From contig NZ_CP132480.1 in assembly GCF_030770395.1 (NCBI RefSeq), forward strand, positions 3,491,802 through 3,555,801: a stretch of DNA of 64,000 nucleotides, written 5' to 3'. The first letter of the stretch is position 1. The number at the start of each line of letters is the position of its first letter. The translations under genes and the position numbers were made by a program. Below are positions 1 to 64,000 of the stretch, piece after piece. Below the pieces are notes generated by a model, which saw only the letters and a list, made by a program, of their open reading frames with translations, did not search any database and was not told the DNA's origin. The DNA is from Telluria beijingensis. Its GTDB lineage: Bacteria; Pseudomonadota; Gammaproteobacteria; Burkholderiales; Burkholderiaceae_D.

Positions 1-60
1 GAGCTGGCCAAGTTGCTGGCCGATGTGGTTGACGCACTGGGCGGCGAAGCCAAGGCGTAA
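1..60 (+). CDS. 3' end of an unidentified gene, cut by the window edge
   Basis: Frame 1 is open from the first base to a TAA at 58-60 and encodes the last 19 residues of a protein (ends GGEAKA). The Leu/Ala-rich, helix-like tail is too short to assign a family. A strong hairpin follows within 25 bases, which supports this being a true gene end. The function is not determinable from what is visible. Confidence 0.5.
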   Translation, partial: ELAKLLADVVDALGGEAKA

Positions 61-84
61 TCCGTTTACCCCTGGTGCGATGTT

Positions 85-114
85 GTGGGGTGGACGGCTC
101 GCCGTCCACCCCAC
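85..114. terminator. Bidirectional hairpin terminator between convergent genes
   Basis: A perfect 13-bp stem (GTGGGGTGGACGG / CCGTCCACCCCAC) closes a CTCG loop. It lies between the stop of the partial plus-strand gene (60) and the stop of the minus-strand catalase (124). A T-rich stretch (TATTATTTT) follows on the plus strand. It could also be a copy of a dispersed palindromic repeat. Confidence 0.6.
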
Positions 115-123
115 GTGGTCGTA

Positions 124-1755
124 TTATTTTGCGGCTGCGACTTCTTCGCTGGTGGCCGGTTCCGTCTTCCGACCCGCATCCCCACCATTCTCCAGCTCTC
201 CGCTGGTATACGTCGCCCCCTGCCGATCCTCATGCGGCGCCGGCCGGTTCGGCAACGGCGGCAGCGCCTTCGCCTTCTCCAGGTCAATCCCGGCGATCTC
301 CGCCACGCGGCGGCCGTAATCCTCGTCGCAATGCCACAGATGCCACACCATGCGTAGCTGGATCGGTTCCGGGCACTGTTTCAGGTCGCCCCCGACGTTG
401 TTGACCAGGTCGTCGCGCTCCCAATCCTCGAAGGTCCGATAACGCGCGCCAGCCTGCTTGTAATCGTCGCGCGTAGTCGTGGTCTGGTAGCGGCCCAGGT
501 GGCCTTCGACCCACGGCCGGTATTCGTAACCCGGCGTATCGGCCTCCTGGTAGCCACCGACCAGGCTCGGCTCGTAGTTGATGTGCTTGTTCTCGCCATC
601 GCCATCCACATAGAACGTCATCTGGCCGTCGCGCTGGTTGGTTTGGGCCTTGGCTTTTTCTTGTGGTGCGTTGATTGGCAATTGCAGGTAGTTCGGCCCC
701 ACGCGGTAGCGCTGGGTGTCCGAATACGATAGCGTCCGCCCCTGCAGCATCTTGTCGTCCGAGAAGTCGACGCCGTCGACCAGCACGCCGGTACCGAAGG
801 CCGACTGCTCGGTTTCGGCGAACACATTGTCCGGGTTCTTGTTCAGCACCATGCGGCCCACCGGCAGCAGCGGGAACTGGTCTTCGGGCCAGCGCTTGGT
901 ATCGTCGAGCGGGTCGAAATCGAGCTCGGGATGCGGGCCGTCGGCCATGATCTGCACGCAGAATTCCCACTCGGGATAATCGCCGCGTTCGATCGCATCG
1001 TACAGGTCGCGCGTGGCGTGGCTGGTGTCGCGGCCCTGGATCTCGGCGGCCTGTTGCGCCGTCAGGTTGCGTACCCCCTGCCTGGGCTGCCAGTGGAATT
1101 TGACCAGGTGGGCAATGCCCTTGTCGTTGACCAGTTTATAGGTGTTGACGCCCGAGCCTTCCATCTGGCGATAGTTGGCAGGAATGCCCCATGGGCTCTT
1201 GACCCAGGTGACCATGTGCAGCGCTTCGGGATGGCTACAGATGAAGTCGTAGAAGCGCCATGGCTCTTGCTGGTTGGTGACGGGATCGGGTTTGAAGGCG
1301 TGGATCATGTCCGGGAACTTGATCGCATCGCGGATGAAGAACACCTTGAGGTTATTGCCCACCAAATCCCAGTTGCCATCGACGGTCTTCAGCTTGACCG
1401 CGAAGCCGCGCGGATCGCGTGCGGTTTCAGGCGATTCCTTGGCGCCGATCACGGTCGAGAAGCGAACGAATACCGGGGTCTGCACACCGGTCTCGTTGAG
1501 CACGCGCGCACAGGTATATTTGCAGGCCGGTTCGTCGCCGATCTTGCCGTAGGCTTCGAAGTAGCCGTGGGCGCCGGTGCCGCGCGCATGCACGACGCGC
1601 TCGGGGATGCGTTCGCGGTCGAAGTGGGTGATCTTCTCGATGAACTGGTAGTTCTCGAGCGTGGCCGGACCACGTTCGCCGACCGAGCGCAGGGACTGGT
1701 TATCGCGGACTGGATGGCCTTGCCGGGTGGTTAGCGTGGGACGCTGTTCGCTCAT
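124..1755 (-). CDS. Monofunctional haem catalase
   Basis: Catalase (2 H2O2 to O2 and 2 H2O), a cytoplasmic haem enzyme of oxidative-stress defence. The 543-residue product has the complete small-subunit catalase layout. The distal His56 lies in [14 protein letters not shown]. The RFSTVIG segment follows, then the catalytic Asn in VGNN (about 134-135) and [11 protein letters not shown]. The proximal haem ligand Tyr344 lies in the signature [12 protein letters not shown]. The length is slightly above the roughly 480-500 of the family because of an acidic, poorly conserved C-terminal tail (from about 515). The start is supported by AAAGGAGA six bases upstream of ATG. The gene stands alone, facing a hairpin at its 3' end. 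A clade or kat symbol cannot be fixed by eye. Confidence 0.96.
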
Positions 1756-1869
1756 GGCTTTCTCCTTTGAAGCGGTGTCAGAGAAAGCCAGTATAGAAAG
1801 TCGGGCAGCAAGGCAGCGCGCGGCTGCCTTCGCTTTTAATCCTTATCAAAAGGACCGTGGAACTATCGC

Positions 1870-2355
1870 TTACAGCTGCTGGAACACGCCTTCGCTGCGG
1901 TTCTTGGTCACGTTATCCCATGGGAAAACCTGGCCATTCATGGCGACGTAGACGCCGGCCGGCAAGGCCTGCGCCACGCCGCAGGCAAAGCCCAGGTTGA
2001 ACAGCGCGTCCGAGTTGGTAATGGAATACGGGATCATGGCGCCGGTCAGCACGATGGTCTGGTCGAGCTTGGCGGCGCCGAGGACGGCGGCCGTCTCGCG
2101 CATGGTGTCGGTGCCGTGGACGATCACGATCGCCTTCTCGCTGGCGGCCTTGCAGGTGGCCAGCACGCGCTCGCGGTCGGCGTCCTGCATGTCGAGCGAA
2201 TCGAGCAGCGGCAGCACGTCGAGCGCGACCGGCACCGTCATGCGGCTGCGCTTGATCACCTCTGGCAAATGGCTTTCAGCAAAGCCAAGCACGCCGTTCA
2301 ATTCATTGTAATGCTTGTCGAAAGTGCCACCGGTGGCGATGAGTCGCAAAGTCAT
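1870..2355 (-). CDS. Short, single-domain asparaginase-family protein
   Basis: The 161-residue product matches only the N-terminal domain of bacterial L-asparaginases. It has the nucleophile motif TGGTFD at residues 8-13 and the second catalytic motif HGTDTM at about 79-84, followed by VLTGAMIPY. Normal L-asparaginases are about 330 residues with a C-terminal domain completing the dimer site; that domain is absent. Only 114 bases separate the stop from the catalase start, so no decayed remainder can lie there. Short asparaginase-domain proteins of this size are known in proteobacteria, so this is probably an intact family member rather than a truncation. L-asparagine hydrolysis is inferred from the two Thr motifs only. 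The start has no strong Shine-Dalgarno sequence. Confidence 0.8.
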   Translation of the reverse strand: MTLRLIATGGTFDKHYNELNGVLGFAESHLPEVIKRSRMTVPVALDVLPLLDSLDMQDADRERVLATCKAASEKAIVIVHGTDTMRETAAVLGAAKLDQTIVLTGAMIPYSITNSDALFNLGFACGVAQALPAGVYVAMNGQVFPWDNVTKNRSEGVFQQL

Positions 2356-2491
2356 GTTGGTTTATCCACTCGCAGAAAAAAGGTGCGTCATGATAGCCGC
2401 AAACGGTAGTGTATCCGACCCTGAAGCGCTAGAATCGTCCGGATTGGATGAGTACACCGATCGTTTTCCTTCCCTCTCTTTTCCCCTGACC

Positions 2492-3247
2492 ATGAAAGCA
2501 GTCGCACCCGGCACCGTCATCTTCCACCGTCATCGCGGCTATGGCGTGATCACCCACGTCAACCTGCTCACCGGCTGGATCTCGGCGCGTTTCAACGACG
2601 AGGCGCGCGCGCTCGACCTGAACCTGTCGAGCGACGAAGTGCAGCATGCCGACGGCGAACCGATCCTGTTCCGGCGCGCGCCGCCAGACCGCATGCCGCA
2701 TGCGCGCCTGATGGCCGTGGTCCGTGCATTGCACGAGGCCGGCTACCAGAAGCTGTACCTGTATTCGTGGCCCAAGCCGTCCGGCCTGCACTGGCGCTGG
2801 CATCTGTTCACCGGGCCGCGCAACTGGATGCAGCGCACCTGGCGCGAAGGCTGGTATGGCTCGGGCGCCGACTACAACAACAATCCCGTGATGGGCTGGG
2901 GCGACGTGCCCGGCGCTACTACCGATGAACTGATCCACGCGCTGGCGAAATTCGATCCGCAGGGATTGGCGCAGGCGCTGGGCCGCGACGAAGACCATAC
3001 CGCCTGGTTCGCGCAAGCCTGCGAGCTGCTGCTGCCGGGCTATATGTACAGCCTCAATATGGAACGTCCCGCGGGCGGCGGCCTGGTCGAAGCGCCGCCG
3101 GTGCCGATCGTGCCGGTGCGCGCCGGCCTCAAGCCTTATACGGGCCGCGACATCGGCTGGCCGCCGGGCTGGGCCGGGCTCTGGACCGGCACCCATGTGA
3201 TGCCGGCGCCAAAGGTCAATCTCACGGGCGAGCCCGAGCTGCGCTGA
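2492..3247 (+). CDS. Hypothetical protein, 251 residues
   Basis: The reading frame is open further upstream, but the most plausible start is the ATG at 2492 (MKAVAPGTVIFHRHRGYG), because the segment before it looks like untranslated sequence and overlaps the divergent asparaginase gene. The N-terminus (GTVIFHRHRGYGVITHVN, then WISARFNDEAR) resembles a small SH3/Tudor-like barrel of the kind in RNA-polymerase-interacting domains; that is only a resemblance. The rest is Trp/Tyr-rich (LHWRWHLFTGPRNWMQRTWREGWYGSG) with no signal peptide or membrane segment, so it is probably cytoplasmic. I do not recognise the family. It converges with the next gene, six bases away. Confidence 0.7.
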   Translation: MKAVAPGTVIFHRHRGYGVITHVNLLTGWISARFNDEARALDLNLSSDEVQHADGEPILFRRAPPDRMPHARLMAVVRALHEAGYQKLYLYSWPKPSGLHWRWHLFTGPRNWMQRTWREGWYGSGADYNNNPVMGWGDVPGATTDELIHALAKFDPQGLAQALGRDEDHTAWFAQACELLLPGYMYSLNMERPAGGGLVEAPPVPIVPVRAGLKPYTGRDIGWPPGWAGLWTGTHVMPAPKVNLTGEPELR

Positions 3248-3253
3248 AATCGT

Positions 3254-4258
3254 TCAGCGCTTGCCCAGCGCTTCCGGATTGAGGATATTGCTCGGTTCGC
3301 CTTGCGCGAACTTCACGATGTTCGCGAACGCCGCCTGGAAATAAATTTTGTAGCTGTCTTTTTCGACATAGCCCAGGTGCGGGGTCGCCAGCACGGTCGG
3401 GATGCGCAGCAGGGGCGCATCCTGGGCCAGGGGTTCGCTGGTGAACACGTCCAGCGCCGCGGTGCCGGGGCGACCTTGTTTCAAGGCTTGCTCGAGCGCG
3501 CCCTCCGCCACCAGTTCGGCGCGGCTGGTGTTGACGAAGAGCGCGTCCGGCTTCATGCGCGCCAGGTCGCTGGCGGTGACGATGCCGCGCGTCGATTCGG
3601 CCAGCCGCAGGTGCAGGCTCAACACGTCGGCCTGTTCGAACAGCGCGTCGCGCGAGGACGCCGCCTCGAAGCCGTCGGCAATCGCTGCCGCGCGGCTGGC
3701 CTCGCTGCCCCAGACCAGTACACGCATCCCGAAGGCGCGCGCATAGCCGGCCACCAGCTTGCCGATCTTGCCGTAGCTCCAGAGGGCAAGGGTACGACCG
3801 TGCAAGACCCGTCCGACACCGTTCAGCACGGGATTGACCGACGCCGTCTGCCACAAGCCATCTTTCAGATTATTTGCATAGGGCACGATCTTGCGGCTGG
3901 CCGCCATGATCAGGGCCCAGGTCAGCTCGGCCGGCGCAATCGGCGAGCCGACGCCCTCGGCAATGGCGATGCCGTGTCCGGTCGCGGCGGCCACGTCGAT
4001 ATGGCCGCTGACCTTGCCCGTCTGCGAAATCAGCTTCAGGTTCGGCAGCTTGCCCAATAAACTGGCGGGAAAGGCGGTGCGTTCGCGGATCAGCACCAGG
4101 GCGTCGAATGGCGCCAGGCGAATCGCCAACTGGCCGAGTCCACGGGTGGAATTCTGGAAGACCTTGACCTCATGGCCGTCGAGCAGTCGGAAGCAGTCAA
4201 GACTGCGCACGGCGTCCTGATAATCGTCAAGAATCGCGATTTTCATCGGTGTTGTCAC
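3254..4258 (-). CDS. D-2-hydroxyacid dehydrogenase family protein
   Basis: An NAD(P)-dependent 2-hydroxyacid dehydrogenase of the D-isomer-specific family, 334 residues, cytoplasmic. The catalytic triad of the family is visible: Arg in NTSRAEL, Glu in DVFTSEPL and His in TPHLGYV. The nucleotide-binding turn reads WSYGKIGKLVAGYARAFG, where the usual first Gly of GxGxxG is replaced by Ser-Tyr-Gly. The substrate (glycerate, lactate, phosphoglycerate, 2-ketoaldonate) cannot be told from sequence. The start ATG at 4258 gives MTTPMKIAILDDYQD; the internal MKIAIL four codons later is an alternative. It is convergent with the hypothetical gene upstream of it in the window. Confidence 0.88.
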   Translation of the reverse strand: MTTPMKIAILDDYQDAVRSLDCFRLLDGHEVKVFQNSTRGLGQLAIRLAPFDALVLIRERTAFPASLLGKLPNLKLISQTGKVSGHIDVAAATGHGIAIAEGVGSPIAPAELTWALIMAASRKIVPYANNLKDGLWQTASVNPVLNGVGRVLHGRTLALWSYGKIGKLVAGYARAFGMRVLVWGSEASRAAAIADGFEAASSRDALFEQADVLSLHLRLAESTRGIVTASDLARMKPDALFVNTSRAELVAEGALEQALKQGRPGTAALDVFTSEPLAQDAPLLRIPTVLATPHLGYVEKDSYKIYFQAAFANIVKFAQGEPSNILNPEALGKR

Positions 4259-4606
4259 AGTTATATCAATTAAACGTAAACAAATAACACGATAGGGCAG
4301 ATGCCCAAATAGCCTACTACATTACTAGGGTATTTCTCCTACTTTTTTGTAATAGAAGAGCCCGAAATGCGGTTTTACGGGTGTACAATCGGCGCAGAAC
4401 TTAAGGGAATGACACGTATCCAACGGTGCTCATGAGTCGCACCGATCAGCCTTGCCAGAGGCTGCCGACCCGACCGCTGATCCATCGCGATCCTGACGCC
4501 ATACCGCTTGCCCACCGTCGATCCCGACCGCAGGGCGCCCCGGCCAACCGACGATCCAGACCAGCGATCCACCCGAATTCTTAATTGGCATTTGGAGGTA
4601 TCCCCC
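4259..4606. other. Intergenic region upstream of pckG
   Basis: 348 bases between divergent genes. The left half is AT-rich. TGTACAAT at 4381-4388 could be a -10 element for pckG, but I see no convincing -35 element. A small GGGCAGATGCCC palindrome lies near 4294. The right half is GC-rich without an open frame I would defend. No RNA family recognised. Confidence 0.4.
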
Positions 4607-6472
4607 ATGAACCAGCCCGTGATGGGCGGCGTCGCCGCACTGAACGTTCCAGCTTACATCAAACACCAAAAGCTCATCAATTGGGTGGCAGAAATTGCCG
4701 CCCTGACCAAGCCTGACAGCATCTACTGGTGCGACGGCTCGGAAGAAGAGTACGACCGCCTGTGCGCACAGATGGTCGAAGCGGGCACGATGAAGAAGCT
4801 CAATCCGGCCAAGCGTCCGAACTCCTACCTGGCCTGGTCCGATCCGTCGGACGTGGCGCGCGTCGAAGACCGCACTTTCATCTGCTCGACCACCAAGGAG
4901 CAGGCCGGCCCGACCAATAACTGGATGGAGCCGGCCGAGATGCGCCGCACCCTGCACGGCCTGTTCGATGGCTGCATGGCCGGCCGTACCCTGTACGTGG
5001 TGCCGTTCTCGATGGGCCCACTGGGCTCGCCGATCGCCCATATCGGTGTGGAACTGTCCGATTCGCCTTATGTGGCGGTGAACATGCGCATCATGACGCG
5101 CATGGGCAAGGCCGTCTACGACGTGCTGGGCAGCGAGGGTGATTTCGTTCCCTGCGTGCACTCGGTGGGCGCGCCGCTGGCCACCGGCCAGCAAGACGTG
5201 GCCTGGCCATGCAATGCGACCAAGTACATCGTGCACTATCCTGAAACCCGCGAGATCTGGTCCTTCGGTTCGGGCTACGGCGGCAACGCGCTGCTGGGCA
5301 AGAAATGCTTCGCGCTGCGCATCGCTTCGAACATGGGTTACCAAGAGGCGCAGCAGGGCGGCACCGGCTGGCTGGCCGAGCACATGCTGATCCTGGGCGT
5401 CGAATCGCCGCAAGGCGACAAGCAGTACGTCGCGGCGGCTTTCCCTTCGGCCTGCGGCAAGACCAACTTCGCGATGCTGATTCCTCCCAAGGCCTTCGAT
5501 GGCTGGAAGGTGACCACCATCGGCGACGACATCGCCTGGATCAAGCCGGGCGCCGACGGCAAGCTGGTCGCGATCAACCCGGAAGCCGGCTATTTCGGCG
5601 TCGCCCCGGGCACCAATGAAAAGACCAATCCGAACTGCATGGCCTCGCTGCGCGAGAACGTGATCTTCACCAATGTGGCGCTGACCGACGACGGCGACGT
5701 GTGGTGGGAAGGCATGACGAAAGAAGCGCCGGCGCACCTGATCGACTGGCAGGGCAAGGACTGGACCCCGGCCTCCGGCACCAAGGCGGCCCATCCGAAC
5801 GCGCGCTTCACCGTGGCCGCCACCCAGAACCCGGTGATCGACCAGGCCTGGGACGACCCGGCCGGCGTGCCGATCTCGGCCTTCATTTTCGGTGGCCGCC
5901 GCTCGACCACGGTGCCGCTGGTGACCGAGGCGCGCGACTGGGTCGAAGGCGTCTACATGGCGGCCGCCATGGGTTCCGAAACCACCGCCGCCGCCGCCGG
6001 CCAGATGGGCGTGGTGCGCCGCGATCCGTTCGCGATGCTGCCGTTCATCGGCTACAACATGAGCGACTACTTCCAGCACTGGCTCGACCTGGGCAAGAAA
6101 GTGGCCGCGATCGATCCGGCCGTGCTGCCGAAGATCTTCTGCGTCAACTGGTTCCGCACCGACGACAAGGGCAGCTTCGTGTGGCCGGGCTACGGCGACA
6201 ATATGCGCGTGCTGAAGTGGATCCTGGACCGTTCGAATGGGGCGACCGGCGGCGTGGAACACCTGTTCGGCACCACGCCGAACTATGCCGACCTGAACTG
6301 GGAAGGCGTGGAGTTCAGCGAGCAGCAATTCAACCAGATCACCTCGATCGACAAGGATGCGTGGCGCGAAGAACTCAAGCTGCACACCGAGCTGTTCGAG
6401 AAACTGGCTTACCACCTGCCGCAAGAGCTGGTGGCGACGCGCGACAGGCTGGAAAAACAACTGGCCGCCTGA
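4607..6472 (+). CDS. pckG: Phosphoenolpyruvate carboxykinase (GTP)
   Basis: Converts oxaloacetate and GTP to phosphoenolpyruvate, GDP and CO2, the entry step of gluconeogenesis, in the cytoplasm. The 621-residue product has the length of the GTP-dependent class rather than the roughly 530 of the ATP class. It carries the signature [10 protein letters not shown] with the reactive Cys283 in the P-loop. It also has the [22 protein letters not shown] segment and a C-terminal half typical of the family ([34 protein letters not shown]). The frame is open further upstream, but TTGGAGGT six bases before the ATG at 4607 and the conserved N-terminus fix the start. The gene is monocistronic and ends in a strong terminator. 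The presence of PEPCK fits an organism living on acids and polysaccharide-derived carbon. Confidence 0.97.
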
Positions 6473-6527
6473 CAGGCCGGCCCGGAGTGGGGGAGAGAGC
6501 CGTCATCAAGACGGCCTTATAAAAAAG

Positions 6528-6560
6528 AACAGGGGCAACGCCGGTGGCGTTGCCCCTGTT
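6528..6560 (+). terminator. Intrinsic terminator of pckG
   Basis: A perfect 15-bp stem (AACAGGGGCAACGCC / GGCGTTGCCCCTGTT) with a GGT loop, followed by TTTA, 55 bases after the pckG stop. A-richness on the 5' side means it could also act for the minus strand. Confidence 0.9.
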
Positions 6561-6610
6561 TTATTCGGGCCGCTGCGCTCGCACATTACTTGTGGCCCGC
6601 TGCGGAAAAA

Positions 6611-6717
6611 CGTCGTTCCCGCGCAGGCGGGAACCTAAGTTTGTCAGCGTTGCGCCTACGATTAAAGCTACCGCTACGCCTGCAAAACTTGGGTTCTCGC
6701 CTGCGCGAGAACGACGT
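6611..6717. repeat. Long imperfect inverted repeat of CGTCGTTCCCGCG type
   Basis: The left arm (6611-6641, CGTCGTTCCCGCGCAGGCGG and on to AAGTT) is mirrored by the right arm (about 6685-6717, AACTTGGGTTCTCGCCTGCG and on to ACGACG) around a 43-base spacer. Each arm also contains its own short palindrome (CCCGC..GCGGG; CTCGCctGCGAG-like). This layout is that of the small dispersed intergenic elements (REP/MITE-like) common in beta- and gammaproteobacteria. It sits between convergent pckG and uvrA, a typical location. No second copy was seen in the window. Confidence 0.65.
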
Positions 6718-6758
6718 GCATACGCAACCGACCCGTTAGACAGGTGGGAGTTTCAGGC

Positions 6759-9608
<2,850 letters not shown>

Positions 9609-9715
9609 TAAGTTCGGCAGACTTTCTATCAGTTTTTGCGGGGCCGCATACGCCAACGTCGCGTTAGGCGGGCCAATCGGGGAGAACCCGTAAGTGTAGC
9701 GCGTTTTTGTTTCGG

Positions 9716-9731
9716 CTGTACATTTATCCAG
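9716..9731. promoter_or_regulatory. LexA (SOS) box between uvrA and ssb
   Basis: CTGTACATTTATCCAG fits CTG-N10-CAG with an AT-rich core and differs at few positions from the proteobacterial consensus CTGTATATATATACAG. It lies 108 bases upstream of the uvrA start in a divergent uvrA/ssb arrangement, the classic SOS-regulated layout in E. coli. It is closer to uvrA than to ssb. LexA itself is not in the window. Confidence 0.75.
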
Positions 9732-9749
9732 TAGTTGCTGTACCAAGGG

Positions 9750-9762
9750 TGCCAACTTGGCA
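9750..9762. promoter_or_regulatory. Palindrome TGCCAACTTGGCA in the uvrA-ssb intergenic region
   Basis: A perfect 6-bp inverted repeat around a single C, 18 bases from the LexA-like box. Further TTGGC/GCCAA half-sites occur close by (ACCAAGG at 9742 and TTTGGCAAG near 9770). It could be an operator or a short hairpin; no family-specific match is recognised. The rest of the 445-base uvrA-ssb gap shows no gene I would defend. Confidence 0.35.
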
Positions 9763-10053
9763 TACCACTTTGGCAAGCACCTGGCAGCCGGGTCTATGCT
9801 ATGTGGGCCAATCCTTTGGCGCTTCAATGACAAAGCGTTCAGAACTGGAAAATAATTTTCAGGGCGGTTATTTGTCTAACTTAATCGACAACGAAGCAGC
9901 CGATTCGATGCTATGCCTGGACTGACGCCAGCCAACAAAAAGGATTGCTGAAACCGGGTGCTGCCCCGCATAATAGTCAGCTGCAACACACCGTTCCCTG
10001 ACGACTAGAACCATGCAGAGTCAGGGCTTACCATACCCAGCAGGAGTAACATC

Positions 10054-10560
10054 ATGGCATCAGTCAACAAGGTCATCATCGTCGGCAACCTCGGCCGCGA
10101 TCCAGAAATTCGCTACATGCCGAGCGGCGACGCTATCGCGAACATCGCGGTCGCTACCTCGTATAAATCGAAAGACCGCAACACCGGCGAGCAGAAAGAG
10201 CTGACCGAGTGGCACCGCATTTCCTTCTTCGGCCGCCTGGCCGAAATCGTCGGCCAGTACCTCAAGAAAGGTTCGTCGGTCTACGTCGAAGGCCGCCTGC
10301 AGACCCGCAAGTACACCGACAAGGACGGCATCGAGCGCTACGCCACCGACATCATCGCTGAGAACATGCAAATGCTGGGCGGTCGCCAGGGCATGGGCGG
10401 CGGCGACAGCATGGGTGGCGGCATGGGCGGCGGCATGGACGACGACTATTCGGCCCCGCAACGTCCGGCGCCACGTCAGGCGCCACCGGCCCCAGCCGCG
10501 CGTCCGCAGCCGAAACCGGCGCCGAACTTCTCGGATATGGATGACGATATTCCATTCTGA
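10054..10560 (+). CDS. ssb: Single-stranded DNA-binding protein
   Basis: Binds and protects single-stranded DNA and recruits replication and repair partners. 168 residues: an OB-fold core (residues 1-110, [18 protein letters not shown], then [24 protein letters not shown]), a Gly/Met-rich then Pro/Ala-rich flexible linker (about 112-158) and the acidic interaction tip DMDDDIPF at the extreme C-terminus. The start is supported by AGGAG nine bases upstream. The linker contains a short MGGG-type repeat. The gene diverges from uvrA with an SOS-box match between them, and it ends in a clear terminator. Confidence 0.98.
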
Positions 10561-10577
10561 TAAGGCGGGTAATCGAT

Positions 10578-10608
10578 AAAAAGCCGAGGATCGCTTCCTC
10601 GGCTTTTT
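10578..10608 (+). terminator. Intrinsic terminator of ssb
   Basis: A 12-bp stem AAAAAGCCGAGG / CCTCGGCTTTTT closes an ATCGCTT loop. It runs into a T tract and begins 17 bases after the ssb stop. It may serve the convergent VOC gene as well. Confidence 0.92.
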
Positions 10609-10637
10609 TATTTGCAGATCGTCGTGTCAGGGGGCGC

Positions 10638-11021
10638 TTACGTGCCATTGATATTCAGAATATTTCCGTCCGGATCCTTCAGCCAGACGATCTTCATCTT
10701 GTCGGCAATATGGACATCGCCTTCGCGCCGCATGCCGTCCATATCGTAGTGCTCGAAGCGGGCGCCCTTGGCCTGCAGCGCGGCGACGATCTCACTGAAC
10801 TGGTCGCCGACATCCCAGGTGATGGCCGTGGCGCGATTGGTGCCAGCGTATTCCGACTGGTAGACCATGACACGGGTATTGCCGCTGCGGTAAATCAGTA
10901 CTTCGGGCATGTCTTCCCCAATATCGACCGGGGATAAGCCCAACACGTTCTCGTAGAACTCCTTCGCCGCAGCAATGTCGCGTACGCCGACTGTTGCGAT
11001 TGCATCCATATTCGTCAACAT
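10638..11021 (-). CDS. VOC-superfamily (glyoxalase/bleomycin-resistance fold) protein
   Basis: A 127-residue single-domain vicinal-oxygen-chelate protein. The N-terminal VGVRDIAAAKEFYENVLGLSP and the C-terminal VWLKDPDGNILNINGT are the typical paired beta-alpha-beta-beta-beta modules. Members include glyoxalase I, dioxygenases and antibiotic-binding proteins; the ligand cannot be assigned. The start at 11021 (MLTNMDAIATVGV) is preferred over the longer frame because GAGAGGC precedes it and the upstream residues are non-family. It is a single gene converging on ssb. Confidence 0.85.
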   Translation of the reverse strand: MLTNMDAIATVGVRDIAAAKEFYENVLGLSPVDIGEDMPEVLIYRSGNTRVMVYQSEYAGTNRATAITWDVGDQFSEIVAALQAKGARFEHYDMDGMRREGDVHIADKMKIVWLKDPDGNILNINGT

Positions 11022-11119
11022 GATTGCCTCTCGCCTGGGTGCCAGTAGAGCGGATACGCTACTCCAAGGCGGATAGGCACAGCGCACGCCTCAGCGCGCC
11101 GTTCGCCGGCAATAGAGGC

Positions 11120-12352
11120 CTAGCGCCGGTCCTGTTTCAGCACCAGGCTGTGCGCCGGCGCGAAACTGGCATGCAGCGGCAGGTAGGCGGCGCCAACCAC
11201 CTTGGCCGCCGCGCCCGTGGTGCCGGCCATGAGCAGCGGCCGCTGTGTGCCCTGCCAGCTATAGCGCGTCATGTTTTCCTGCATCGCCTCGATCAGCTGC
11301 GCGAGCAAGGCGCGGCTGACGGCGCCATCGACGATCACGCCATCCAGGTCGAGCAGGCAGGCCGCGCCAGTAACGCCGAAGGTAATCGCATTGGCCGCTT
11401 CCGTGATCCACTGCCGGGTCACGGCTTCATACGGCGCGGCCAGCATGCGTTCGTCGCTGAACGCCAGCAGTTCCAGCCCGGCCTGCGCATGCATCTCTTC
11501 CAGCCGCACCAACGACGCCGCGCCGAGCAGCTGCGGCGCCGCGCCGCGCTCGTCGCCGCCGGCCAGGCCCAATGGCATCGACCCGATCGCACCAGCATTG
11601 CCGAACTGGCCGCTATGCGGTTCGCCATCGATCACCAGCCCGCCGCCGACCAGGGCGTCGACGAACACGTACAGGTAGCTTTTCAGTGTCCGTCCGCGCC
11701 CGGCCACCAGCTCGGCCACGCTGGCCGCGATCGTGTCCTTGGCGAAGTCCACGCGCAGTGGCGTCATGGCCTGCAGGCGCACCCGCATATCGGTGCGGCG
11801 CCAGGCTTCGGCATCCTGCGGCAGCAGGCTTTCCAGGCCGTGCCAGGTGCCCAGCGTGAGCGGCGCCGCCAGGCCGATGCCGGTCAGGCGCGGCGCGAGT
11901 TCAGGGCCGAGAAAGTCGTCCACCTCGCGCAGCCTGGCGTCGATGGTGGCGAATACCTGTTCCACCTCGGGGCTGGCGTAGGGCGTCGACGACTGCCAGC
12001 GCAGCGCGCCCGTGAAGTCGAGCAGCACCACGTCCAGCGCGCGCCGTCCGATCTGGATGCCGATCGAGAACGCGCCGTCCGGATTCAGCGCGATCGGCTG
12101 CGATGGCTGGCCCACCTTGCCGCGCACCGATTCGCGCTTGAGCACCAGTTTCTCGTCCAGCAGGCGGTTGATGATTACCGACGCCGTTTGCGTACTGAGC
12201 CTGGTGATGCGCGCCACTTCGGCCTTGGGCAGGCTGCCGTGGGCGCGGATCGCCTGCAGCACCACCCGCTCGTTGAACTCGCGCATGCCGACGTGGTTCG
12301 AGCCGACGGTGGGCAGCAGCGGCAGGGCGGAAGGGTCGGGGGAAGGCTGCAT
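11120..12352 (-). CDS. ROK-family transcriptional regulator
   Basis: A 410-residue NagC/XylR-type protein. An N-terminal winged helix-turn-helix (about residues 24-85: MREFNERVVLQAIRAHGSLPKAEVARITRLSTQTASVIINRLLDE) is joined to a ROK sugar-kinase-like domain (from about 95). That domain has DTIAASVAE, a VFVDALVGGGLVIDGEPHSGQFGNAGAIG stretch and LDLDGVIVDGAV. ROK kinases normally carry a zinc-binding CxCGxxGC loop; I do not see it here, which fits a regulator rather than a kinase. The start is the ATG at 12352. The adjacent co-directional MFS gene ends 77 bases upstream, so the pair may be co-transcribed or the regulator may control the transporter. The effector is presumably a sugar and is unknown. 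Confidence 0.88.
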   Translation of the reverse strand: MQPSPDPSALPLLPTVGSNHVGMREFNERVVLQAIRAHGSLPKAEVARITRLSTQTASVIINRLLDEKLVLKRESVRGKVGQPSQPIALNPDGAFSIGIQIGRRALDVVLLDFTGALRWQSSTPYASPEVEQVFATIDARLREVDDFLGPELAPRLTGIGLAAPLTLGTWHGLESLLPQDAEAWRRTDMRVRLQAMTPLRVDFAKDTIAASVAELVAGRGRTLKSYLYVFVDALVGGGLVIDGEPHSGQFGNAGAIGSMPLGLAGGDERGAAPQLLGAASLVRLEEMHAQAGLELLAFSDERMLAAPYEAVTRQWITEAANAITFGVTGAACLLDLDGVIVDGAVSRALLAQLIEAMQENMTRYSWQGTQRPLLMAGTTGAAAKVVGAAYLPLHASFAPAHSLVLKQDRR

Positions 12353-12429
12353 GGGCACGGCGTTCGATGGGAAAAGACGGCAGGATCCCGCCAGTATAAA
12401 TCCTTCCCATCGAGATCGGCCCATGCCGC

Positions 12430-13680
12430 CTATTTTTCGGGCCGATCCAGGTTGCGCAGCGCCGGCGACAGGAAGCCGCTCAGGCTCACCAGCGTGCCGG
12501 CCACGCCGATCGCGACGAACAGCCAGCGGATGCCGAGCGCCTCGCCCAGCGGCGACGCCAGCGCCAGCCCGACCGGCGCCGCCAGCGCCATCACCATGTT
12601 CAGCAGCGACAGCACCCGGCCCTGCAGGTGGTTCGGGATCGTCAATTGCAGCAGGGTGGTCAGCGGCGTGTTCCCGGCGATGAAGGCCGCGCCGCTCAGG
12701 CCCCACCAGAACACCGCCACCCCGAACAGCGTGGGCGGCACCAGCGCCGTCAGCGCCAGGGCCGCGCACGAGCCGCCGAAGCCCAGCAGGATCCACGGCA
12801 TGCCGTGGCGCGGCGCGAGCGCCGTCACGAACATGCCGCCGGCGATCATGCCGACGCCGGCCATCGCCTCCATGAAGCCCACCTGCGGCGCGCCGCCGCC
12901 GAAGTATTCCTTGACCAGGAGCGGCACCAGCGTGAACGCCGGCATGATCACCAGCACCACCGCGCCGAGCAGCAGGTACAGGCGCAGCAGGCCAGGGCTG
13001 GAAGTGACCACTGCCAGCCCGGTGCGGAACTCGCGCCACAGGCCTTGCCGGTCTTCAGCCGCCACGCGCGGCTGCGGGATGCGGAACAGCAGCAGCGGCA
13101 CGATGCCCAGCAGGGCGGTGCCGACGTCGATCCCCAGCGCCCAGCCCATCGGCAGGACGCTGATCGCCAGCGCGCCGAGCGGCGCCGCGGCGACCGTCAT
13201 CAGCGCCTGCACCGTCTGGCTCAGGCCCACCGCGCGCGGCAAAAAGCCGGGCGGCACCAGCATCGCCACGCTGGCCCCCGCCGCCGGGGCCTGGAAGGCC
13301 TGCATCGCGCTGCGCACCGCCAGCATCGTGTAGACCTGCCACAGCGCCACGCTGTCGCTCAGGAACAGCACGATCAGCGCCACCATGCACAGCGCGCTCA
13401 CCAGGTCGGCGCAGATCATCAGCAGGCGCCGGCTGTAGCGGTCGGCCAGGGTGCCGCCGAGCGGGCTCAGGACCGCCTGCGGCAGCAGGGCCGCGATGCC
13501 GGCCGTCGCTAGCGCCGAGATGTCGCCGGTGGTGTCGGTGATCCACCACAGCAGCACGAACTGGGTCAGCGCGGAGCCGAGCAGCGACAACGACTGGCCG
13601 GCGAAGACCAGGCCGTAGCGCAGCTTCCAGGGCGAGCCGGGGGCGATTGCGGAGTCAGGCGAAGGCGAAACAGAGGTCAT
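12430..13680 (-). CDS. MFS transporter (EntS/enterobactin-exporter-like)
   Basis: A 416-residue inner-membrane protein with about 12 hydrophobic segments. The N-terminal half has the MFS loop motif GGTLADRYSRRLLMI. PLTTLLQLTIPNHLQGRVLSLLNMVMALAAPVGLALASPLGE in the C-terminal half is typical of the EntS/MFS_3 drug or siderophore exporter group. The substrate is not predictable. The start chosen is the ATG at 13680 (MTSVSPSP...WKLRYGLVFAGQSLS); the frame is open upstream, but those residues are not MFS-like. It is transcribed away from the cobalamin riboswitch and is probably not part of that regulon. Confidence 0.85.
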   Translation of the reverse strand: MTSVSPSPDSAIAPGSPWKLRYGLVFAGQSLSLLGSALTQFVLLWWITDTTGDISALATAGIAALLPQAVLSPLGGTLADRYSRRLLMICADLVSALCMVALIVLFLSDSVALWQVYTMLAVRSAMQAFQAPAAGASVAMLVPPGFLPRAVGLSQTVQALMTVAAAPLGALAISVLPMGWALGIDVGTALLGIVPLLLFRIPQPRVAAEDRQGLWREFRTGLAVVTSSPGLLRLYLLLGAVVLVIMPAFTLVPLLVKEYFGGGAPQVGFMEAMAGVGMIAGGMFVTALAPRHGMPWILLGFGGSCAALALTALVPPTLFGVAVFWWGLSGAAFIAGNTPLTTLLQLTIPNHLQGRVLSLLNMVMALAAPVGLALASPLGEALGIRWLFVAIGVAGTLVSLSGFLSPALRNLDRPEK

Positions 13681-13844
13681 GAGGTGTGCGGCGGCGAGGC
13701 TGGTCGAACAGCGCATTGTGACCCGGATCGATGGCAATCGGGTGACAGTTGGATGGAGATTCGATGGACGGTATCCGCTCCCGCGAAAAAATAATGCGGT
13801 GACAACGGTACATACTTGGCGGTAGAATCGCCCCCAATCAAGTG

Positions 13845-14036
13845 AATGGTGCCTTCCTGCTCGTCTGCAGGGAGGTGAAACGGGAAGCCGGTGACGTGTG
13901 CGATATCCATCGCGCGCCAGTCCGGCGCAGCCCCCGCTGCTGTAAGCCTGACGACCCCGGTCGAACGCCACTGTGCCCCGTGCACGGGAAGGCAGGACCG
14001 GGGAAGGAAGACGGCGAGCCAGAAGACCGGCCCTTC
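13845..14036 (+). promoter_or_regulatory. Cobalamin (AdoCbl-type) riboswitch
   Basis: The sequence contains the conserved core in order: GGTGCC (about 13848), GAGGTGAAACGGGAAGCCGG (about 13872), the B12-box region GCAGCCCCCGCTGCTGTAAG (about 13928), then GCCACTG..GGGAAGGC and the closing GCCAGAAGACCGGCC near 14018. These are hallmarks of the Rfam cobalamin riboswitch. The downstream leader (14037-14231) has no open frame I would defend. I see no clean intrinsic terminator there, so control by ribosome-binding-site sequestration is more likely than attenuation. The gene behind it starts at 14232. Expression is expected when cobalamin is scarce. Confidence 0.95.
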
Positions 14037-14231
14037 ACGATGCATACGTACGTCCCGGGGTGAGGGCGTGCCTGTTGGTTGTCCGCTGTTCCTTCTTTCA
14101 TCGTTCGTGCGATTGCCGTCGTGCTCTTTCGCGTGCGTGGCGCGCGCGTGGACGTCCCCGTTCATCGTGGAAGGACTGCGGCTGCCGGTAGTCGTGCGCG
14201 CCTGGCGCGCAGCTGAAAGGTCGAAGTTCAC

Positions 14232-17200
14232 ATGAACGCTTCTCTGCTAGTCCGCCTGCGGACCTTGCTGGTGCTCGCCTGCGCATTCGCCGGCGTCCCC
14301 GCGGGCGCCGCCACCCTGTTCGCCGTGGTCACCGAGCGCGCCGCGCCGGGCGCCATCGAGGCCGCCCACCGCCACCTGGCCAGTCATCCGCAAGACCGCA
14401 TCCTGCTGCGCACCCCGGCCCAGCTGATGGCCGCCGGCGAGCGCGAGGTAGGGCAGTGGATCGCCGGCGCCGACACCGTGCTGGCGGTGTCGCTGTTCGG
14501 CGACCCGGCGCGCCGCATGAAGGATGCGCTGGCGCGCCACGCCCGGCCGGCCACCGCGGTGCTGGCGCTGAACGGCGAGGCGACCCTGAACCTCATGACG
14601 CGCTCGCGCCACGGCAGCCTGGCCGGCTTCTCGCCCGAGCTGCTGCGCCAGCTGGCGAGCGAAGCGCCGCCGCCGGCCGCGCTGCAGGCGGCCGAGGCCG
14701 ATCCTGCGGCCGGCCACTGGCTGGCCGCGCGTCGCGTATGGCAGGCGGGCGGCGTGGACAACACCACGGCGCTGATGCGGCATCTGCTCGATCCGGCCAA
14801 GCCCCTCGGTCCTCCGCAGCCCGAGCCCACCCTGCGCCTGCGCGCGGGCCAGCGCGAGCTGCAGGACGCCGAAGCCTGGGGCAATGCAGCGAAGCTCGGC
14901 CTGCGCGACCGGCCCACCGTGGTCGTGCTCGACCTGGCAAACATGGATGGTGTGGTGCCGGCCGCGCTGTGCCGCCGCATCGAAGAACTGGGCCAGCCCT
15001 GCGTGCAGCTGCTGACGCGCTGGGGCGGCGCCTCGCGCGAAGCCCTCGAGCGCCTGCCCGAACTGGTCGCGCCGGCCAAGCCGGCCGCGCTGGTGGTGCT
15101 GCAGGACTTCGTGGTCGGCGCCGCAGAGGGCCGCGAGGCGGTGGGCGAGGCCTTCAAGCGCCTTGACATCCCGGTGTTCAAGGCGATCCGGCTATCGGAC
15201 CGCACGGCGGTGCAATGGCAGTTGTCGCCCGACGGCCTGCCGCCCGATTCGGTCCAGTACCGCGTGGCCCTGCCCGAGCTGCAGGGCATCGGCCAGCCGA
15301 TGGTGGTGGCGGCCCTGGGCCAGGCCCAGCGCGACCGCCAGACCGGCATCGAGAATCGCCCGCCCGTCGTGCTGCCGGCCGAGGTCGACCGCCTGGGCAG
15401 CCGTGTGGCGCGCTGGCTGGCGCTGCGCGCCAAGCCCAATGCGGACAAGAAGATCGCGATGGTCTACTACAACCACCCGCCGGGCCGCCAGAACATCGGT
15501 GCCGACAACCTGAACGTGCCGGATTCGCTGTTCGAGATGCTGCACGCATTGAAGGCATCCGGCTATACCGTCGGCGACTTGCCGGCCACGCCCGAGGCGC
15601 TGCTCGACATGATCATGGCGCGCGGCGTCAACCTGCCGGAAGACCGCGCTGCCCTGCGCGAACTGGCCGGCACCGTCAACAGCGTCAGCGCCGCGGACTA
15701 CGCGCGCTGGTTCGCCACCCTGTCGCCGCGGGTGCGGGGCGAGATGCAGGATGGCCTGCTGGGCCGCCTGCACGCCGACGTGCTCACCGCCGAGGCGAAG
15801 GGCGAGCGCGCGCTGGGCCGCAAGCAGGCCGAGACCGTGATCGAGGAGCTGCTGCACCTGGTCGAGGGCGTCGACCATCCGCAGCGCCAACAGGCCACGC
15901 GCGACCTGCATGCGCTGGAAGACGGCTATATGGCCTGCCTCGATGAAGCCAGGCCGCGTCCCTGCCAGTCGCTGGCGCCTCTGTATCGGCGCCTGATCGG
16001 CTACGGCATCGAAGGCATGCGCGGCTGGGGGCCGGCGCCGGGCAAGGTGATGGTCGACAGCGGCAAGCTGCTGGTGCCGGGCCTGGTGTTCGGCAACGTC
16101 TTCATCGGTCCGCAGCCGCCGCGCGGCTGGGAGGTGGACGAGGAACTGCTGCATGCGAACACCAGCATCACGCCACCGCACCAGTTCCTGGGTTTCTATC
16201 ACTGGATCCGCGACCGCTTCAAGGCCGACGCCGTGGTGCACGTGGGCCGCCACTCGACCTATGAATTCATGCCCGGCAAGGCGGTGGGCCTGTCGAGCGA
16301 CGACTATCCGAGCCTGATCGCCAGCGACCTGCCGGGCATCTACCCGTACATCGTCGACGGCGTCGGCGAAGGCACGCAGGCCAAGCGCCGCGGCCTGGCC
16401 ATCATCGTCGACCACCTGACGCCGCCGCTGGCCACCACGCCGCTGTACGACGAGCTGCTGTCGCTGCGCCAACTGGTCGAGAGCTTCGAGGCCGCGTCGT
16501 CCGAGTCGCTCAAGACCCAGGCCGCGCAGCTGATGCGCGAGCGTGTCGTGGCCCTCAACCTGCGCGCCGAGCTCGAAGCGTCGATGTCCGACGTGCTCGA
16601 AGTGCGCGGCATCGGCTTCGACGCGGCCGACGACGACCTGCTGGCGCACGAGATCGGCCACTATCTGACCAAGCTGCAAGAGAAGTTCATGCCCCACGGC
16701 CTGCACGTGTTCGGCCGGCCGTGGAACAAGGAGTCGCTCGACCTGATGCTCGACTCGATGAAGAAGAGCGGCATCGACGACCCGGAAGTCGCGCACAAGC
16801 TGCGTGACTCGCCGCGGCGCGAGATGGCGGCGCTGCTGGCGGGCCTGGATGGCCGCTACATCGAGCCGGGCAAGGGCAACGATCCGCTGCGTTCGCCCGA
16901 GGCGCTGCCCACGGGCCGCAACTTCCATGCAGTCGACGGCGACATCCTGCCGACCCGCCTGGGCTATGGCCTGGGCCTGCAGATGGCGGGCAAGGCCGCG
17001 GAACGCGACAAGGTGGGCGAGGGCAGCGAGGGCAGCGAGGGCATCATCCTGTGGGCCTCGGATGCGGTGCGCGACGAAGGCGTGATGGTCGGCTTCGCGC
17101 TGGCCATGATGGGCGCCGAGCCGGTGTGGAATGCGCGCGGCATCGTCACCGACGTCAAGCTCCCGCCCGGCGCCGTGCGGCGCGACGCGGTGGTGACGAC

Positions 17201-18608
17201 GTCCGGCCTGTTCCGCGACCTGTACCCGAACCTGATCCGCCTGATCGACCGCGCCGGCCGGCTGGCGCTGGCGGCGTCGGCGCAGAACCTGGTCGAGCAG
17301 GATCCTTCGTTGCGGCCAGCCCTGCAGGCTGCGCTGGCGCCGATCGAAGGTGCGGTATGGGGCAGTGAGGCGCCGACCGGCAACCGCGTGGCGCGCGAAT
17401 GGCTGAACCGCCAGCGCGCGCTGGTCGCCGGCGGCCTGCCGGCCGCCGACGCCGGCCAGGCGGCGGCGCTGCGCGTGTTCGGCGATGCGCCGGGCGCGTA
17501 TGGCGCCGGCGTGAACCGCCTGACCGAGCGCTCCGGCGCCTGGCGCGAGCGCGACGAGATCGGCCGTGCCTACCGCAACCGCATGGGCCACGCCTATGGC
17601 CTCGATGCCGAGGGCGAGTCGCGCCACCGCGCCTTCGACGTGGCGCTGGACGGCATCCACCGCACCTACCACGGCCGCGCCAGCAACCTGTACGGCCTGC
17701 TGGACAACAACGACGCCTTCGACTACCTGGGAGGCCTGTCGCTGGCGGTCGAGACCCGCACCGGGCGCGTGCCGGAAGCCCTGATCCTGCAGCACGCACG
17801 GCCGGGCCAGGCCGACGTCGAGCCACTCGCCAGCGCGCTGCTGGGCGAGCTGCGCGGACGCTTCCTGAACCCGGCCTGGCTGCGGCCCTTGATGGACAAC
17901 GGTTATTCCGGCGCGCGCACCATGGGCCAGGAATTCATCGAGAACCTGTGGGGCTGGCAGGTGACCCGTCCCGACCTGGTCAAGAACTGGGCCTGGGACG
18001 AAGTAAAAGCCGTGTACTTCGACGACCGGCACAAGCTCGGCCTGCCGGAATTTTTGGGCCAGCGCCATAACGCACACGTGAAGGCACACATGCTGGCGGT
18101 GTTCATGGTGGCGGCCGAGAAGGGCTACTGGAAGACCGATCCGGAGACCATCCGCCGGATGGGCGGCGAACTCGCGCGCCTGGTGTCGGCCAATGGCCTG
18201 CCGGGCAGCGGCCACACGACGCCGGACCACCCGATGTGGGGCTGGCTGGCGCCGCAACTGGATGGCGCGGACGCGCAGCGGCTTGGCGTGACGCTGGCCA
18301 AGGCGCGCGGCGAGCTGTTGCCGGCGTCGGCCTTGGCCGTTCCTACCGTTTCTGCCAATCCCGCTCCCGCTGCGCCGGCGCAGCAATCAGCAGCGCCCGA
18401 CGCTGGCGATGCAACTGAACCCGCCCCGCCGGCGCCGGCGCCCGAACCGGTGCGCGTCTACGAATTGAAGCAGCAGCCCGAACCCGCGCAGCCGGCCGCG
18501 CTGCGCATCGTGCAGGCGCTGGCCATCCTGGCCGCCTGCCTGGCTTTGTTCTCGCTCGGCCTGTGGCGCGGCCGGCACATCCCTCAACCTGCAAGGAGTC
18601 ATCCATGA
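14232..18608 (+). CDS. CobN/BchH-like chelatase with signal peptide and C-terminal membrane anchor
   Basis: 1458 residues, homologous to the large subunit of cobaltochelatase and magnesium chelatase. Core motifs include MVYYNHPPGRQNIGADNLNV (about 410), HVGRHSTYEFMPGKAVGL (about 669), WASDAVRDEGVMVGFALAMM (about 941), TSGLFRDLYPNLI, RVFGDAPGAYGAGVNRL and LLDNNDAFDYLGGLSLAVE. Unlike biosynthetic CobN, it begins with a signal peptide (RLRTLLVLACAFAGVPAGAA, cleavage near residue 27). It ends with a Pro/Ala-rich linker (about 1370-1423), one transmembrane helix (about 1425-1445) and a short basic tail, placing the chelatase domain in the periplasm. It is the first gene behind a cobalamin riboswitch and shares an ATGA overlap with the next gene. 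No cobalamin synthesis genes and no AAA+ partner (CobS/T, ChlI/D) are nearby. The inferred role is metal insertion into or removal from an imported corrinoid or tetrapyrrole; HmuS of Bacteroidetes haem loci is the closest analogy I know. Confidence 0.88.
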   Translation: MNASLLVRLRTLLVLACAFAGVPAGAATLFAVVTERAAPGAIEAAHRHLASHPQDRILLRTPAQLMAAGEREVGQWIAGADTVLAVSLFGDPARRMKDALARHARPATAVLALNGEATLNLMTRSRHGSLAGFSPELLRQLASEAPPPAALQAAEADPAAGHWLAARRVWQAGGVDNTTALMRHLLDPAKPLGPPQPEPTLRLRAGQRELQDAEAWGNAAKLGLRDRPTVVVLDLANMDGVVPAALCRRIEELGQPCVQLLTRWGGASREALERLPELVAPAKPAALVVLQDFVVGAAEGREAVGEAFKRLDIPVFKAIRLSDRTAVQWQLSPDGLPPDSVQYRVALPELQGIGQPMVVAALGQAQRDRQTGIENRPPVVLPAEVDRLGSRVARWLALRAKPNADKKIAMVYYNHPPGRQNIGADNLNVPDSLFEMLHALKASGYTVGDLPATPEALLDMIMARGVNLPEDRAALRELAGTVNSVSAADYARWFATLSPRVRGEMQDGLLGRLHADVLTAEAKGERALGRKQAETVIEELLHLVEGVDHPQRQQATRDLHALEDGYMACLDEARPRPCQSLAPLYRRLIGYGIEGMRGWGPAPGKVMVDSGKLLVPGLVFGNVFIGPQPPRGWEVDEELLHANTSITPPHQFLGFYHWIRDRFKADAVVHVGRHSTYEFMPGKAVGLSSDDYPSLIASDLPGIYPYIVDGVGEGTQAKRRGLAIIVDHLTPPLATTPLYDELLSLRQLVESFEAASSESLKTQAAQLMRERVVALNLRAELEASMSDVLEVRGIGFDAADDDLLAHEIGHYLTKLQEKFMPHGLHVFGRPWNKESLDLMLDSMKKSGIDDPEVAHKLRDSPRREMAALLAGLDGRYIEPGKGNDPLRSPEALPTGRNFHAVDGDILPTRLGYGLGLQMAGKAAERDKVGEGSEGSEGIILWASDAVRDEGVMVGFALAMMGAEPVWNARGIVTDVKLPPGAVRRDAVVTTSGLFRDLYPNLIRLIDRAGRLALAASAQNLVEQDPSLRPALQAALAPIEGAVWGSEAPTGNRVAREWLNRQRALVAGGLPAADAGQAAALRVFGDAPGAYGAGVNRLTERSGAWRERDEIGRAYRNRMGHAYGLDAEGESRHRAFDVALDGIHRTYHGRASNLYGLLDNNDAFDYLGGLSLAVETRTGRVPEALILQHARPGQADVEPLASALLGELRGRFLNPAWLRPLMDNGYSGARTMGQEFIENLWGWQVTRPDLVKNWAWDEVKAVYFDDRHKLGLPEFLGQRHNAHVKAHMLAVFMVAAEKGYWKTDPETIRRMGGELARLVSANGLPGSGHTTPDHPMWGWLAPQLDGADAQRLGVTLAKARGELLPASALAVPTVSANPAPAAPAQQSAAPDAGDATEPAPPAPAPEPVRVYELKQQPEPAQPAALRIVQALAILAACLALFSLGLWRGRHIPQPARSHP

Positions 18609-19063
18609 TCGAAACCCTCTCTTCCGACTTTATTTCCTATGGGTGGCTGCACGACGCCGTCAGCTGGCTGCTCGCGCCATCCCTGGTGGCGCTGCTGATC
18701 GGCTGCGCGATCGCGCTGGTCGAATCCGGCATCGCCGTCGGCGAACGCTTCCACGGCCTGGCCAAATTGCGCGACAGCGGCAATGTCGAGGCGGTGCAAC
18801 GCATTGCCCGTCACCGCCTGGAACGCGCCGACCTGCTGGCGCGCATCCCGCCGATGCTGGGCCTGATGGCCACCATCATCCCGCTCGGACCGGGCCTGGC
18901 GGCGCTGGGTGAAGGCGATCCGGCCAAGCTGGCCAGCGCCGTGACCGTCGCCTTCGACGCCACCGTGCTGGGCCTGGTGGCGGGCATCGGCGGCCTGGTG
19001 ATCGGCAAGCTGCGCCGCCGCTGGTACGAAGAGACGCTGGACGCAATGGAGCCGCAAGCATGA
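18605..19063 (+). CDS. MotA/TolQ/ExbB-family proton channel protein
   Basis: A 152-residue inner-membrane protein with three hydrophobic segments: LLAPSLVALLIGCAIALVESG (about 20-42), PMLGLMATIIPLGPGLAALG (about 82-102) and VAFDATVLGLVAGIGGLVIG (about 113-133). The P-M-L-G-L..T..PLGPGL and FDATVLGLVAG signatures are those of TolQ/ExbB helices that use the proton-motive force to drive an envelope machine. It is shorter than canonical ExbB (about 240). The start at 18605 has AAGGAGT upstream, and the ATG overlaps the stop of the CobN-like gene (ATGA), indicating translational coupling. It probably pairs with the following DUF2149 protein to energise either the chelatase or the TonB receptor of this operon. 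Confidence 0.85.
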   Translation: MIETLSSDFISYGWLHDAVSWLLAPSLVALLIGCAIALVESGIAVGERFHGLAKLRDSGNVEAVQRIARHRLERADLLARIPPMLGLMATIIPLGPGLAALGEGDPAKLASAVTVAFDATVLGLVAGIGGLVIGKLRRRWYEETLDAMEPQA

Positions 19064-19380
19064 GCGGGCGAGGCCGATTGCGGCTTTACCGCCACCTCGA
19101 CGCCCGCTTCGACCAGAGCGACGAAGACCCGCGCGCCAGCCTGGTCAACCTGGTCGACGTGATGCTGGTGTTCGCCTGCGGCCTGATCGCGGCGATCGCC
19201 GGCGCGCAAGGCGCATTCAAGACCCCGCAGCCGGTGGAGAAGGGCCGCCAGATCGAGCGGCCCGCCAGCGGCGTCACCCAGGACGGTAGCGGCTACGACC
19301 GCGTCGGCGAGGTGTTCCGCGATCCCAAGACCGGCCAGCTGATGCTGATCGAACCTGCACAAACACAGAGCAAACCATGA
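19060..19380 (+). CDS. DUF2149 protein, ExbD/TolR-like single-span protein
   Basis: 106 residues with a basic N-terminus (RGRLRLYRHLDARFDQS) and one membrane helix (about 26-48). The helix reads NLVDVMLVFACGLIAAIAG and closely resembles the ExbD helix in which an Asp (V-D-V-M-L-V) carries the proton; that Asp is present at about residue 33. A short periplasmic tail ends GYDRVGEVFRDPKTGQLMLIE, characteristic of DUF2149. ATGA overlaps link it to the genes on both sides. From the family and context I infer that it forms a stator-like complex with the preceding ExbB-like protein; the tail is much shorter than the periplasmic domain of true ExbD. Confidence 0.82.
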   Translation: MSGRGRLRLYRHLDARFDQSDEDPRASLVNLVDVMLVFACGLIAAIAGAQGAFKTPQPVEKGRQIERPASGVTQDGSGYDRVGEVFRDPKTGQLMLIEPAQTQSKP

Positions 19381-21458
19381 AAGCCATGAACCGACTGCAT
19401 CCGCTGGCCGCGGCCATCGCCCTGCTGTGCGCCACCGGCGCCGGCGCGCAAGACCTCCCCACCGTGACCATCCAGGGCGCCATGCTCGACGAAGGCCTGG
19501 CGCTCGACCGTCCGCACACGACCGGCAGCCGCCTCGGGATCAGCACGCTCGACCTGCCGGCCAGCGCCGAGAGCCTGAGCGCCGCCACCATCGCCGCGCG
19601 CGGCGACCTGCAGGTCAGGGATGCGGTGACCCGCACCACCGGCCTGACCGACAGCAGCACGCCCGGCAGCGGCATCAGTTATTCGGCGCGTGGCTTCAAC
19701 GGCAACAGCTCGATCGCCCTGCTGGAAAACGGCCAGCGCCTGCTGGTCGGTTCGGGAACGGCGACCTATCCGGCCGATCCCTGGGGCTATGAAACCATCG
19801 AAGTGCTGCGCGGCCCGGGTTCGGTGGTGCACGGCAGCGGCACCACCGGCGCCATCGTCAACGCGGTGCGCAAGATGCCGCGCCGCGAATCCTCGGTCGA
19901 ACTGTTGGGGGGCGTCGGCAGCAGCTCTTCGCTGCGCGCCGGCTTCGGCGCCACCGGCGCCCTGGGCGAGCAGAGCGCCTTTCGCGTCGACGCCTATGCC
20001 GGCCGCAGCGACGGCTTCATCGACCGTGGCGAATCGCGTCACGGCAAGATCCTGACCAGCATGACGAGCACGCTGGCCCCGGGCGTGACGCTGTACGCCC
20101 AGCTGGACCATGCCGAGCAGGAGCCGCGCCGCTATTTCGGCACGCCGCTGGTGAACGGCCGCCTGGCCGGCCACCTGCGCGACCAGAACTACAATGCCGG
20201 CGACGCCGTGCTGCGCTACGTCGACGACAAGGCGATGGCGCGCCTGAACTGGCAGGTGGCGCCGGGCCTGGTCGTCAGCAACGAGCTGGCCTACATGAAG
20301 GCGCGCCGCGACTGGCGCAATATCGAGTCATATGCGTACGATCCGGTGGCCGACATGGTCGACCGCAGCGACTACCTGGCCCTGCGCCACAACCAGGAAC
20401 AGACCGCGAACCGCCTCGAGGCGCGCTGGACGAGCGCGGCCAACCAGTTCATCGCCGGCTGGGAGGCGTCGGCCATCGACTTCAAGCACACCAACAGTTC
20501 GCCGTATCGCGGAGCGTCGACCGTCAGGCCGACCGGCTTCGATCCGGGCCTGTTCGACAGCCCGGACCCGCTGCGGCCCAACTTCGCCACCGACACCACC
20601 ACCCATGCGTTCTACCTGGAAGACGCCTACCGGGCCAGCGAACGCCTGCTCCTGATGGCCGGCGTGCGCCACGACCGCTACAAGGTCGACCGCCGCAACC
20701 TGCTGGCCGACAGCGGCCACTTCGACGCAACACTGATCTCGAACGCGGTGCGCGTGGGGGCGAGCTGGAAGCTGGCGCCGGACACCTCGCTGTATGGCCA
20801 GGTCAGCACCGGCAGCGATCCGGTGACCAGCATCCTGTCGCTGAACCTGGCCAATAACAAGTTCAAGCTGACCAGCGCGCGCCAGCTCGAGGCGGGCGTC
20901 AAGCAGATGCTGGCCGGCGGCCGGGCCGAGTGGACCGCTGCGCTGTACAGGATCAAGAAGGACGACATCATCACGCGCGACCCGAACAATCCGGCCTTGT
21001 CGGTGCAGGGCGGTTCGCAGACTTCGCAAGGCGCCGAGGTGAGCGCCAGCGTGAACCTGGCGGCAGGCTGGCGCATGGACGCCAACGTCGCCTACACGGA
21101 CGCCGAGTTCGACGAGCTGCTCGAGGCAGGCAACGTCTCGCGCGCCGGCAACCGGCCGGCCAATGTGCCGAAGGTGTCCTCGAACCTGTGGCTGACGCAC
21201 CGCGCCGGCGACTGGCGCACGGGCGCCGGCCTGCGCTATGTGGGCAAGCGTTTCATCAGCAATGCCAATACGCAGACGCTGCCGGCATACACCACGCTGG
21301 ACGCCTCGATCGGCTGGGCCCTGCGCCGCAACGTGCAGTTGCAGCTCAACCTGCGCAACCTGACCGACAAGCTGTATGCGATCTCCTCGTATGGTTCGTC
21401 GCAATACCTGCTGGGCGACGAGCGTCACGCCGAGCTGACCGTCCACTGGCGCTACTGA
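19377..21458 (+). CDS. TonB-dependent receptor, probably for corrinoids
   Basis: A 693-residue outer-membrane receptor. A signal peptide (MNRLHPLAAAIALLCATGAGAQ) is followed by a TonB-box-like DLPTVTIQGA and a plug domain (about 40-160, with SYSARGFNGNSS and YETIEVLRGPGSVVHGSGTTGAIVNAV). A 22-strand barrel region then ends in a terminal aromatic (ELTVHWRY), needed for BAM insertion. Plug phrases resemble the siderophore-receptor group (FhuE/FpvA type) rather than classic BtuB. It is controlled by the cobalamin riboswitch and lies downstream of the chelatase/channel genes with an ATGA overlap, so a cobalamin, other corrinoid or tetrapyrrole ligand is inferred. Two start codons (MKA, MNRL) are possible; the first overlaps the upstream stop. 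Confidence 0.9.
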   Translation: MKAMNRLHPLAAAIALLCATGAGAQDLPTVTIQGAMLDEGLALDRPHTTGSRLGISTLDLPASAESLSAATIAARGDLQVRDAVTRTTGLTDSSTPGSGISYSARGFNGNSSIALLENGQRLLVGSGTATYPADPWGYETIEVLRGPGSVVHGSGTTGAIVNAVRKMPRRESSVELLGGVGSSSSLRAGFGATGALGEQSAFRVDAYAGRSDGFIDRGESRHGKILTSMTSTLAPGVTLYAQLDHAEQEPRRYFGTPLVNGRLAGHLRDQNYNAGDAVLRYVDDKAMARLNWQVAPGLVVSNELAYMKARRDWRNIESYAYDPVADMVDRSDYLALRHNQEQTANRLEARWTSAANQFIAGWEASAIDFKHTNSSPYRGASTVRPTGFDPGLFDSPDPLRPNFATDTTTHAFYLEDAYRASERLLLMAGVRHDRYKVDRRNLLADSGHFDATLISNAVRVGASWKLAPDTSLYGQVSTGSDPVTSILSLNLANNKFKLTSARQLEAGVKQMLAGGRAEWTAALYRIKKDDIITRDPNNPALSVQGGSQTSQGAEVSASVNLAAGWRMDANVAYTDAEFDELLEAGNVSRAGNRPANVPKVSSNLWLTHRAGDWRTGAGLRYVGKRFISNANTQTLPAYTTLDASIGWALRRNVQLQLNLRNLTDKLYAISSYGSSQYLLGDERHAELTVHWRY

Positions 21459-21459
21459 C

Positions 21460-22896
21460 GTGGCGTCCTGGAAGCGCCAGCTGCATTGGTGGCACCGCTG
21501 GCTGGGCATCGTCATCGGCCTGCTGGTGCCGCTGTGGTTCGGTTCGGGCATCGTCATGATGTACGTGCCGTATCCCGAGCTGACCGAAGAAGAGCGCATG
21601 GGCTGGCTGGCGCCGCTCGACGCAGGCCGCGTCCAGGTGAAGGCCGATGCCGCGTGGGAGACGACCGCGCTGGCGGGCATGCCGGATGCGGTGCGCCTGA
21701 ACACGGTGGCGGGTCGGCCAGCCTGGCACTTCCAGCATGAACGCAGCTGGCATTCGGTCTGGGCCGACAGCGGCGCACCGCTGCAGGTCGATGACCAGAT
21801 CGTCGGTAGCTGTGCACGCAGCGCGGCGCCCGGCGCCCGATCGCTGGCGATCGACACGATCGACATCGACCAATGGACGTTCGGCGCCGTGCGCGTGCAC
21901 CGGCCCTTGTTCCGGGTCGCCGTCGACGACGCTGCCGGCAGCGTACTGTACGTGTCGGGCCGCACCGGGGAGCTGGTGCGCGACACTACGCGCAGCGAAC
22001 GCGCGTGGAACTGGGTCGGCGCTGTCACCCACTGGCTCTATGTGACGCCGCTGCGCAAGCATGGCGAAGCCTGGAGCCAGGTGGTGATGTGGACCTCCGG
22101 CGTGGCCACGGCGCTGGCCATCACCGGCATGGTGATCAGCATCCAGCGCCTGCGCATCCGCCGCCGCTATGCGGGCGGCAGGATGTCGCCGTATACCGGC
22201 TGGAAGGCCTGGCATCACTGGCTGGGCCTCGGCGTCGGCGTGCTGGTCATCACCTGGCTGTTCAGCGGTTGGCTGTCGATGGGGCCGTTCGGCTTCCCTG
22301 CCGGCGGCAGCATCACGCCGCAGGACCGGCTGGCGTTCGCCGGGGGCGGCGTCGACAGCGGCGACCTGGGGCTGGATGCGGCGGCGCTCCTGCGCGCGCA
22401 TCCCGGCACGCTGGAGCTGGAATGGCGCCGCGTCGGTGGTGCACTGTACCTGAGCGCGCTCGGTCGCAAGGGGCGTACGCTGGTCGATGCGCGCGATGGC
22501 GCCCTGCTGACGGCCCTGCCGCACGAGGCGCTGCTGCGCGCGGCGCAGGCGATCCGACCCGTCGCCGCGATGCAGGCGGAACTGCTCACGGGGCCGGACG
22601 ATTACTACTACAGCCATCACCGCGAAGTGACCTTCCCGGTGCTGCGCGCGCGCTTTGATTTGCCGGAGGCGCCGGTGTTCTACATCGATCCGGCCCAGGG
22701 CCGCCTGGCGGGCTACGTCGATCGCGACAAGCGCTGGGACCGCTGGCTGTTCGACGGCCTGCACCGGCTCGACTTCGCTGTCCTGCGCACGCGGCCGCTG
22801 TGGGATGTGGTGGTGATCGTCTTGTGCGTGCTGGGCTTTGCGCTGACCTTCAGTGGCCTGGTGCTTGGCTGGCGGCATTTGCGCAAGCTTGGGTAG
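21460..22896 (+). CDS. PepSY-domain inner-membrane protein, possible periplasmic reductase
   Basis: 478 residues beginning with GTG two bases after the receptor stop (MASWKRQLHWWHRWLGIVIGLLVPLWFGSG). About four membrane helices flank periplasmic PepSY segments: about 10-33, 200-228 (VVMWTSGVATALAITGMVI), 247-270 (HHWLGLGVGVLVITWLFSGW) and 445-470 (VVVIVLCVLGFALTFSGLVLGW). His residues in the helices (HWWHRW, KAWHHWLGL, DGLHRLDF) are suitable haem ligands, as in the PiuB/FoxB/FpvG group, some of which reduce ferric siderophores in the periplasm. As the last gene of a cobalamin-riboswitch operon it may reduce the cobalt of an imported corrinoid; this is inference. No terminator was found directly after it. 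Confidence 0.85.
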   Translation: MASWKRQLHWWHRWLGIVIGLLVPLWFGSGIVMMYVPYPELTEEERMGWLAPLDAGRVQVKADAAWETTALAGMPDAVRLNTVAGRPAWHFQHERSWHSVWADSGAPLQVDDQIVGSCARSAAPGARSLAIDTIDIDQWTFGAVRVHRPLFRVAVDDAAGSVLYVSGRTGELVRDTTRSERAWNWVGAVTHWLYVTPLRKHGEAWSQVVMWTSGVATALAITGMVISIQRLRIRRRYAGGRMSPYTGWKAWHHWLGLGVGVLVITWLFSGWLSMGPFGFPAGGSITPQDRLAFAGGGVDSGDLGLDAAALLRAHPGTLELEWRRVGGALYLSALGRKGRTLVDARDGALLTALPHEALLRAAQAIRPVAAMQAELLTGPDDYYYSHHREVTFPVLRARFDLPEAPVFYIDPAQGRLAGYVDRDKRWDRWLFDGLHRLDFAVLRTRPLWDVVVIVLCVLGFALTFSGLVLGWRHLRKLG

Positions 22897-22931
22897 GATA
22901 TTTACGCACCTGAGATTTTTCTGCTCAAATC

Positions 22932-22940
22932 TGATACACT
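22932..22940 (+). promoter_or_regulatory. Candidate extended -10 promoter element for the NYN gene
   Basis: TGATACACT fits an extended -10 (TGnTAnAnT-like) in an AT-rich pocket between the PepSY gene and the NYN gene. No good -35 is visible 16-18 bases upstream. If real, transcription would start near 22947 and yield a leader of roughly 93 bases before the NYN start codon. Confidence 0.45.
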
Positions 22941-22954
22941 CTCCTTAACAACTA

Positions 22955-23022
22955 ATCCGCGACGCCGGTGTGGCTAGACCATCTGGGGCGCGGGGGAAAA
23001 AGCCGGCGCAAGCCGGTTTTTT
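22955..23022 (+). ncRNA. Structured leader ending in a terminator-like hairpin, upstream of the NYN nuclease gene
   Basis: The first part can pair CCGCG (about 22956) with CGCGG (about 22989), enclosing a small TGG-CTAGA-CCA hairpin. The second part (22997-23022) is an 11-bp stem AAAAAGCCGGC / GCCGGTTTTTT with one G-U pair, a GCAA (GNRA) tetraloop and a six-T run, indistinguishable from an intrinsic terminator. It lies between a candidate promoter and the GGAG Shine-Dalgarno sequence of the downstream gene. It may release a short RNA of about 75 bases, or attenuate the gene. It could alternatively just be the terminator of the preceding B12 operon. The family is not recognised. Confidence 0.55.
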
Positions 23023-23039
23023 CATTCTACGGAGCGAAA

Positions 23040-23990
23040 ATGGCAGAAGTACAGGTGACAGCCACCGAGCCGTTGCGTACCCGCATCTATGTTGATGGCT
23101 ACAATCTTTATTATGGTTGTCTGAAGAGTACGCCTTATAAGTGGCTGGACTTGATGACGCTTTTTGAGCGATGCATCCTTCCTTCCAGCGCACCTCCTGA
23201 AAGTGTGTTACTGCCTCTGAGTATCAAATTTTTTACCGCCAAAATACTGGAAAAGGCTGCCAGGGCGCTTGATTCAGTGTCATCACAAGCGCGGTACCAT
23301 ACGGCGCTCCGCAAGCTGTACAGCGAACGGATTGAACTTATCGAAGGCTACTACTCCCTGATCGAGTCGAAAGCCAAGCTCGTAAATCCGACTGCCCCGG
23401 CAACTTGGCCACGCGATTGCCAAGAAACATTGGTCTGGAAGCTTGAGGAGAAACAGTCTGACGTGAATCTTGCACTACAGGCTTATCACGATGCGATCAC
23501 GGGTGAGGTTGATCAAGTAGTGATTGTTACCAACGATACCGATATTGCGCCTGCATTACAGTTGATCCGTACCTACACTAAAGTACAGATAGGACTCGTT
23601 GTCCCATCGCGGACTCGGCAACGGATACCCAATAGTGAACTTGTCGAACTTGCACACTGGGTTCGCACGCACATTACTTTGGAAGAACTGGCGAAGTCTC
23701 AATTGCCTCGGGTAATTGCTGGGCGCAAGCCGACCATGAAACCTGAGTCCTGGTATGCACGGCCGGATTTGCTGGAACGAGTGGTCGCAATGGCACTTCC
23801 GTTTACAGGTAGTCGTGGCAAGGCGTTCAAATGGATGGAGGATCCAAACCCGCACTTGGGCGGGCGGACACCAATCGAGCTGGTCGAGACGGACGAGGGG
23901 GCCGAGCAAGTCATCGCCTATATTGAGCGCTATCAACAACACGTCGCTGGCACGGAGCGGCCCTCTGATGAAGATGGTCACCGTTCTTGA
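23040..23990 (+). CDS. NYN-domain (PIN-like) nuclease fused to a ParS/MbcA/Xre toxin-binding domain (DUF2384)
   Basis: 316 residues, cytoplasmic. The N-terminal NYN/LabA-like domain (about 13-200) carries the expected acidic metal-binding residues: Asp19 in RIYVDGYNLYYG, Asp141 in EEKQSDVNLAL, and Asp166 and Asp168 in IVTNDTDIAPAL. A linker (about 200-248) leads to a C-terminal segment (about 250-305: GKAFKWMEDPNPHLGGRTPI followed by ELVETDEGAEQVIAYIERY). This matches the C-terminal antitoxin/toxin-binding domain of ParS, MbcA and Xre proteins of RES/Xre toxin-antitoxin systems. The start at 23040 has GGAG seven bases upstream. GC content is visibly lower (around 50%) than its neighbours, suggesting acquisition. 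No RES toxin or helix-turn-helix partner is adjacent. Predicted role: a single-strand RNase with a regulatory or partner-binding module, possibly stress or phage defence. Confidence 0.85.
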   Translation: MAEVQVTATEPLRTRIYVDGYNLYYGCLKSTPYKWLDLMTLFERCILPSSAPPESVLLPLSIKFFTAKILEKAARALDSVSSQARYHTALRKLYSERIELIEGYYSLIESKAKLVNPTAPATWPRDCQETLVWKLEEKQSDVNLALQAYHDAITGEVDQVVIVTNDTDIAPALQLIRTYTKVQIGLVVPSRTRQRIPNSELVELAHWVRTHITLEELAKSQLPRVIAGRKPTMKPESWYARPDLLERVVAMALPFTGSRGKAFKWMEDPNPHLGGRTPIELVETDEGAEQVIAYIERYQQHVAGTERPSDEDGHRS

Positions 23991-24010
23991 TCGGAATCCC
24001 CTTCAGGAAA

Positions 24011-24793
24011 TTAGCGGATTCCGCCAGCTTGTCCCCGCCCTGTCGCGGCCCAATAGATCCCGCCCAGCAAATGCCCCAGATACTGCGGATCGCGATACAT
24101 CTCGCCATTGTGCCCCAGTGTGGTGACGAACACGCGGCCCTTCTCGTACTGGTGGTGCCAGGCTATCGGGTGGTCCTTGCCCATGCCTTTCACCGTCTGC
24201 CCCGGCCAGATCAGGGTCGGGTCGTAGCTAGACTCGTCCACGTTCAGCACCGGGTTGATCTTGACGTTATAGGGGTTTGTGAACGTATAGAACTCGTCGC
24301 TCCAGACCCAGCGCTCGGGCAGGCCGTAGGTGGCGGGGAAACCCTTGTCGACCACGGTCACCACCCCGGTCTGCAGCTTCGGATGCAGGCCGACGGTGCG
24401 GCCCACCATCTTCTCGAACCAGACCCAGTCGTTCGGTTTCGCGATCGCCGCGCGGTGCACCACGACGGCATTGCCGCCGCCGCGCATGTACTCTTCGAAG
24501 TTGGCGCGCTGGGCAGGGTTCAGCTCTTCGCCCGGCGTGTTCAGGAACATCACCGCCGCATACTGTTTCAGGTTGCCTTCGAACACCTGCGTCTTGTTGG
24601 TGTAGGTGAGCCCGAACGCATGCAGCTTGGCCAGCCGCTCCAGGTTGTCGCGCGCGATCGGGATATATTCGTAGTGGTACTTGCCGGGCGTGGCCAGCAC
24701 CAGCAGCTTGAACTGGTCTTCGGCCAGGCTGTCCGGCACGGCGATCGCCATCATGGCCAGGCCAAGGGCCATGGATCGGGTCAGTTGCTTCAT
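24011..24793 (-). CDS. Secreted ThuA-domain protein
   Basis: 260 residues with a signal peptide (MKQLTRSMALGLAMMAIAVPDSLAE). The ThuA fold is class-I glutamine-amidotransferase-like: LLVLATPGKYHYEYIPIARDNL, AVMFLNTPGEELNPAQRANFEEYMRGGG, GVVTVVDKGFPATYGLPERW, and the end WHHQYEKGRVFVTTLGHNGE. ThuA proteins sit in sugar catabolic loci (trehalose utilisation, carbohydrate-active enzyme operons); the biochemical activity is not settled. The start at 24793 is fixed by AAAGGAG seven bases upstream, rejecting a longer frame that runs into the esterase gene. It is the last gene of the minus-strand aldonate/polysaccharide operon, 16 bases after the esterase. Confidence 0.87.
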   Translation of the reverse strand: MKQLTRSMALGLAMMAIAVPDSLAEDQFKLLVLATPGKYHYEYIPIARDNLERLAKLHAFGLTYTNKTQVFEGNLKQYAAVMFLNTPGEELNPAQRANFEEYMRGGGNAVVVHRAAIAKPNDWVWFEKMVGRTVGLHPKLQTGVVTVVDKGFPATYGLPERWVWSDEFYTFTNPYNVKINPVLNVDESSYDPTLIWPGQTVKGMGKDHPIAWHHQYEKGRVFVTTLGHNGEMYRDPQYLGHLLGGIYWAATGRGQAGGIR

Positions 24794-24809
24794 CGTGTCT
24801 CCTTTATTG

Positions 24810-25682
24810 TCATGGCGCGGGCACGCCTTCGGGCTTGCGACCATTCCGCGGCACCAGCCAGCCGCCGTCCGACAGCCAGTCGGCCAGCCGGTCGGGCCAG
24901 TGCTGCAGCGAGACGCGCTCGCCGCGCTGGCCCATATTGAAGGCGTGGTCGGTGTCGGCATACAGGTGCAGCTCGGCCGAGACGCCGGCCGCCACCAGTT
25001 GCTGGTACAGGGCGAGCGTGGGCGGCATGCAGCAGGCGTCGCGCGAGCCGGCGACCAGGAAGGCCGGCGGGGCGTTCGCGGCATCGGTGGCCGGCGTGCC
25101 GAGCGGGCCAGGATACACCAGCACCTGGAAGTCGGGCCGGGCCGAATGGCGGTCGAGTGCATCGCCGCCAGCCTTCGGTTGCGGGTGATTGGCCACCAGC
25201 GCCGCCAGTTCGCCGCCGGCCGAGAAGCCCATCACGCCGATGCGCTCGGGATCGACGCCATACTGCGCCGCATTGGCGCGCACCCAGCGCACCGCGCGCC
25301 GCAGGTCGGCGGCGGCATCGCCTTCGATGCTATAGCCCGATGCGCCATCGCGCGCCAGCCGGTACTTGAGCACGAAGGCGGTGACGCCGATCCGGTTCAG
25401 GGTCTTGGCCGCCACCATGCCTTCGTTCTGGAACACCAGCATGCGGTGTCCGCCGCCCGGCACCACGATCACGGCGGCGCCGTTGGCGTGGCGGCGGTCG
25501 GCCTGCGCCACCGTCAGCGACGGCGCGTGCACATTGCTGAAGTAGACGCCGTCCTTGACCGTCTCGGGCTCATGCTGGCGGCCCTGCGAGCCGGGTGCGC
25601 CGTTGGGCCAGAGTTCGATCACCTGCGCCATGGCGCTGCCGGACAGCAGCAGCGCGGCGCACAGGATGCCGATGGCGCGCAT
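24810..25682 (-). CDS. Secreted alpha/beta hydrolase (acetyl-esterase-like)
   Basis: 290 residues: signal peptide MRAIGILCAALLLSGSAMAQ, oxyanion motif VPGGGH, nucleophile elbow GFSAGGELA, and a probable catalytic His in DTDHAFNMGQRGE with a preceding Asp in AGSRDACC. It resembles the BD-FAE/acetyl-xylan-esterase-like group that removes acyl groups from polysaccharides. The ATG at 25682 overlaps the stop of the beta-helix gene (TGATG); a TTG one codon earlier is an alternative. The gene position argues for de-esterifying the glycan degraded by the upstream beta-helix protein. Confidence 0.85.
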   Translation of the reverse strand: MRAIGILCAALLLSGSAMAQVIELWPNGAPGSQGRQHEPETVKDGVYFSNVHAPSLTVAQADRRHANGAAVIVVPGGGHRMLVFQNEGMVAAKTLNRIGVTAFVLKYRLARDGASGYSIEGDAAADLRRAVRWVRANAAQYGVDPERIGVMGFSAGGELAALVANHPQPKAGGDALDRHSARPDFQVLVYPGPLGTPATDAANAPPAFLVAGSRDACCMPPTLALYQQLVAAGVSAELHLYADTDHAFNMGQRGERVSLQHWPDRLADWLSDGGWLVPRNGRKPEGVPAP

Positions 25683-28600
25683 CAATCGCCGATCCGGGTC
25701 GAGTACAGCGAGTGATGGGTCAGGATGAACAGCGTGCGCTTGTCTGCGCCGCCGAAGACCAGCTGCAACGGACGCTCCGGCACGTCGATGCGGCCTTTCT
25801 GCTTGCCGTCCTTGCCATAGACGAAGACCTGGCCGTTGGCGACATAGGTGTCGCCGTTCGGACCGACCGCCGCGCTCTCGCCGCCGCGGTTGGCCAGCAG
25901 CTTGAGGTCGGTAAGGCCGCCGCCCTGGTTCACGATGCCGCTGAAGGTGCGGTTCTCGGAGCCGTTGGTGAACACCACTCGCTGGCCTACCGGCGCCGTG
26001 ACGAGGCCGAAGGCCTGCAGCGAATCGGCCCAGCGCCAGCCAAGGTGGTCGGCCGCGCCCTGGCGCAGCACGCGGTAGGCGGGCAGCACCAGGCTGCCGT
26101 CGGGCGACACGTATTCTTCTTTCTTCGGCAGGGCGACGTCGCGCGCGAACATCTCGGCCAGCGTGGTGAATTCGAAAGTATCGTAGTTGAGCTGGTCCTT
26201 GAACTCGCCGTTCTGCCAGAAGTTGACCGGCACCGCGACCCGCGCACCCTGGCGCGCCGCAACCGGCGTCGGCTTGATCATCGTGACCTCGGTTCCCGGC
26301 GTGCCCGGCTTGAACGCGTAGACGCTGGCCTGCGGGCCGTAGTTCGAGATCACCATCATGTTGCCGCTATTGTCGAGCGCCAGGTTGACCGGATCGAGCG
26401 GGGCGTCGCGCACCACCACCAGGCCCTCGTCCTTGGTATAGCTGTAGATGCGCTTCCAGTGACGGTCGACGAAGTACAGCTTGCCCTTGGGGTCGACGGT
26501 GGCGCCGGCGATCGAATAGAAGCCACCTTCGAGCTTGTCGACCTTGCCCAGTGGCGCCGGCGCCTTGCGCTGCTTGCCGGTGTAGTCGAACACGGCGAAC
26601 TCGCGCTCGCGCACCTCGAGCTTGTTGGAGACGTCGCGGATCGCGTTATCGTAGGCGAACTTGCTGGCGCGCAGATAGGTGGTGCAGCCATTGTCGTCGC
26701 AGGTCGCGAAGCCGCTCTCGCCGTTCACGTGCACATTGCGGAAGCGGATGTCGCTCGAGTTGGTGATCAGGATCGCGGCCGGCATCGGTTTATAGGAACG
26801 CGTCACGCGGTAACCGTGGTAGTTCGCGAACAGCAGGTTCTTCGAGTTGCGGATCTCAAGCGACACCGCATCGGCGCCGTCGCGGATCTCCTCCTCGGTC
26901 TGCGGCGCCAGGAATTCCCAGTTCTCCACATTGTCCAGCACGATCTCGGCGCGGATATGGTGCTCGGCCGACAGCTCATAGACTTTACCGGGGGTCTTGG
27001 TATTGCTCACGTAGAAGCCGGCTTGCGCATACCCGCTGGGCGACCAGATGCCCGAGAAAGTGCCGCCGCCGCCATCGGTCACCCACACGCTCGGATACTG
27101 GCGGTCCCAGTGCGCGGTGGTGTCGAACTTGGCGTCCTTCTGGTACGGGTCGGCGCGTCGGCCGTCGTACAGCCGGGTGCCGTGACCACCCTGGATGCGT
27201 ACGTCGTCCACCAGCGAGTGTTCGCCGGCGCGCCACAGCAGCGCCACCGCGCGGTTGTTGATCTCGCCGGTCGCGAGGCCGATGCCGGACACGATGCCTT
27301 CGCCGCCGCGCGCGCTTTCCAGCAGCGCCTTGGGACTGTCGACACCCTGGAACTTGGGCGAGCCGTTCGGGATCAGGAGCTGGGTCAGGCCCGGGTGCAG
27401 GGCGATGATCACGGTGTCGGTCTTCATGCGGATCGTGTCGTTGACCACGTAGAAGCCCAGCGGCAGGTAGACCACGCGGTTGGCGTCGATCGCCTTCTGG
27501 ATCGCCGCCGTGTCGTCGGTCTTGCCGTCGCCCTTGGCGCCGTAGGAGTGCACATTGGCCCATTCCTTCGACGGCGGCAGCGGACGCAGGGCGCGCGCCG
27601 GCGCCTTCGCCGCAGCCGGCAGGGCCGCCGACTTGTAATTGGTCGAGAACGTCCCCGGCTCGCCCATCTGCTTGATGAACAGGCCGTAGTTGAATTCGCT
27701 GACGGTGTAGTCGCGGCCATTCCCCGCCCCGGCCAGGGTCTTGCCGCTGTCGCGGAAGCGCACGAACGTCGGCACATTGCGCGCGATGGCGTTCTCCATG
27801 CCGACCTGGGTGTAGACGTTGTCTTCATTGCTGACGATGAGCGCAGCCTTGCTGACGTTCTCGAAGCGCACGTCCTTGCCCCACAACCAGTCGCCATAGC
27901 CGCGGTTGATCTCGATCCCGACCGGCGTGTCCTTGATCTCGGTATTGATCATCGTAAGGCTGGCCTCATGCTCGCGGATCGCCGCATCGCGCTGGCCTTC
28001 GAAGGTCGAATCCATCAGCGTGAACTGCCAGGCGGGCGAGGTCTTTTCGCTCAGGATGCCGTAGCGGCCGCCGTAGAAGCGCAGGTTGTAGGCGACGTTG
28101 CCGACCTGGTAGACGCCGGCCAGGCCGGAACCCAGATGAAAATCGATATGGCTCAGGTTCGAGTGCTGGGCCGTGTGCATGCGCACCGCGGCGGCGGCCG
28201 GGTTGCCATCCTTGATCTCGAAGTCGACGTTCGACAGCGCCGAATAGAAGGTCGACGAGTTCGCATTGCGGACTGCTTTTCCTTCCTCGGCGCTGAACGG
28301 CACCGCGCTCGGCACCGGCATCGGCACCTTGCCAACGTTGTACTGGTCGCCGCCGGTGAAGATCACCATATTCGCCACGCCCTTCTGGAAACCCGGCGTG
28401 TTCTCGCCCAGCACGAACACGGGGCGGGTCGGGCCGACGCCGTACAGGCGCACGGCCAGCGGAATCAGCAGCGAACGGGTGAGGCGGTAACGGCCCGAGG
28501 GCAGGAACACGATGCCGCCCTGGCCCTTGTTGGCGGCAGCATCCAGCGCCTGCTGGATCGCGGCCGTATCGTCGGCCTGACCGTCGCCCTTGGCGCGCAC

Positions 28601-28720
28601 CACGACGGCGCGCGGGTCTTCGGGCATGGCCTGGTAGGCCGAGATGGATGCGGCGTTCGCGGCGCCGGCCAGCAGGAGCGACAGCGCCAGAGCGCGGGGA
28701 AGTACGGAAAGTGTTGTCAT
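25682..28720 (-). CDS. Secreted tandem pectate-lyase-3/GH55-like beta-helix protein with SMP-30-like C-terminus
   Basis: 1012 residues with a signal peptide (ALALSLLLAGAANAA). Two right-handed beta-helix domains begin with the same motif, at residues 41-60 (VRAKGDGQADDTAAIQQALD) and about 390-415 (SYGAKGDGKTDDTAAIQKAI). Tandem Pectate_lyase_3 domains are the architecture of GH55 exo-beta-1,3-glucanases, but they also occur in pectin and phage-type enzymes. The last third (about 715-1012) has repeated blade-like phrases (ATVDPKGKLYFVDRHWKRIY, NLALDNSGNMMVIS, AAVGPNGDTYVANG) of an SMP-30/gluconolactonase-type propeller. GAGGAAAAG precedes the ATG. The neighbours gntP and gntK suggest that the product is a sugar acid. 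The enzyme class is uncertain. Confidence 0.8.
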   Translation of the reverse strand: MTTLSVLPRALALSLLLAGAANAASISAYQAMPEDPRAVVVRAKGDGQADDTAAIQQALDAAANKGQGGIVFLPSGRYRLTRSLLIPLAVRLYGVGPTRPVFVLGENTPGFQKGVANMVIFTGGDQYNVGKVPMPVPSAVPFSAEEGKAVRNANSSTFYSALSNVDFEIKDGNPAAAAVRMHTAQHSNLSHIDFHLGSGLAGVYQVGNVAYNLRFYGGRYGILSEKTSPAWQFTLMDSTFEGQRDAAIREHEASLTMINTEIKDTPVGIEINRGYGDWLWGKDVRFENVSKAALIVSNEDNVYTQVGMENAIARNVPTFVRFRDSGKTLAGAGNGRDYTVSEFNYGLFIKQMGEPGTFSTNYKSAALPAAAKAPARALRPLPPSKEWANVHSYGAKGDGKTDDTAAIQKAIDANRVVYLPLGFYVVNDTIRMKTDTVIIALHPGLTQLLIPNGSPKFQGVDSPKALLESARGGEGIVSGIGLATGEINNRAVALLWRAGEHSLVDDVRIQGGHGTRLYDGRRADPYQKDAKFDTTAHWDRQYPSVWVTDGGGGTFSGIWSPSGYAQAGFYVSNTKTPGKVYELSAEHHIRAEIVLDNVENWEFLAPQTEEEIRDGADAVSLEIRNSKNLLFANYHGYRVTRSYKPMPAAILITNSSDIRFRNVHVNGESGFATCDDNGCTTYLRASKFAYDNAIRDVSNKLEVREREFAVFDYTGKQRKAPAPLGKVDKLEGGFYSIAGATVDPKGKLYFVDRHWKRIYSYTKDEGLVVVRDAPLDPVNLALDNSGNMMVISNYGPQASVYAFKPGTPGTEVTMIKPTPVAARQGARVAVPVNFWQNGEFKDQLNYDTFEFTTLAEMFARDVALPKKEEYVSPDGSLVLPAYRVLRQGAADHLGWRWADSLQAFGLVTAPVGQRVVFTNGSENRTFSGIVNQGGGLTDLKLLANRGGESAAVGPNGDTYVANGQVFVYGKDGKQKGRIDVPERPLQLVFGGADKRTLFILTHHSLYSTRIGD

Positions 28721-28734
28721 TATCGGTCTTTTCC

Positions 28735-30051
28735 TCAGCTATGCAAAAACAGCGACAGAAGCATCACGAACAGCAGGCCGAACACGCCCACCAAAGTCTC
28801 CATCAGGGTCCAGGAGCGGAAGGTATCCTTCAGGGACAAACCAAAATATTCCTTGAACATCCAGAAGCCGGAATCGTTCACATGGCTGCACATCAGGCTC
28901 CCCGCGCCGATGGCCAGCACCATCAGGTTCGGGTCGACGCCGGAACTGTGTACCAGCGGCGCCACGATGCCGCCGGCCGTCACGCCAGCCACCGTGGCCG
29001 AGCCCAGGCAGATGCGGATCACGGTCGCCACCGACCAGCCCAGCACCAGCGGCGGCACCGGCAGGCTGGATAGCAGGGCGCCGAGATCGGTGCTGACGCC
29101 CGATTCCACCAGTACCTGCTTCAATGCACCGGCGCCGGCGATGATCAACAGGATCGGCGCGATCTCGCGCATCGCCTCGGCCGGTCCCTGCATCACGGCG
29201 GAAAAACGCCGGCCCTGCGCCAGCCCCAGCGTCCAGATGGCGACCACGTACGACACCAGCATCACCACCAGTGGATTGGCGAGGAAGGACAGGCCGCCGT
29301 TCAGGTCGGGCCTTGCCATCATGAGCACGGTCGTCGCTCCCAGCAGCAGCACCGGAAGCAGCGCAGTGGCGAAGCTGTTGAAGACGCCGGGCAGCGCGCC
29401 TTCATCCATCTGGCGGCCATCCTGGAACATGGCCGCGGGCTGGGCCTGGATGCGCCGCAGCGTCATGGCGAACAGCGGCCCGGCGAGAATCAGGGTAGGT
29501 ATCGCCACCACGATCCCGTACAGCAGCGTGGTTCCCATGTCGGCATGGATCGCCGACACGAGCGCCACCGGCGACGGATGCGGCGGCAGGAAGCCGTGCG
29601 CGATCGACAGCCCGGCCAGCAGCGGAATTGCCAGCGCCACCGCCGGCCGCCCCGAGCTATACACGAGCGAGAAGATCAGCGGCACCAGCAGCACGAAGCC
29701 GACGTTGTAGTACAGCGGGATGCCGACCACGAAACCGGTGACGGTCAGCGCCACCGGGATGCGCGACGGTCCGAGCGCGTCGACCAGGCAGGTGGCGATG
29801 CGGCGCGCGGCCCCGCTGTCGGCGATCAGCTTGCCGAACACGGCGCCCAGGCAGATGATCACCACCAGGGAGCCGAGCAGGTCGCCGATGCCCTTCTCGA
29901 TCGCGCCGGGGATCTTCGACGGCGGCACCCCAAGCAGCAGGGCCGCCGCGATCGATGCCGCTACGAAGGCCAGCAGGGGCTGGACCTTGCCCCAGGCGAT
30001 CAACAAGGTCAGCAGGCCGACCGCCAGCAGTACGGAAACGATGTTCCACAC
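28735..30051 (-). CDS. GntP-family gluconate/aldonate:H+ symporter
   Basis: 438 residues with 12 or more hydrophobic segments. Characteristic GntP phrases are KIPGAIEKGIGDLLGSLVVIICLGAVFGKLIADSGAARRI, HGFLPPHPSPVAL, GSATVAGVTAGGIVAPL and MCSHVNDSGFWMFKEYFGLSLKDTFRSWTLMETLVG. The family imports D-gluconate or related aldonates across the inner membrane. The start is a GTG at 30051 with AGAGG upstream; no ATG is nearby. It lies between a TonB receptor and the beta-helix enzyme, with gntK at the head of the operon. Confidence 0.94.
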   Translation of the reverse strand: MWNIVSVLLAVGLLTLLIAWGKVQPLLAFVAASIAAALLLGVPPSKIPGAIEKGIGDLLGSLVVIICLGAVFGKLIADSGAARRIATCLVDALGPSRIPVALTVTGFVVGIPLYYNVGFVLLVPLIFSLVYSSGRPAVALAIPLLAGLSIAHGFLPPHPSPVALVSAIHADMGTTLLYGIVVAIPTLILAGPLFAMTLRRIQAQPAAMFQDGRQMDEGALPGVFNSFATALLPVLLLGATTVLMMARPDLNGGLSFLANPLVVMLVSYVVAIWTLGLAQGRRFSAVMQGPAEAMREIAPILLIIAGAGALKQVLVESGVSTDLGALLSSLPVPPLVLGWSVATVIRICLGSATVAGVTAGGIVAPLVHSSGVDPNLMVLAIGAGSLMCSHVNDSGFWMFKEYFGLSLKDTFRSWTLMETLVGVFGLLFVMLLSLFLHS

Positions 30052-30063
30052 GGCTGGCCTCTT

Positions 30064-33057
30064 TTAAAAGCCGTAGCGCAGGCCGGCCCGGTAGGTGCGT
30101 CCAACCACGTCGTACAGGGCCGGGTTGATGCCATAGCTGGCATTGGTCTGCGGTGCGGCTTCAGGCGCACGGTCGGTCACGTTGTCGATCTTGACGTAGG
30201 CCTGCAACTGCTTCGACAGGTTGTAGCTGGCGCCGATGTCGAGGTAGGCCGCGCCCTTCATCTTGTTGCTGTAGATGGTCGGGTGGATCAGGGTCGACGT
30301 CGGGCAACCGGTCTGGCACTCGATGAAGTCGTTGCGGTAGGTGCCGTCGCTGAACCAGCGTTCGGTCAGCGTGAAACTGAGCTTGTCGTTCTCCCAGGTC
30401 TGCGTCGCCAGCACCTTCCACTTCGGCGTATTGCCCATGTTCGAGCCGGCCGAATCCACCGCGATCGTGCCGACCACGCCCGACTCGGTGATGTAGTGCA
30501 GGTTGCGGGTGGCCAGCGCGCGGAAGGTGAAGCGGCCCGGCAGGTTCAGGCGCTCCAGGCCCGTCCTGTAGGCGGTCTCGAGATCGAAGCCCTTGACCTT
30601 GAGCGAGGCCAGGTTGAAGTTCTGCACCGTGACATAGTTGTTGCCCGGGCTGTTGAGCACCATCGCCTGGCAGATCTCCTGGTTGCCGGCCACGCACAGG
30701 TCGACTTCCTGCTGGATCGTCAGCGCCGAGATCACGCCCTTCACTTCGATGTCGAAGTAGTCGGCCGAGATGCTGAAGCCCGGCGCCCACTTCGGCTGGC
30801 TCAGGACGATGCCGAAGGTGTTGTTGCGCGCGATCTCCGGACGCAGGCCGGTATTGCCGACCGTGCGTTCCTGCACGCTGATGGTATTGCCCTGGTACTG
30901 GACCACGTTGTTGACCACCACCGGCGCCGCGAACAGCTCCGACAGATTGGGCGCGCGCACGTCCTTCGAGGTCACGCCGCGCAGGCGCAGGCCGTCGATC
31001 GGGGTCTGCCAGGTGGCGCCCATCTTCCAGCTATTGACACTGCCGGCGGTGCTGTACTTGGTCTCGCGGTCGGCCAGGTTCAGGTTGGCCTCGCCCCAGG
31101 TTGCGGACTTGAGCACCGGGATGTTCAGCTCCACATACGCTTCGCGCACGTTGTAGCTGCCTTCGCCGGCGTGGAAGTTACCCGCGTACCAGTTGTTGCC
31201 GACCGTGGTGTTGAGCAGCGGGTCGGCCGGGTACATCGCATTGTTCGGCGAGGACGCCATCACGCCGTTGCCGTAGGCGTCGCCGCGCACGCGGTATTTT
31301 TCACGGCGATATTCGGCGCCGGTGGCCAGCGAGACCGGGCCGGCCCAGCCTTCGAACAGTTCGCCGTTGATGTTGAAGCTGCCGACGTCCTGGCTCTGTT
31401 TGGTGCGCTGGCGTGGGCCGTTCTCTGGTGCGATATAGGCCCAGGCGGCTGGATCGATCGGGTTGTCGCCGATGATATTGAGCGGTACGCAGCCCGATGC
31501 CGCGGCCACCGGATTGCGGCACACGATGCGGCCGTCCGGCGCGCGCACGGCGTCGATCGCGGCGTTGTAGCGCGCATTGAGCGTCATGTTGAACGCGTCG
31601 AGATTGGTCTTGTTCTCGCCGTGGGTCACATAGGCGTCGTACGACCAGTCCTTGCCGAACAGGGCGAACTTGCCCTCGGCGCCGATCACGAAGCGGCGCT
31701 GGGTGCGGGTCGGCTGGACGTCGATATTCTCGGGGAAGATCGCGTTCGAGGTGCCGTATTGGAAGCTCGTGATGTTGTTGCGGGCGCAGGCATCGACGAT
31801 GGAGGCCGGCAGGAAGGGGTTCGAGCACTGGATGTTCAGGTTGGCGTTTTTCGCTGCGCCCGGATTGGGCGAGAAGCGCGAATCCACCTTGCCGAAGTTG
31901 GCGGTGAAGTAGAGCTGGTGGTCCGGCGTGAGGTCATACGACATGCGGGTATAGGCCACCTGGCGCTTGAAGTTCATCGCCAGGTTGGTGCCCGAACCGA
32001 CGCTGCCGCTCAAGTCGCCGCCGATGCAGAACGGGTTGACGCAGTTGGTGACGGCGCCGGTGCCGGTCGGCCGGCCACCCGAACCGTACTGGAACTGGTA
32101 GGGCGCGCCGCCCGGGCCGAAGGCGGTGCCTTGCAGCGGGCCGCTTGTGATCAGGCCGTACTTGGCGTACTGGTATTGCTGCGCCTGTTCGATCACGCGG
32201 TATTGTGGCAGGCCGTCGCCGGTCTGGTTCAGCGGGCGTACCGAATAGGCCGGGTTCTGGTACCAGGTGCGGCCGTTCGGGCCCTTGCCGCCGAAGCCGG
32301 GCGACTCGATGCCGTTCTCCTTCGTGAACTCGGCGCTGGCCGTCACGTGGAAGCGGTCGTCCAGGAAGGCCTTGCCCCAGGCTGCCTGCACGGTGCCGCC
32401 ACGGTCGTCGTCGTACTTCGTTTGTCCGCCCTGGACGTTGGCCTTGAAGCCGGTGAATTTTTTGTCGGTGACGAAGTTGACCACGCCGCCCACCGCGTCC
32501 GAGCCGTAGGACGCCGAGGCGCCGCCGGTCACCACGTCGACGCGTTTCACCAGCAGTTGCGGGAACTGGCTGACGTCGGTCACGCCGGTGACGTTGGCGC
32601 CGACCACGCGCTGGCCGTCGAGCAGGGTAAGGGTCCGGATCGTGCCCAGGCCGCGCAGGCTCAGGGAAGACAGGCCCTGGATGCCGCTGCTGGTGCTGTT
32701 GGTGCTGGTGGTGCGGCCGGTGCTGCCCTGCAGGGCAGGCAGTTCGGCCAGGGTGTTGAACAGGTTCGGCTTGGCGGATTTTTCCAGGTCGGCGCTGGTC
32801 AGGCTGGTGGTCGGCGTCGGCATGGTGAAGCCGCGCGCGGCGATGCGCGAGCCCGAGATGCGCACGACGGTGGTGGCGGCGCCGTCGTCTGCGGCCACAG
32901 GCGTAGCCGGTGGGGCGCTCGTATCGGCCGCGGTATCGGCGCTGGTTTCGGTGGCCGCCGGCGCGGGCTGCGCCTGTTGGGCGTGGGCGAAGCCGACGCT
33001 CCAGCAGGCGCTGGCCACGGCCAGGCTGATGAGAGTCCGTTGAACTGGTGTACGCAT
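30064..33057 (-). CDS. TonB-dependent receptor (glycan/sugar-acid locus)
   Basis: A 997-residue outer-membrane receptor. A signal peptide (LISLAVASACWSVGFAHAQ) is followed by a low-complexity Ala/Thr/Pro stretch (25-60), a TonB-box-like VVRISGSRI, and a plug (about 65-190 with LSLRGLGTIRTLTLLDGQRV and VDVVTGGASASYGSDAVGGVVNFVT). The barrel ends in YRAGLRYGF. The start at 33057 has GAGGAGA upstream; the frame is open much further, but the upstream part overlaps gntK. It lies between gntK and gntP, so it probably imports the oligosaccharide or aldonate used by this operon. Confidence 0.92.
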   Translation of the reverse strand: MRTPVQRTLISLAVASACWSVGFAHAQQAQPAPAATETSADTAADTSAPPATPVAADDGAATTVVRISGSRIAARGFTMPTPTTSLTSADLEKSAKPNLFNTLAELPALQGSTGRTTSTNSTSSGIQGLSSLSLRGLGTIRTLTLLDGQRVVGANVTGVTDVSQFPQLLVKRVDVVTGGASASYGSDAVGGVVNFVTDKKFTGFKANVQGGQTKYDDDRGGTVQAAWGKAFLDDRFHVTASAEFTKENGIESPGFGGKGPNGRTWYQNPAYSVRPLNQTGDGLPQYRVIEQAQQYQYAKYGLITSGPLQGTAFGPGGAPYQFQYGSGGRPTGTGAVTNCVNPFCIGGDLSGSVGSGTNLAMNFKRQVAYTRMSYDLTPDHQLYFTANFGKVDSRFSPNPGAAKNANLNIQCSNPFLPASIVDACARNNITSFQYGTSNAIFPENIDVQPTRTQRRFVIGAEGKFALFGKDWSYDAYVTHGENKTNLDAFNMTLNARYNAAIDAVRAPDGRIVCRNPVAAASGCVPLNIIGDNPIDPAAWAYIAPENGPRQRTKQSQDVGSFNINGELFEGWAGPVSLATGAEYRREKYRVRGDAYGNGVMASSPNNAMYPADPLLNTTVGNNWYAGNFHAGEGSYNVREAYVELNIPVLKSATWGEANLNLADRETKYSTAGSVNSWKMGATWQTPIDGLRLRGVTSKDVRAPNLSELFAAPVVVNNVVQYQGNTISVQERTVGNTGLRPEIARNNTFGIVLSQPKWAPGFSISADYFDIEVKGVISALTIQQEVDLCVAGNQEICQAMVLNSPGNNYVTVQNFNLASLKVKGFDLETAYRTGLERLNLPGRFTFRALATRNLHYITESGVVGTIAVDSAGSNMGNTPKWKVLATQTWENDKLSFTLTERWFSDGTYRNDFIECQTGCPTSTLIHPTIYSNKMKGAAYLDIGASYNLSKQLQAYVKIDNVTDRAPEAAPQTNASYGINPALYDVVGRTYRAGLRYGF

Positions 33058-33149
33058 GATGTCTCCTCGATGCTTGTTGTATGGGAGCGCGCCGTCTCTG
33101 TGGAGGGCTGCGCGACAGCTTGCAACTGGCTGCTTGCGAAAATCCCGCC

Positions 33150-33176
33150 GGACCGCGGTGCCAGGGGCCGCGGTCC
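33150..33176 (-). terminator. Hairpin between gntK and the TonB-receptor gene, possible attenuator
   Basis: A 9-bp perfect stem GGACCGCGG / CCGCGGTCC with a nine-base loop. On the minus strand it is followed by GGCGGGATTTTCGC, a short T tract seven bases from the stem, so it is a weak terminator at best. It would separate expression of gntK from the rest of the operon, or stabilise a processed 5' end of the receptor message. Confidence 0.4.
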
Positions 33177-33188
33177 AGGCGTCGTGGT

Positions 33189-33722
33189 TCAGGCGCTGCT
33201 GGTGATGCGGTCCACCAGCGCTACTGGCGCCAGCGTGATGTCCAGGGTAAGGCCGGTCTCGTCGGGCTGGAGCGGTTCCAGGATGCTCAGCTGGCTGTCC
33301 AGCAGCGAGGGCGGCATGTAGTGGCCGGGGCGGCCGTGCATGCGCACGGCGATCAGCTCGCGCGGACCGGCCAGGTGCACGAAGCGCAGCGCCGGGTCGG
33401 CCGCGCGCAGCAGGTCGCGGTAACGCCGCTTGAGCGCGGAGCACGACAGCACCAGGCCCTTGCCCTCGGTCCGGGCCTGGCGGATCTCGCCCGCCAGCGC
33501 GTCCAGCCAGCCGGCGCGGTCGTCGTCGTCGAGCGGGATGCCGGCCGACATCTTGCTGACGTTGTCGGCAGGATGATAGGCATCGCCTTCGAAGAAGGGG
33601 ACGGCATAGTGGGTGGCCAGGGCGGCGCCAACCGTGCTCTTGCCCGATCCGCTGACGCCCATGACGACCCAGCGCAAGGCGCCGGTTGCAGGGACGGGGG
33701 TGGTGTCGCTTGATGCTGACAT
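33189..33722 (-). CDS. gntK: Gluconokinase
   Basis: Phosphorylates D-gluconate with ATP to 6-phosphogluconate in the cytoplasm, feeding the Entner-Doudoroff or pentose phosphate route. 177 residues, the usual length. The P-loop is [12 protein letters not shown] (about 19-30), followed by the gluconate-kinase hallmarks EGDAYHPADNVSKMSAGIPLDDDDRAGWL, SCSALKRRYRDLLR and RPGHYMPPSLLDSQLSILEPL. AGGAGAA precedes the ATG. It is the first gene behind two LacI-type palindromes. Confidence 0.97.
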   Translation of the reverse strand: MSASSDTTPVPATGALRWVVMGVSGSGKSTVGAALATHYAVPFFEGDAYHPADNVSKMSAGIPLDDDDRAGWLDALAGEIRQARTEGKGLVLSCSALKRRYRDLLRAADPALRFVHLAGPRELIAVRMHGRPGHYMPPSLLDSQLSILEPLQPDETGLTLDITLAPVALVDRITSSA

Positions 33723-33742
33723 CGTTTCTCCTCGAAAAGACC

Positions 33743-33754
33743 GTTAGCGCTAAC
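33743..33754. promoter_or_regulatory. LacI-type operator upstream of gntK
   Basis: GTTAGCGCTAAC is a perfect 12-bp palindrome with a central CG, typical of LacI/GntR-family operators. It lies 21 bases upstream of the gntK start codon, where binding would block transcription or elongation. Confidence 0.7.
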
Positions 33755-33908
33755 ATCGCGTTTTTCGAAGTGTTGTTCAGCTACGATTTTTTGTAAACAC
33801 GTTATCGATGTTGCAATGCAATGTGGTTCGACGCCGGATTTGCCGCTTTGCAGCGACGAAAAACATGGGCAGCCATGGCTTTTCATTCAGAAAACAGCAT
33901 CGAAATTT

Positions 33909-33920
33909 GATAGCGCTAAC
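33909..33920. promoter_or_regulatory. Second LacI-type operator upstream of gntK
   Basis: GATAGCGCTAAC (within TTGATAGCGCTAACATTG) repeats the motif of the gntK-proximal site with one change, 166 bases further upstream. Two spaced sites allow looping repression. The 317-base gap 33723-34039 is otherwise AT-rich with no gene seen. Confidence 0.65.
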
Positions 33921-34039
33921 ATTGTTGCGATGCGCAATCTATTTTTTCGCGATGTTGTATTTACTCTACGTTGTGTCGCGCGCGCGACAGTGATGGACTA
34001 TGTTCTGATCGAGTACGGTTGCGCGAGAGGAGGAAAGCC

Positions 34040-34603
34040 ATGGAGCGAAGTTTCCGCTGGAGAACAATCGAAGGCGACGGACTCGAGTATTTCTCGATCC
34101 ATGCGATCGAGCGCGGCTTTGTCGCCGAAGGCGTGGTGATCGGAGCGCGCTCCGGCAACCTGGCAGCGGTCGCGCCATTCGGCTGCAGCTATCTGGTCCG
34201 TTGCGACGAAGACTGGCATGTGCGCCAGGTGGAAGTGCGGGTGGCGGGCGGCGCCCACCTGCTGCTGCGCGCCGACGGCAAGGGGATGTGGAGCGGCCCG
34301 GGCGGCGCGCCACTGCCGGCACTCAGCGGTTGCATCGACGTCGACCTGGCCTGCACGCCGTTCACCAACACGCTGCCGATCCGGCGCCTGGGCGACGCCT
34401 TGCGCGTGCGCCACGAGATCCGGGTCGCCTACGTCACCGTGCCCGAGGCGGGCGTGATGCCGTCGCACCAGGCCTACACCGCGCTCGGCGCCGGCCGCTA
34501 CCGCTTCGAAAGCCTGCCGGATGCATTCGAGGCCGACATCGCCACCGATGCCGATGGCCTGGTCGTCGATTACCCGGGCCTGTTCCGGCGCGCGCCTGCC
34601 TGA
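34040..34603 (+). CDS. Putative glycolipid-binding family protein
   Basis: 187 residues matching the uncharacterised PA1994/'putative glycolipid-binding' family (formerly DUF1089). The hallmarks are an N-terminal RWRTIEGDGLEYFSIHAIERGFVAEGVVIG, the core RADGKGMWSGPGGAPLPALSGCIDVDLACTPFTNTLPIRRLG, and an end AGRYRFESLPDAFEADIATDADGLVVDYPGLF. There is no signal peptide. The function is unknown and the ligand name comes from structural similarity only. The start at 34040 is set by a strong AGAGGAGGAAA. It converges on mnhG, two bases apart. Confidence 0.85.
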   Translation: MERSFRWRTIEGDGLEYFSIHAIERGFVAEGVVIGARSGNLAAVAPFGCSYLVRCDEDWHVRQVEVRVAGGAHLLLRADGKGMWSGPGGAPLPALSGCIDVDLACTPFTNTLPIRRLGDALRVRHEIRVAYVTVPEAGVMPSHQAYTALGAGRYRFESLPDAFEADIATDADGLVVDYPGLFRRAPA

Positions 34604-34605
34604 AA

Positions 34606-34977
34606 CTACTCGCGCGTGATGTGGTACACCTCGCCCGCGGTCGCGCCGGCGTCGCCCTTCTTCGCCCTCAGGTCGCGGTAGACGGCGGCGCGCATGATCA
34701 TCATCGCCACCACCGGCGCGGTCAGGAGCACGAACACGGTAATGATGATCTCGTGGACCACCACGCGCGACTGCGCCACCGTGAAATAGACCATCGAGGC
34801 GATCAGGAGGCTGCCGGCGCCCAGGGTGATGGTGATCGCCGGGCCGTGGATGCGCTGGTAGAAGGTGCGCAGGCGCATCAGGCCGAGCGCGCCGATCAGG
34901 ATGATGCTGGCGCCCAGGATCAACAGCAGCGAAACGAGCAGGGCGGCCCAGTCGGGAAGGTATTCGATGCCGGTCAT
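34606..34977 (-). CDS. mnhG: Na+/H+ antiporter (Mrp) subunit G
   Basis: 123 residues with three membrane helices and the MnhG/PhaG motif GLMRLRTFYQRIHGPAITITLGAGSLLIAS. It is a small subunit of the multi-component Mrp cation/proton antiporter in the inner membrane. The ATG overlaps the mnhF stop (ATGA). It is the last gene of the operon. Confidence 0.93.
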   Translation of the reverse strand: MTGIEYLPDWAALLVSLLLILGASIILIGALGLMRLRTFYQRIHGPAITITLGAGSLLIASMVYFTVAQSRVVVHEIIITVFVLLTAPVVAMMIMRAAVYRDLRAKKGDAGATAGEVYHITRE

Positions 34978-35252
34978 TCGATGATCTCCCCGCGCATCAG
35001 GAATTTGGCCATGGCGACGGTCGAGACGAAGCCGACCAGCGCGATCAGCATCGCCACTTCAAAATAGACCTGGGTGCCGAAGCGGATGCCCAGCACCAGG
35101 GCCAGCAGCATGCCGCACATCCAGAGGGTGTCGAGGGCCAGCACGCGGTCGTGGGCCGAGGGGCCGATCAGCAGGCGCCCGGCGCACAGCGCCATTGCCG
35201 CCAGCACGCACACGAGTGCGTAGCCGATCGAGATTTCAAGCAGGGTCGCCAT
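34974..35252 (-). CDS. mnhF: Mrp antiporter subunit F
   Basis: 92 residues with three hydrophobic segments and the family core GRLLIGPSAHDRVLALDTLWM. It overlaps mnhE by 17 bases and mnhG by four. It is required for assembly of the antiporter complex in studied systems. Confidence 0.92.
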   Translation of the reverse strand: MATLLEISIGYALVCVLAAMALCAGRLLIGPSAHDRVLALDTLWMCGMLLALVLGIRFGTQVYFEVAMLIALVGFVSTVAMAKFLMRGEIIE

Positions 35253-35766
35253 GGCGGACCTCCGTTTCGAAGATGTGGATCAGGGGCTGTTCGTAGCGGG
35301 TCTTGATGGTGTCGACCCACCATTCGGCGTCGTGCAGGTCGAACACGTGCAGGACCAGCTCCTGGCTGTCGGGATGCTTGCCAGGCTGGAGCTCGGTCCA
35401 TACCGTGCCCGGCGTCATGTTGATCAGGCAGGACAGCGCCGCCAGGCCGTAGGGATCGCGAATATCCAGCGGAATGCGGATGAACTGCGAGTTCAGGTTG
35501 GCATAGTCGGCGAACAGGATGATCTTGCTCACGTTGAAGCACGAGCGCACCACCTCGACCGACGCGAAGCCCAGCAGGCGAATCGCGATCAGCGGCCGGC
35601 GCAGGCGCGGATAGCCCAGCGGGTTGAGATTGCGGGTCAGGACCGGGCCGGCGATGCCCAGCAGCGCGCCGAGCAGGATGTGGCCCGGGTACAGGGTCTG
35701 GTTCAGCAGCAGCCACAGGATGCACAGCGCCAGCGACACGAAGGGATAAGGGAGCCAGCGCGTCAT
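35236..35766 (-). CDS. mnhE: Mrp antiporter subunit E
   Basis: 176 residues: N-terminal helices (VSLALCILWLLLNQTLYPGHILLGALLGI) and the MnhE soluble part NSQFIRIPLDIRDPYGLAALSCLINMTPGTVWTEL. The ATG at 35766 overlaps the mnhD stop (ATGA). A longer open frame runs upstream inside mnhD and is rejected because it lacks homology there. Confidence 0.93.
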   Translation of the reverse strand: MTRWLPYPFVSLALCILWLLLNQTLYPGHILLGALLGIAGPVLTRNLNPLGYPRLRRPLIAIRLLGFASVEVVRSCFNVSKIILFADYANLNSQFIRIPLDIRDPYGLAALSCLINMTPGTVWTELQPGKHPDSQELVLHVFDLHDAEWWVDTIKTRYEQPLIHIFETEVRHGDPA

Positions 35767-37427
35767 GGGGCCTCCTGGGGCGAGAGGGTTGCCGGCGCCA
35801 GGCCGGGGGCCGAGCCGGGGCCCGGCACGGTCGGCGCGTCCAGCACCCGGTAGATGTAGCCGCCCGGGCGATGGATGCCGTCGCTGGCGCGCGCCAGGTA
35901 GCCGAACAGCGGATTGGCCTGCACCGTCATCAGGACCGACAGCGCCAGCAGGAACAGGATCGGCGCCACTTCGGAGCGGTGCACCTTGGGCGGCTCGGTC
36001 GCGCCGCTGGCCCAGAAGGTGCGCACGCCGAAGCGCATCATCGAGATCACGGCGATCAGGCCCGAGACGATGATCAAGACCATCAGGGTCCAGCCCGATG
36101 CCGGGATGCTCGCCGCCGCGCCGTCGACCTGCGGATTGAGCAGCGCATGGAACATGCTGAACTTGGCCACGAAGCCCGACAGCGGCGGCAGGCCGGCGAT
36201 CATCAGCGCGCAGGCGGCGAAGGCCAGCGACAGGAAGGCCATCGCGGCCGGCACGCCGCGGCCGGTGGGCTCGTCGGGCGCATCCTCGACCGCGAACGCT
36301 TCCATGGTCAGCGCCAGCATCGCCGAGCGCGGGGTGCGGATGCGGTCGATCAGCTCGATCAGCAGCAGGAAGGCGGCCACCGCGACGGTGGAGCCGACCA
36401 GGTAATAGATGCCGGCCGTGACCAGCGCCGGCTGGCCGTAGCCGATCACCGCCAGCAGGGTGCCGGACGAGACGATCGCGCCATAGCCCGCCATGCGGCC
36501 GGCGGTATCGGTCGACAGCATGCCGGCGGCGCCGAACACGATGGTCGCCATGCCGCCGTACAGCAGCGCGTCGCCGCCGAAGCCGGCGGCGGCGCCCGCG
36601 CCGTCCGAGAAGATCAGCAGCCACAGGCGCAGGATGACATAGGCGCCGACCTTGGTCATCAAGACCAGCATCACCGCCACCGGCGGCGAGGCCGCGGCAT
36701 AGGTGGTGGGCAGCCAGAAGCCCAGCGGCCACATGGCGCCCTTGGTCAGGAAGGCCAGCGCCAGCACGGTCGCGCCGACCTTGAACAGGGCCAGCTCGTC
36801 GCCCGCCAGCAGCGGCACGCGCGCGGCCAGGTCGGCCATGTTCAGGGTGCCGGTGGTGGCGTAGATCAGCGCGGTGCCGAGCAGGAACAGCAGGGCTGCG
36901 GCCAGGTTGATCGCGATGTACTGCATGCTGGCGCGGATGCGCTCGGCGTTATACCCGTGCAGCACCAGGCCGTAGGAAGCGGCCAGCATCACCTCGAAGA
37001 ACACGAACAGGTTGAACAGGTCGTGGGTCAGGAAGGCGCCGTTGATCCCCATGAGCAGGAACTGGAACAGCGTGTGGTAATGCACGCCGATCCGCCCCCA
37101 GCGGGTGCGGGTGAAGTGCAGCGAGGCCAGGCCGAGCACCGCGGTGAGCAGCAGCATCAGGGCGCTCAGGCGGTCGGCCAGCAGGGCGATGCCGAACGGC
37201 GCGCTCCAGTTGGCGGCCAGGTAGATGCCCATGCCGTCCTGCCAGTGGCCGCCGTCGGTCATGAAGATCAGCGCCAGCGACGTCGCCAGCAGGCCAAGCA
37301 GCGAGGCGTAGCTGAGCCAGTACTTCAGGCGGTGCCAGCCCTGCGTCAGCGGGGCCAGGACGGCGCCTACCAGCAGAGGCAGCAATACCGGCACCAGGAT
37401 CAGGTGCTGGGTCCAGTGCAAACTCAT
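35763..37427 (-). CDS. mnhD: Mrp antiporter subunit D
   Basis: A 554-residue, roughly 14-helix member of the ND2/4/5 (proton-translocating NADH dehydrogenase-like) family. It has FQFLLMGINGAFLTHDLFNLFVFFEVMLAASYGLVL, the conserved Lys region FKVGATVLALAFLTKGAMWPLGFWLPTTYAAASPPVAVML, and AGLPPLSGFVAKF. It is one of the two ion-channel-like subunits of the antiporter. It overlaps mnhC and mnhE. Confidence 0.95.
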   Translation of the reverse strand: MSLHWTQHLILVPVLLPLLVGAVLAPLTQGWHRLKYWLSYASLLGLLATSLALIFMTDGGHWQDGMGIYLAANWSAPFGIALLADRLSALMLLLTAVLGLASLHFTRTRWGRIGVHYHTLFQFLLMGINGAFLTHDLFNLFVFFEVMLAASYGLVLHGYNAERIRASMQYIAINLAAALLFLLGTALIYATTGTLNMADLAARVPLLAGDELALFKVGATVLALAFLTKGAMWPLGFWLPTTYAAASPPVAVMLVLMTKVGAYVILRLWLLIFSDGAGAAAGFGGDALLYGGMATIVFGAAGMLSTDTAGRMAGYGAIVSSGTLLAVIGYGQPALVTAGIYYLVGSTVAVAAFLLLIELIDRIRTPRSAMLALTMEAFAVEDAPDEPTGRGVPAAMAFLSLAFAACALMIAGLPPLSGFVAKFSMFHALLNPQVDGAAASIPASGWTLMVLIIVSGLIAVISMMRFGVRTFWASGATEPPKVHRSEVAPILFLLALSVLMTVQANPLFGYLARASDGIHRPGGYIYRVLDAPTVPGPGSAPGLAPATLSPQEAP

Positions 37428-37768
37428 AATTCAGGCTCCTTGCCATCCACGTGGTCGGTGCCGGTCAGGCCGCGCGAACCGATCATCACCACCAGGTACA
37501 GCGCGGTGGTGGCGAAGCCGATCACGATCGCCGTCAGCACCAGGGCTTGCGGCAGCGGGTCGGCCAGCAGCGCCGGATTGGGCGTGCTGCCGGCGGGGGT
37601 GAGCGGCGGGGCGTCGACCCACAGGCGGCCCATGACGAAAATGAACAGGTTGACGGCATACGACATGAGCATCAGGCCGGCCAGCACCTGGAAGCTGCGC
37701 GGACGCAGGATCAGCCAGATGCCGGAGCCGAACACGATGCCGATGGCGAGCGAAATGACGAGCTCCAT
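37424..37768 (-). CDS. mnhC: Mrp antiporter subunit C
   Basis: 114 residues, NuoK-like, three helices: LVISLAIGIVFGSGIWLIL, VLAGLMLMSYAVNLFIFVMG and ALVLTAIVIGFATTALYLVVMIGSRG. The ATG shares its A with the mnhAB stop (TGATG), showing coupling. Confidence 0.94.
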   Translation of the reverse strand: MELVISLAIGIVFGSGIWLILRPRSFQVLAGLMLMSYAVNLFIFVMGRLWVDAPPLTPAGSTPNPALLADPLPQALVLTAIVIGFATTALYLVVMIGSRGLTGTDHVDGKEPEL

Positions 37769-40680
37769 CAGAAGATCTCCTTGGCGGGCGGGATGGTGGC
37801 GCGGGTGGCGTCGGCTGCCACGCGGTGGCTGCGCAGCGACTGGTGGGCCAGCGCGACCAGGGTCAGCATGGTGGAACCGACCACCACCAGGAACACGCCC
37901 AGGTCGAACATGAAGGCGCTCGGCACGTGGATCTCGGCCAGGATCGGCAGGGTCACGTGGGCGGTATGGCTGGTCAGGAACGGATAGCCGAGGAAGCAGG
38001 CGCCGAGGCCGGTGCCCACGGCGCAGGCCAGGCCCCAGGCGATCCAGCGGTGCGGCCGCAGGCGCAGGTGCGATTCGACCCAGTCGGTGCCGGCCACCAT
38101 GTACTGCACGATCAGCGCGGTGGCGAAGATCAGGCCGGCGACGAAGCCGCCGCCGGGCAGGTTATGGCCGCGCATGAAGAAGTAGGCGGCCATCACGCCC
38201 ATCACCGGCAGCAGCATGCGCAGGTACACCGCCGGAATCATCAGGTAGCCGCTCGAGGCCTGCTCGCCAGGTGTCTGGGTGACGGCCGGATCGACGTCGC
38301 TGGCCTGCTGCACGGGAATTGCGATGCTTTCGGTGGCCGGGCGGAAGCGGCGCAGCAGCGCATACACGGTCAGGGCCACGGCCGACAGCACGGTGATCTC
38401 GCCCATGGTGTCGAAGCCGCGGAAGTCGACCAGCAGCACGTTGACCACGTTCGAGCCGCCGCCTTCGGTCAGCGCGCGCAGCACGAAGAATTCGCCGATC
38501 GAGGGCGGCGGGGTGCGCACCAGGATCGCATAGCTGGCGGCGGCGATGCCGAGGCCGCCGGCGACGGCGATGAAGCTGTCGCGTCCGCGCCGGAACCAGG
38601 TGCTGGCCGGCGCCCTTTCCTTGAGGCCGGCCGGGGCGAAGCGCGGCGGCAGCCAGCGCAGGCCGAGCAGGATCAGCACCGTGGTCACGGTCTCCACCAT
38701 CAGCTGGGTCAGCGCCAGGTCGGGCGCCGACAGCCAGACGAAGGTGATCGCCGTGACGATGCCGGTGCCGCCGACCATGGCCAGCGCGACCAGGCGGTGG
38801 TACTTGGCGCTGTAGGCCGCGCCGATGGCGCAGCCGGCGCCGATGATCCACAGCACGGCGAACAGCGGGTCGAGCGAATGCACGCTCAGGGTCGGGACCG
38901 CGGGCAGCGGATCGACCAGCAGCAGCGGGACGGCCACCATGAAGGCCATCAGCACCAGCATCTGCGGCTGCAGGCGGCGGGTGCCGGTCCAGCGGATCAG
39001 GGCGCTGGCGCCGGTCGACAGCGCGAGCATGGTGCTTTCATAGGCTTGCGCGCCCTTCAGGCGGTGCAGCACCGGCACTTCGGTGCGCTCGCGCAGGTCG
39101 TGGCGGCGCAGCAGTACCCAGTACAGCAGGGCGCCCAGCACCAGCGCGGCGCCGCTCATCCCGAGCGCCAGGTTGAAGCCATGCCAGATCGCCAGGTCGT
39201 ACTCGGGCATGGCCACGCCCAGTACCGAGCCGGATGCCACCGCCAGCACGTCGCCGACCACGCGCTCGGGCATGACGCCGACCGCGATGCACAGCACCAC
39301 CAGGCACTCGACCGGGAAGCGCATCCAGCGCGCCGGCTCGTGCGGCTCCTGCGGCAGGTCTTTCGCCAGGCGGCCGAAGAACACGCTGATGAAGCGCAGC
39401 GAATAGGCGACGCTGAAGATGCCCATCGCCACCGCCACATAGGACAGGGTCCAGTCGTCGCTGCCACCCACGTGGGCGGTCTCGGCGAAGAACATCTCTT
39501 TCGACAGGAAGCCGTTGAGCAGTGGCACGCCGGCCATTGAGGCCGAGGCCACGATCGCCAGCGCGGCCGTCACCGGCATCGCTTTACGCAGGCCGCGCAG
39601 CACGCGCATGTCGCGCGTGCCCGTCTCGTGGTCGACGATGCCGACCGCCATGAACAGCGAAGCCTTGAAGATCGCGTGGTTCATGATGTGGAACACCGCC
39701 GCGACCACCGACAGCGGGGTGCCGATGCCCAGCAGGCAGGTGATCAGGCCGAGGTGGCTGATGGTCGAGTAGGCCAGCAGCCCCTTCATGTCGTTCTGGA
39801 AGATCGCGAAGAACGAGGCCAGCGCCAGGGTCGCGGCGCCGGCGCCGACGATCAGCCAGGTCCATTCCGGGGTGCCGCCCAGGGCCGGGTACAGGCGCGT
39901 GAGCAGGAACACCCCGGCCTTGACCATGGTGGCCGAGTGCAGGTAGGCCGAGACCGGCGTGGGCGCCGCCATCGCGTGCGGCAGCCAGAAGTGGAACGGG
40001 AATTGCGCGCTCTTGGTCAGTGCGCCGAGCGCGATCAGTACCAGCGCCGGCAGGTAGAGCGCGTGGGCGCGGATCTGGTCGCCGGCCGCCAGCACCGCCT
40101 CGAGCTCGTAGCTGCCGACGATGTGGCCGAGCGTGAGCACGCCGGCCAGCAGGCACAGGCCGCCGGCGGTGGTGACGGTGAAGGCCATGCGCGCGCCGCG
40201 GCGGGCGTCGTTGCTCTCCTGCCAGTAGCCGATCAGCAGGAAGGACGTGAGGCTGGTCAGTTCCCAGAACACGACCAGCTGGATCAGGTTGCCGGACAGG
40301 ACCACGCCCATCATCGAGCCCATGAAGGCCAGCATGTAGGCATAGAAGCGCGCGACCGGATCGCGCTTGGACATGTAGTAGCGCGCGTACAGGATCACCA
40401 GCAGGCCGATGCCGAGCACCATGATCGAGAACAGCCAGGCCAGGCCGTCGAGGCGGATGATGATGTCGAGGCCGAACATCGGCAGCCAGCTGTGGCGCGA
40501 CTGCAGCACCTCGCCGGCGTCCAGGCGGCCGAACTGCGAGATGGCGAAGATGAGGGCAACGAGGGTGAACGCGCCGGCCGCGATGGCGGGACGGTTGCGC
40601 GACCCATTGGGAAGGCAGGCGGAAACGAAGGCGCCGGCGAAGGGGAGAAGGACGAGCAGGATCAGTGGCAGTGAGGTCAT
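37768..40680 (-). CDS. mnhA: Mrp antiporter, fused subunits A and B
   Basis: 970 residues. Residues about 1-690 are the NuoL-like MnhA (MGVVLSGNLIQLVVFWELTSLTSFLLIGYW, KSAQFPFHFWLPHAMAAPTPVSAYLHSATMVKAGVFLL, FSTISHLGLIT-like segment). The C-terminal part includes the MnhA tail and MnhB domain (FVLRALTEGGGSNVVNVLLVDFRGFDTMGEITVL, then SGYLMIPAVYLRMLLPVMGVMAAYFFMRGHNLPGGGFVAGLI). An A/B fusion defines the group-2 (PhaAB-type) six-gene operons of proteobacteria. The operon exchanges Na+ or K+ for H+ in alkaline or saline stress. The third of three clustered ATGs is chosen because AAGGA lies eight bases before it; starts at 40686 or 40689 are possible. Confidence 0.94.
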   Translation of the reverse strand: MTSLPLILLVLLPFAGAFVSACLPNGSRNRPAIAAGAFTLVALIFAISQFGRLDAGEVLQSRHSWLPMFGLDIIIRLDGLAWLFSIMVLGIGLLVILYARYYMSKRDPVARFYAYMLAFMGSMMGVVLSGNLIQLVVFWELTSLTSFLLIGYWQESNDARRGARMAFTVTTAGGLCLLAGVLTLGHIVGSYELEAVLAAGDQIRAHALYLPALVLIALGALTKSAQFPFHFWLPHAMAAPTPVSAYLHSATMVKAGVFLLTRLYPALGGTPEWTWLIVGAGAATLALASFFAIFQNDMKGLLAYSTISHLGLITCLLGIGTPLSVVAAVFHIMNHAIFKASLFMAVGIVDHETGTRDMRVLRGLRKAMPVTAALAIVASASMAGVPLLNGFLSKEMFFAETAHVGGSDDWTLSYVAVAMGIFSVAYSLRFISVFFGRLAKDLPQEPHEPARWMRFPVECLVVLCIAVGVMPERVVGDVLAVASGSVLGVAMPEYDLAIWHGFNLALGMSGAALVLGALLYWVLLRRHDLRERTEVPVLHRLKGAQAYESTMLALSTGASALIRWTGTRRLQPQMLVLMAFMVAVPLLLVDPLPAVPTLSVHSLDPLFAVLWIIGAGCAIGAAYSAKYHRLVALAMVGGTGIVTAITFVWLSAPDLALTQLMVETVTTVLILLGLRWLPPRFAPAGLKERAPASTWFRRGRDSFIAVAGGLGIAAASYAILVRTPPPSIGEFFVLRALTEGGGSNVVNVLLVDFRGFDTMGEITVLSAVALTVYALLRRFRPATESIAIPVQQASDVDPAVTQTPGEQASSGYLMIPAVYLRMLLPVMGVMAAYFFMRGHNLPGGGFVAGLIFATALIVQYMVAGTDWVESHLRLRPHRWIAWGLACAVGTGLGACFLGYPFLTSHTAHVTLPILAEIHVPSAFMFDLGVFLVVVGSTMLTLVALAHQSLRSHRVAADATRATIPPAKEIF

Positions 40681-40740
40681 CGGCATCATCCTTCGGGGCA
40701 GTGCGACATGTAACGGCGCGCACAGAGGCGCAAGGCTATT

Positions 40741-41595
40741 TTAGGTTTGTTCATTCTGTTCTCCAGCGCGCACGAGTAATGTGTCGCATACGACTTCCTG
40801 CAGCAGGTGTTCACTGCGGCTGCCCGTCAGGAGGCGCATCAGCGCCGATTCTTCATGCAGGCCGAATACGGCCAGGTCAATACTATTATCCACTACGTGG
40901 CGCGCCAGCTGGGAAGCGGGGTCGCCTTCGCCGATCGCCGGAGTCACGCGCGCACGCGCGCCAGGGTCCAGCGCGCAGGCGTCGAGGAAGCGGATGAATG
41001 CGGCGCGCGGCGGCGCGTCGGGCGCCAATTTGTCGGCGTCATGGGCGTGGAAGGCCGTGATGCGGGCCTGCGGGAGCAGGCGCGCGGCGGTTTCCAGCGC
41101 CAGCTTCGAGGCCGGCGTGAAGTCGATCGCCACCATGATGCTGCGGTAGGGACCGCGCATGCGCTGGCGCACCACCAGCAGCGGCTGGGCCAGCGCGCGC
41201 GCCAGTTTTTCGACGGTGGAGCCGAGCAGCAGGTCGCCGAGCGTGTCATGACGCGAGGGGCCGGTGATCACGATCGCGCCCGGCATGGTGGCCGCGGTGT
41301 CTAGGATGGCAGCGGCAGTGGCGCCGCCGGCGAAGCGATGGCTGACCGTCAGCCCGCTAGCGCCGAACTCGCGCGCGAGTTCCGCGCGCGCGCCTTGCTC
41401 ACGCTCGCGCGAAGCGTCGTCGTCCATCCATTGGAGTACTTCGCCGGGCGCCTGGGGTGCTTCATGCACCGTCAAGGTCACCAGCGGAACTGAATAGGCA
41501 TCGGCCAGCTGCTTGGCGCGTTCCAGGGGCCGGTCGCAGCGGGCGCTCAGGTCCGTCGCAAGCAACAATCCGGGGGGCGTAGTGGGTTCTGGCAT
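40741..41595 (-). CDS. Tandem-domain universal stress protein
   Basis: 284 residues made of two UspA domains (about 8-140 and 148-280). The first has the ATP-binding pattern TGPSRHDTLGDLLLGSTVEKL (G-x9-G-S/T); the second has a degenerate version, FGLHEESALMRLLTGSRSEHLL. Cytoplasmic, with a role in general stress survival. It lies 60 bases upstream of mnhA in the same direction with no terminator seen, so co-expression with the antiporter is plausible. Confidence 0.9.
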   Translation of the reverse strand: MPEPTTPPGLLLATDLSARCDRPLERAKQLADAYSVPLVTLTVHEAPQAPGEVLQWMDDDASREREQGARAELAREFGASGLTVSHRFAGGATAAAILDTAATMPGAIVITGPSRHDTLGDLLLGSTVEKLARALAQPLLVVRQRMRGPYRSIMVAIDFTPASKLALETAARLLPQARITAFHAHDADKLAPDAPPRAAFIRFLDACALDPGARARVTPAIGEGDPASQLARHVVDNSIDLAVFGLHEESALMRLLTGSRSEHLLQEVVCDTLLVRAGEQNEQT

Positions 41596-41884
41596 GCGCC
41601 GCCTCGTGGAAAGTCTTCTCGGAAGGCGACACTCTACCGTAGTTGACGACCTGACTACAACGCGTTTCTTCAGTTATTTCGAATTTACTTCGTATAACTC
41701 CGGGTGCAGTGCAGCATTTTCGCGCATCGTCGGCCGGCCCGACGGGTTTTTCATCCCTTGCCGGCGACTATGAAGAAATGCCTGGCGCTGTAAAGCCAGC
41801 ACGATTGGGGGGATGAATCTCCCCTCGATTGGGTATAGGCCGGGCCAGTGCCCTTGGCCGACAATGCCCGCAAGGAGAATCTTG

Positions 41885-42973
41885 ATGAGTAAATACCTGC
41901 ATTACGGCGTGCTGGCGCTGGGGGCGTGCGCCGCCGGCGCCCAGGCGCAAACCAATGTCCAGATCTATGCCCGGCTGAACGTCTCGGCCGAATACGTGAA
42001 AGCGTCGGCCACGACCGGTGGTCCGCGCCTGAGCCAGCAGCGCGTGTCGGGTAACCGCTCGGTACTGGGCTTTCGCGGCAGCGAAGACCTGGGCGGCGGG
42101 GTCAGCGCCATCTTCCAGATCGAGGGCTCGCTCTCGCCCGATACCGGCGCGGGCGAACTGGCGCGGCGCGATACCCGGGTCGGCCTCGATGGCGCCTATG
42201 GCACGCTGTTCGCGGGTCATTGGGCGACCGCCTACAACACGTCGACGGCCAGCCTCGATCCCTTCTATCCCACCACCGCCGGCTACATGAGCATCATTAG
42301 CAACGGGGCGGCGGCGGCGGTCGACAATGTCAGCAATGTGTACTCGTTCGACCGGCGCCAGGCCAATTCGGTCCACTACTGGAGCCGCCCATGGAAGGGA
42401 CTCGGCGTGCGCCTCACCCATGGCGTGGCCGAAGAACGCCCCGCCAACGGCGCCAAGCCATCCTTGACCTCGGTCGCCGCAATCTATGAACAGGGGCCGT
42501 GGTATGCGACGCTGGCGCACGAGCGCCACCGCGCATACCAGGGGCCGGGCCACAATGACAGCGGCACCAAGCTGGCGGTCGCACGCCGCTTCGGCGATAC
42601 CCGGGTGGCGCTGCTGGCCGAACGCCTCGAGTACGAAACCGCCGCCGGCGGCCTGGATCGCAATGCCTTCTACGTCTCGGTCAGCCACCAGATGGGTGCG
42701 CATGGCGTTCGCTTCGGACTGGCGCGCGCCGGCGACGGCAAGGGGGCGAGCGGCAACCGGGTCGGCTTCGTGCGCGGCGGGGCCGACACCGGTGCCACCC
42801 ACGTCACGCTCGGCTACGACTACACGCTGTCGAAACGCACCAGCCTCTATGCCTATGTGACCCACCTCGACAACGAGGACAATGCCTCCTACGATTTCGC
42901 CATCAACAGCGTCGACGCGGCTCCCGGGGCCACCCTCAAGGGCGCCGCGCTCGGCATGCGCCACGCTTTCTGA
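41885..42973 (+). CDS. Outer-membrane porin, trimeric betaproteobacterial type
   Basis: 362 residues: signal peptide (MSKYLHYGVLALGACAAGAQAQ) and N-terminal strand TNVQIYARLNVSAEYV. The porin phrase SRLGFRGSEDLGGG is present as SVLGFRGSEDLGGGVSAIFQIE, followed by VGLDGAYGTLFAGHWATAYN (loop 3 region) and the terminal ALGMRHAF ending in Phe for BAM recognition. It belongs to the general diffusion porins of the Burkholderiales. AAGGAG precedes the ATG. The frame is open slightly upstream but without signal-peptide character. Confidence 0.95.
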   Translation: MSKYLHYGVLALGACAAGAQAQTNVQIYARLNVSAEYVKASATTGGPRLSQQRVSGNRSVLGFRGSEDLGGGVSAIFQIEGSLSPDTGAGELARRDTRVGLDGAYGTLFAGHWATAYNTSTASLDPFYPTTAGYMSIISNGAAAAVDNVSNVYSFDRRQANSVHYWSRPWKGLGVRLTHGVAEERPANGAKPSLTSVAAIYEQGPWYATLAHERHRAYQGPGHNDSGTKLAVARRFGDTRVALLAERLEYETAAGGLDRNAFYVSVSHQMGAHGVRFGLARAGDGKGASGNRVGFVRGGADTGATHVTLGYDYTLSKRTSLYAYVTHLDNEDNASYDFAINSVDAAPGATLKGAALGMRHAF

Positions 42974-43057
42974 GCCACTGCGATTGTCGGGCGTTCATCC
43001 GGGCGCTACACTTGGTCATCCTGTCGTCCGTACGGGAATTCGACCGAGGGGAAGCCG

Positions 43058-44209
43058 ATGAAAGCACTGTTGGTGGCAGTCGTAACGATGTTCCTGGCTG
43101 GCTGTACGAGCGCGCCGCGCAACGCCGATCCCGGTTTTGCCGACAGCGACATCGAGGCCCTGATGGCGCGCGGCCAGGTGGTGGGGCTGGCGCTGGCGGT
43201 GATCGACGAGGGGCAGGTGGTCAAGGTGGCGAGCTACGGCAAGCGCAATCTCGAACGCGGCCTGCCGCTGCAGCCCGACACGGTCATGTACGGCGCCTCG
43301 CTGACCAAGACCGCCTTTGCCTACATGCTGCTGCAGCTGGCGAGCGAAGGCCGGCTCGACCTCGACGCCCCACTGACGAAGCTGCTGCCCAAGCCGCTGC
43401 CCGAGTACCGGCTTGGCGAGCGCCGCGATTTCAGCGACCTGGCCGGTGACGAGCGCTGGCGCCAGCTCACCCCGCGCATCCTGCTCACGCACGCGGGCGG
43501 CTTCGCCAACTTCCGCTGGCTCGAGCCGGACGAGAAGCTGCGCTTCCACTTCAGCCCCGGCGAACGCTATGCCTATTCGGCCGAAGGCATGTACATCCTG
43601 CAGCTGATCGTCGAGCAGGGCCTGGGACTGGATGCCGGCGCCGAGATGCAGGCGCGCGTGTTCGACCGCCTGGGCATGCCCAATACCAGCATGCAGTGGC
43701 GCCCCGACTTCGCCGCCAACCTGGCCGACGGCTACACCCTCGAGGGCAAGATGGTGCCGCACGACGAGCGCGGCAGCGTCACCGCCGCCGGCTCGATGGA
43801 CACCACCATCGCCGACCAGGCGCGCCTGTGGGCGGCGCTGGTGCGCGGCGATGCGATCAGCCCCCAACTGCGCGCCGAGATGGTGCGCCCGCAACTACCG
43901 ATCACGAGCGCCGGCCAGTTCCCGACCCTGGTGTCGCGGCCCGGCGCGCCGGTGCCGCACCTGGCCGCGGGCCTGGGCGTGGTCACGTTCCGGGACCGCA
44001 GCGGGCCTGGCTGGTTCAAGGGCGGACATAACGACAGCACCGGCAATATGGCGATCTGCCTCGAGGCGCGCCGCCGCTGCGTGGTGATGCTGTCCAACGA
44101 CGTACGCGCCGAGCGCCTGTTCCCCGCCATCGCGCGCATGGCGCTGGGCGAGAACGATATGCCATGGGGCTGGGAATACGGCTGGTACGGCACGCCGCCA
44201 CGGCCCTGA
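43058..44209 (+). CDS. Serine-hydrolase lipoprotein of the beta-lactamase/PBP (class C-like) fold
   Basis: 383 residues. A lipobox LAGC (Cys16) predicts a lipid-anchored envelope protein. The SxxK motif is SLTK (Ser81, Lys84) and the third motif is KGG in GWFKGGHNDSTG. The second motif, usually Y-x-N, reads YSAEG, so the Asn is replaced by Ala. Such family members are often esterases or peptidases acting on D-amino-acid peptides rather than beta-lactamases. GAGGGG precedes the ATG. There is no obvious operon partner; a histidine kinase follows 65 bases later. Confidence 0.88.
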   Translation: MKALLVAVVTMFLAGCTSAPRNADPGFADSDIEALMARGQVVGLALAVIDEGQVVKVASYGKRNLERGLPLQPDTVMYGASLTKTAFAYMLLQLASEGRLDLDAPLTKLLPKPLPEYRLGERRDFSDLAGDERWRQLTPRILLTHAGGFANFRWLEPDEKLRFHFSPGERYAYSAEGMYILQLIVEQGLGLDAGAEMQARVFDRLGMPNTSMQWRPDFAANLADGYTLEGKMVPHDERGSVTAAGSMDTTIADQARLWAALVRGDAISPQLRAEMVRPQLPITSAGQFPTLVSRPGAPVPHLAAGLGVVTFRDRSGPGWFKGGHNDSTGNMAICLEARRRCVVMLSNDVRAERLFPAIARMALGENDMPWGWEYGWYGTPPRP

Positions 44210-44274
44210 CGAGCTTGCCAGCGGGCATTCGTGCAATCCTGACAAGCCGGGGCTGGTAGGATGGGCGCCAGCCC

Positions 44275-46259
<1,985 letters not shown>

Positions 46260-46278
<19 letters not shown>

Positions 46279-47246
46279 CGCAGGCCGATCTGCCGGCGGA
46301 TGGTGTCGAGCAGGCCCATGATCGCCAGCGTGTCGTCGTGGGTCATGGCCGGCGATTCGAGCAGGCCTTCGCGCAGGCAGCGGCCGGCCTCGATCGCCTC
46401 GTGCGCATAGCCGTTGCCGAGCCAGGGCGTGTCGATCGTGCGCGACGGGCCGTCCAGCAGGTCGACCGTGATGCGCTCGGCCATGTGGAACATGCGGTGC
46501 ATGCGCACGCTGCCGCGCGTTCCCGATACCACCAGTTCGCTCGGCGCGCGCGCCCGTAGCGAGCAGCTGCAGACCGACAGCGTGCCGCCCGCATGGCGCA
46601 TGGTGAAGGCGGTGGTCAGGTCGACGCCGGTCTCGCCCATGATGGCCTGGGCCTGCACCGTTTCGACCCGGCCCAGCAGGGCGCAGGCGATCGACAGCGG
46701 GTAGATGCCCAGGTCGAGCAGGGCGCCGCCGCCCAACGTTGGATCGTTGACCCGGTGGGCGGGGTCGGGCGTGGCCGAGAAGCCGAAGTCGGCGTGCAGC
46801 TGGGTCACCGCGCCGATCTCGCCGGACGCGATGACGCGCTGGACTTCAGCGAGCGCCGGCATGAAGCGGGTCCACATCGCCTCCATCAGGAACAGTTTTT
46901 TCGCGCGCGCCAGCGCGACCATCTCGCCCGCCTCGCGCCGGTTCATCGCGAACGGCTTTTCGCACAGCACCGCCTTGCCGGCGCGCAGGGCGAGGATGGC
47001 GTTGGCTGCGTGCATCGGGTGCGGGGTGGCGATATAGACGATGTCGATCTCGGGGCAGGCCACCAGTTCTTCGTACGAGCCGAAGGCCAGTGGCGCCTCG
47101 AAGGCGTGGGCGAAGGAGGCGGCGCCGTCGGCGCTGCGCGAGCCGACCGCCGCCAGCACGGCGTCGGGCGTGGCGCGCAGGCCGTTTGCGAAATCGCGGG
47201 CGATGCGGCCGGTGCCGAGGATGCCCCAGCGGATGACGCGGGTCAT
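46260..47246 (-). CDS. Gfo/Idh/MocA-family NAD(P)-dependent oxidoreductase
   Basis: 328 residues. The Rossmann start is WGILGTGRIARDFANGL, the catalytic-region motif CEKPFAMN (E-K-P, about 96-98) is present, and the C-terminal half has GGGALLDLGIYPLSIA. It is closest in style to the dimeric dihydrodiol/glucose-fructose or xylose dehydrogenase branch acting on sugars. It is the last gene of the beta-glucan operon, overlapping the GH9 fusion gene by four bases. The substrate is probably a sugar from that pathway; the assignment is not firm. Confidence 0.9.
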
Positions 47247-49432
47247 GGCTGTTCTCCGATACCGAGATGGTCCTTGAGTGCCGCCACCGCCAGCGCATGG
47301 TCGTCGGCGCCGGGCAGGCCCGAGACGGTCACCGTGCCGATCACGCCGCGACCGCGCACGATGATCGGATAGGCGCCGCCGTGGGCCGCGTAGTCGCGCA
47401 TGTCCAGGCCAGGCAGGCGGTCATGGTCGCCGCCGGCCTGGCGCACCTCGTTGTGGGTGTAGAAGGAGCTATGGCCGGTGCGCTTGACCAGGTTGTTCTT
47501 GCGCCGGATCCAGTCGGCGTGGTCTGGCGAGGCGCCCGGCATCGCATGCGCGAACAGCACCGTGTCACCCTGCGTGATCTCGACCGTCACCGGCCGGCTG
47601 GCGGCACGTGCGCGGGCCACCAGCGCGGCGCCGAGGGCAGTCGCGGTGTCCTGGTCGAAGCGATCGAACTGCAATAGCTTCTCTTCGCGCAGAAGAAAGT
47701 CGAGCGAGACGGTGGCATCCTGGGGCATGGTCAAGGTCAGGGTGGTTGGGGTGAGGGCGGACAGCGCTGCGCTGACATACACCAGCGGCGCGTTCCAGTT
47801 GATGGCGACTTCGTTGGCGGCGTAGCTGCAATCGTGGTCGATGTACGACAGCGCCGGCAGCTTGCTCGGGTAAGGTGGGCAGTCTTTCGCATCCTGCTGG
47901 CCCGGATTCGGGCCGCCCGACAGCCAGCCCGGCACCGGCGCCGTGATCCCGTCGGCCATCGAGGGCCGGTGGTGCGGATGCATGAACGGACGCGCGCCGA
48001 AGCCGGTCACGAAGGAATAACCGGTCGGGTTGCGGCCCAACACGTAATCGAGGCTCGATTGCGCCGCCCGCAGGTAGTCCGGGTTCGGCTTGAGGCGATG
48101 GGCCTGCAGCAGCATCATGCCCTGGTTCAGGACCACCGCATTGCTGCCCCAGACGAAGTCCTTCGGCGTCATCGCGAGGCGGTAGCCGCTGCTGCGCCAG
48201 GTGCCAAGCAGTTGCGCGGCCAGGCCGTCGATGCGGCGCGCCACCAGGGCCGGATCGATGCCGGGCGCCAGGTGCGCGCGGTGGTGGGCCAGCGACATCC
48301 AGCCCAGTGCCGCCACATTGCCCCAGGACGGCGTGGACAGCGGCGCATCGTACTTGAGCAGCGCGGCGGCATAGCGCCGGTCGCCGGTGGCGATGAACAG
48401 TTCGGCCGCGGCCCAGGCGAATTCGTCGCCCAATTTGTCATCGCCATATTCGCCGGTAGCGACGTCCGGCGGGTTCTTGAAGAGGGCGTCCGGATGCTGC
48501 CCGGCCCAGCGCCAGGCCGATTGCGCCGCGGCCAGCATGCGCGCCGACATGCCGGGCCACGTTTGTTCATGCGGCGCCAGCACGCGACTGGCAGTGGCCA
48601 TGGTGGCGGCGAAGTCGAGGGCGGCCGCCGTGCCCTTGGCCACCACGTAGCGCGGGGTGGTCGAGGCGGCATCCGGCATCACGATGCCGTCGAAACGCAG
48701 GTTGGTCAGCTTGTGGTACACGCCGCCGTCCTGCGGGTCCTGCATGGTCAGCATCCATTCGAGGTTCCACATCGCCTCGTCGAGGATGTCGGGTACGCCG
48801 TTGCCGGATTCGGGGATGCCGATGTCCTGCCTGAAGAAGGCGGGGTAGTGCTCCAGGGCTGCCAGCAGCGTATACGTCGAGATGCCCGAATTGACGACGT
48901 ACTTGTTGTAGTCGCCGGCGTCGTACCAGCCCCTGGGGCTGGACAGCACGGTGCCGGCTGGCCGCGCGGGTGAGGCGGCGGAAGCGTGCACCAGCACCCT
49001 GTCATCCGGATGGCCGGCCGGGCGCGCCCAGGCGCTCGCGTGTTGCGGCGCGAGCGCGATGGCGCTGCGGTTGTAGTAAAAGGCTTTCAGGGCTGCGGCG
49101 TTCAGGGCGTGATAGCTATCGGGGCCGACCGTGAACGGGTCCGACAAGGACAGGCCGGCCACCTTGATGCGGTAGGTACCCGGCTGCGTCAGCGCGCTGA
49201 AATCGAGCACGCGCACCGTTTCGCCGGACGGCTCCCAGCGCAAGGCGGGGCTTGATGTGCCCTTGAACGCGGTCTTGCCGCCGGCATCGACGACCTCGAA
49301 CTCGCCGGCCTGCTGGGCCACGACGGCCAGCTTCTGCGCTTGCGGAAGGAAGCCGACCTGGTTGACCTTGATGGCCTGCGCGCAGGCGGCGCCTGCCGCC
49401 ATGCACAATACGGAGAGGGCCAGGCGCTTCAT
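47243..49432 (-). CDS. GH9 endoglucanase/cellodextrinase fused to a UPF0303 (haem-degrading-like) domain
   Basis: 729 residues: a signal peptide ([20 protein letters not shown]), an Ig-like CelD_N domain (about 20-105) and a GH9 (alpha/alpha)6 catalytic domain (about 108-565). Catalytic Asp171 and Asp174 lie in GWYDAGDYNKYV, and the acid Glu541 in AANEVAINWNAPLVY, the GH9 C-terminal signature. After MPQDAT (Met569) it continues in frame into a complete UPF0303/HbpS-like domain (REEKLLQFDRFDQDTATALG, DHADWIRRKNNLVKRTGHSS, GGAYPIIVRGRGVIGTVTVSGL). UPF0303 proteins are normally separate and cytoplasmic. The fusion has no internal Shine-Dalgarno sequence, so it appears to be one secreted polypeptide. 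It cleaves beta-1,4-glucan oligomers. Confidence 0.88.
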   Translation of the reverse strand: MKRLALSVLCMAAGAACAQAIKVNQVGFLPQAQKLAVVAQQAGEFEVVDAGGKTAFKGTSSPALRWEPSGETVRVLDFSALTQPGTYRIKVAGLSLSDPFTVGPDSYHALNAAALKAFYYNRSAIALAPQHASAWARPAGHPDDRVLVHASAASPARPAGTVLSSPRGWYDAGDYNKYVVNSGISTYTLLAALEHYPAFFRQDIGIPESGNGVPDILDEAMWNLEWMLTMQDPQDGGVYHKLTNLRFDGIVMPDAASTTPRYVVAKGTAAALDFAATMATASRVLAPHEQTWPGMSARMLAAAQSAWRWAGQHPDALFKNPPDVATGEYGDDKLGDEFAWAAAELFIATGDRRYAAALLKYDAPLSTPSWGNVAALGWMSLAHHRAHLAPGIDPALVARRIDGLAAQLLGTWRSSGYRLAMTPKDFVWGSNAVVLNQGMMLLQAHRLKPNPDYLRAAQSSLDYVLGRNPTGYSFVTGFGARPFMHPHHRPSMADGITAPVPGWLSGGPNPGQQDAKDCPPYPSKLPALSYIDHDCSYAANEVAINWNAPLVYVSAALSALTPTTLTLTMPQDATVSLDFLLREEKLLQFDRFDQDTATALGAALVARARAASRPVTVEITQGDTVLFAHAMPGASPDHADWIRRKNNLVKRTGHSSFYTHNEVRQAGGDHDRLPGLDMRDYAAHGGAYPIIVRGRGVIGTVTVSGLPGADDHALAVAALKDHLGIGEQP

Positions 49433-50769
49433 GCCGGCACCGTCTTGCCGTCGGCTTCAGGGTCTGACTCCGCCTTGGGCTGGCTGCCGTCGTCATGATG
49501 GAACGGCGCGAACCAGGTGGCCAGGAAGGAAGGGATGGTCGCGACCATCACCAGCGCGAAGTAGGCGACATACCCCATCATCTCCTGCAGGTGGCCGCTG
49601 ATCACGCCGGTGACCATGCCGCACAGGCCCATCAGGCCGGTGCCGAAGGCATAGTGGGTGGTCGTGTACTTGCCCGGCGCCAGCTGCTGCATCAGGTAGA
49701 TCATGAAGCCGACCGCGCCGAAGCCGAAGAAGAATTTTTCGATCGCCACGCCGAGCGTGACGAGCACCAGGCTCGATGGCATATAGATCGCCATCACCAG
49801 GAAGGTGATGTTCGGGATGTTGATCGCGCAGCACAGCACGAACAGCGTCGCCTTCAGGCCGCGCTTGGCGACATATAGCCCGCCCAGCAGCGAACCGACC
49901 AGCACCGCGGCCAGTCCATAAGTGCCGTAGATCAGGCCCAGCATCTCGTTCGACAGGCCCAGGCCCCCTTTCGAGGCCGGGTCGACCATGAAGAATGGCC
50001 CGATCTTTTCCAGCAGGCCAACGCTGAAGCGGAACAGGAAGGCGAAGGCGATCATGCGCCACACGCCGCGCTTCTGGAACAGGGTGACGAAGGCGTCGAG
50101 CAGGATGCGGCCGGCGTCCTTCACGCTGGACGGCGTGTCGGCCGCGCGCGCGCCCTCCGGCATGGTGCGCCAGTGCCACAGCGCCATCACCAGGGTCAGG
50201 CCACCGACGAGCAGGAAGATGATGCGCCAGGCGTCGATCCAGTCGGGGCCGAACACGGTGGGGTCGTGGCCGAACACGCTGCTGTGCAGGTAGCCGCTCA
50301 GGTAGACCATGCCGCCGGCGGCCACGATCGGGCCGATATTCCACGACAGGCTCTGGATGCCGCAGTACAGCGATTGCGCGCGCGCGTCGAGCGAGGTGAC
50401 ATAGACGCCGTCGCTGGCAATGTCCTGGGTGGCGCCGATGAAGGACAGGGCGAAGAAGATCGCCATCAGAAAGGTCATGTAGCCGGGCAGTTCCATCAGC
50501 AGCGCGACGCCGGCAAAGCCCATCCCGATCGCCACCTGCGCGCTCAGCACGAAGAATTTCTTGGTGCGGTACATCTCGACGAAGGGGGCGAACAACGGCT
50601 TGACGGTGTACGCCAGGATCAGCAGGCTCGAATACTGGGCGGCGCGGCCGTTGTCCATGCCCAGGTTCTTGAACATGATGGCGGTGACGCTGGTGAGCAT
50701 CACATAGCCGAGGGCCATCGTGAAGTAGCCGGTCGGGACCCACAGCAGCGGAGAGACGGCCTTACGCAT
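49429..50769 (-). CDS. MFS sugar transporter (AmpG/SLC33-like)
   Basis: A 446-residue inner-membrane protein with 12 hydrophobic segments. The N-terminus is [49 protein letters not shown] resembles the D-x-x-x-D-G signature of AmpG and acetyl-CoA/muropeptide transporters, and [41 protein letters not shown] follows. The start at 50769 has GGAGG upstream and overlaps the end of glk. In this operon it most likely carries glucose or cellodextrins into the cytoplasm. Confidence 0.88.
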
Positions 50770-51784
50770 GGGCGGCCTCCGTGCTCGCACGTGGTGCACT
50801 CGCGCGGCCTTGCGCGAGATGATCGGCCAGTATCGCGGACGCGCCCTGCAGGGCCGGATACGGCGCCGTGATCAGCCAGGTCGGGATGCGCGCCGTGAAT
50901 TCGCTGAAGCGGCCCTTGCGCTCGAAGCGCGGACGGAACGGAGAGGCGACGAAATAGGCGCCCAGGCGCGGCACCACGCCGCCGCCGATATAGATGCCGC
51001 CGCGCGCGCCAAGGGTCACGGCCAGGTTGGCCGCCACCGTGCCCAGCATGCCGCAGAAGCAGTCGATCGCTTCCAGCGACAGGGCGTCGCCGCCGGACAG
51101 GCCGCGCGTGACGATGTCGGACGGCGACAACTCCCTGTCCTGCGTCATGCCGCGGCTCATGGCCAGCGCTTCGCGGATCAGCACCAGGCCGGGGCCGGAC
51201 ACGAAACGCTCGGCCGAGACATGGTCGTAGCGCTGCCAGGCATGGCGCAGCACTATTACCTCGCGTTCGTCGAGCGGCGAGAATGCGACGTGGCCGCCTT
51301 CGCTATGCAAGGGAATCCAGCGTTCGCCGCTCGGCACCAGGCCCGAGACACCCAGGCCGGTGCCGGCGCCGACCAGGCCGATGGCGCTGCCTGCCAGGGC
51401 AGCACCGCCGCCGACCGGCGCCAGGTCGCCTGGACCCAGCGTCGGCAGCGACATCGCCAGCGCCGTGAAGTCGTTCACCACCAGCAGCGTCTCCAGGTCC
51501 AGCGCGCTGCGCGCCGCCTCGATCGAGAACGCCCAGTGGTGGTTGGTCATGCGGATCGCGTCGCCATCGACCGGATTGGCGATCGCGATCACCGCGTGGC
51601 GTACGCGCGCATTGGCGCCAGCCAGGTAGAAGCGCACCGCGTCCTCGAAGCGGGCGTGGTCGGCGCAGGCCAGCGTCTGCACGGCCTGGATGCTGCCTGG
51701 CGCCGGCTCGAGCGCGAAGCGCGCATTGGTGCCGCCGATATCGGCCAGCAGGCGCGGGCCGTCGGGATAGTGAATCGTCTGCAT
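50762..51784 (-). CDS. glk: Glucokinase
   Basis: Phosphorylates glucose with ATP to glucose-6-phosphate. 340 residues: phosphate-binding [14 protein letters not shown], catalytic region [25 protein letters not shown], substrate-binding [13 protein letters not shown], and [13 protein letters not shown]. It belongs to the bacterial glucokinase (Glk) family without the ROK zinc motif. It sits directly after the beta-glucosidase gene, consistent with trapping released glucose. The final 8 bases overlap the MFS transporter start. Confidence 0.95.
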
Positions 51785-51818
51785 TGTCTCCTCCTTGTCG
51801 CGTCTATTTTTTATGCGA

Positions 51819-53162
51819 TCAAGTCTTGATGCGGTTTGCGATGAATTCGCGATACCACAGTGCGCTGTCCTTCAGGGTGCGCTGCTGGGTCGCGTAATCC
51901 ACGTGCACGATGCCGAAGCGCTTGGCGTAGCCCGAATTCCACTCGAAGTTGTCGAGCAGGCTCCAGAGGAAGTAGCCGCGCACGTCGACGCCGGCATCCA
52001 TCGCCTGTTTCAGCGCCGCCAGGTGGCTGCGCACGTAGGCGATGCGTGCCGGATCGTGGACCCGGCCATTCTCGACCACGTCGGGATTGGCCATGCCATT
52101 CTCGGTAATGTACACCGGCGGCAGGTCGGGGTATTCATTCTTCAGCTTGATCAGCAATTCCGGCAGGCCTTCCGGGAAGATCTCCCAACCCATGTCGGTG
52201 ACGCCGTGGGGCGCCGGCGCCGGTACCGGCGGGGTGGCGGCGCTGCACCAGCTGCGGAAGTAATAGTTCGAGCCGAGGAAGTCGATCTTCTGCTTGATGA
52301 TGTCGAAGTCGCCGTCGGCTACCCTCGGCGCATTGGCGCCATGGCCGCGCAGGGCCAGTTCGGGGTAATGGCCCTTGAAGATCGGGTCCATGAACCACTG
52401 CACCGAACGCGCGTATTCGAACTCGGCCAGCGCGCGGTCTTCAGGCGAATCGGTGGCCGCATCGGCGGTCCACTGGTTCAGCACGATGCCCAGCTGCGCC
52501 TTGCTGCCGACGTCGCGCATGGCGCTCATCGCCAGGCCGTGCGACAGCAGCAGGTGGTGCGAGACCTGGATCGACTGGCGCAGGTCGACCACGCCGGGCG
52601 CGAACTGGGCGTTGCCGTAGCCGAGGTTGGCCGTGCACCACGGTTCGTTGTGGGTGGCGATCGCCTCGATCCGGTCGCCGAAGCGGCGCGCCACTTCATG
52701 GGCGTAGTCGGCGAAGCGGTGCGCGGTGTCGCGGCTCAGCCAACCGCCATCGTCCTGCAGCCGTTGCGGCAGGTCCCAGTGGTACAGCGTGGCGTGGGGA
52801 CGGATATTCTTCTCGGCCAGGGCGTCGAGCAGGCGGTCGTAGAAGCCGAAGCCGGCTTCGTTCCAGGCGCCCTTGCCATCAGGCTGGACCCGGGCCCAGG
52901 CCAGCGAGAAGCGGTAGGCGTCCACGCCCAGCGAGGCCATGATGTCGACGTCCTCGCGGTAGCGGTGGTAGTGGTCGCAGGCGACGGTGCCGTCGCTGCC
53001 GTCCTTGATATTGGCCTTGTCCTGGCAGAAGATGTCCCAGATCGACGGCCCCTTGCCGTCGACGTTGTGCGCGCCTTCGATCTGGAACGAGCTGGTGGCC
53101 ACGCCCCAGGTGAAGTCGGATGGGAAGTCGTTGTTGAAATCGAAGTTGGGGCTCTTGGTCAT
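51819..53162 (-). CDS. GH1 beta-glucosidase
   Basis: Hydrolyses cellobiose and other beta-glucosides to glucose. 447 residues, the full GH1 length: N-terminal [15 protein letters not shown], acid/base Glu173 in ATHNEPW, nucleophile Glu354 in YITENG, and aglycone region [18 protein letters not shown]. There is no signal peptide, so it is cytoplasmic. The start at 53162 (MTKSPNFDF) is preferred; the longer frame overlaps the terminator of the upstream receptor gene. It is the first gene after that terminator. Confidence 0.96.
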
Positions 53163-53208
53163 GGAACTCTCGGATCGCAGGCGTGGCGTGTGGATAAGCG
53201 GGTAAAAG

Positions 53209-53238
53209 CAAAAAAGCAGGCGCCGGGTGGGCGCCTGC
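53209..53238 (-). terminator. Intrinsic terminator between TonB receptor and beta-glucosidase genes
   Basis: Read on the minus strand, GCAGGCGCC / GGCGCCTGC is a 9-bp perfect stem followed by a T6 tract (A6 at 53210-53215). It lies 13 bases after the receptor stop. It is placed inside a co-directional gene set, so it probably reduces rather than abolishes read-through, giving receptor-biased expression. Confidence 0.85.
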
Positions 53239-53251
53239 GGTGCTGCGGCTC

Positions 53252-55675
53252 TTAGAAGTCGAAGCCGGTGTTGATGCCGACGGTGCGCGGCGGCTTGTAC
53301 TGCGCCAGCCACGGACCGAAGCCGTTGAAGGCGCTGGTCTTGATCTTCTCGTCGCTCACATTGCGCACGAAGGCGTCGACCCACCATTTGTCCTTCGCGT
53401 AGCGCAGGCCGATGTCGGCGCTGCCGTAGGCTTTCTGGCGGTCTTCCGGTCCCAGGTCGAACACGCTCAGGCGCACTTCATCCTCGTAGCGCGCCGTGAT
53501 GCGCGGCACCAGGGTGCCGCCGTTGGCCAGGTAGAAGGTGTGCTGGTACTGGACCGTGGTCGAGAAGGTCGGCGCGTGCGGCAGCTTGTGGCCGGTGACG
53601 TCGAGGCAGGTCGAGATACGCGGATCGATCGTGCACGGCGGCAGCGCGTAGTCGTTAGAGCCGGCGATCAGGCGACCGAGCTTGGTGTCCAGCACGGCGA
53701 GGGAGACCGACAGGCGGCCATCCTTGGCGATGCGGGCGGCGATCTCGGTTTCCAGGCCGTAGACTTCGGCGCCGTCGGCGTTCTCGATGGCCAGGCCGCG
53801 GCTGCCGTCCGGGAAGCTGACCGGCGAATTGAACTGGAAGTCCTTGAAGTCCATGTAGAACAGCGCGTTGTTGATGCGCAGGGCGCCGTCCAGGAAGGTG
53901 CTCTTGGAGCCGATCTCGTAGTTGGTCAGCGTCTCTGGTTGATATGGCAGGCCGCGGTCCTGCACGCCGCCCGACTTGTAGCCGGTCGATACGCTCGCAT
54001 ACACCATATTGTTGCGGTCGATGTCGTAGTTCAGGCGCACCAGGCCGGTGGCCTTGTTGTCGCTGTAGCGGCCGTCGTTCGGCACGCCCTCCACGTAGCC
54101 GTTGGCCGGGTCGCGCGGGTCGATCTGCGGGTTGAGCGGCAGTTGCGGCGCGCTGGCGTCATAGCCCCAGGTGTAGCCGCGGCCGCCGATGTGGACGCGC
54201 TTGTCGTGGGTGTAGCGCACGCCGCCGGTCAGGTGCCAGGCATCGGAGATGTTCCAGGTGGCCTGGCCGAACACGGCCGAGGTGTCCACGGTCTGCTTCG
54301 GCTGGATGAAGGAACCCTGCCAGTTGACGGCGCCGTCCGGCGTGGCCCGCATGCCGGCGATGTCGAAGCGGATGTCGTTCTTCTCGTTGCCATAATAGGC
54401 ACCGACCTGCCAGTCGATGGTGCGGGTGCCGGTCGATTGCAGCAGCAGTTCGTGGCTGTGGCTCTTGTAGTTGGAGTCGACCGTGGTGTGTTCCTGGAAG
54501 ATGCCGCCGGTGGTGATCGAGGTCGGGACCACGGTGCCGCCATCCTGGTCGAAGCGCATGTCGCCGCTGTACTTGGACCAGCCGGCCACGTATTGCAGCG
54601 CCATGTCGGGGCTGATGTCCCAGCTCAGGCGGCTGCGCACATTGTGGCTGTCGCGGTTGATCCATGGCGCGCTGTCAGACAGCGTCGACCAGTGCTTCTC
54701 GCCGGCGCGCGGGACCTGCATCAGGTTGGCGCTCGGGGTGCCGCGGTCGATGAATTTTTCGTAGGCGATGTCCCAGCGCACGTTGGGCGCCAGTTGCCAC
54801 AGCAGCGACAGGCGCGCCGCGCTCTGGTCCTGGGCGCTGTACTTGTCGCCGCCGGAGGCGAAGATATTCGGGTTGATCGGACGGAAGCCAGCCGGGTCGG
54901 CGCCGGAGGCCAGGTAGGCTGCGCGCTGCGATTCGACCGATGGATTCTTGAAGCGCTGGTAGTCGACATAGCCGTCGTGGCGCTCGTGCACCACGGCGAA
55001 GCGCAGCGCCGCGTTGTCGGCGACCGGGATGTTGACCGCGCCGCGCACGCCCAGGCGGTTGTAGTCGCCGATGCCGCCTTCGAGATAGCCCGAACGGCTG
55101 TTCAGTTCCGGCTTGACGGTCTGGATATTGACCGCGCCGACGGTGGAATTGCGGCCCCACAGCGTGCCTTGCGGGCCGCGCAGCACCTCGATGCCCTCGA
55201 TGTCGAACATCAGGGCGGTGGCGCCTTCGGCGCGCGGCGAGTAGACGTTGTCGACGAAGGACGCGACCTCGGGGTCGGCGTACTCGGTCTTGGCGCTGTC
55301 GTTGCCGATGCCGCGCAGGGTCATGGTGGTGACGCCGTGGTCGCCCTGGGCCGTGGCCTGGAAGCCCGGCACCAGCGCCACCACGTCGAGCATCGTTTGA
55401 ACGTGGTTGTCCTGCAGGGTGGCGGCATTCAGTGCGGTGACCGCGATCGGGGTGCGCTGCAGCGAGGTCGAACGCTTGGTGGCGGTGACTTTCACCTCGG
55501 CGATCTGGCCATTGTCGACCACTGCCGGCGGCGTGGCGGCGGCAGGGGAGGCGGGATCGGATGCGCTCTGGGCCTGGGCGCTGCCGATGCTGGCGAGCAG
55601 GGTCAGGATGGCGAGGCGGATGGGTGCGGACGAAACGGTGCGAACTGCGGCCCCCGCGGGCGTAGTCTTGGTCAT
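53252..55675 (-). CDS. TonB-dependent receptor (beta-glucan locus)
   Basis: An 807-residue outer-membrane receptor: signal peptide (IRLAILTLLASIGSAQAQ), TonB box region AEVKVTATKRSTSLQRTPIAVTAL, and plug with LRGIGNDSAKTEYADPEVASFVDNVY and IEGIEVLRGPQGTLWGRNSTVGAVNI. The barrel closes with TVGINTGFDF. The type (LRGPQGTLWGRNST) is that of the sphingomonad/xanthomonad carbohydrate and plant-compound receptors. GGAGA precedes the ATG. It is the head of the beta-glucan operon, behind tandem operator-like palindromes. Confidence 0.93.
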   Translation of the reverse strand: MTKTTPAGAAVRTVSSAPIRLAILTLLASIGSAQAQSASDPASPAAATPPAVVDNGQIAEVKVTATKRSTSLQRTPIAVTALNAATLQDNHVQTMLDVVALVPGFQATAQGDHGVTTMTLRGIGNDSAKTEYADPEVASFVDNVYSPRAEGATALMFDIEGIEVLRGPQGTLWGRNSTVGAVNIQTVKPELNSRSGYLEGGIGDYNRLGVRGAVNIPVADNAALRFAVVHERHDGYVDYQRFKNPSVESQRAAYLASGADPAGFRPINPNIFASGGDKYSAQDQSAARLSLLWQLAPNVRWDIAYEKFIDRGTPSANLMQVPRAGEKHWSTLSDSAPWINRDSHNVRSRLSWDISPDMALQYVAGWSKYSGDMRFDQDGGTVVPTSITTGGIFQEHTTVDSNYKSHSHELLLQSTGTRTIDWQVGAYYGNEKNDIRFDIAGMRATPDGAVNWQGSFIQPKQTVDTSAVFGQATWNISDAWHLTGGVRYTHDKRVHIGGRGYTWGYDASAPQLPLNPQIDPRDPANGYVEGVPNDGRYSDNKATGLVRLNYDIDRNNMVYASVSTGYKSGGVQDRGLPYQPETLTNYEIGSKSTFLDGALRINNALFYMDFKDFQFNSPVSFPDGSRGLAIENADGAEVYGLETEIAARIAKDGRLSVSLAVLDTKLGRLIAGSNDYALPPCTIDPRISTCLDVTGHKLPHAPTFSTTVQYQHTFYLANGGTLVPRITARYEDEVRLSVFDLGPEDRQKAYGSADIGLRYAKDKWWVDAFVRNVSDEKIKTSAFNGFGPWLAQYKPPRTVGINTGFDF

Positions 55676-55721
55676 TACTTGTCTCCGAAATATAGTTTTA
55701 TGGACGAATCTGGTGGACGGT

Positions 55722-55733
55722 GAGAGCGCTAAC
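55722..55733. promoter_or_regulatory. AGCGCTAAC half-palindrome near the receptor promoter
   Basis: GAGAGCGCTAAC shares ten of twelve bases with the gntK operators (GTTAGCGCTAAC); one half-site is intact. It lies 46 bases upstream of the TonB-receptor start. Confidence 0.5.
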
Positions 55734-55746
55734 AGCGAATTTATGA

Positions 55747-55758
55747 GAAATCGATTTC
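55747..55758. promoter_or_regulatory. Palindromic operator GAAATCGATTTC
   Basis: A perfect 12-bp palindrome with a central CG, typical of LacI-family sites. Its centre is 21 bases (two helical turns) from that of the next site, in the gap between the TonB receptor and the divergent LacI regulator. Confidence 0.65.
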
Positions 55759-55766
55759 ACAAACTC

Positions 55767-55780
55767 TGAAAACGGTTTCA
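55767..55780. promoter_or_regulatory. LacI-type operator TGAAAACGGTTTCA
   Basis: One base away from the perfect palindrome TGAAACCGGTTTCA, which I recall as the PtxS-type LacI-family consensus. With the neighbouring palindrome it probably binds the divergently encoded LacI regulator and controls the receptor operon. Confidence 0.65.
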
Positions 55781-55964
55781 TAGTAATTTCGTCCGTAAAA
55801 TAAAGTCAACTGAAATTTGAACGAAGGTCTTCCGGGTTTGTTGCATGTCAACGACGCCAGTCTTATGAAAGATTTTCATCGGAGGCTTGCATCTATCCTT
55901 TTTGGGTGATTACGCGTGATATACTTCAAGCAACAAATTGCCGCGGCCGAGTCCAGAACGCCTC

Positions 55965-56975
55965 ATGAAAAACCCTGAAAGCGGTACCAGCACCCTGTAC
56001 CAGGTCGCCAGCGCCGCCGGCGTCTCTCCCGCCACGGTGTCGCGCTTCCTGAACGGCACCGCCAAGGTGTCGGACGACAAGCGGCGCATCATCGAGCGCG
56101 TCATCGATGAGCTGAACTACAAGCCCAACCGCCTGGCGCAAAGCCTCAAGATCGGCAGCACCCGCACCATCGGCGTGCTGACCCAGTCGCTCGAGAGCGG
56201 CTACTTCAACCGCGCCATGGTCGGCATCGAGGATGCGGTCAAGGCGGCCGGCTATGCGCTCCTGATCATGAGCGGCCACTGGCATGCCGACGAAGAGGCC
56301 GAGCGGGTCGAACTGCTGATCGGGCGCCGGGTCGACGGCCTGGCAATCCTCAGCGGGAACATGAGCGACCAGCAGATCCTGGATTTCTCGCGGCGGGTGC
56401 CGATCGTCGCCTTCGGGCGCGAGGTGCAGGGCGAGCGCACCCACGGCTTTTGCCTCGATAACTACCGCGGCGCATGCGAGGCGGTGGAGTACCTGGTCGC
56501 GCAAGGCCATCGTCGCATCGCCCACATCGCCGGGCCGGACGACCACCGCGACGCGCGGGCGCGCCTGGCCGGCTACCACGACACCCTGGCCAAACACCGC
56601 ATCGAGGTCGATCCGCGGCTGGTGGCGGCGGGCGACTTCAGCGAATCCGGCGGCCTGCTGGCGCTGAACCAGCTGCTGGTGGCCAACCAGCGTTTCACCG
56701 CCCTCTTCGCGGCCAATGACCTGACCGCCTATGGCGCGCGGCTGGCGCTGTACCGGCGCAATATCCGGGTACCTGAAGACATCTCGCTGGTGGGCTTCGA
56801 CGACCTGGAAAGCTCGATGTACACGACGCCGCCGCTGACCACGGTACGCCAGCCGCTGTACGACGCCGGGATCGGCATCGGGCGCCGGATGCTGGCCATG
56901 CTGGCGCACGAGCAGCCGGAAGGAGAGGTGCCGCAACTGAGCCTGATCGTGAGGGAGTCGGTCAGGTTGCTGTGA
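55965..56975 (+). CDS. LacI-family transcriptional regulator
   Basis: 336 residues. The N-terminal helix-turn-helix with hinge (residues 10-65) reads STLYQVASAAGVSPATVSRFLNGTAKVSDDKRRIIERVIDELNYKPNRLAQSL. A periplasmic-binding-protein-like effector domain follows (TIGVLTQSLESGYFNRAMVGIEDAVKAAGYALLI, then DISLVGFDDLESSMYTTPPLTTVRQP). It diverges from the beta-glucan operon across operator-like palindromes and is the obvious local regulator, with a glucoside as the likely inducer. The ATG at 55965 is preferred over an upstream TTG; neither has a strong Shine-Dalgarno sequence. Confidence 0.94.
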   Translation: MKNPESGTSTLYQVASAAGVSPATVSRFLNGTAKVSDDKRRIIERVIDELNYKPNRLAQSLKIGSTRTIGVLTQSLESGYFNRAMVGIEDAVKAAGYALLIMSGHWHADEEAERVELLIGRRVDGLAILSGNMSDQQILDFSRRVPIVAFGREVQGERTHGFCLDNYRGACEAVEYLVAQGHRRIAHIAGPDDHRDARARLAGYHDTLAKHRIEVDPRLVAAGDFSESGGLLALNQLLVANQRFTALFAANDLTAYGARLALYRRNIRVPEDISLVGFDDLESSMYTTPPLTTVRQPLYDAGIGIGRRMLAMLAHEQPEGEVPQLSLIVRESVRLL

Positions 56976-57187
56976 GCGGACCGCGGCAGCAGCCCGGTTA
57001 CATCTTGTAACACAAATCGTTTGCAATTAAATCGCGAGCTATGTAATATGCTTTCCATGGCAGCGCCGAACGGACAAGCAAACGGGTCGGCGGGCCAAGG
57101 CAGCAAATCATTTAAATAGCGCGCTACTAAATAGTGCTTAAATAGAATCGGGCGGGTGTTACCGCCGACCACACAAGGAGTCTCATC

Positions 57188-57613
57188 ATGGCAATCGAAC
57201 AAGTCCTCTACCGTGCAAACGCCAAAGCCACCGGCGGCCGTGAAGGCCGCGCCGTTTCCTCGGACGGCGTGCTGGACGTGAAGCTGACCACCCCGAAAGA
57301 ACTCGGCGGCGCCGGCCAGGCCGGCACCAACCCGGAACAGCTGTTTGCCGCCGGCTATTCGGCCTGCTTCCTGGGCGCCATGAAATTCGTCGCCAACCGC
57401 GACAAGCTCAAGATCTCGCCGGACGTGTCGGTGGAAGGGACTGTCGGCATCGGCGCGATCCCGACCGGCTTCGGCATCGAAGTCACCCTGAAGATCAGCC
57501 TGCCGGGCGTGCCGGCGGACGAAGCGCAGACCCTGATCGACCGCGCCCACATCGTCTGCCCCTACTCGAACGCAACCCGCGGCAATATCGACGTGACCCT
57601 GCAACTGGTATGA
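57188..57613 (+). CDS. ohr: Organic hydroperoxide resistance protein (Ohr, OsmC family)
   Basis: A thiol peroxidase that reduces organic and fatty-acid hydroperoxides using lipoylated partners. 141 residues with the two catalytic cysteines in their usual settings, Cys60 ([15 protein letters not shown]) and Cys124 ([16 protein letters not shown]), plus the N-terminal [29 protein letters not shown] precedes the ATG. No ohrR regulator gene is adjacent. The AT-rich leader (56976-57187) contains GTTTGCAATTAAATCGCGA, which could include an OhrR site, but the match is weak. Confidence 0.96.
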
Positions 57614-57620
57614 CGCACGC

Positions 57621-57668
57621 TCCCCCGGACCACCGGGGGATGCGGCAACCTGCCATCGGTGGGTTGCC
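57621..57668 (+). terminator. Two consecutive hairpins after ohr
   Basis: The first stem is TCCCCCGG / CCGGGGGA with an ACCA loop; the second is GGCAACC / GGTTGCC with an 11-base loop. Neither is followed by a T tract, so this is probably a Rho-type or processed 3' end rather than a classic terminator. Confidence 0.4.
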
Positions 57669-57818
57669 CGGATAAATAAGTAGTGTACGATTTAATCGTG
57701 GTATTGGAAGCGCCTGGCAGTACTGAGAATGATCCGTTTATGCAATGAAGGCGCGCGGCGCGCTGCTAATGTGGCAGACGGCCCCCGCCCGACAGAACCC
57801 AACAAGAAAGGATTGACC

Positions 57819-58844
57819 ATGAACACCCTGAGCAAAGCACTGATCGCCGCATCGCTGGCCCTGACCTATGGCGCCGCAGCCGCGGCCGACATCGCCCCCA
57901 CCGTGGAGCGCCGTACCGCCGAATTCCTGACCGCGCTCAATTCGGGCGGCGGAAAGCCGATCGAGCAACTGTCGCCGGCGGATGCCCGCAAGGTGCTGGA
58001 AGGCGCGCAAAAGAGCGTCAAGGTGAATCTGCCGAAGGCCGACGTGTCGGACAAGGTCATCACCGTCGACGGCAAGCAGATCAAGCTCAAGATCGTGCGG
58101 CCGGCCGGGGTCAAGGGTGTGCTGCCCGCCTTCATGTTCATCCACGGCGGCGGCTGGGTGCTGGGCGACTATCCGACCCATGAACGCCTGGTGCGCGACG
58201 TGGTCGAAAGTTCGGGTGCGGTGGCGGTCTTCGTCGACTATACCCGCTCGCCGGAAGCCGGCTACGGCGTGGCGATCAACGAGATCTATGCCGCAACCAA
58301 GTGGGTGGCGGAACATGGCAAGGAATTGAATATCGACGGCAGCCGCCTGGCCGTGGCCGGCAACAGCGTCGGCGGCAATATGGCGGCCGCGCTGACCCTG
58401 ATGGCCAAGGACAAGGGCGGCCCGAAACTGCGCTACCAGGTGCTGATGTGGCCGGTGACCGACGCCAACTTCGAGACCGGTTCCTATAAGCAGTTTGCAG
58501 ACGGTCACTTCTTGAGCCGCAATATGATGAAGTGGTTCTGGGACAGCTATACCAAGGATGCCGCCAAGCGCAAGGAAATCTACGCTTCGCCGTTGCAAGC
58601 GACCCTGCCGCAGTTGAAGGGCTTGCCGCCGGCGCTGATCCAGGTGGCCGAGAACGACGTACTGCGTGACGAAGGCGAAGCCTACGGCCGCAAGCTGGAC
58701 CAGGCCGGCGTGGACGTGACCGTCACCCGCTACAACGGCATGATCCACGACTTCGGCCTGCTGAACCCGCTGGCCACCGTGCCGGGCGTGCGTTCGCAAG
58801 TGCTGCAAGCCGGTACCGAGCTCAAAAAGCACCTGGCCAAGTAA
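57819..58844 (+). CDS. Secreted alpha/beta hydrolase of the HSL/GDXG esterase type
   Basis: 341 residues: signal peptide (LSKALIAASLALTYGAAAAAD), oxyanion motif FIHGGGWVLGD (about 108-117), and nucleophile Ser183 in VAGNSVGGNMAA, a variant of the GDSAGG elbow. The catalytic Asp is probably in ENDVLRDEG and the His in YNGMIHDFG. It is likely a periplasmic or secreted carboxylesterase or lipase. AAAGGA precedes the ATG at 57819; the upstream in-frame extension lacks signal-peptide logic. It is monocistronic, with a strong terminator. Confidence 0.9.
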   Translation: MNTLSKALIAASLALTYGAAAAADIAPTVERRTAEFLTALNSGGGKPIEQLSPADARKVLEGAQKSVKVNLPKADVSDKVITVDGKQIKLKIVRPAGVKGVLPAFMFIHGGGWVLGDYPTHERLVRDVVESSGAVAVFVDYTRSPEAGYGVAINEIYAATKWVAEHGKELNIDGSRLAVAGNSVGGNMAAALTLMAKDKGGPKLRYQVLMWPVTDANFETGSYKQFADGHFLSRNMMKWFWDSYTKDAAKRKEIYASPLQATLPQLKGLPPALIQVAENDVLRDEGEAYGRKLDQAGVDVTVTRYNGMIHDFGLLNPLATVPGVRSQVLQAGTELKKHLAK

Positions 58845-58864
58845 GACGTAATTGCTCCCTGTTT

Positions 58865-58890
58865 GGGCCGCCTGCGGGCGGCCCTTTTTT
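58865..58890 (+). terminator. Intrinsic terminator of the secreted esterase gene
   Basis: An 8-bp stem GGGCCGCC / GGCGGCCC with a TGCG loop, directly followed by TTTTTT, 20 bases after the stop codon. Confidence 0.92.
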
Positions 58891-59414
58891 CATGGTGCGC
58901 ATCCGTGCCGCATGAATCGGTGTCGCATGCGCGCAAGAATTTAACAATTCGCCGCAATTTCTTTTACGAACTCAACCGTAAAAGGTGGAGCGGATGGCCT
59001 GTATCAGGCGATGTCATTCATGCCTTTCCAGCATGCTCATCGGTCTGCAGCGCACCACATTTTTCTGCAGATTTATTGCGATGCAACATTTTTTCGGACT
59101 CCTGACAACCCTGTGTTCGGATCGTCAAACCAGCAATAGTTGCTTACATCTCTGCCTAAATTCTCGCATCTTCAATGCTTGTTCTTGCTGTTCAGTCAGG
59201 TTTTTGTATTTGCCTGCCAAGTAAGTTGTCTTCTTTGCGTCAGCGCAATACAACGTCTTCAAATATTTTTCCGCACGGAAAAGAAAAGCGAATAAAGGTG
59301 TTTAGAATTGCCGTCCATCAGCTTCCTGACGTAAATATTTTAACCGCGTCCGGGCTGTAAAAAGCACTCAGGCAATCCCTTTACACCTCAAACAATTTAA
59401 CATTTCGCTGCTAC
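58891..59414. other. AT-richer intergenic region, no gene seen
   Basis: About 520 bases of lower GC than the surroundings. Only short, mutually overlapping open frames (80 codons or fewer) without ribosome-binding sites or family resemblance are present. No tRNA, terminator or clear palindrome was recognised. It probably holds the promoter of the downstream MFS gene; an unrecognised small RNA cannot be excluded. Confidence 0.4.
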
Positions 59415-60575
59415 ATGCAAACCACTGTTTCTGTTCCACGCCGTTCTTCTTCCGCACTCGTACTAGCCCAGCAGTATTCGCTGCCGGTGGTGTTCGCCCT
59501 GTTCGGCCTGATCATGGGCTCGTGGGCCGGCCGCATCCCGGCGTTGGCCGCGGGCGTCAATGTGTCGCATGCCGCGCTGTCGATGGTGCTGCTGTGCGGC
59601 GGCCTCGGCGCCGTGGTGTCGTACCCGATTTCGTCGTTCATGATGAGCCGCTTCGGCGCGCGCAAGACCATCCTGGCGGCCGGCCTGGCCCTGCTGTGCG
59701 TGCTGGTAGCGATCGGCAAGGCGCCGGACGTGGCGCGCCTGATGATGGCGGTCCTGATGCTGGGCATCACCGCCAGCACCTTCGACGTCGCCATGAACTC
59801 GGCCGCCGCCCGCCGCGAAAAAGAGAGCGGCAAGTCTGAAATGTCGCGCCTGCACGGCCTGTGCTGCGCCGGCGGCCTGGTCGGCGCCACCCTGGGCAGC
59901 CTGATGGCCAGCATGAAGATCGCCCCGGCGACCCACTTCCTGATGCTGGCCGGTCCGCTGGCCGTGCTGCTGTGGCTCGCCGTCAACCTGCTGGAAGCGG
60001 ACGAAGCCGGCGCCAAGGTCGAGAAGAAGAAGTTCGCACTGCCGCGCGGTCCGCTGGTCCTGCTGGGCCTGCTGGGTTTCTTCGGTTCGATGGCCGAAGG
60101 CAGCATCGCCGACTGGAGCGGCCTGTTCCTGAAAGAACACTTCGGCGCCTCGGACGGCCTGGCGCCGCTGGCATTGTCCGCGTTCTCGGTGATGATGCTG
60201 ATGTCGCGCATGGTCGGCGACAGGATGAAGGAACGCCATGGCGCCAAGCGCCTGGTGACCCTGGGCGCGCTGGTCGCAGCCTCGGGCCTGTTCTTCGCGG
60301 TGCTGGCGCCGAACGCCTACGTCGCCCTGGGCGGCTTCGCGATCGCCGGCGTCGGCCTGGCCCTGGTGTTCCCCTTCGTGTTCAGCGCCGCCGGCGCGCA
60401 GGGTCCGGCGGCCCTGGCCGCGGTGGCCAGCATGGCCTACAGCGGTAGCCTGATGGGCCCGCCGGCAATCGGCGCCGTCGCCCACTTCGTCGGCATGCAG
60501 GCAGCCATCGCCTACGTCGGCGGCCTGGCCCTGGTGATCGCCACCGTGGCGTGCCGCACCCGCCTGCTAAAGTAA
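59415..60575 (+). CDS. MFS transporter (YbjJ/FucP-like)
   Basis: A 386-residue inner-membrane protein with 12 hydrophobic segments. The pattern GLIMGSWAGRIPALAAGVNVSHAALSMVLLCGGLGAVVSYPISSFMMSRFGARKTIL, then GSMAEGSIADWSGLFLKEHFGAS and SRMVGDRMKERHGAKRLVTLG, is that of the YbjJ-like MFS branch. The substrate is unknown. It is a single gene convergent with an AraC-type regulator. Confidence 0.9.
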   Translation: MQTTVSVPRRSSSALVLAQQYSLPVVFALFGLIMGSWAGRIPALAAGVNVSHAALSMVLLCGGLGAVVSYPISSFMMSRFGARKTILAAGLALLCVLVAIGKAPDVARLMMAVLMLGITASTFDVAMNSAAARREKESGKSEMSRLHGLCCAGGLVGATLGSLMASMKIAPATHFLMLAGPLAVLLWLAVNLLEADEAGAKVEKKKFALPRGPLVLLGLLGFFGSMAEGSIADWSGLFLKEHFGASDGLAPLALSAFSVMMLMSRMVGDRMKERHGAKRLVTLGALVAASGLFFAVLAPNAYVALGGFAIAGVGLALVFPFVFSAAGAQGPAALAAVASMAYSGSLMGPPAIGAVAHFVGMQAAIAYVGGLALVIATVACRTRLLK

Positions 60576-60613
60576 TCGAAGGTGGCGGCCGCGACGGCCG
60601 CCCGACACATCAA

Positions 60614-60646
60614 AACGCAGACGCGTCCGCCAGGATCGTCTGCGTT
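60614..60646. terminator. Hairpin between convergent MFS and AraC genes
   Basis: The 10-bp stem AACGCAGACG / CGTCTGCGTT has a 13-base loop, is preceded by CAAA and followed shortly by TTTT. It is probably a weak bidirectional terminator. A second GC-only hairpin (GGCGGCCG / CGGCCGCC) lies just before it. Confidence 0.5.
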
Positions 60647-60703
60647 GTCGTTTTGGCCTGTGAATTCGGTCTGTGAATCCGGGCTGTGAATCCAGCTTGT
60701 GAC

Positions 60704-61528
60704 TCAGCCGGCCGCCTGCTTGAGCCACTCGCGCGGCGAGGCGCCCATCATCGTGGTGAAGGCGCGCGTGAAGGTGGAGGGGCTGGTATAGCCGGTGCGG
60801 CTGCTGACCTGCTTGACCGGCATGCCCTGGCGCAGCAGGCGGCTGCCGACGCCGATGCGCCAGCGCGTCAGGTATTCGCCCGGCGGAATGCCCATCACCT
60901 CGCGGAAGCGCTCGGTGAACGCGGCGCGCGACATGCAGGCGACCTGGGCAAGGGTCTGCAGGCTCCAGGGCTCGTGCGGCCGTTCGTGGATGGCGGCCAG
61001 CGCCAGCGACAACTGGCGGTCGGACAGCCCCGCCAGCAAGCCCAGCGACAACCTGCCGCTGTCGAATTCGCGCCGCAAGACCTGGATCAGCAGCACGTCG
61101 CACAGCCGGTCCAGGATCACGTCGCGTCCCGGTTCGGTACGCGCGGCCTCGTCGAACAGCAGCGCGATCGTGCCTTGCAGGCCGGCGATCTCGCTCAGCG
61201 GCAGCACCAGGCACGATGGCAGGATACGCGCCAGGGGATTGCTGATGCCATCCTGGAAGCTGATATGTGCGCACAGCAGGGTGGCGCTGTGGCCAGGGGC
61301 CACTTGCAGGCGGTGGCTGGTGCCGCGCGGGTAGAGCAGCAGGCTGGGTTCGGTAACGTTGATCACCGCGCCATCGTCATGGATGAAATCCACCGGGCCT
61401 GCCCGTACCACATGCAGCTGGCCGCGGATCCCGTCTTCAGTAAATTGATTGGCGTCGCAGAAGGTCCCGTTGTAGAAAATACGGGCATTGAATGAGTAGC
61501 GGCCGACCAGTGATGACAGTTTGTCCAT
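60704..61528 (-). CDS. AraC-family transcriptional regulator with cupin ligand domain
   Basis: 274 residues. The N-terminal cupin_6-type domain (MDKLSSLVGRYSFNARIFYNGTFC, then GQLHVVRAGPVDFIHDDG and LLLYPRGTSHRL) is followed by a C-terminal double helix-turn-helix (WSLQTLAQVACMSRAAFTERFREVMGIPPGEYLTRWRI, then GYTSPSTFTRAF and GASPREWLKQ). This subgroup (AraC regulators with an NFNARVFF-like start) often controls a neighbouring oxidoreductase or exporter; here the convergent MFS gene is the nearest candidate. The ATG at 61528 matches the family start; the frame is open 93 codons further upstream without homology. Confidence 0.9.
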   Translation of the reverse strand: MDKLSSLVGRYSFNARIFYNGTFCDANQFTEDGIRGQLHVVRAGPVDFIHDDGAVINVTEPSLLLYPRGTSHRLQVAPGHSATLLCAHISFQDGISNPLARILPSCLVLPLSEIAGLQGTIALLFDEAARTEPGRDVILDRLCDVLLIQVLRREFDSGRLSLGLLAGLSDRQLSLALAAIHERPHEPWSLQTLAQVACMSRAAFTERFREVMGIPPGEYLTRWRIGVGSRLLRQGMPVKQVSSRTGYTSPSTFTRAFTTMMGASPREWLKQAAG

Positions 61529-61791
61529 GAAGCAGATGAGTCGTGATTGTCCAGCTATTTTGGATGAAAAAAGTATTTGCTGCGTGGGAATTGGTGAGAT
61601 TTCAGGCGGGAATACAACGCTTGGGCCGTCGACCGCATCCGTCAGGCCGGGTCGCAGCATCGTGCTAAACAAATTCGCCCTCGCGCGAGCTGCAAACTTG
61701 TCAACGTTACCCGTAACTGACGGTGAACGGTGACAAGTATCGATATTCAATCGGTTCATTGCCAGTTCAATAATGATCTTGCGAGTGTTGT

Positions 61792-62844
61792 CTACCAATA
61801 AGGCCACATTCCCGCCGCCCGTTGCCGGCTGGGCTCGGCGCCGGTGAGCAGGGCGCGTGCATGCTGCAGCACCACGCTGGCGCGCTCGGCGCCGGGATCC
61901 CAGATGCAGCGGTGGCGCAGGCGGTCGAGCGGCGCCCAGCGCGCGATGTCGGCTTTGCTGAAGATCACCACGCTGTCCAGCCCGAGCCCGGCCGCGATAT
62001 GCGACACCCCGGTGTCATTGCAGATCAGCAGCCGCGCACGACTCATGAGGGCCGCCATGGCGCCGATCGAGATCGGCGCGGCGGCAATGACGGCAGGCGC
62101 ATGCATGCGGTCGGCGACCGCCTGCGCCAGCGGCGCCTCGTCGGCCGATCCGGTCAGGACGATGCGCATGCCGAACTCGTCGGCGAGGCGGTCGGCTACA
62201 TGGGCGAAGCGCTCCGGCGGCCAGCACGTGTCGCGCTGGCGCGCACCCGTGTGGACGCAAATATAGCCCTGCGGTTCGAGCCCTGTTGCCAGGCCGCTGG
62301 CGGCGAGCTCGTCCTCGTCGTCGCGCAGGACCGGGAACTCGAGGTGGGTGCCGGCGGCCGGCGCGCCGAGCTGGCCGACCAGGTGCAGCAGGCGCTCCGG
62401 CTCGGCGCCCGTTTCGGGGTAGGGCGTGAGGACGGTTTTTTCGGTGACCAGGGGCTTGCCGCGACAGTGGCCGGCCATGGCGGCGGCGCCGAATCCGGAA
62501 ACGATGTGGTTCGCGATGTCGCCGCCGCCGTGCAGTTGCACGGCCAGGCTGAATTCGCGCGCGCAGACCGTGGCGTAGAACGGCGGCAGGTCGTCGTGGT
62601 GGACGGTTTGCCCGGGCAGCAGCGGGTGACCGGGAAACGGCAGGAACTCGTCCAGGTAGGCCGAGAAGCGATGGACGAATTGCGCGGCCCAGGGCAGGCC
62701 GACCAGGGCGATGTGCGCCTTGGGCAGGGCGGTGCGCAGCGCGCGCAGGGCCGGGACCGCACACAGCATGTCGCCCAGGTGCAGCGCGCGGAATACCACG
62801 ATGGACTGGACCTGCAGACGATGCAGCAATGGCCGCCGGAGCAT
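61792..62844 (-). CDS. Glycosyltransferase family 9 (heptosyltransferase-like)
   Basis: 350 residues: N-terminal IVVFRALHLGDMLCAVPALRALRTALP, the GT9 acceptor-side motif, and the C-terminal nucleotide-sugar-binding region MSRARLLICNDTGVSHIAAGLGLDSVVIFSKADIARWAPLD. Family members add heptose or related sugars to lipopolysaccharide core or other surface glycans at the cytoplasmic membrane face. AGAGGAGAAA precedes the ATG. It lies 80 bases downstream of the carbamoyltransferase in the same direction, suggesting a surface-carbohydrate cluster that continues outside the window. Confidence 0.92.
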   Translation of the reverse strand: MLRRPLLHRLQVQSIVVFRALHLGDMLCAVPALRALRTALPKAHIALVGLPWAAQFVHRFSAYLDEFLPFPGHPLLPGQTVHHDDLPPFYATVCAREFSLAVQLHGGGDIANHIVSGFGAAAMAGHCRGKPLVTEKTVLTPYPETGAEPERLLHLVGQLGAPAAGTHLEFPVLRDDEDELAASGLATGLEPQGYICVHTGARQRDTCWPPERFAHVADRLADEFGMRIVLTGSADEAPLAQAVADRMHAPAVIAAAPISIGAMAALMSRARLLICNDTGVSHIAAGLGLDSVVIFSKADIARWAPLDRLRHRCIWDPGAERASVVLQHARALLTGAEPSRQRAAGMWPYW

Positions 62845-62924
62845 GGCTTTCTCCTCTCACGATCGTTGTCGTCGCGGCAGGCGCTCGCCAAGCGAGGGGC
62901 TGGCGTGGCGTGGATAGCCGCGGA

Positions 62925-64000
62925 TCATGCCGGCAACCCCGGTTCGTGGCGCTTCATGACGAGGTAGGGCGGCATGGCCAGGCCGTGCAGCGGCATGCGG
63001 CGGAAGGTGGCGACGGCTTCTTGCGGCGTCTCGACCAGGGGTTCGTCCCGGCCGCACAGGGAGGTGCCGAGCAGGACCGGCACCCCGGTGCGCACCTCGA
63101 AGCCGGCCAGCAGGGCGCGCAGCACCGGGTCGTCGCTGGGGCCGACTGTCTGCAGGCGCGCGCTGCCGTCGACGTGGGTAACCGCCGCCAGCAGCGGCAT
63201 GACGCTGCTGCGCACCGGGACCGCGAACTGCATGAAGGGAGAAGGCGCCTGCAGGTCGAAATACTGGAAAGCGCGTTCTTCGGCCACCATCGGCGCGAAA
63301 GGGCGGAACCACTCGCGCTCCTTGACGCGGGCATTGATCCAGTCGCGCATGCGCTCGCGGCGCGGATCGGCCAGGATGCTCCGGTGGCCCAGCCCGCGCG
63401 GCCCGAATTCGCTGCGGCCCTGGTACAGGCCGACGACCCGGCCGGAGCACAGCAGGTCGAGCATGCGCGCGCACAGGGCGTCGCGTCCGCGCGGATGCTC
63501 GACGATCAGGTCTGGGGCGCCATCGAGCGCCGCCTCGATGTCGGCCAGCTGCGGCGCGGGGCCGAGATAGTCGTGGGTCCAGCGGAAGTCGGCGCTGAGG
63601 CCGGCCAGCTCGAGCAGGCCGTGGATGGCGCAGCCGAGGGCGGCGCCGGCCGCGCCGGGAGCGGGCGGCACGAACAGGCGCCGGAACGGGCCGTCGCGCA
63701 GCAGGCGCGCATTGGCCGCGCTGTTGAGGGCGGCGCCGCCGGCGAGGCACAGGTCGTCCAGGCCGGTGCGCAGGCGCAGCCAGCGCGCTAGCGCCAGCAG
63801 CGCTTCTTCGAAGGCGCGCTGGCCGGCCGCCGCCAGGTTGGCGCAGTCGGTGAAGCTGGCCTGGGGCGCGCCGAAGCGACAGCGTGCGGTGTCGCCGAGG
63901 ACCTCTTGCCAGGCTTGCGGGATGGTGACCTGCATGCCCTCGACCGCGAGCGGCGGCAGCCCGGGCGCCTGCGGGTCGCCATAGGGCGCCAGGTCGGCCA
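62925..64000 (-). CDS. Carbamoyltransferase (NodU/CmcH family), N-terminus outside the window
   Basis: The visible 358 residues are the C-terminal part of a protein of about 550-600. The frame runs through the window edge (LAPYGDP, a family motif, is encoded by the last 65 bases), so the ATG at 63935 is internal. Family hallmarks are DDLCLAGGAALNSAANARLL, VGLYQGRSEFGPRGLGHRSILADPR, VKEREWFRPFAPMV and GVPVLLGTSL. The enzymes transfer a carbamoyl group from carbamoyl phosphate to a hydroxyl of a sugar, nodulation factor or antibiotic. With the GT9 gene downstream, carbamoylation of a cell-surface glycan is likely. Confidence 0.93.
   Translation of the reverse strand, partial: ADLAPYGDPQAPGLPPLAVEGMQVTIPQAWQEVLGDTARCRFGAPQASFTDCANLAAAGQRAFEEALLALARWLRLRTGLDDLCLAGGAALNSAANARLLRDGPFRRLFVPPAPGAAGAALGCAIHGLLELAGLSADFRWTHDYLGPAPQLADIEAALDGAPDLIVEHPRGRDALCARMLDLLCSGRVVGLYQGRSEFGPRGLGHRSILADPRRERMRDWINARVKEREWFRPFAPMVAEERAFQYFDLQAPSPFMQFAVPVRSSVMPLLAAVTHVDGSARLQTVGPSDDPVLRALLAGFEVRTGVPVLLGTSLCGRDEPLVETPQEAVATFRRMPLHGLAMPPYLVMKRHEPGLPA

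Follow-up and report, generated by a model that had tools for sequence, protein, structure and literature searches.

A cobalamin-riboswitch operon around a BtuS-type CobN-like protein, a candidate corrinoid-salvage module of proteobacteria

Introduction

The locus described here raises the question of what a chelatase-like protein, encoded behind a cobalamin riboswitch and followed by a putative proton-channel pair, does in the bacterial cell envelope. The CobN of CobNST shares the PF02514 fold and is a cytoplasmic protein of corrin synthesis that requires the ATP-driven CobS/CobT ring.

Envelope relatives of CobN have been described before. A 2003 proposal of BtuS is cited in PMC6460266, which names BtuS1 and BtuS2 of Bacteroides fragilis and presents BtuS as an exported, membrane-anchored CobN-like protein by prediction. 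In 2023, an hmu-like operon behind a cobalamin riboswitch was reported in B. fragilis (PMC10100974), and work of 2025 established HmuS as a haem de-chelatase (PMC12583661). With BtuS, HmuS and riboswitch-led hmu-like operons all published, the kind of system is already known in outline, and the idea is less new than we had thought. What is new here is the proteobacterial salvage setting, the coupling of anchor and motor, and an active-site signature; the literature searched, from which subscription papers were mostly absent, contained no proteobacterial BtuS in corrinoid operons, which shows little.

Results

A riboswitch and five close-packed genes

The window is the whole stretch of DNA that was analysed, 64,000 nucleotides long. 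In it, a strong RF00174 cobalamin riboswitch, the sole Rfam match above its cut-off in the window searched, stands ahead of cobN-like, MotA/ExbB-like, DUF2149, TonB-receptor and PepSY genes:

13830..14049, + strand, cobalamin riboswitch aptamer RF00174 (116.3 bits versus a cut-off of 31.5, E 1.8e-28, full model 1-189)
14232..18608, + strand, BtuS-type CobN-like protein, 1458 aa (PF02514, 811 bits)
18605..19063, + strand, MotA/TolQ/ExbB-like proton-channel protein, 152 aa (PF01618, 33.4 bits versus 22.9)
19060..19380, + strand, DUF2149 protein, ExbD-like and HmuV-like, 106 aa (PF09919, 32.0 bits versus 27.1, the total score passing with no individual stretch within the E-value limit)
19377..21458, + strand, TonB-dependent receptor of siderophore-receptor type, accessory (PF07715, PF00593)
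21460..22896, + strand, PepSY_TM membrane protein, perhaps FoxB-like, accessory (PF03929, 38.3 bits versus 28.8)

The riboswitch and five-gene operon of the initial annotation, read from the letters, are thus confirmed by RF00174, PF02514, PF01618, PF09919, PF00593/PF07715 and PF03929. Its three ATGA overlaps (at 18605, 19060 and 19377) also stand, while the gap before the GTG start of the PepSY gene, given as two bases, is a single one (21459). No cob or cbi gene had been noted nearby, and a scan of the five neighbouring frames (MFS, ROK, NYN, ThuA and hydrolase) found none.

BtuS is a clade of its own and is predicted to be exported

The best solved relative of the BtuS family profile is HmuS (PDB 9d26), with 407.6 bits versus 391.6 for ChlH and 369.1 for CobN; the window protein as a lone query scores level with ChlH (365.2 bits) and HmuS (364.4 bits). 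In a FastTree phylogeny, 29 BtuS rows form a single clade (support 100) outside the clades labelled CobN (11 rows, 100) and, on length and motifs, BchH-like (7 rows, 100), and under IQ-TREE 12 BtuS rows and 7 CobN rows separate again with 100 each. The initial annotation had called for such a phylogeny, holding that a chelatase grouped inside cytoplasmic CobN would speak against its reading; no such grouping occurred. By these comparisons, the window chelatase clade appears to be CobN-related yet neither CobN nor ChlH, which is what BtuS denotes. A joint envelope clade of HmuS and BtuS had a support of 88 in FastTree but 64 in IQ-TREE and is not claimed.

The N-terminus of the window BtuS, MNASLLVRLRTLLVLACAFAGVPAGAA, is signal-like, and a hydrophobic stretch lies close to its C-terminus. 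Across the family, where export and anchor were called from hydropathy alone and the signal peptide and helix are thus predicted ones, an N-terminal hydrophobic stretch is present in 81 of 81 rows and the C-terminal helix exceeds the threshold in 62 of 80; 13 Marinobacter rows lack it, and in 5 rows it is weak or truncated. The anchor/motor and signature tables omit L057, L062 and L071, which are among the 79 loci collected but have no full chelatase frame. Unlike the CobN of CobNST, the window BtuS is therefore predicted not to be cytoplasmic, which backs the envelope location first proposed for it.

The window protein carries H670-V-G-R-H674-S, E713, A642, D1161 and D1164, and the signature [HY]xGRHS, A642, D1161 is invariant in the BtuS clade (81/81 rows), where it differs from both HmuS and CobN. 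H674 is the counterpart of the catalytic His538 of HmuS, and all 81 rows retain a His and a Glu matching this essential residue and its carboxylate partner. The second active-site His of HmuS, His1209, is not kept, an Asp (D1161 in the window) standing there in 81/81 rows, as in 10 of 11 CobN rows. Neither are the haem ligands Met79 and His254, since Met or His occurs at those columns in 0 of 29 BtuS rows (L88 and D292 in the window), with the reservation that the BtuS-HmuS alignment is loose there and a profile-search alignment pairs His254 with Glu instead. Haem use was lowered as a reading because these ligands are missing. The sequence evidence favours cobalamin over haem, as the initial annotation had argued.

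The riboswitch and motor genes accompany btuS across relatives

In 78 of 79 BtuS relatives, btuS has a cobalamin riboswitch upstream in the same orientation; of the 10 sequences from which the riboswitch model R1 was built, L024, L039, L045 and L053 match by construction, and Rfam alone, independently of R1, finds the element in 12 of 12 loci submitted, these four included. Cobalamin riboswitches are present in two further branches as well, L117 and L105, the former also by Rfam. None was found for L119, a further member of the BtuS clade whose contig ends about 0.75 kb upstream, and the L073 sequence begins inside the cluster, near the chelatase gene.

Genes of corrinoid uptake or salvage (btuB, btuF, btuC, cobO, cobB, cobQ or bluB) lie on the btuS strand in 40 of the 79 loci, at least two kinds in 37. 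The Methyloversatilis locus L053, for instance, reads riboswitch-btuB-btuC-btuD-cobO-cobB-btuS-motA-duf2149-bluB, with btuF further along. The other 39, including the window's own type, have no corrinoid gene on that strand, so that in these loci the ligand is indicated by nothing but the riboswitch.

The core of the operon is btuS-motA-duf2149. In 63 of 79 loci, btuS is followed by MotA and DUF2149 genes (56 by a strict no-overlap rule plus 7 with overlapping genes). Of the 16 others, 12 are from Marinobacter, 3 are gene fragments and 1 lies at a contig end. Co-occurrence of these genes behind cobalamin riboswitches was what the initial annotation had proposed to search for. The receptor and PepSY genes are optional: among 38 loci in which a direct riboswitch and DUF2149 are both present, 17 lack a receptor in the 3.5 kb downstream, and another 4 have one with its own riboswitch. 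Of the five-gene machine first envisaged, btuS and the motor core hold, whereas the receptor and PepSY protein as integral parts do not.

The host lacks a corrin-ring marker

In the complete genome of the Massilia-like host, the window BtuS is the only PF02514 protein, and the corrin-ring marker PF02570 (CbiC/CobH) has 0 matches, with control matches in 7 of 14 named genomes. The marker is absent from 42 and present in 8 of 50 BtuS host genomes, a chosen subset of the 79 loci with genome completeness unspecified, and within the host genus it is found in 0 of 13 BtuS genomes versus 12 of 49 others. By gene content, the host appears unable to make vitamin B12 itself. It does have ordinary btu uptake genes. 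The genome contains three cobalamin riboswitches, and visual inspection of the frames that follow the other two gives btuB-btuC-btuD-cobO-cobB and btuB-btuF.

The motor pair goes with the chelatase anchor

Both motor genes of the window exceed the cut-offs of their families (PF01618 and PF09919), as expected of an ExbB/ExbD-type pair. Against the PDB, the MotA/ExbB family profile gives weak matches (MotA, E 0.0025; ExbB, E 0.19), and the DUF2149 profile chance matches only, with no true relative by sequence. The window DUF2149 protein has one predicted membrane stretch containing Asp33, which is invariant in 9 aligned rows and which we take to match the membrane Asp of ExbD; an NL-x-D/E-like motif is found in 74 of 78 DUF2149 rows. 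All 12 over-cut-off DUF2149 matches in 299 genomes adjoin a PF02514 gene, PF09919 being a poor marker for the window subfamily, whose own copy the whole-genome search missed. All that this search gave in the host was a weak match at another site, below the cut-off.

Anchor and motor occur together in 62 of 80 rows and are both missing in 13; another 5 have a motor but an anchor that is weak or truncated, and no row has an anchor without a motor. The proton-motor pair goes with the chelatase, as initially suggested, and anchor goes with motor; changes in the two number no more than about three across the tree, and an independent-pairs test (3 pairs) is without power. The 13 rows lacking both are from Marinobacter, and no such MotA was found in the four Marinobacter genomes examined. 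Since BtuS occurs there without anchor or motor, the motor is not essential to its basic function.

A siderophore-type receptor and a PepSY protein as add-ons

The window receptor exceeds the TIGR01783 cut-off and fails TIGR01779, the model of the vitamin B12 receptor BtuB (63.8 bits versus 599.7); its nearest PDB sequence is chain 9rvq (314 bits), and its top fold match is FoxA, the ferrioxamine receptor. The PepSY protein has His 12, 191, 252, 253 and 435 invariant in an alignment of 12, and its top Foldseek match, a weak one, is the siderophore reductase FoxB; a PDB sequence search with it returned nothing below E 0.05.

Discussion

A close known parallel is HmuS with HmuU/HmuV of the Bacteroides hmu locus, which shares with the window the chelatase fold, anchor helices, MotA/ExbB and DUF2149 proteins and a nearby TonB receptor, a likeness recognized in the initial annotation that sequence comparison upholds. 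Unlike hmu, the window operon has no HmuY or HmuT gene, and no riboswitch was found in the Bacteroides hmu locus L104. The B. fragilis BtuS is another, a CobN-like protein predicted to be exported and anchored, in a species with a riboswitch-led hmu-like operon; the B. fragilis work tested haem iron, whereas the window clade is found in proteobacterial corrinoid-salvage operons and has an active-site signature of its own. By the gene descriptions in PMC9431628 and PMC4542158, PA1922-PA1925 of Pseudomonas aeruginosa likewise has adjacent TonB-receptor, CobN-like, ExbD-annotated and DUF2149 genes, but is Zur-controlled and induced by zinc shortage.

On the genomic evidence, we consider it reasonably probable that the operon is a corrinoid-salvage module around BtuS, and BtuS itself is most likely a proton-motive-force-coupled periplasmic corrinoid handler. 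A riboswitch of the window type is expected to activate the operon under corrinoid scarcity, so the module would be made at low cobalamin. Its C-terminal helix would hold BtuS on the periplasmic side of the inner membrane, corrinoid that has passed the outer membrane would bind in the BtuS cavity, and MotA-DUF2149, as an ExbB-ExbD-like pair, would use proton flow to move BtuS through the anchor helix, after which the processed corrinoid would pass to BtuF and BtuCD. The receptor and PepSY add-ons may import and reduce a corrinoid or a metal chelate. As for the reaction, metal repair, i.e., cobalt insertion into metal-free or wrongly metallated corrinoid, is our leading though tentative suggestion, in which proton-motive force would replace the ATP-driven CobS/CobT ring. 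The fullest version, an extracytoplasmic class I chelatase run by proton-motive force and not by an AAA+ ATPase, with MotA-DUF2149 pulling the anchor as cobalt enters scavenged metal-free or wrongly metallated corrinoids, and with the siderophore-type receptor and PepSY protein importing and reducing a cobalt chelate as metal source, seems to us unlikely as a whole. HmuS also has a motor pair, and its de-chelation is reportedly ATP-independent; having a motor therefore does not imply that it drives metal insertion. To our knowledge, metal-free corrinoids are not a common food.

BtuS may instead do no metal chemistry and serve as a periplasmic corrinoid receptor and hand-over factor, loaded by the outer-membrane receptor, with the proton-driven motor triggering release to BtuF/BtuCD. 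Its place among btuB, btuF, btuC and btuD in many loci and the motorless, anchorless Marinobacter form suit a binding protein, but the HmuS-type His and Glu kept in every row would be unneeded by a pure binder, and we regard this account as possible without expecting it. That the motor pair simply powers the TonB receptor encoded alongside it is improbable, despite its likeness to ExbB/ExbD and the same reading of HmuU/HmuV in a paper on the hmu operon of B. thetaiotaomicron: motor presence tracks the chelatase anchor, many loci have no receptor behind the core or one under its own riboswitch, and Trichlorobacter pGLOV01 has MotA-DUF2149 beside a separate ExbB-ExbD-TonB set. DUF2149 is also found in Methanosarcina acetivorans, which has no outer membrane.

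The initial annotation had allowed for cobalt removal, and the standing of HmuS as nearest solved relative of the family profile, though level with ChlH for the lone window protein, would suit a BtuS that strips corrinoids of cobalt, or other tetrapyrroles of their metal, in the way that HmuS takes iron out of haem. Freed cobalt would be without obvious use, however, given a riboswitch expected to be on at corrinoid scarcity and the many hosts without the corrin-ring marker, and Met79, His254 and His1209 of HmuS are all missing from the 29 BtuS rows compared; cobalt removal is disfavoured, and demetallation generally quite unlikely. Supply of chelate-derived cobalt for de novo cobalamin synthesis accords with the siderophore type of the window receptor and with cobalamin-riboswitch control of cobalt-uptake genes, on record in PMC7689651. 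It was dropped as the main reading, and is very improbable, because CbiC/CobH is absent from the host, from most of the relatives and from all BtuS genomes of the genus.

BtuS, to return to the salvage reading, probably helps the cell to use scavenged B12-type molecules. If this is right, some bacteria that do not make B12 have an extra salvage part besides outer-membrane import and BtuFCD, and envelope chelatases would make up a broader class that uses one fold for varied metals or ligands through varied regulators, ranging from haem iron in Bacteroides to zinc control in Pseudomonas aeruginosa and cobalamin control in the window operon. The link between anchor and motor would offer a direct way to ask whether a proton motor drives a chelatase, a job so far assigned to ATPases.

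Organization and conservation of the btuS operon

In Telluria beijingensis, btuS encodes an exported CobN-like chelatase-family protein and lies in an operon in which a cobalamin riboswitch is followed by five genes, joined by three ATGA overlaps and one 1-base gap. The riboswitch and the frames flanking the operon are located as follows (window coordinates).

11120-13971 (-): MFS transporter and ROK-family frames, on the upstream side of the riboswitch
13830-14049: cobalamin riboswitch, a strong match (116.3 bits) and the only one in the window
22968-23990 (+): frame immediately after the operon, with an NYN domain and, C-terminally, an Xre/MbcA/ParS domain

Pfam matches in the operon comprise PF02514 (811 bits), PF01618, PF09919, TonB-receptor domains and PF03929. 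The chelatase carries a signal-like N-terminal stretch and a hydrophobic helix near its C-terminus, and its matches to the NCBIfam CobN and magnesium-chelatase H models all fell below the cut-off (best 575 bits vs 1619). The named proteins most closely related to it are from Massilia species. The public names of the close relatives P0012, P0030, P0033 and P0067, either "hydrogenase expression protein HypE" or "cobaltochelatase subunit CobN", look misleading given an exported protein.

A single scan of genome contigs yielded 79 loci from Beta- and Gammaproteobacteria, with best-segment identities of 46-93%. A covariance model detected a cobalamin riboswitch in 78 of them, always upstream of btuS and on the same strand, at a distance of up to 700 bases in 42 loci and farther upstream in 36; the sole exception, L073, has a sequence that starts inside the cluster. 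An Rfam search confirmed the riboswitch in all 12 loci submitted from this set. In 63/79 loci, btuS is followed by the motor genes, encoding a MotA/ExbB-like protein and a DUF2149 protein, while the 16 loci without both genes downstream comprise 12 from Marinobacter, three gene fragments and one contig end.

Comparison with labelled proteins placed corrinoid genes on the btuS strand in 40/79 loci, with at least two kinds in 37, and found none on that strand in the remaining 39, which come mainly from Massilia and related bacteria and from Zoogloea. The order is cobO-cobB-btuS-motA-duf2149-bluB in Methylotenera (L048) and Methyloversatilis (L053), btuB-btuS-motA-duf2149-btuF-btuC-btuD-cobB-cobO-cobQ-bluB in Halomonas (L085), and btuB-btuS-btuF-btuC-btuD-cobB-cobO-cobQ-bluB in Marinobacter (L076). 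Thirty-eight loci combine a direct riboswitch with a DUF2149 gene; in these, a TonB receptor within 3.5 kb downstream is present in 17, absent in 17 and behind its own riboswitch in four. A receptor resembling that of the window occurs in 16 loci, including L117, of which 15 also have a window-like PepSY frame; in the sixteenth, L050, the PepSY match is split into two pieces. In the first 3 kb of the Zoogloea loci L032 and L033, about 7 kb 5' of btuS, lies a second chelatase-MotA-DUF2149 set of weaker likeness.

Phylogeny and active site

A FastTree phylogeny built from 60 chelatases groups the 29 BtuS rows in a single clade (support 100), separate from clades that we labelled CobN (11 rows, 100) and BchH-like (7 rows, 100), and a 35-row IQ-TREE analysis agrees in placing BtuS apart from CobN. 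A possible joint clade of BtuS and HmuS, the haem de-chelatase of the Bacteroides hmu operon, received support of 88 (FastTree) and 64 (IQ-TREE). Among solved structures, HmuS scored highest against the family profile, followed by ChlH and then CobN, while ChlH and HmuS score level when compared with the single window protein.

Excerpts of PMC12583661 report that the His538-to-Ala substitution abolishes HmuS turnover, that His1209 stands opposite His538, and that a second haem is held by Met79 and His254. The counterparts of His538 and Glu577 (H674 and E713) are kept in 81/81 BtuS rows. Unlike in HmuS, Arg and Ser flank the histidine, all 81 rows carrying the motif [HY]xGRHS, and Ala occupies the His506 loop position, with Asp replacing both His1209 and Glu1212, again in 81/81. 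CobN resembles BtuS at the His1209 position, with Asp in 10/11 rows. The BtuS site, judged from sequence, therefore looks functional yet of neither the HmuS nor the CobN type.

Other flavours of the chelatase-motor set

Riboswitches were not found at the Bacteroides hmu set, at the Runella set or at seven Pseudomonadota loci (L110-L116), four of which were also negative in Rfam. On the Runella slithyformis plasmid pRUNSL01 (L106), genes for a TonB receptor, a HupE-like protein (annotated as a urease accessory protein; HupE is our reading), MotA, DUF2149 and a CobN-like protein sit amid hypF, a HypC-family gene, hypD and hypE, and this setting among hydrogenase maturation genes may point to a nickel version of the system. 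In Pseudomonas aeruginosa, the chelatase-motor set PA1922-PA1925 is controlled by Zur, according to an excerpt of PMC4542158.

A cobalamin riboswitch accompanies the set on two further branches. L117 has the order riboswitch-btuB-cobB-btuF-btuC-btuD-motA-duf2149-chelatase-cobO-receptor-PepSY. In L105, on the Trichlorobacter lovleyi plasmid pGLOV01, the riboswitch is matched only by R1, the covariance model built here, and the CobN-like gene lies between a complete ExbB-ExbD-TonB set and a MotA-DUF2149 set, close to BzaF and a DUF2162 membrane protein. Corrinoid control thus appears to have originated, or been retained, on at least two branches. Within the BtuS clade, riboswitches are present at the further loci L118 and L120, and none was found at L119, where the contig ends about 0.75 kb upstream.

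The membrane anchor and the motor

Across 80 BtuS rows, the predicted C-terminal helix, MotA and DUF2149 occur together in 62, and both helix and motor are missing in 13, all from Marinobacter. In the remaining five, motor genes accompany a helix below threshold or a truncated frame (one of the five lies at a contig end and has MotA only), and no row has the helix without the motor. BtuS-type MotA was not found in the four Marinobacter genomes searched (best 26-33 bits vs 228-230 in Halomonas and Parahaliea). Beyond the BtuS clade, a motor adjoins 11 envelope chelatases; the helix passes the threshold in 10 of them and falls just short of it in L113. Neither helix nor motor occurs in the 18 rows labelled CobN or BchH-like. 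In L107 and L121, an exported, membrane-anchored CobN-like gene (helix, no adjoining motor) lies beside a cytoplasmic-type CobN gene, at the following chelatase gene positions.

L107: 11424-15206 and 6020-10093
L121: 8143-11937 and 12222-16211

In 299 genomes of the phylum, DUF2149 matches over the cut-off numbered 12, each beside a PF02514 gene. This constant neighbourhood and the co-occurrence of helix and motor, which amounts to about three changes on the tree, point to the anchored chelatase, rather than the TonB receptor, as the putative partner of the motor.

Corrin-ring synthesis and the host genome

PF02570 (CbiC/CobH), used as a marker of corrin-ring synthesis, is absent from 42/50 BtuS genomes (completeness not stated) vs 186/299 genomes of the phylum (Fisher p 0.002, kinship ignored); its presence in eight of the 50 counts against reading BtuS hosts as non-producers. 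Within the genus (62 genomes), BtuS occurs in 13 and PF02570 in 12, never together (one-sided p 0.043). PF02570 is missing from every one of the 12 genomes, out of 299, in which DUF2149 matched over the cut-off, although most of the 12 carry other flavours of the system.

The host genome is complete, in one contig of 6.02 Mb, and the window chelatase is its only PF02514 protein. A weak DUF2149 match below the cut-off (24.9 bits) lies elsewhere, at G000:C1:1859564-1859719 (locus L103), with no PF02514 gene there. A search for CbiC/CobH (PF02570) in this genome found none, the positive control giving matches in 7/14 named genomes. There are three cobalamin riboswitches; by eye, we identified frames for btuB, btuC, btuD, cobO, cobB, cobU and cobD 3' of the second and cobT, cobS and cobC 5' of it, and for btuB and btuF 3' of the third. 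Three FecCD permeases were found, one of them at the second riboswitch. Since CbiC/CobH was not found and riboswitch-linked btu and cob genes and FecCD permeases are in place, the host resembles a corrinoid salvager whose uptake is of the ordinary kind, and the window operon adds to this system rather than replacing it.
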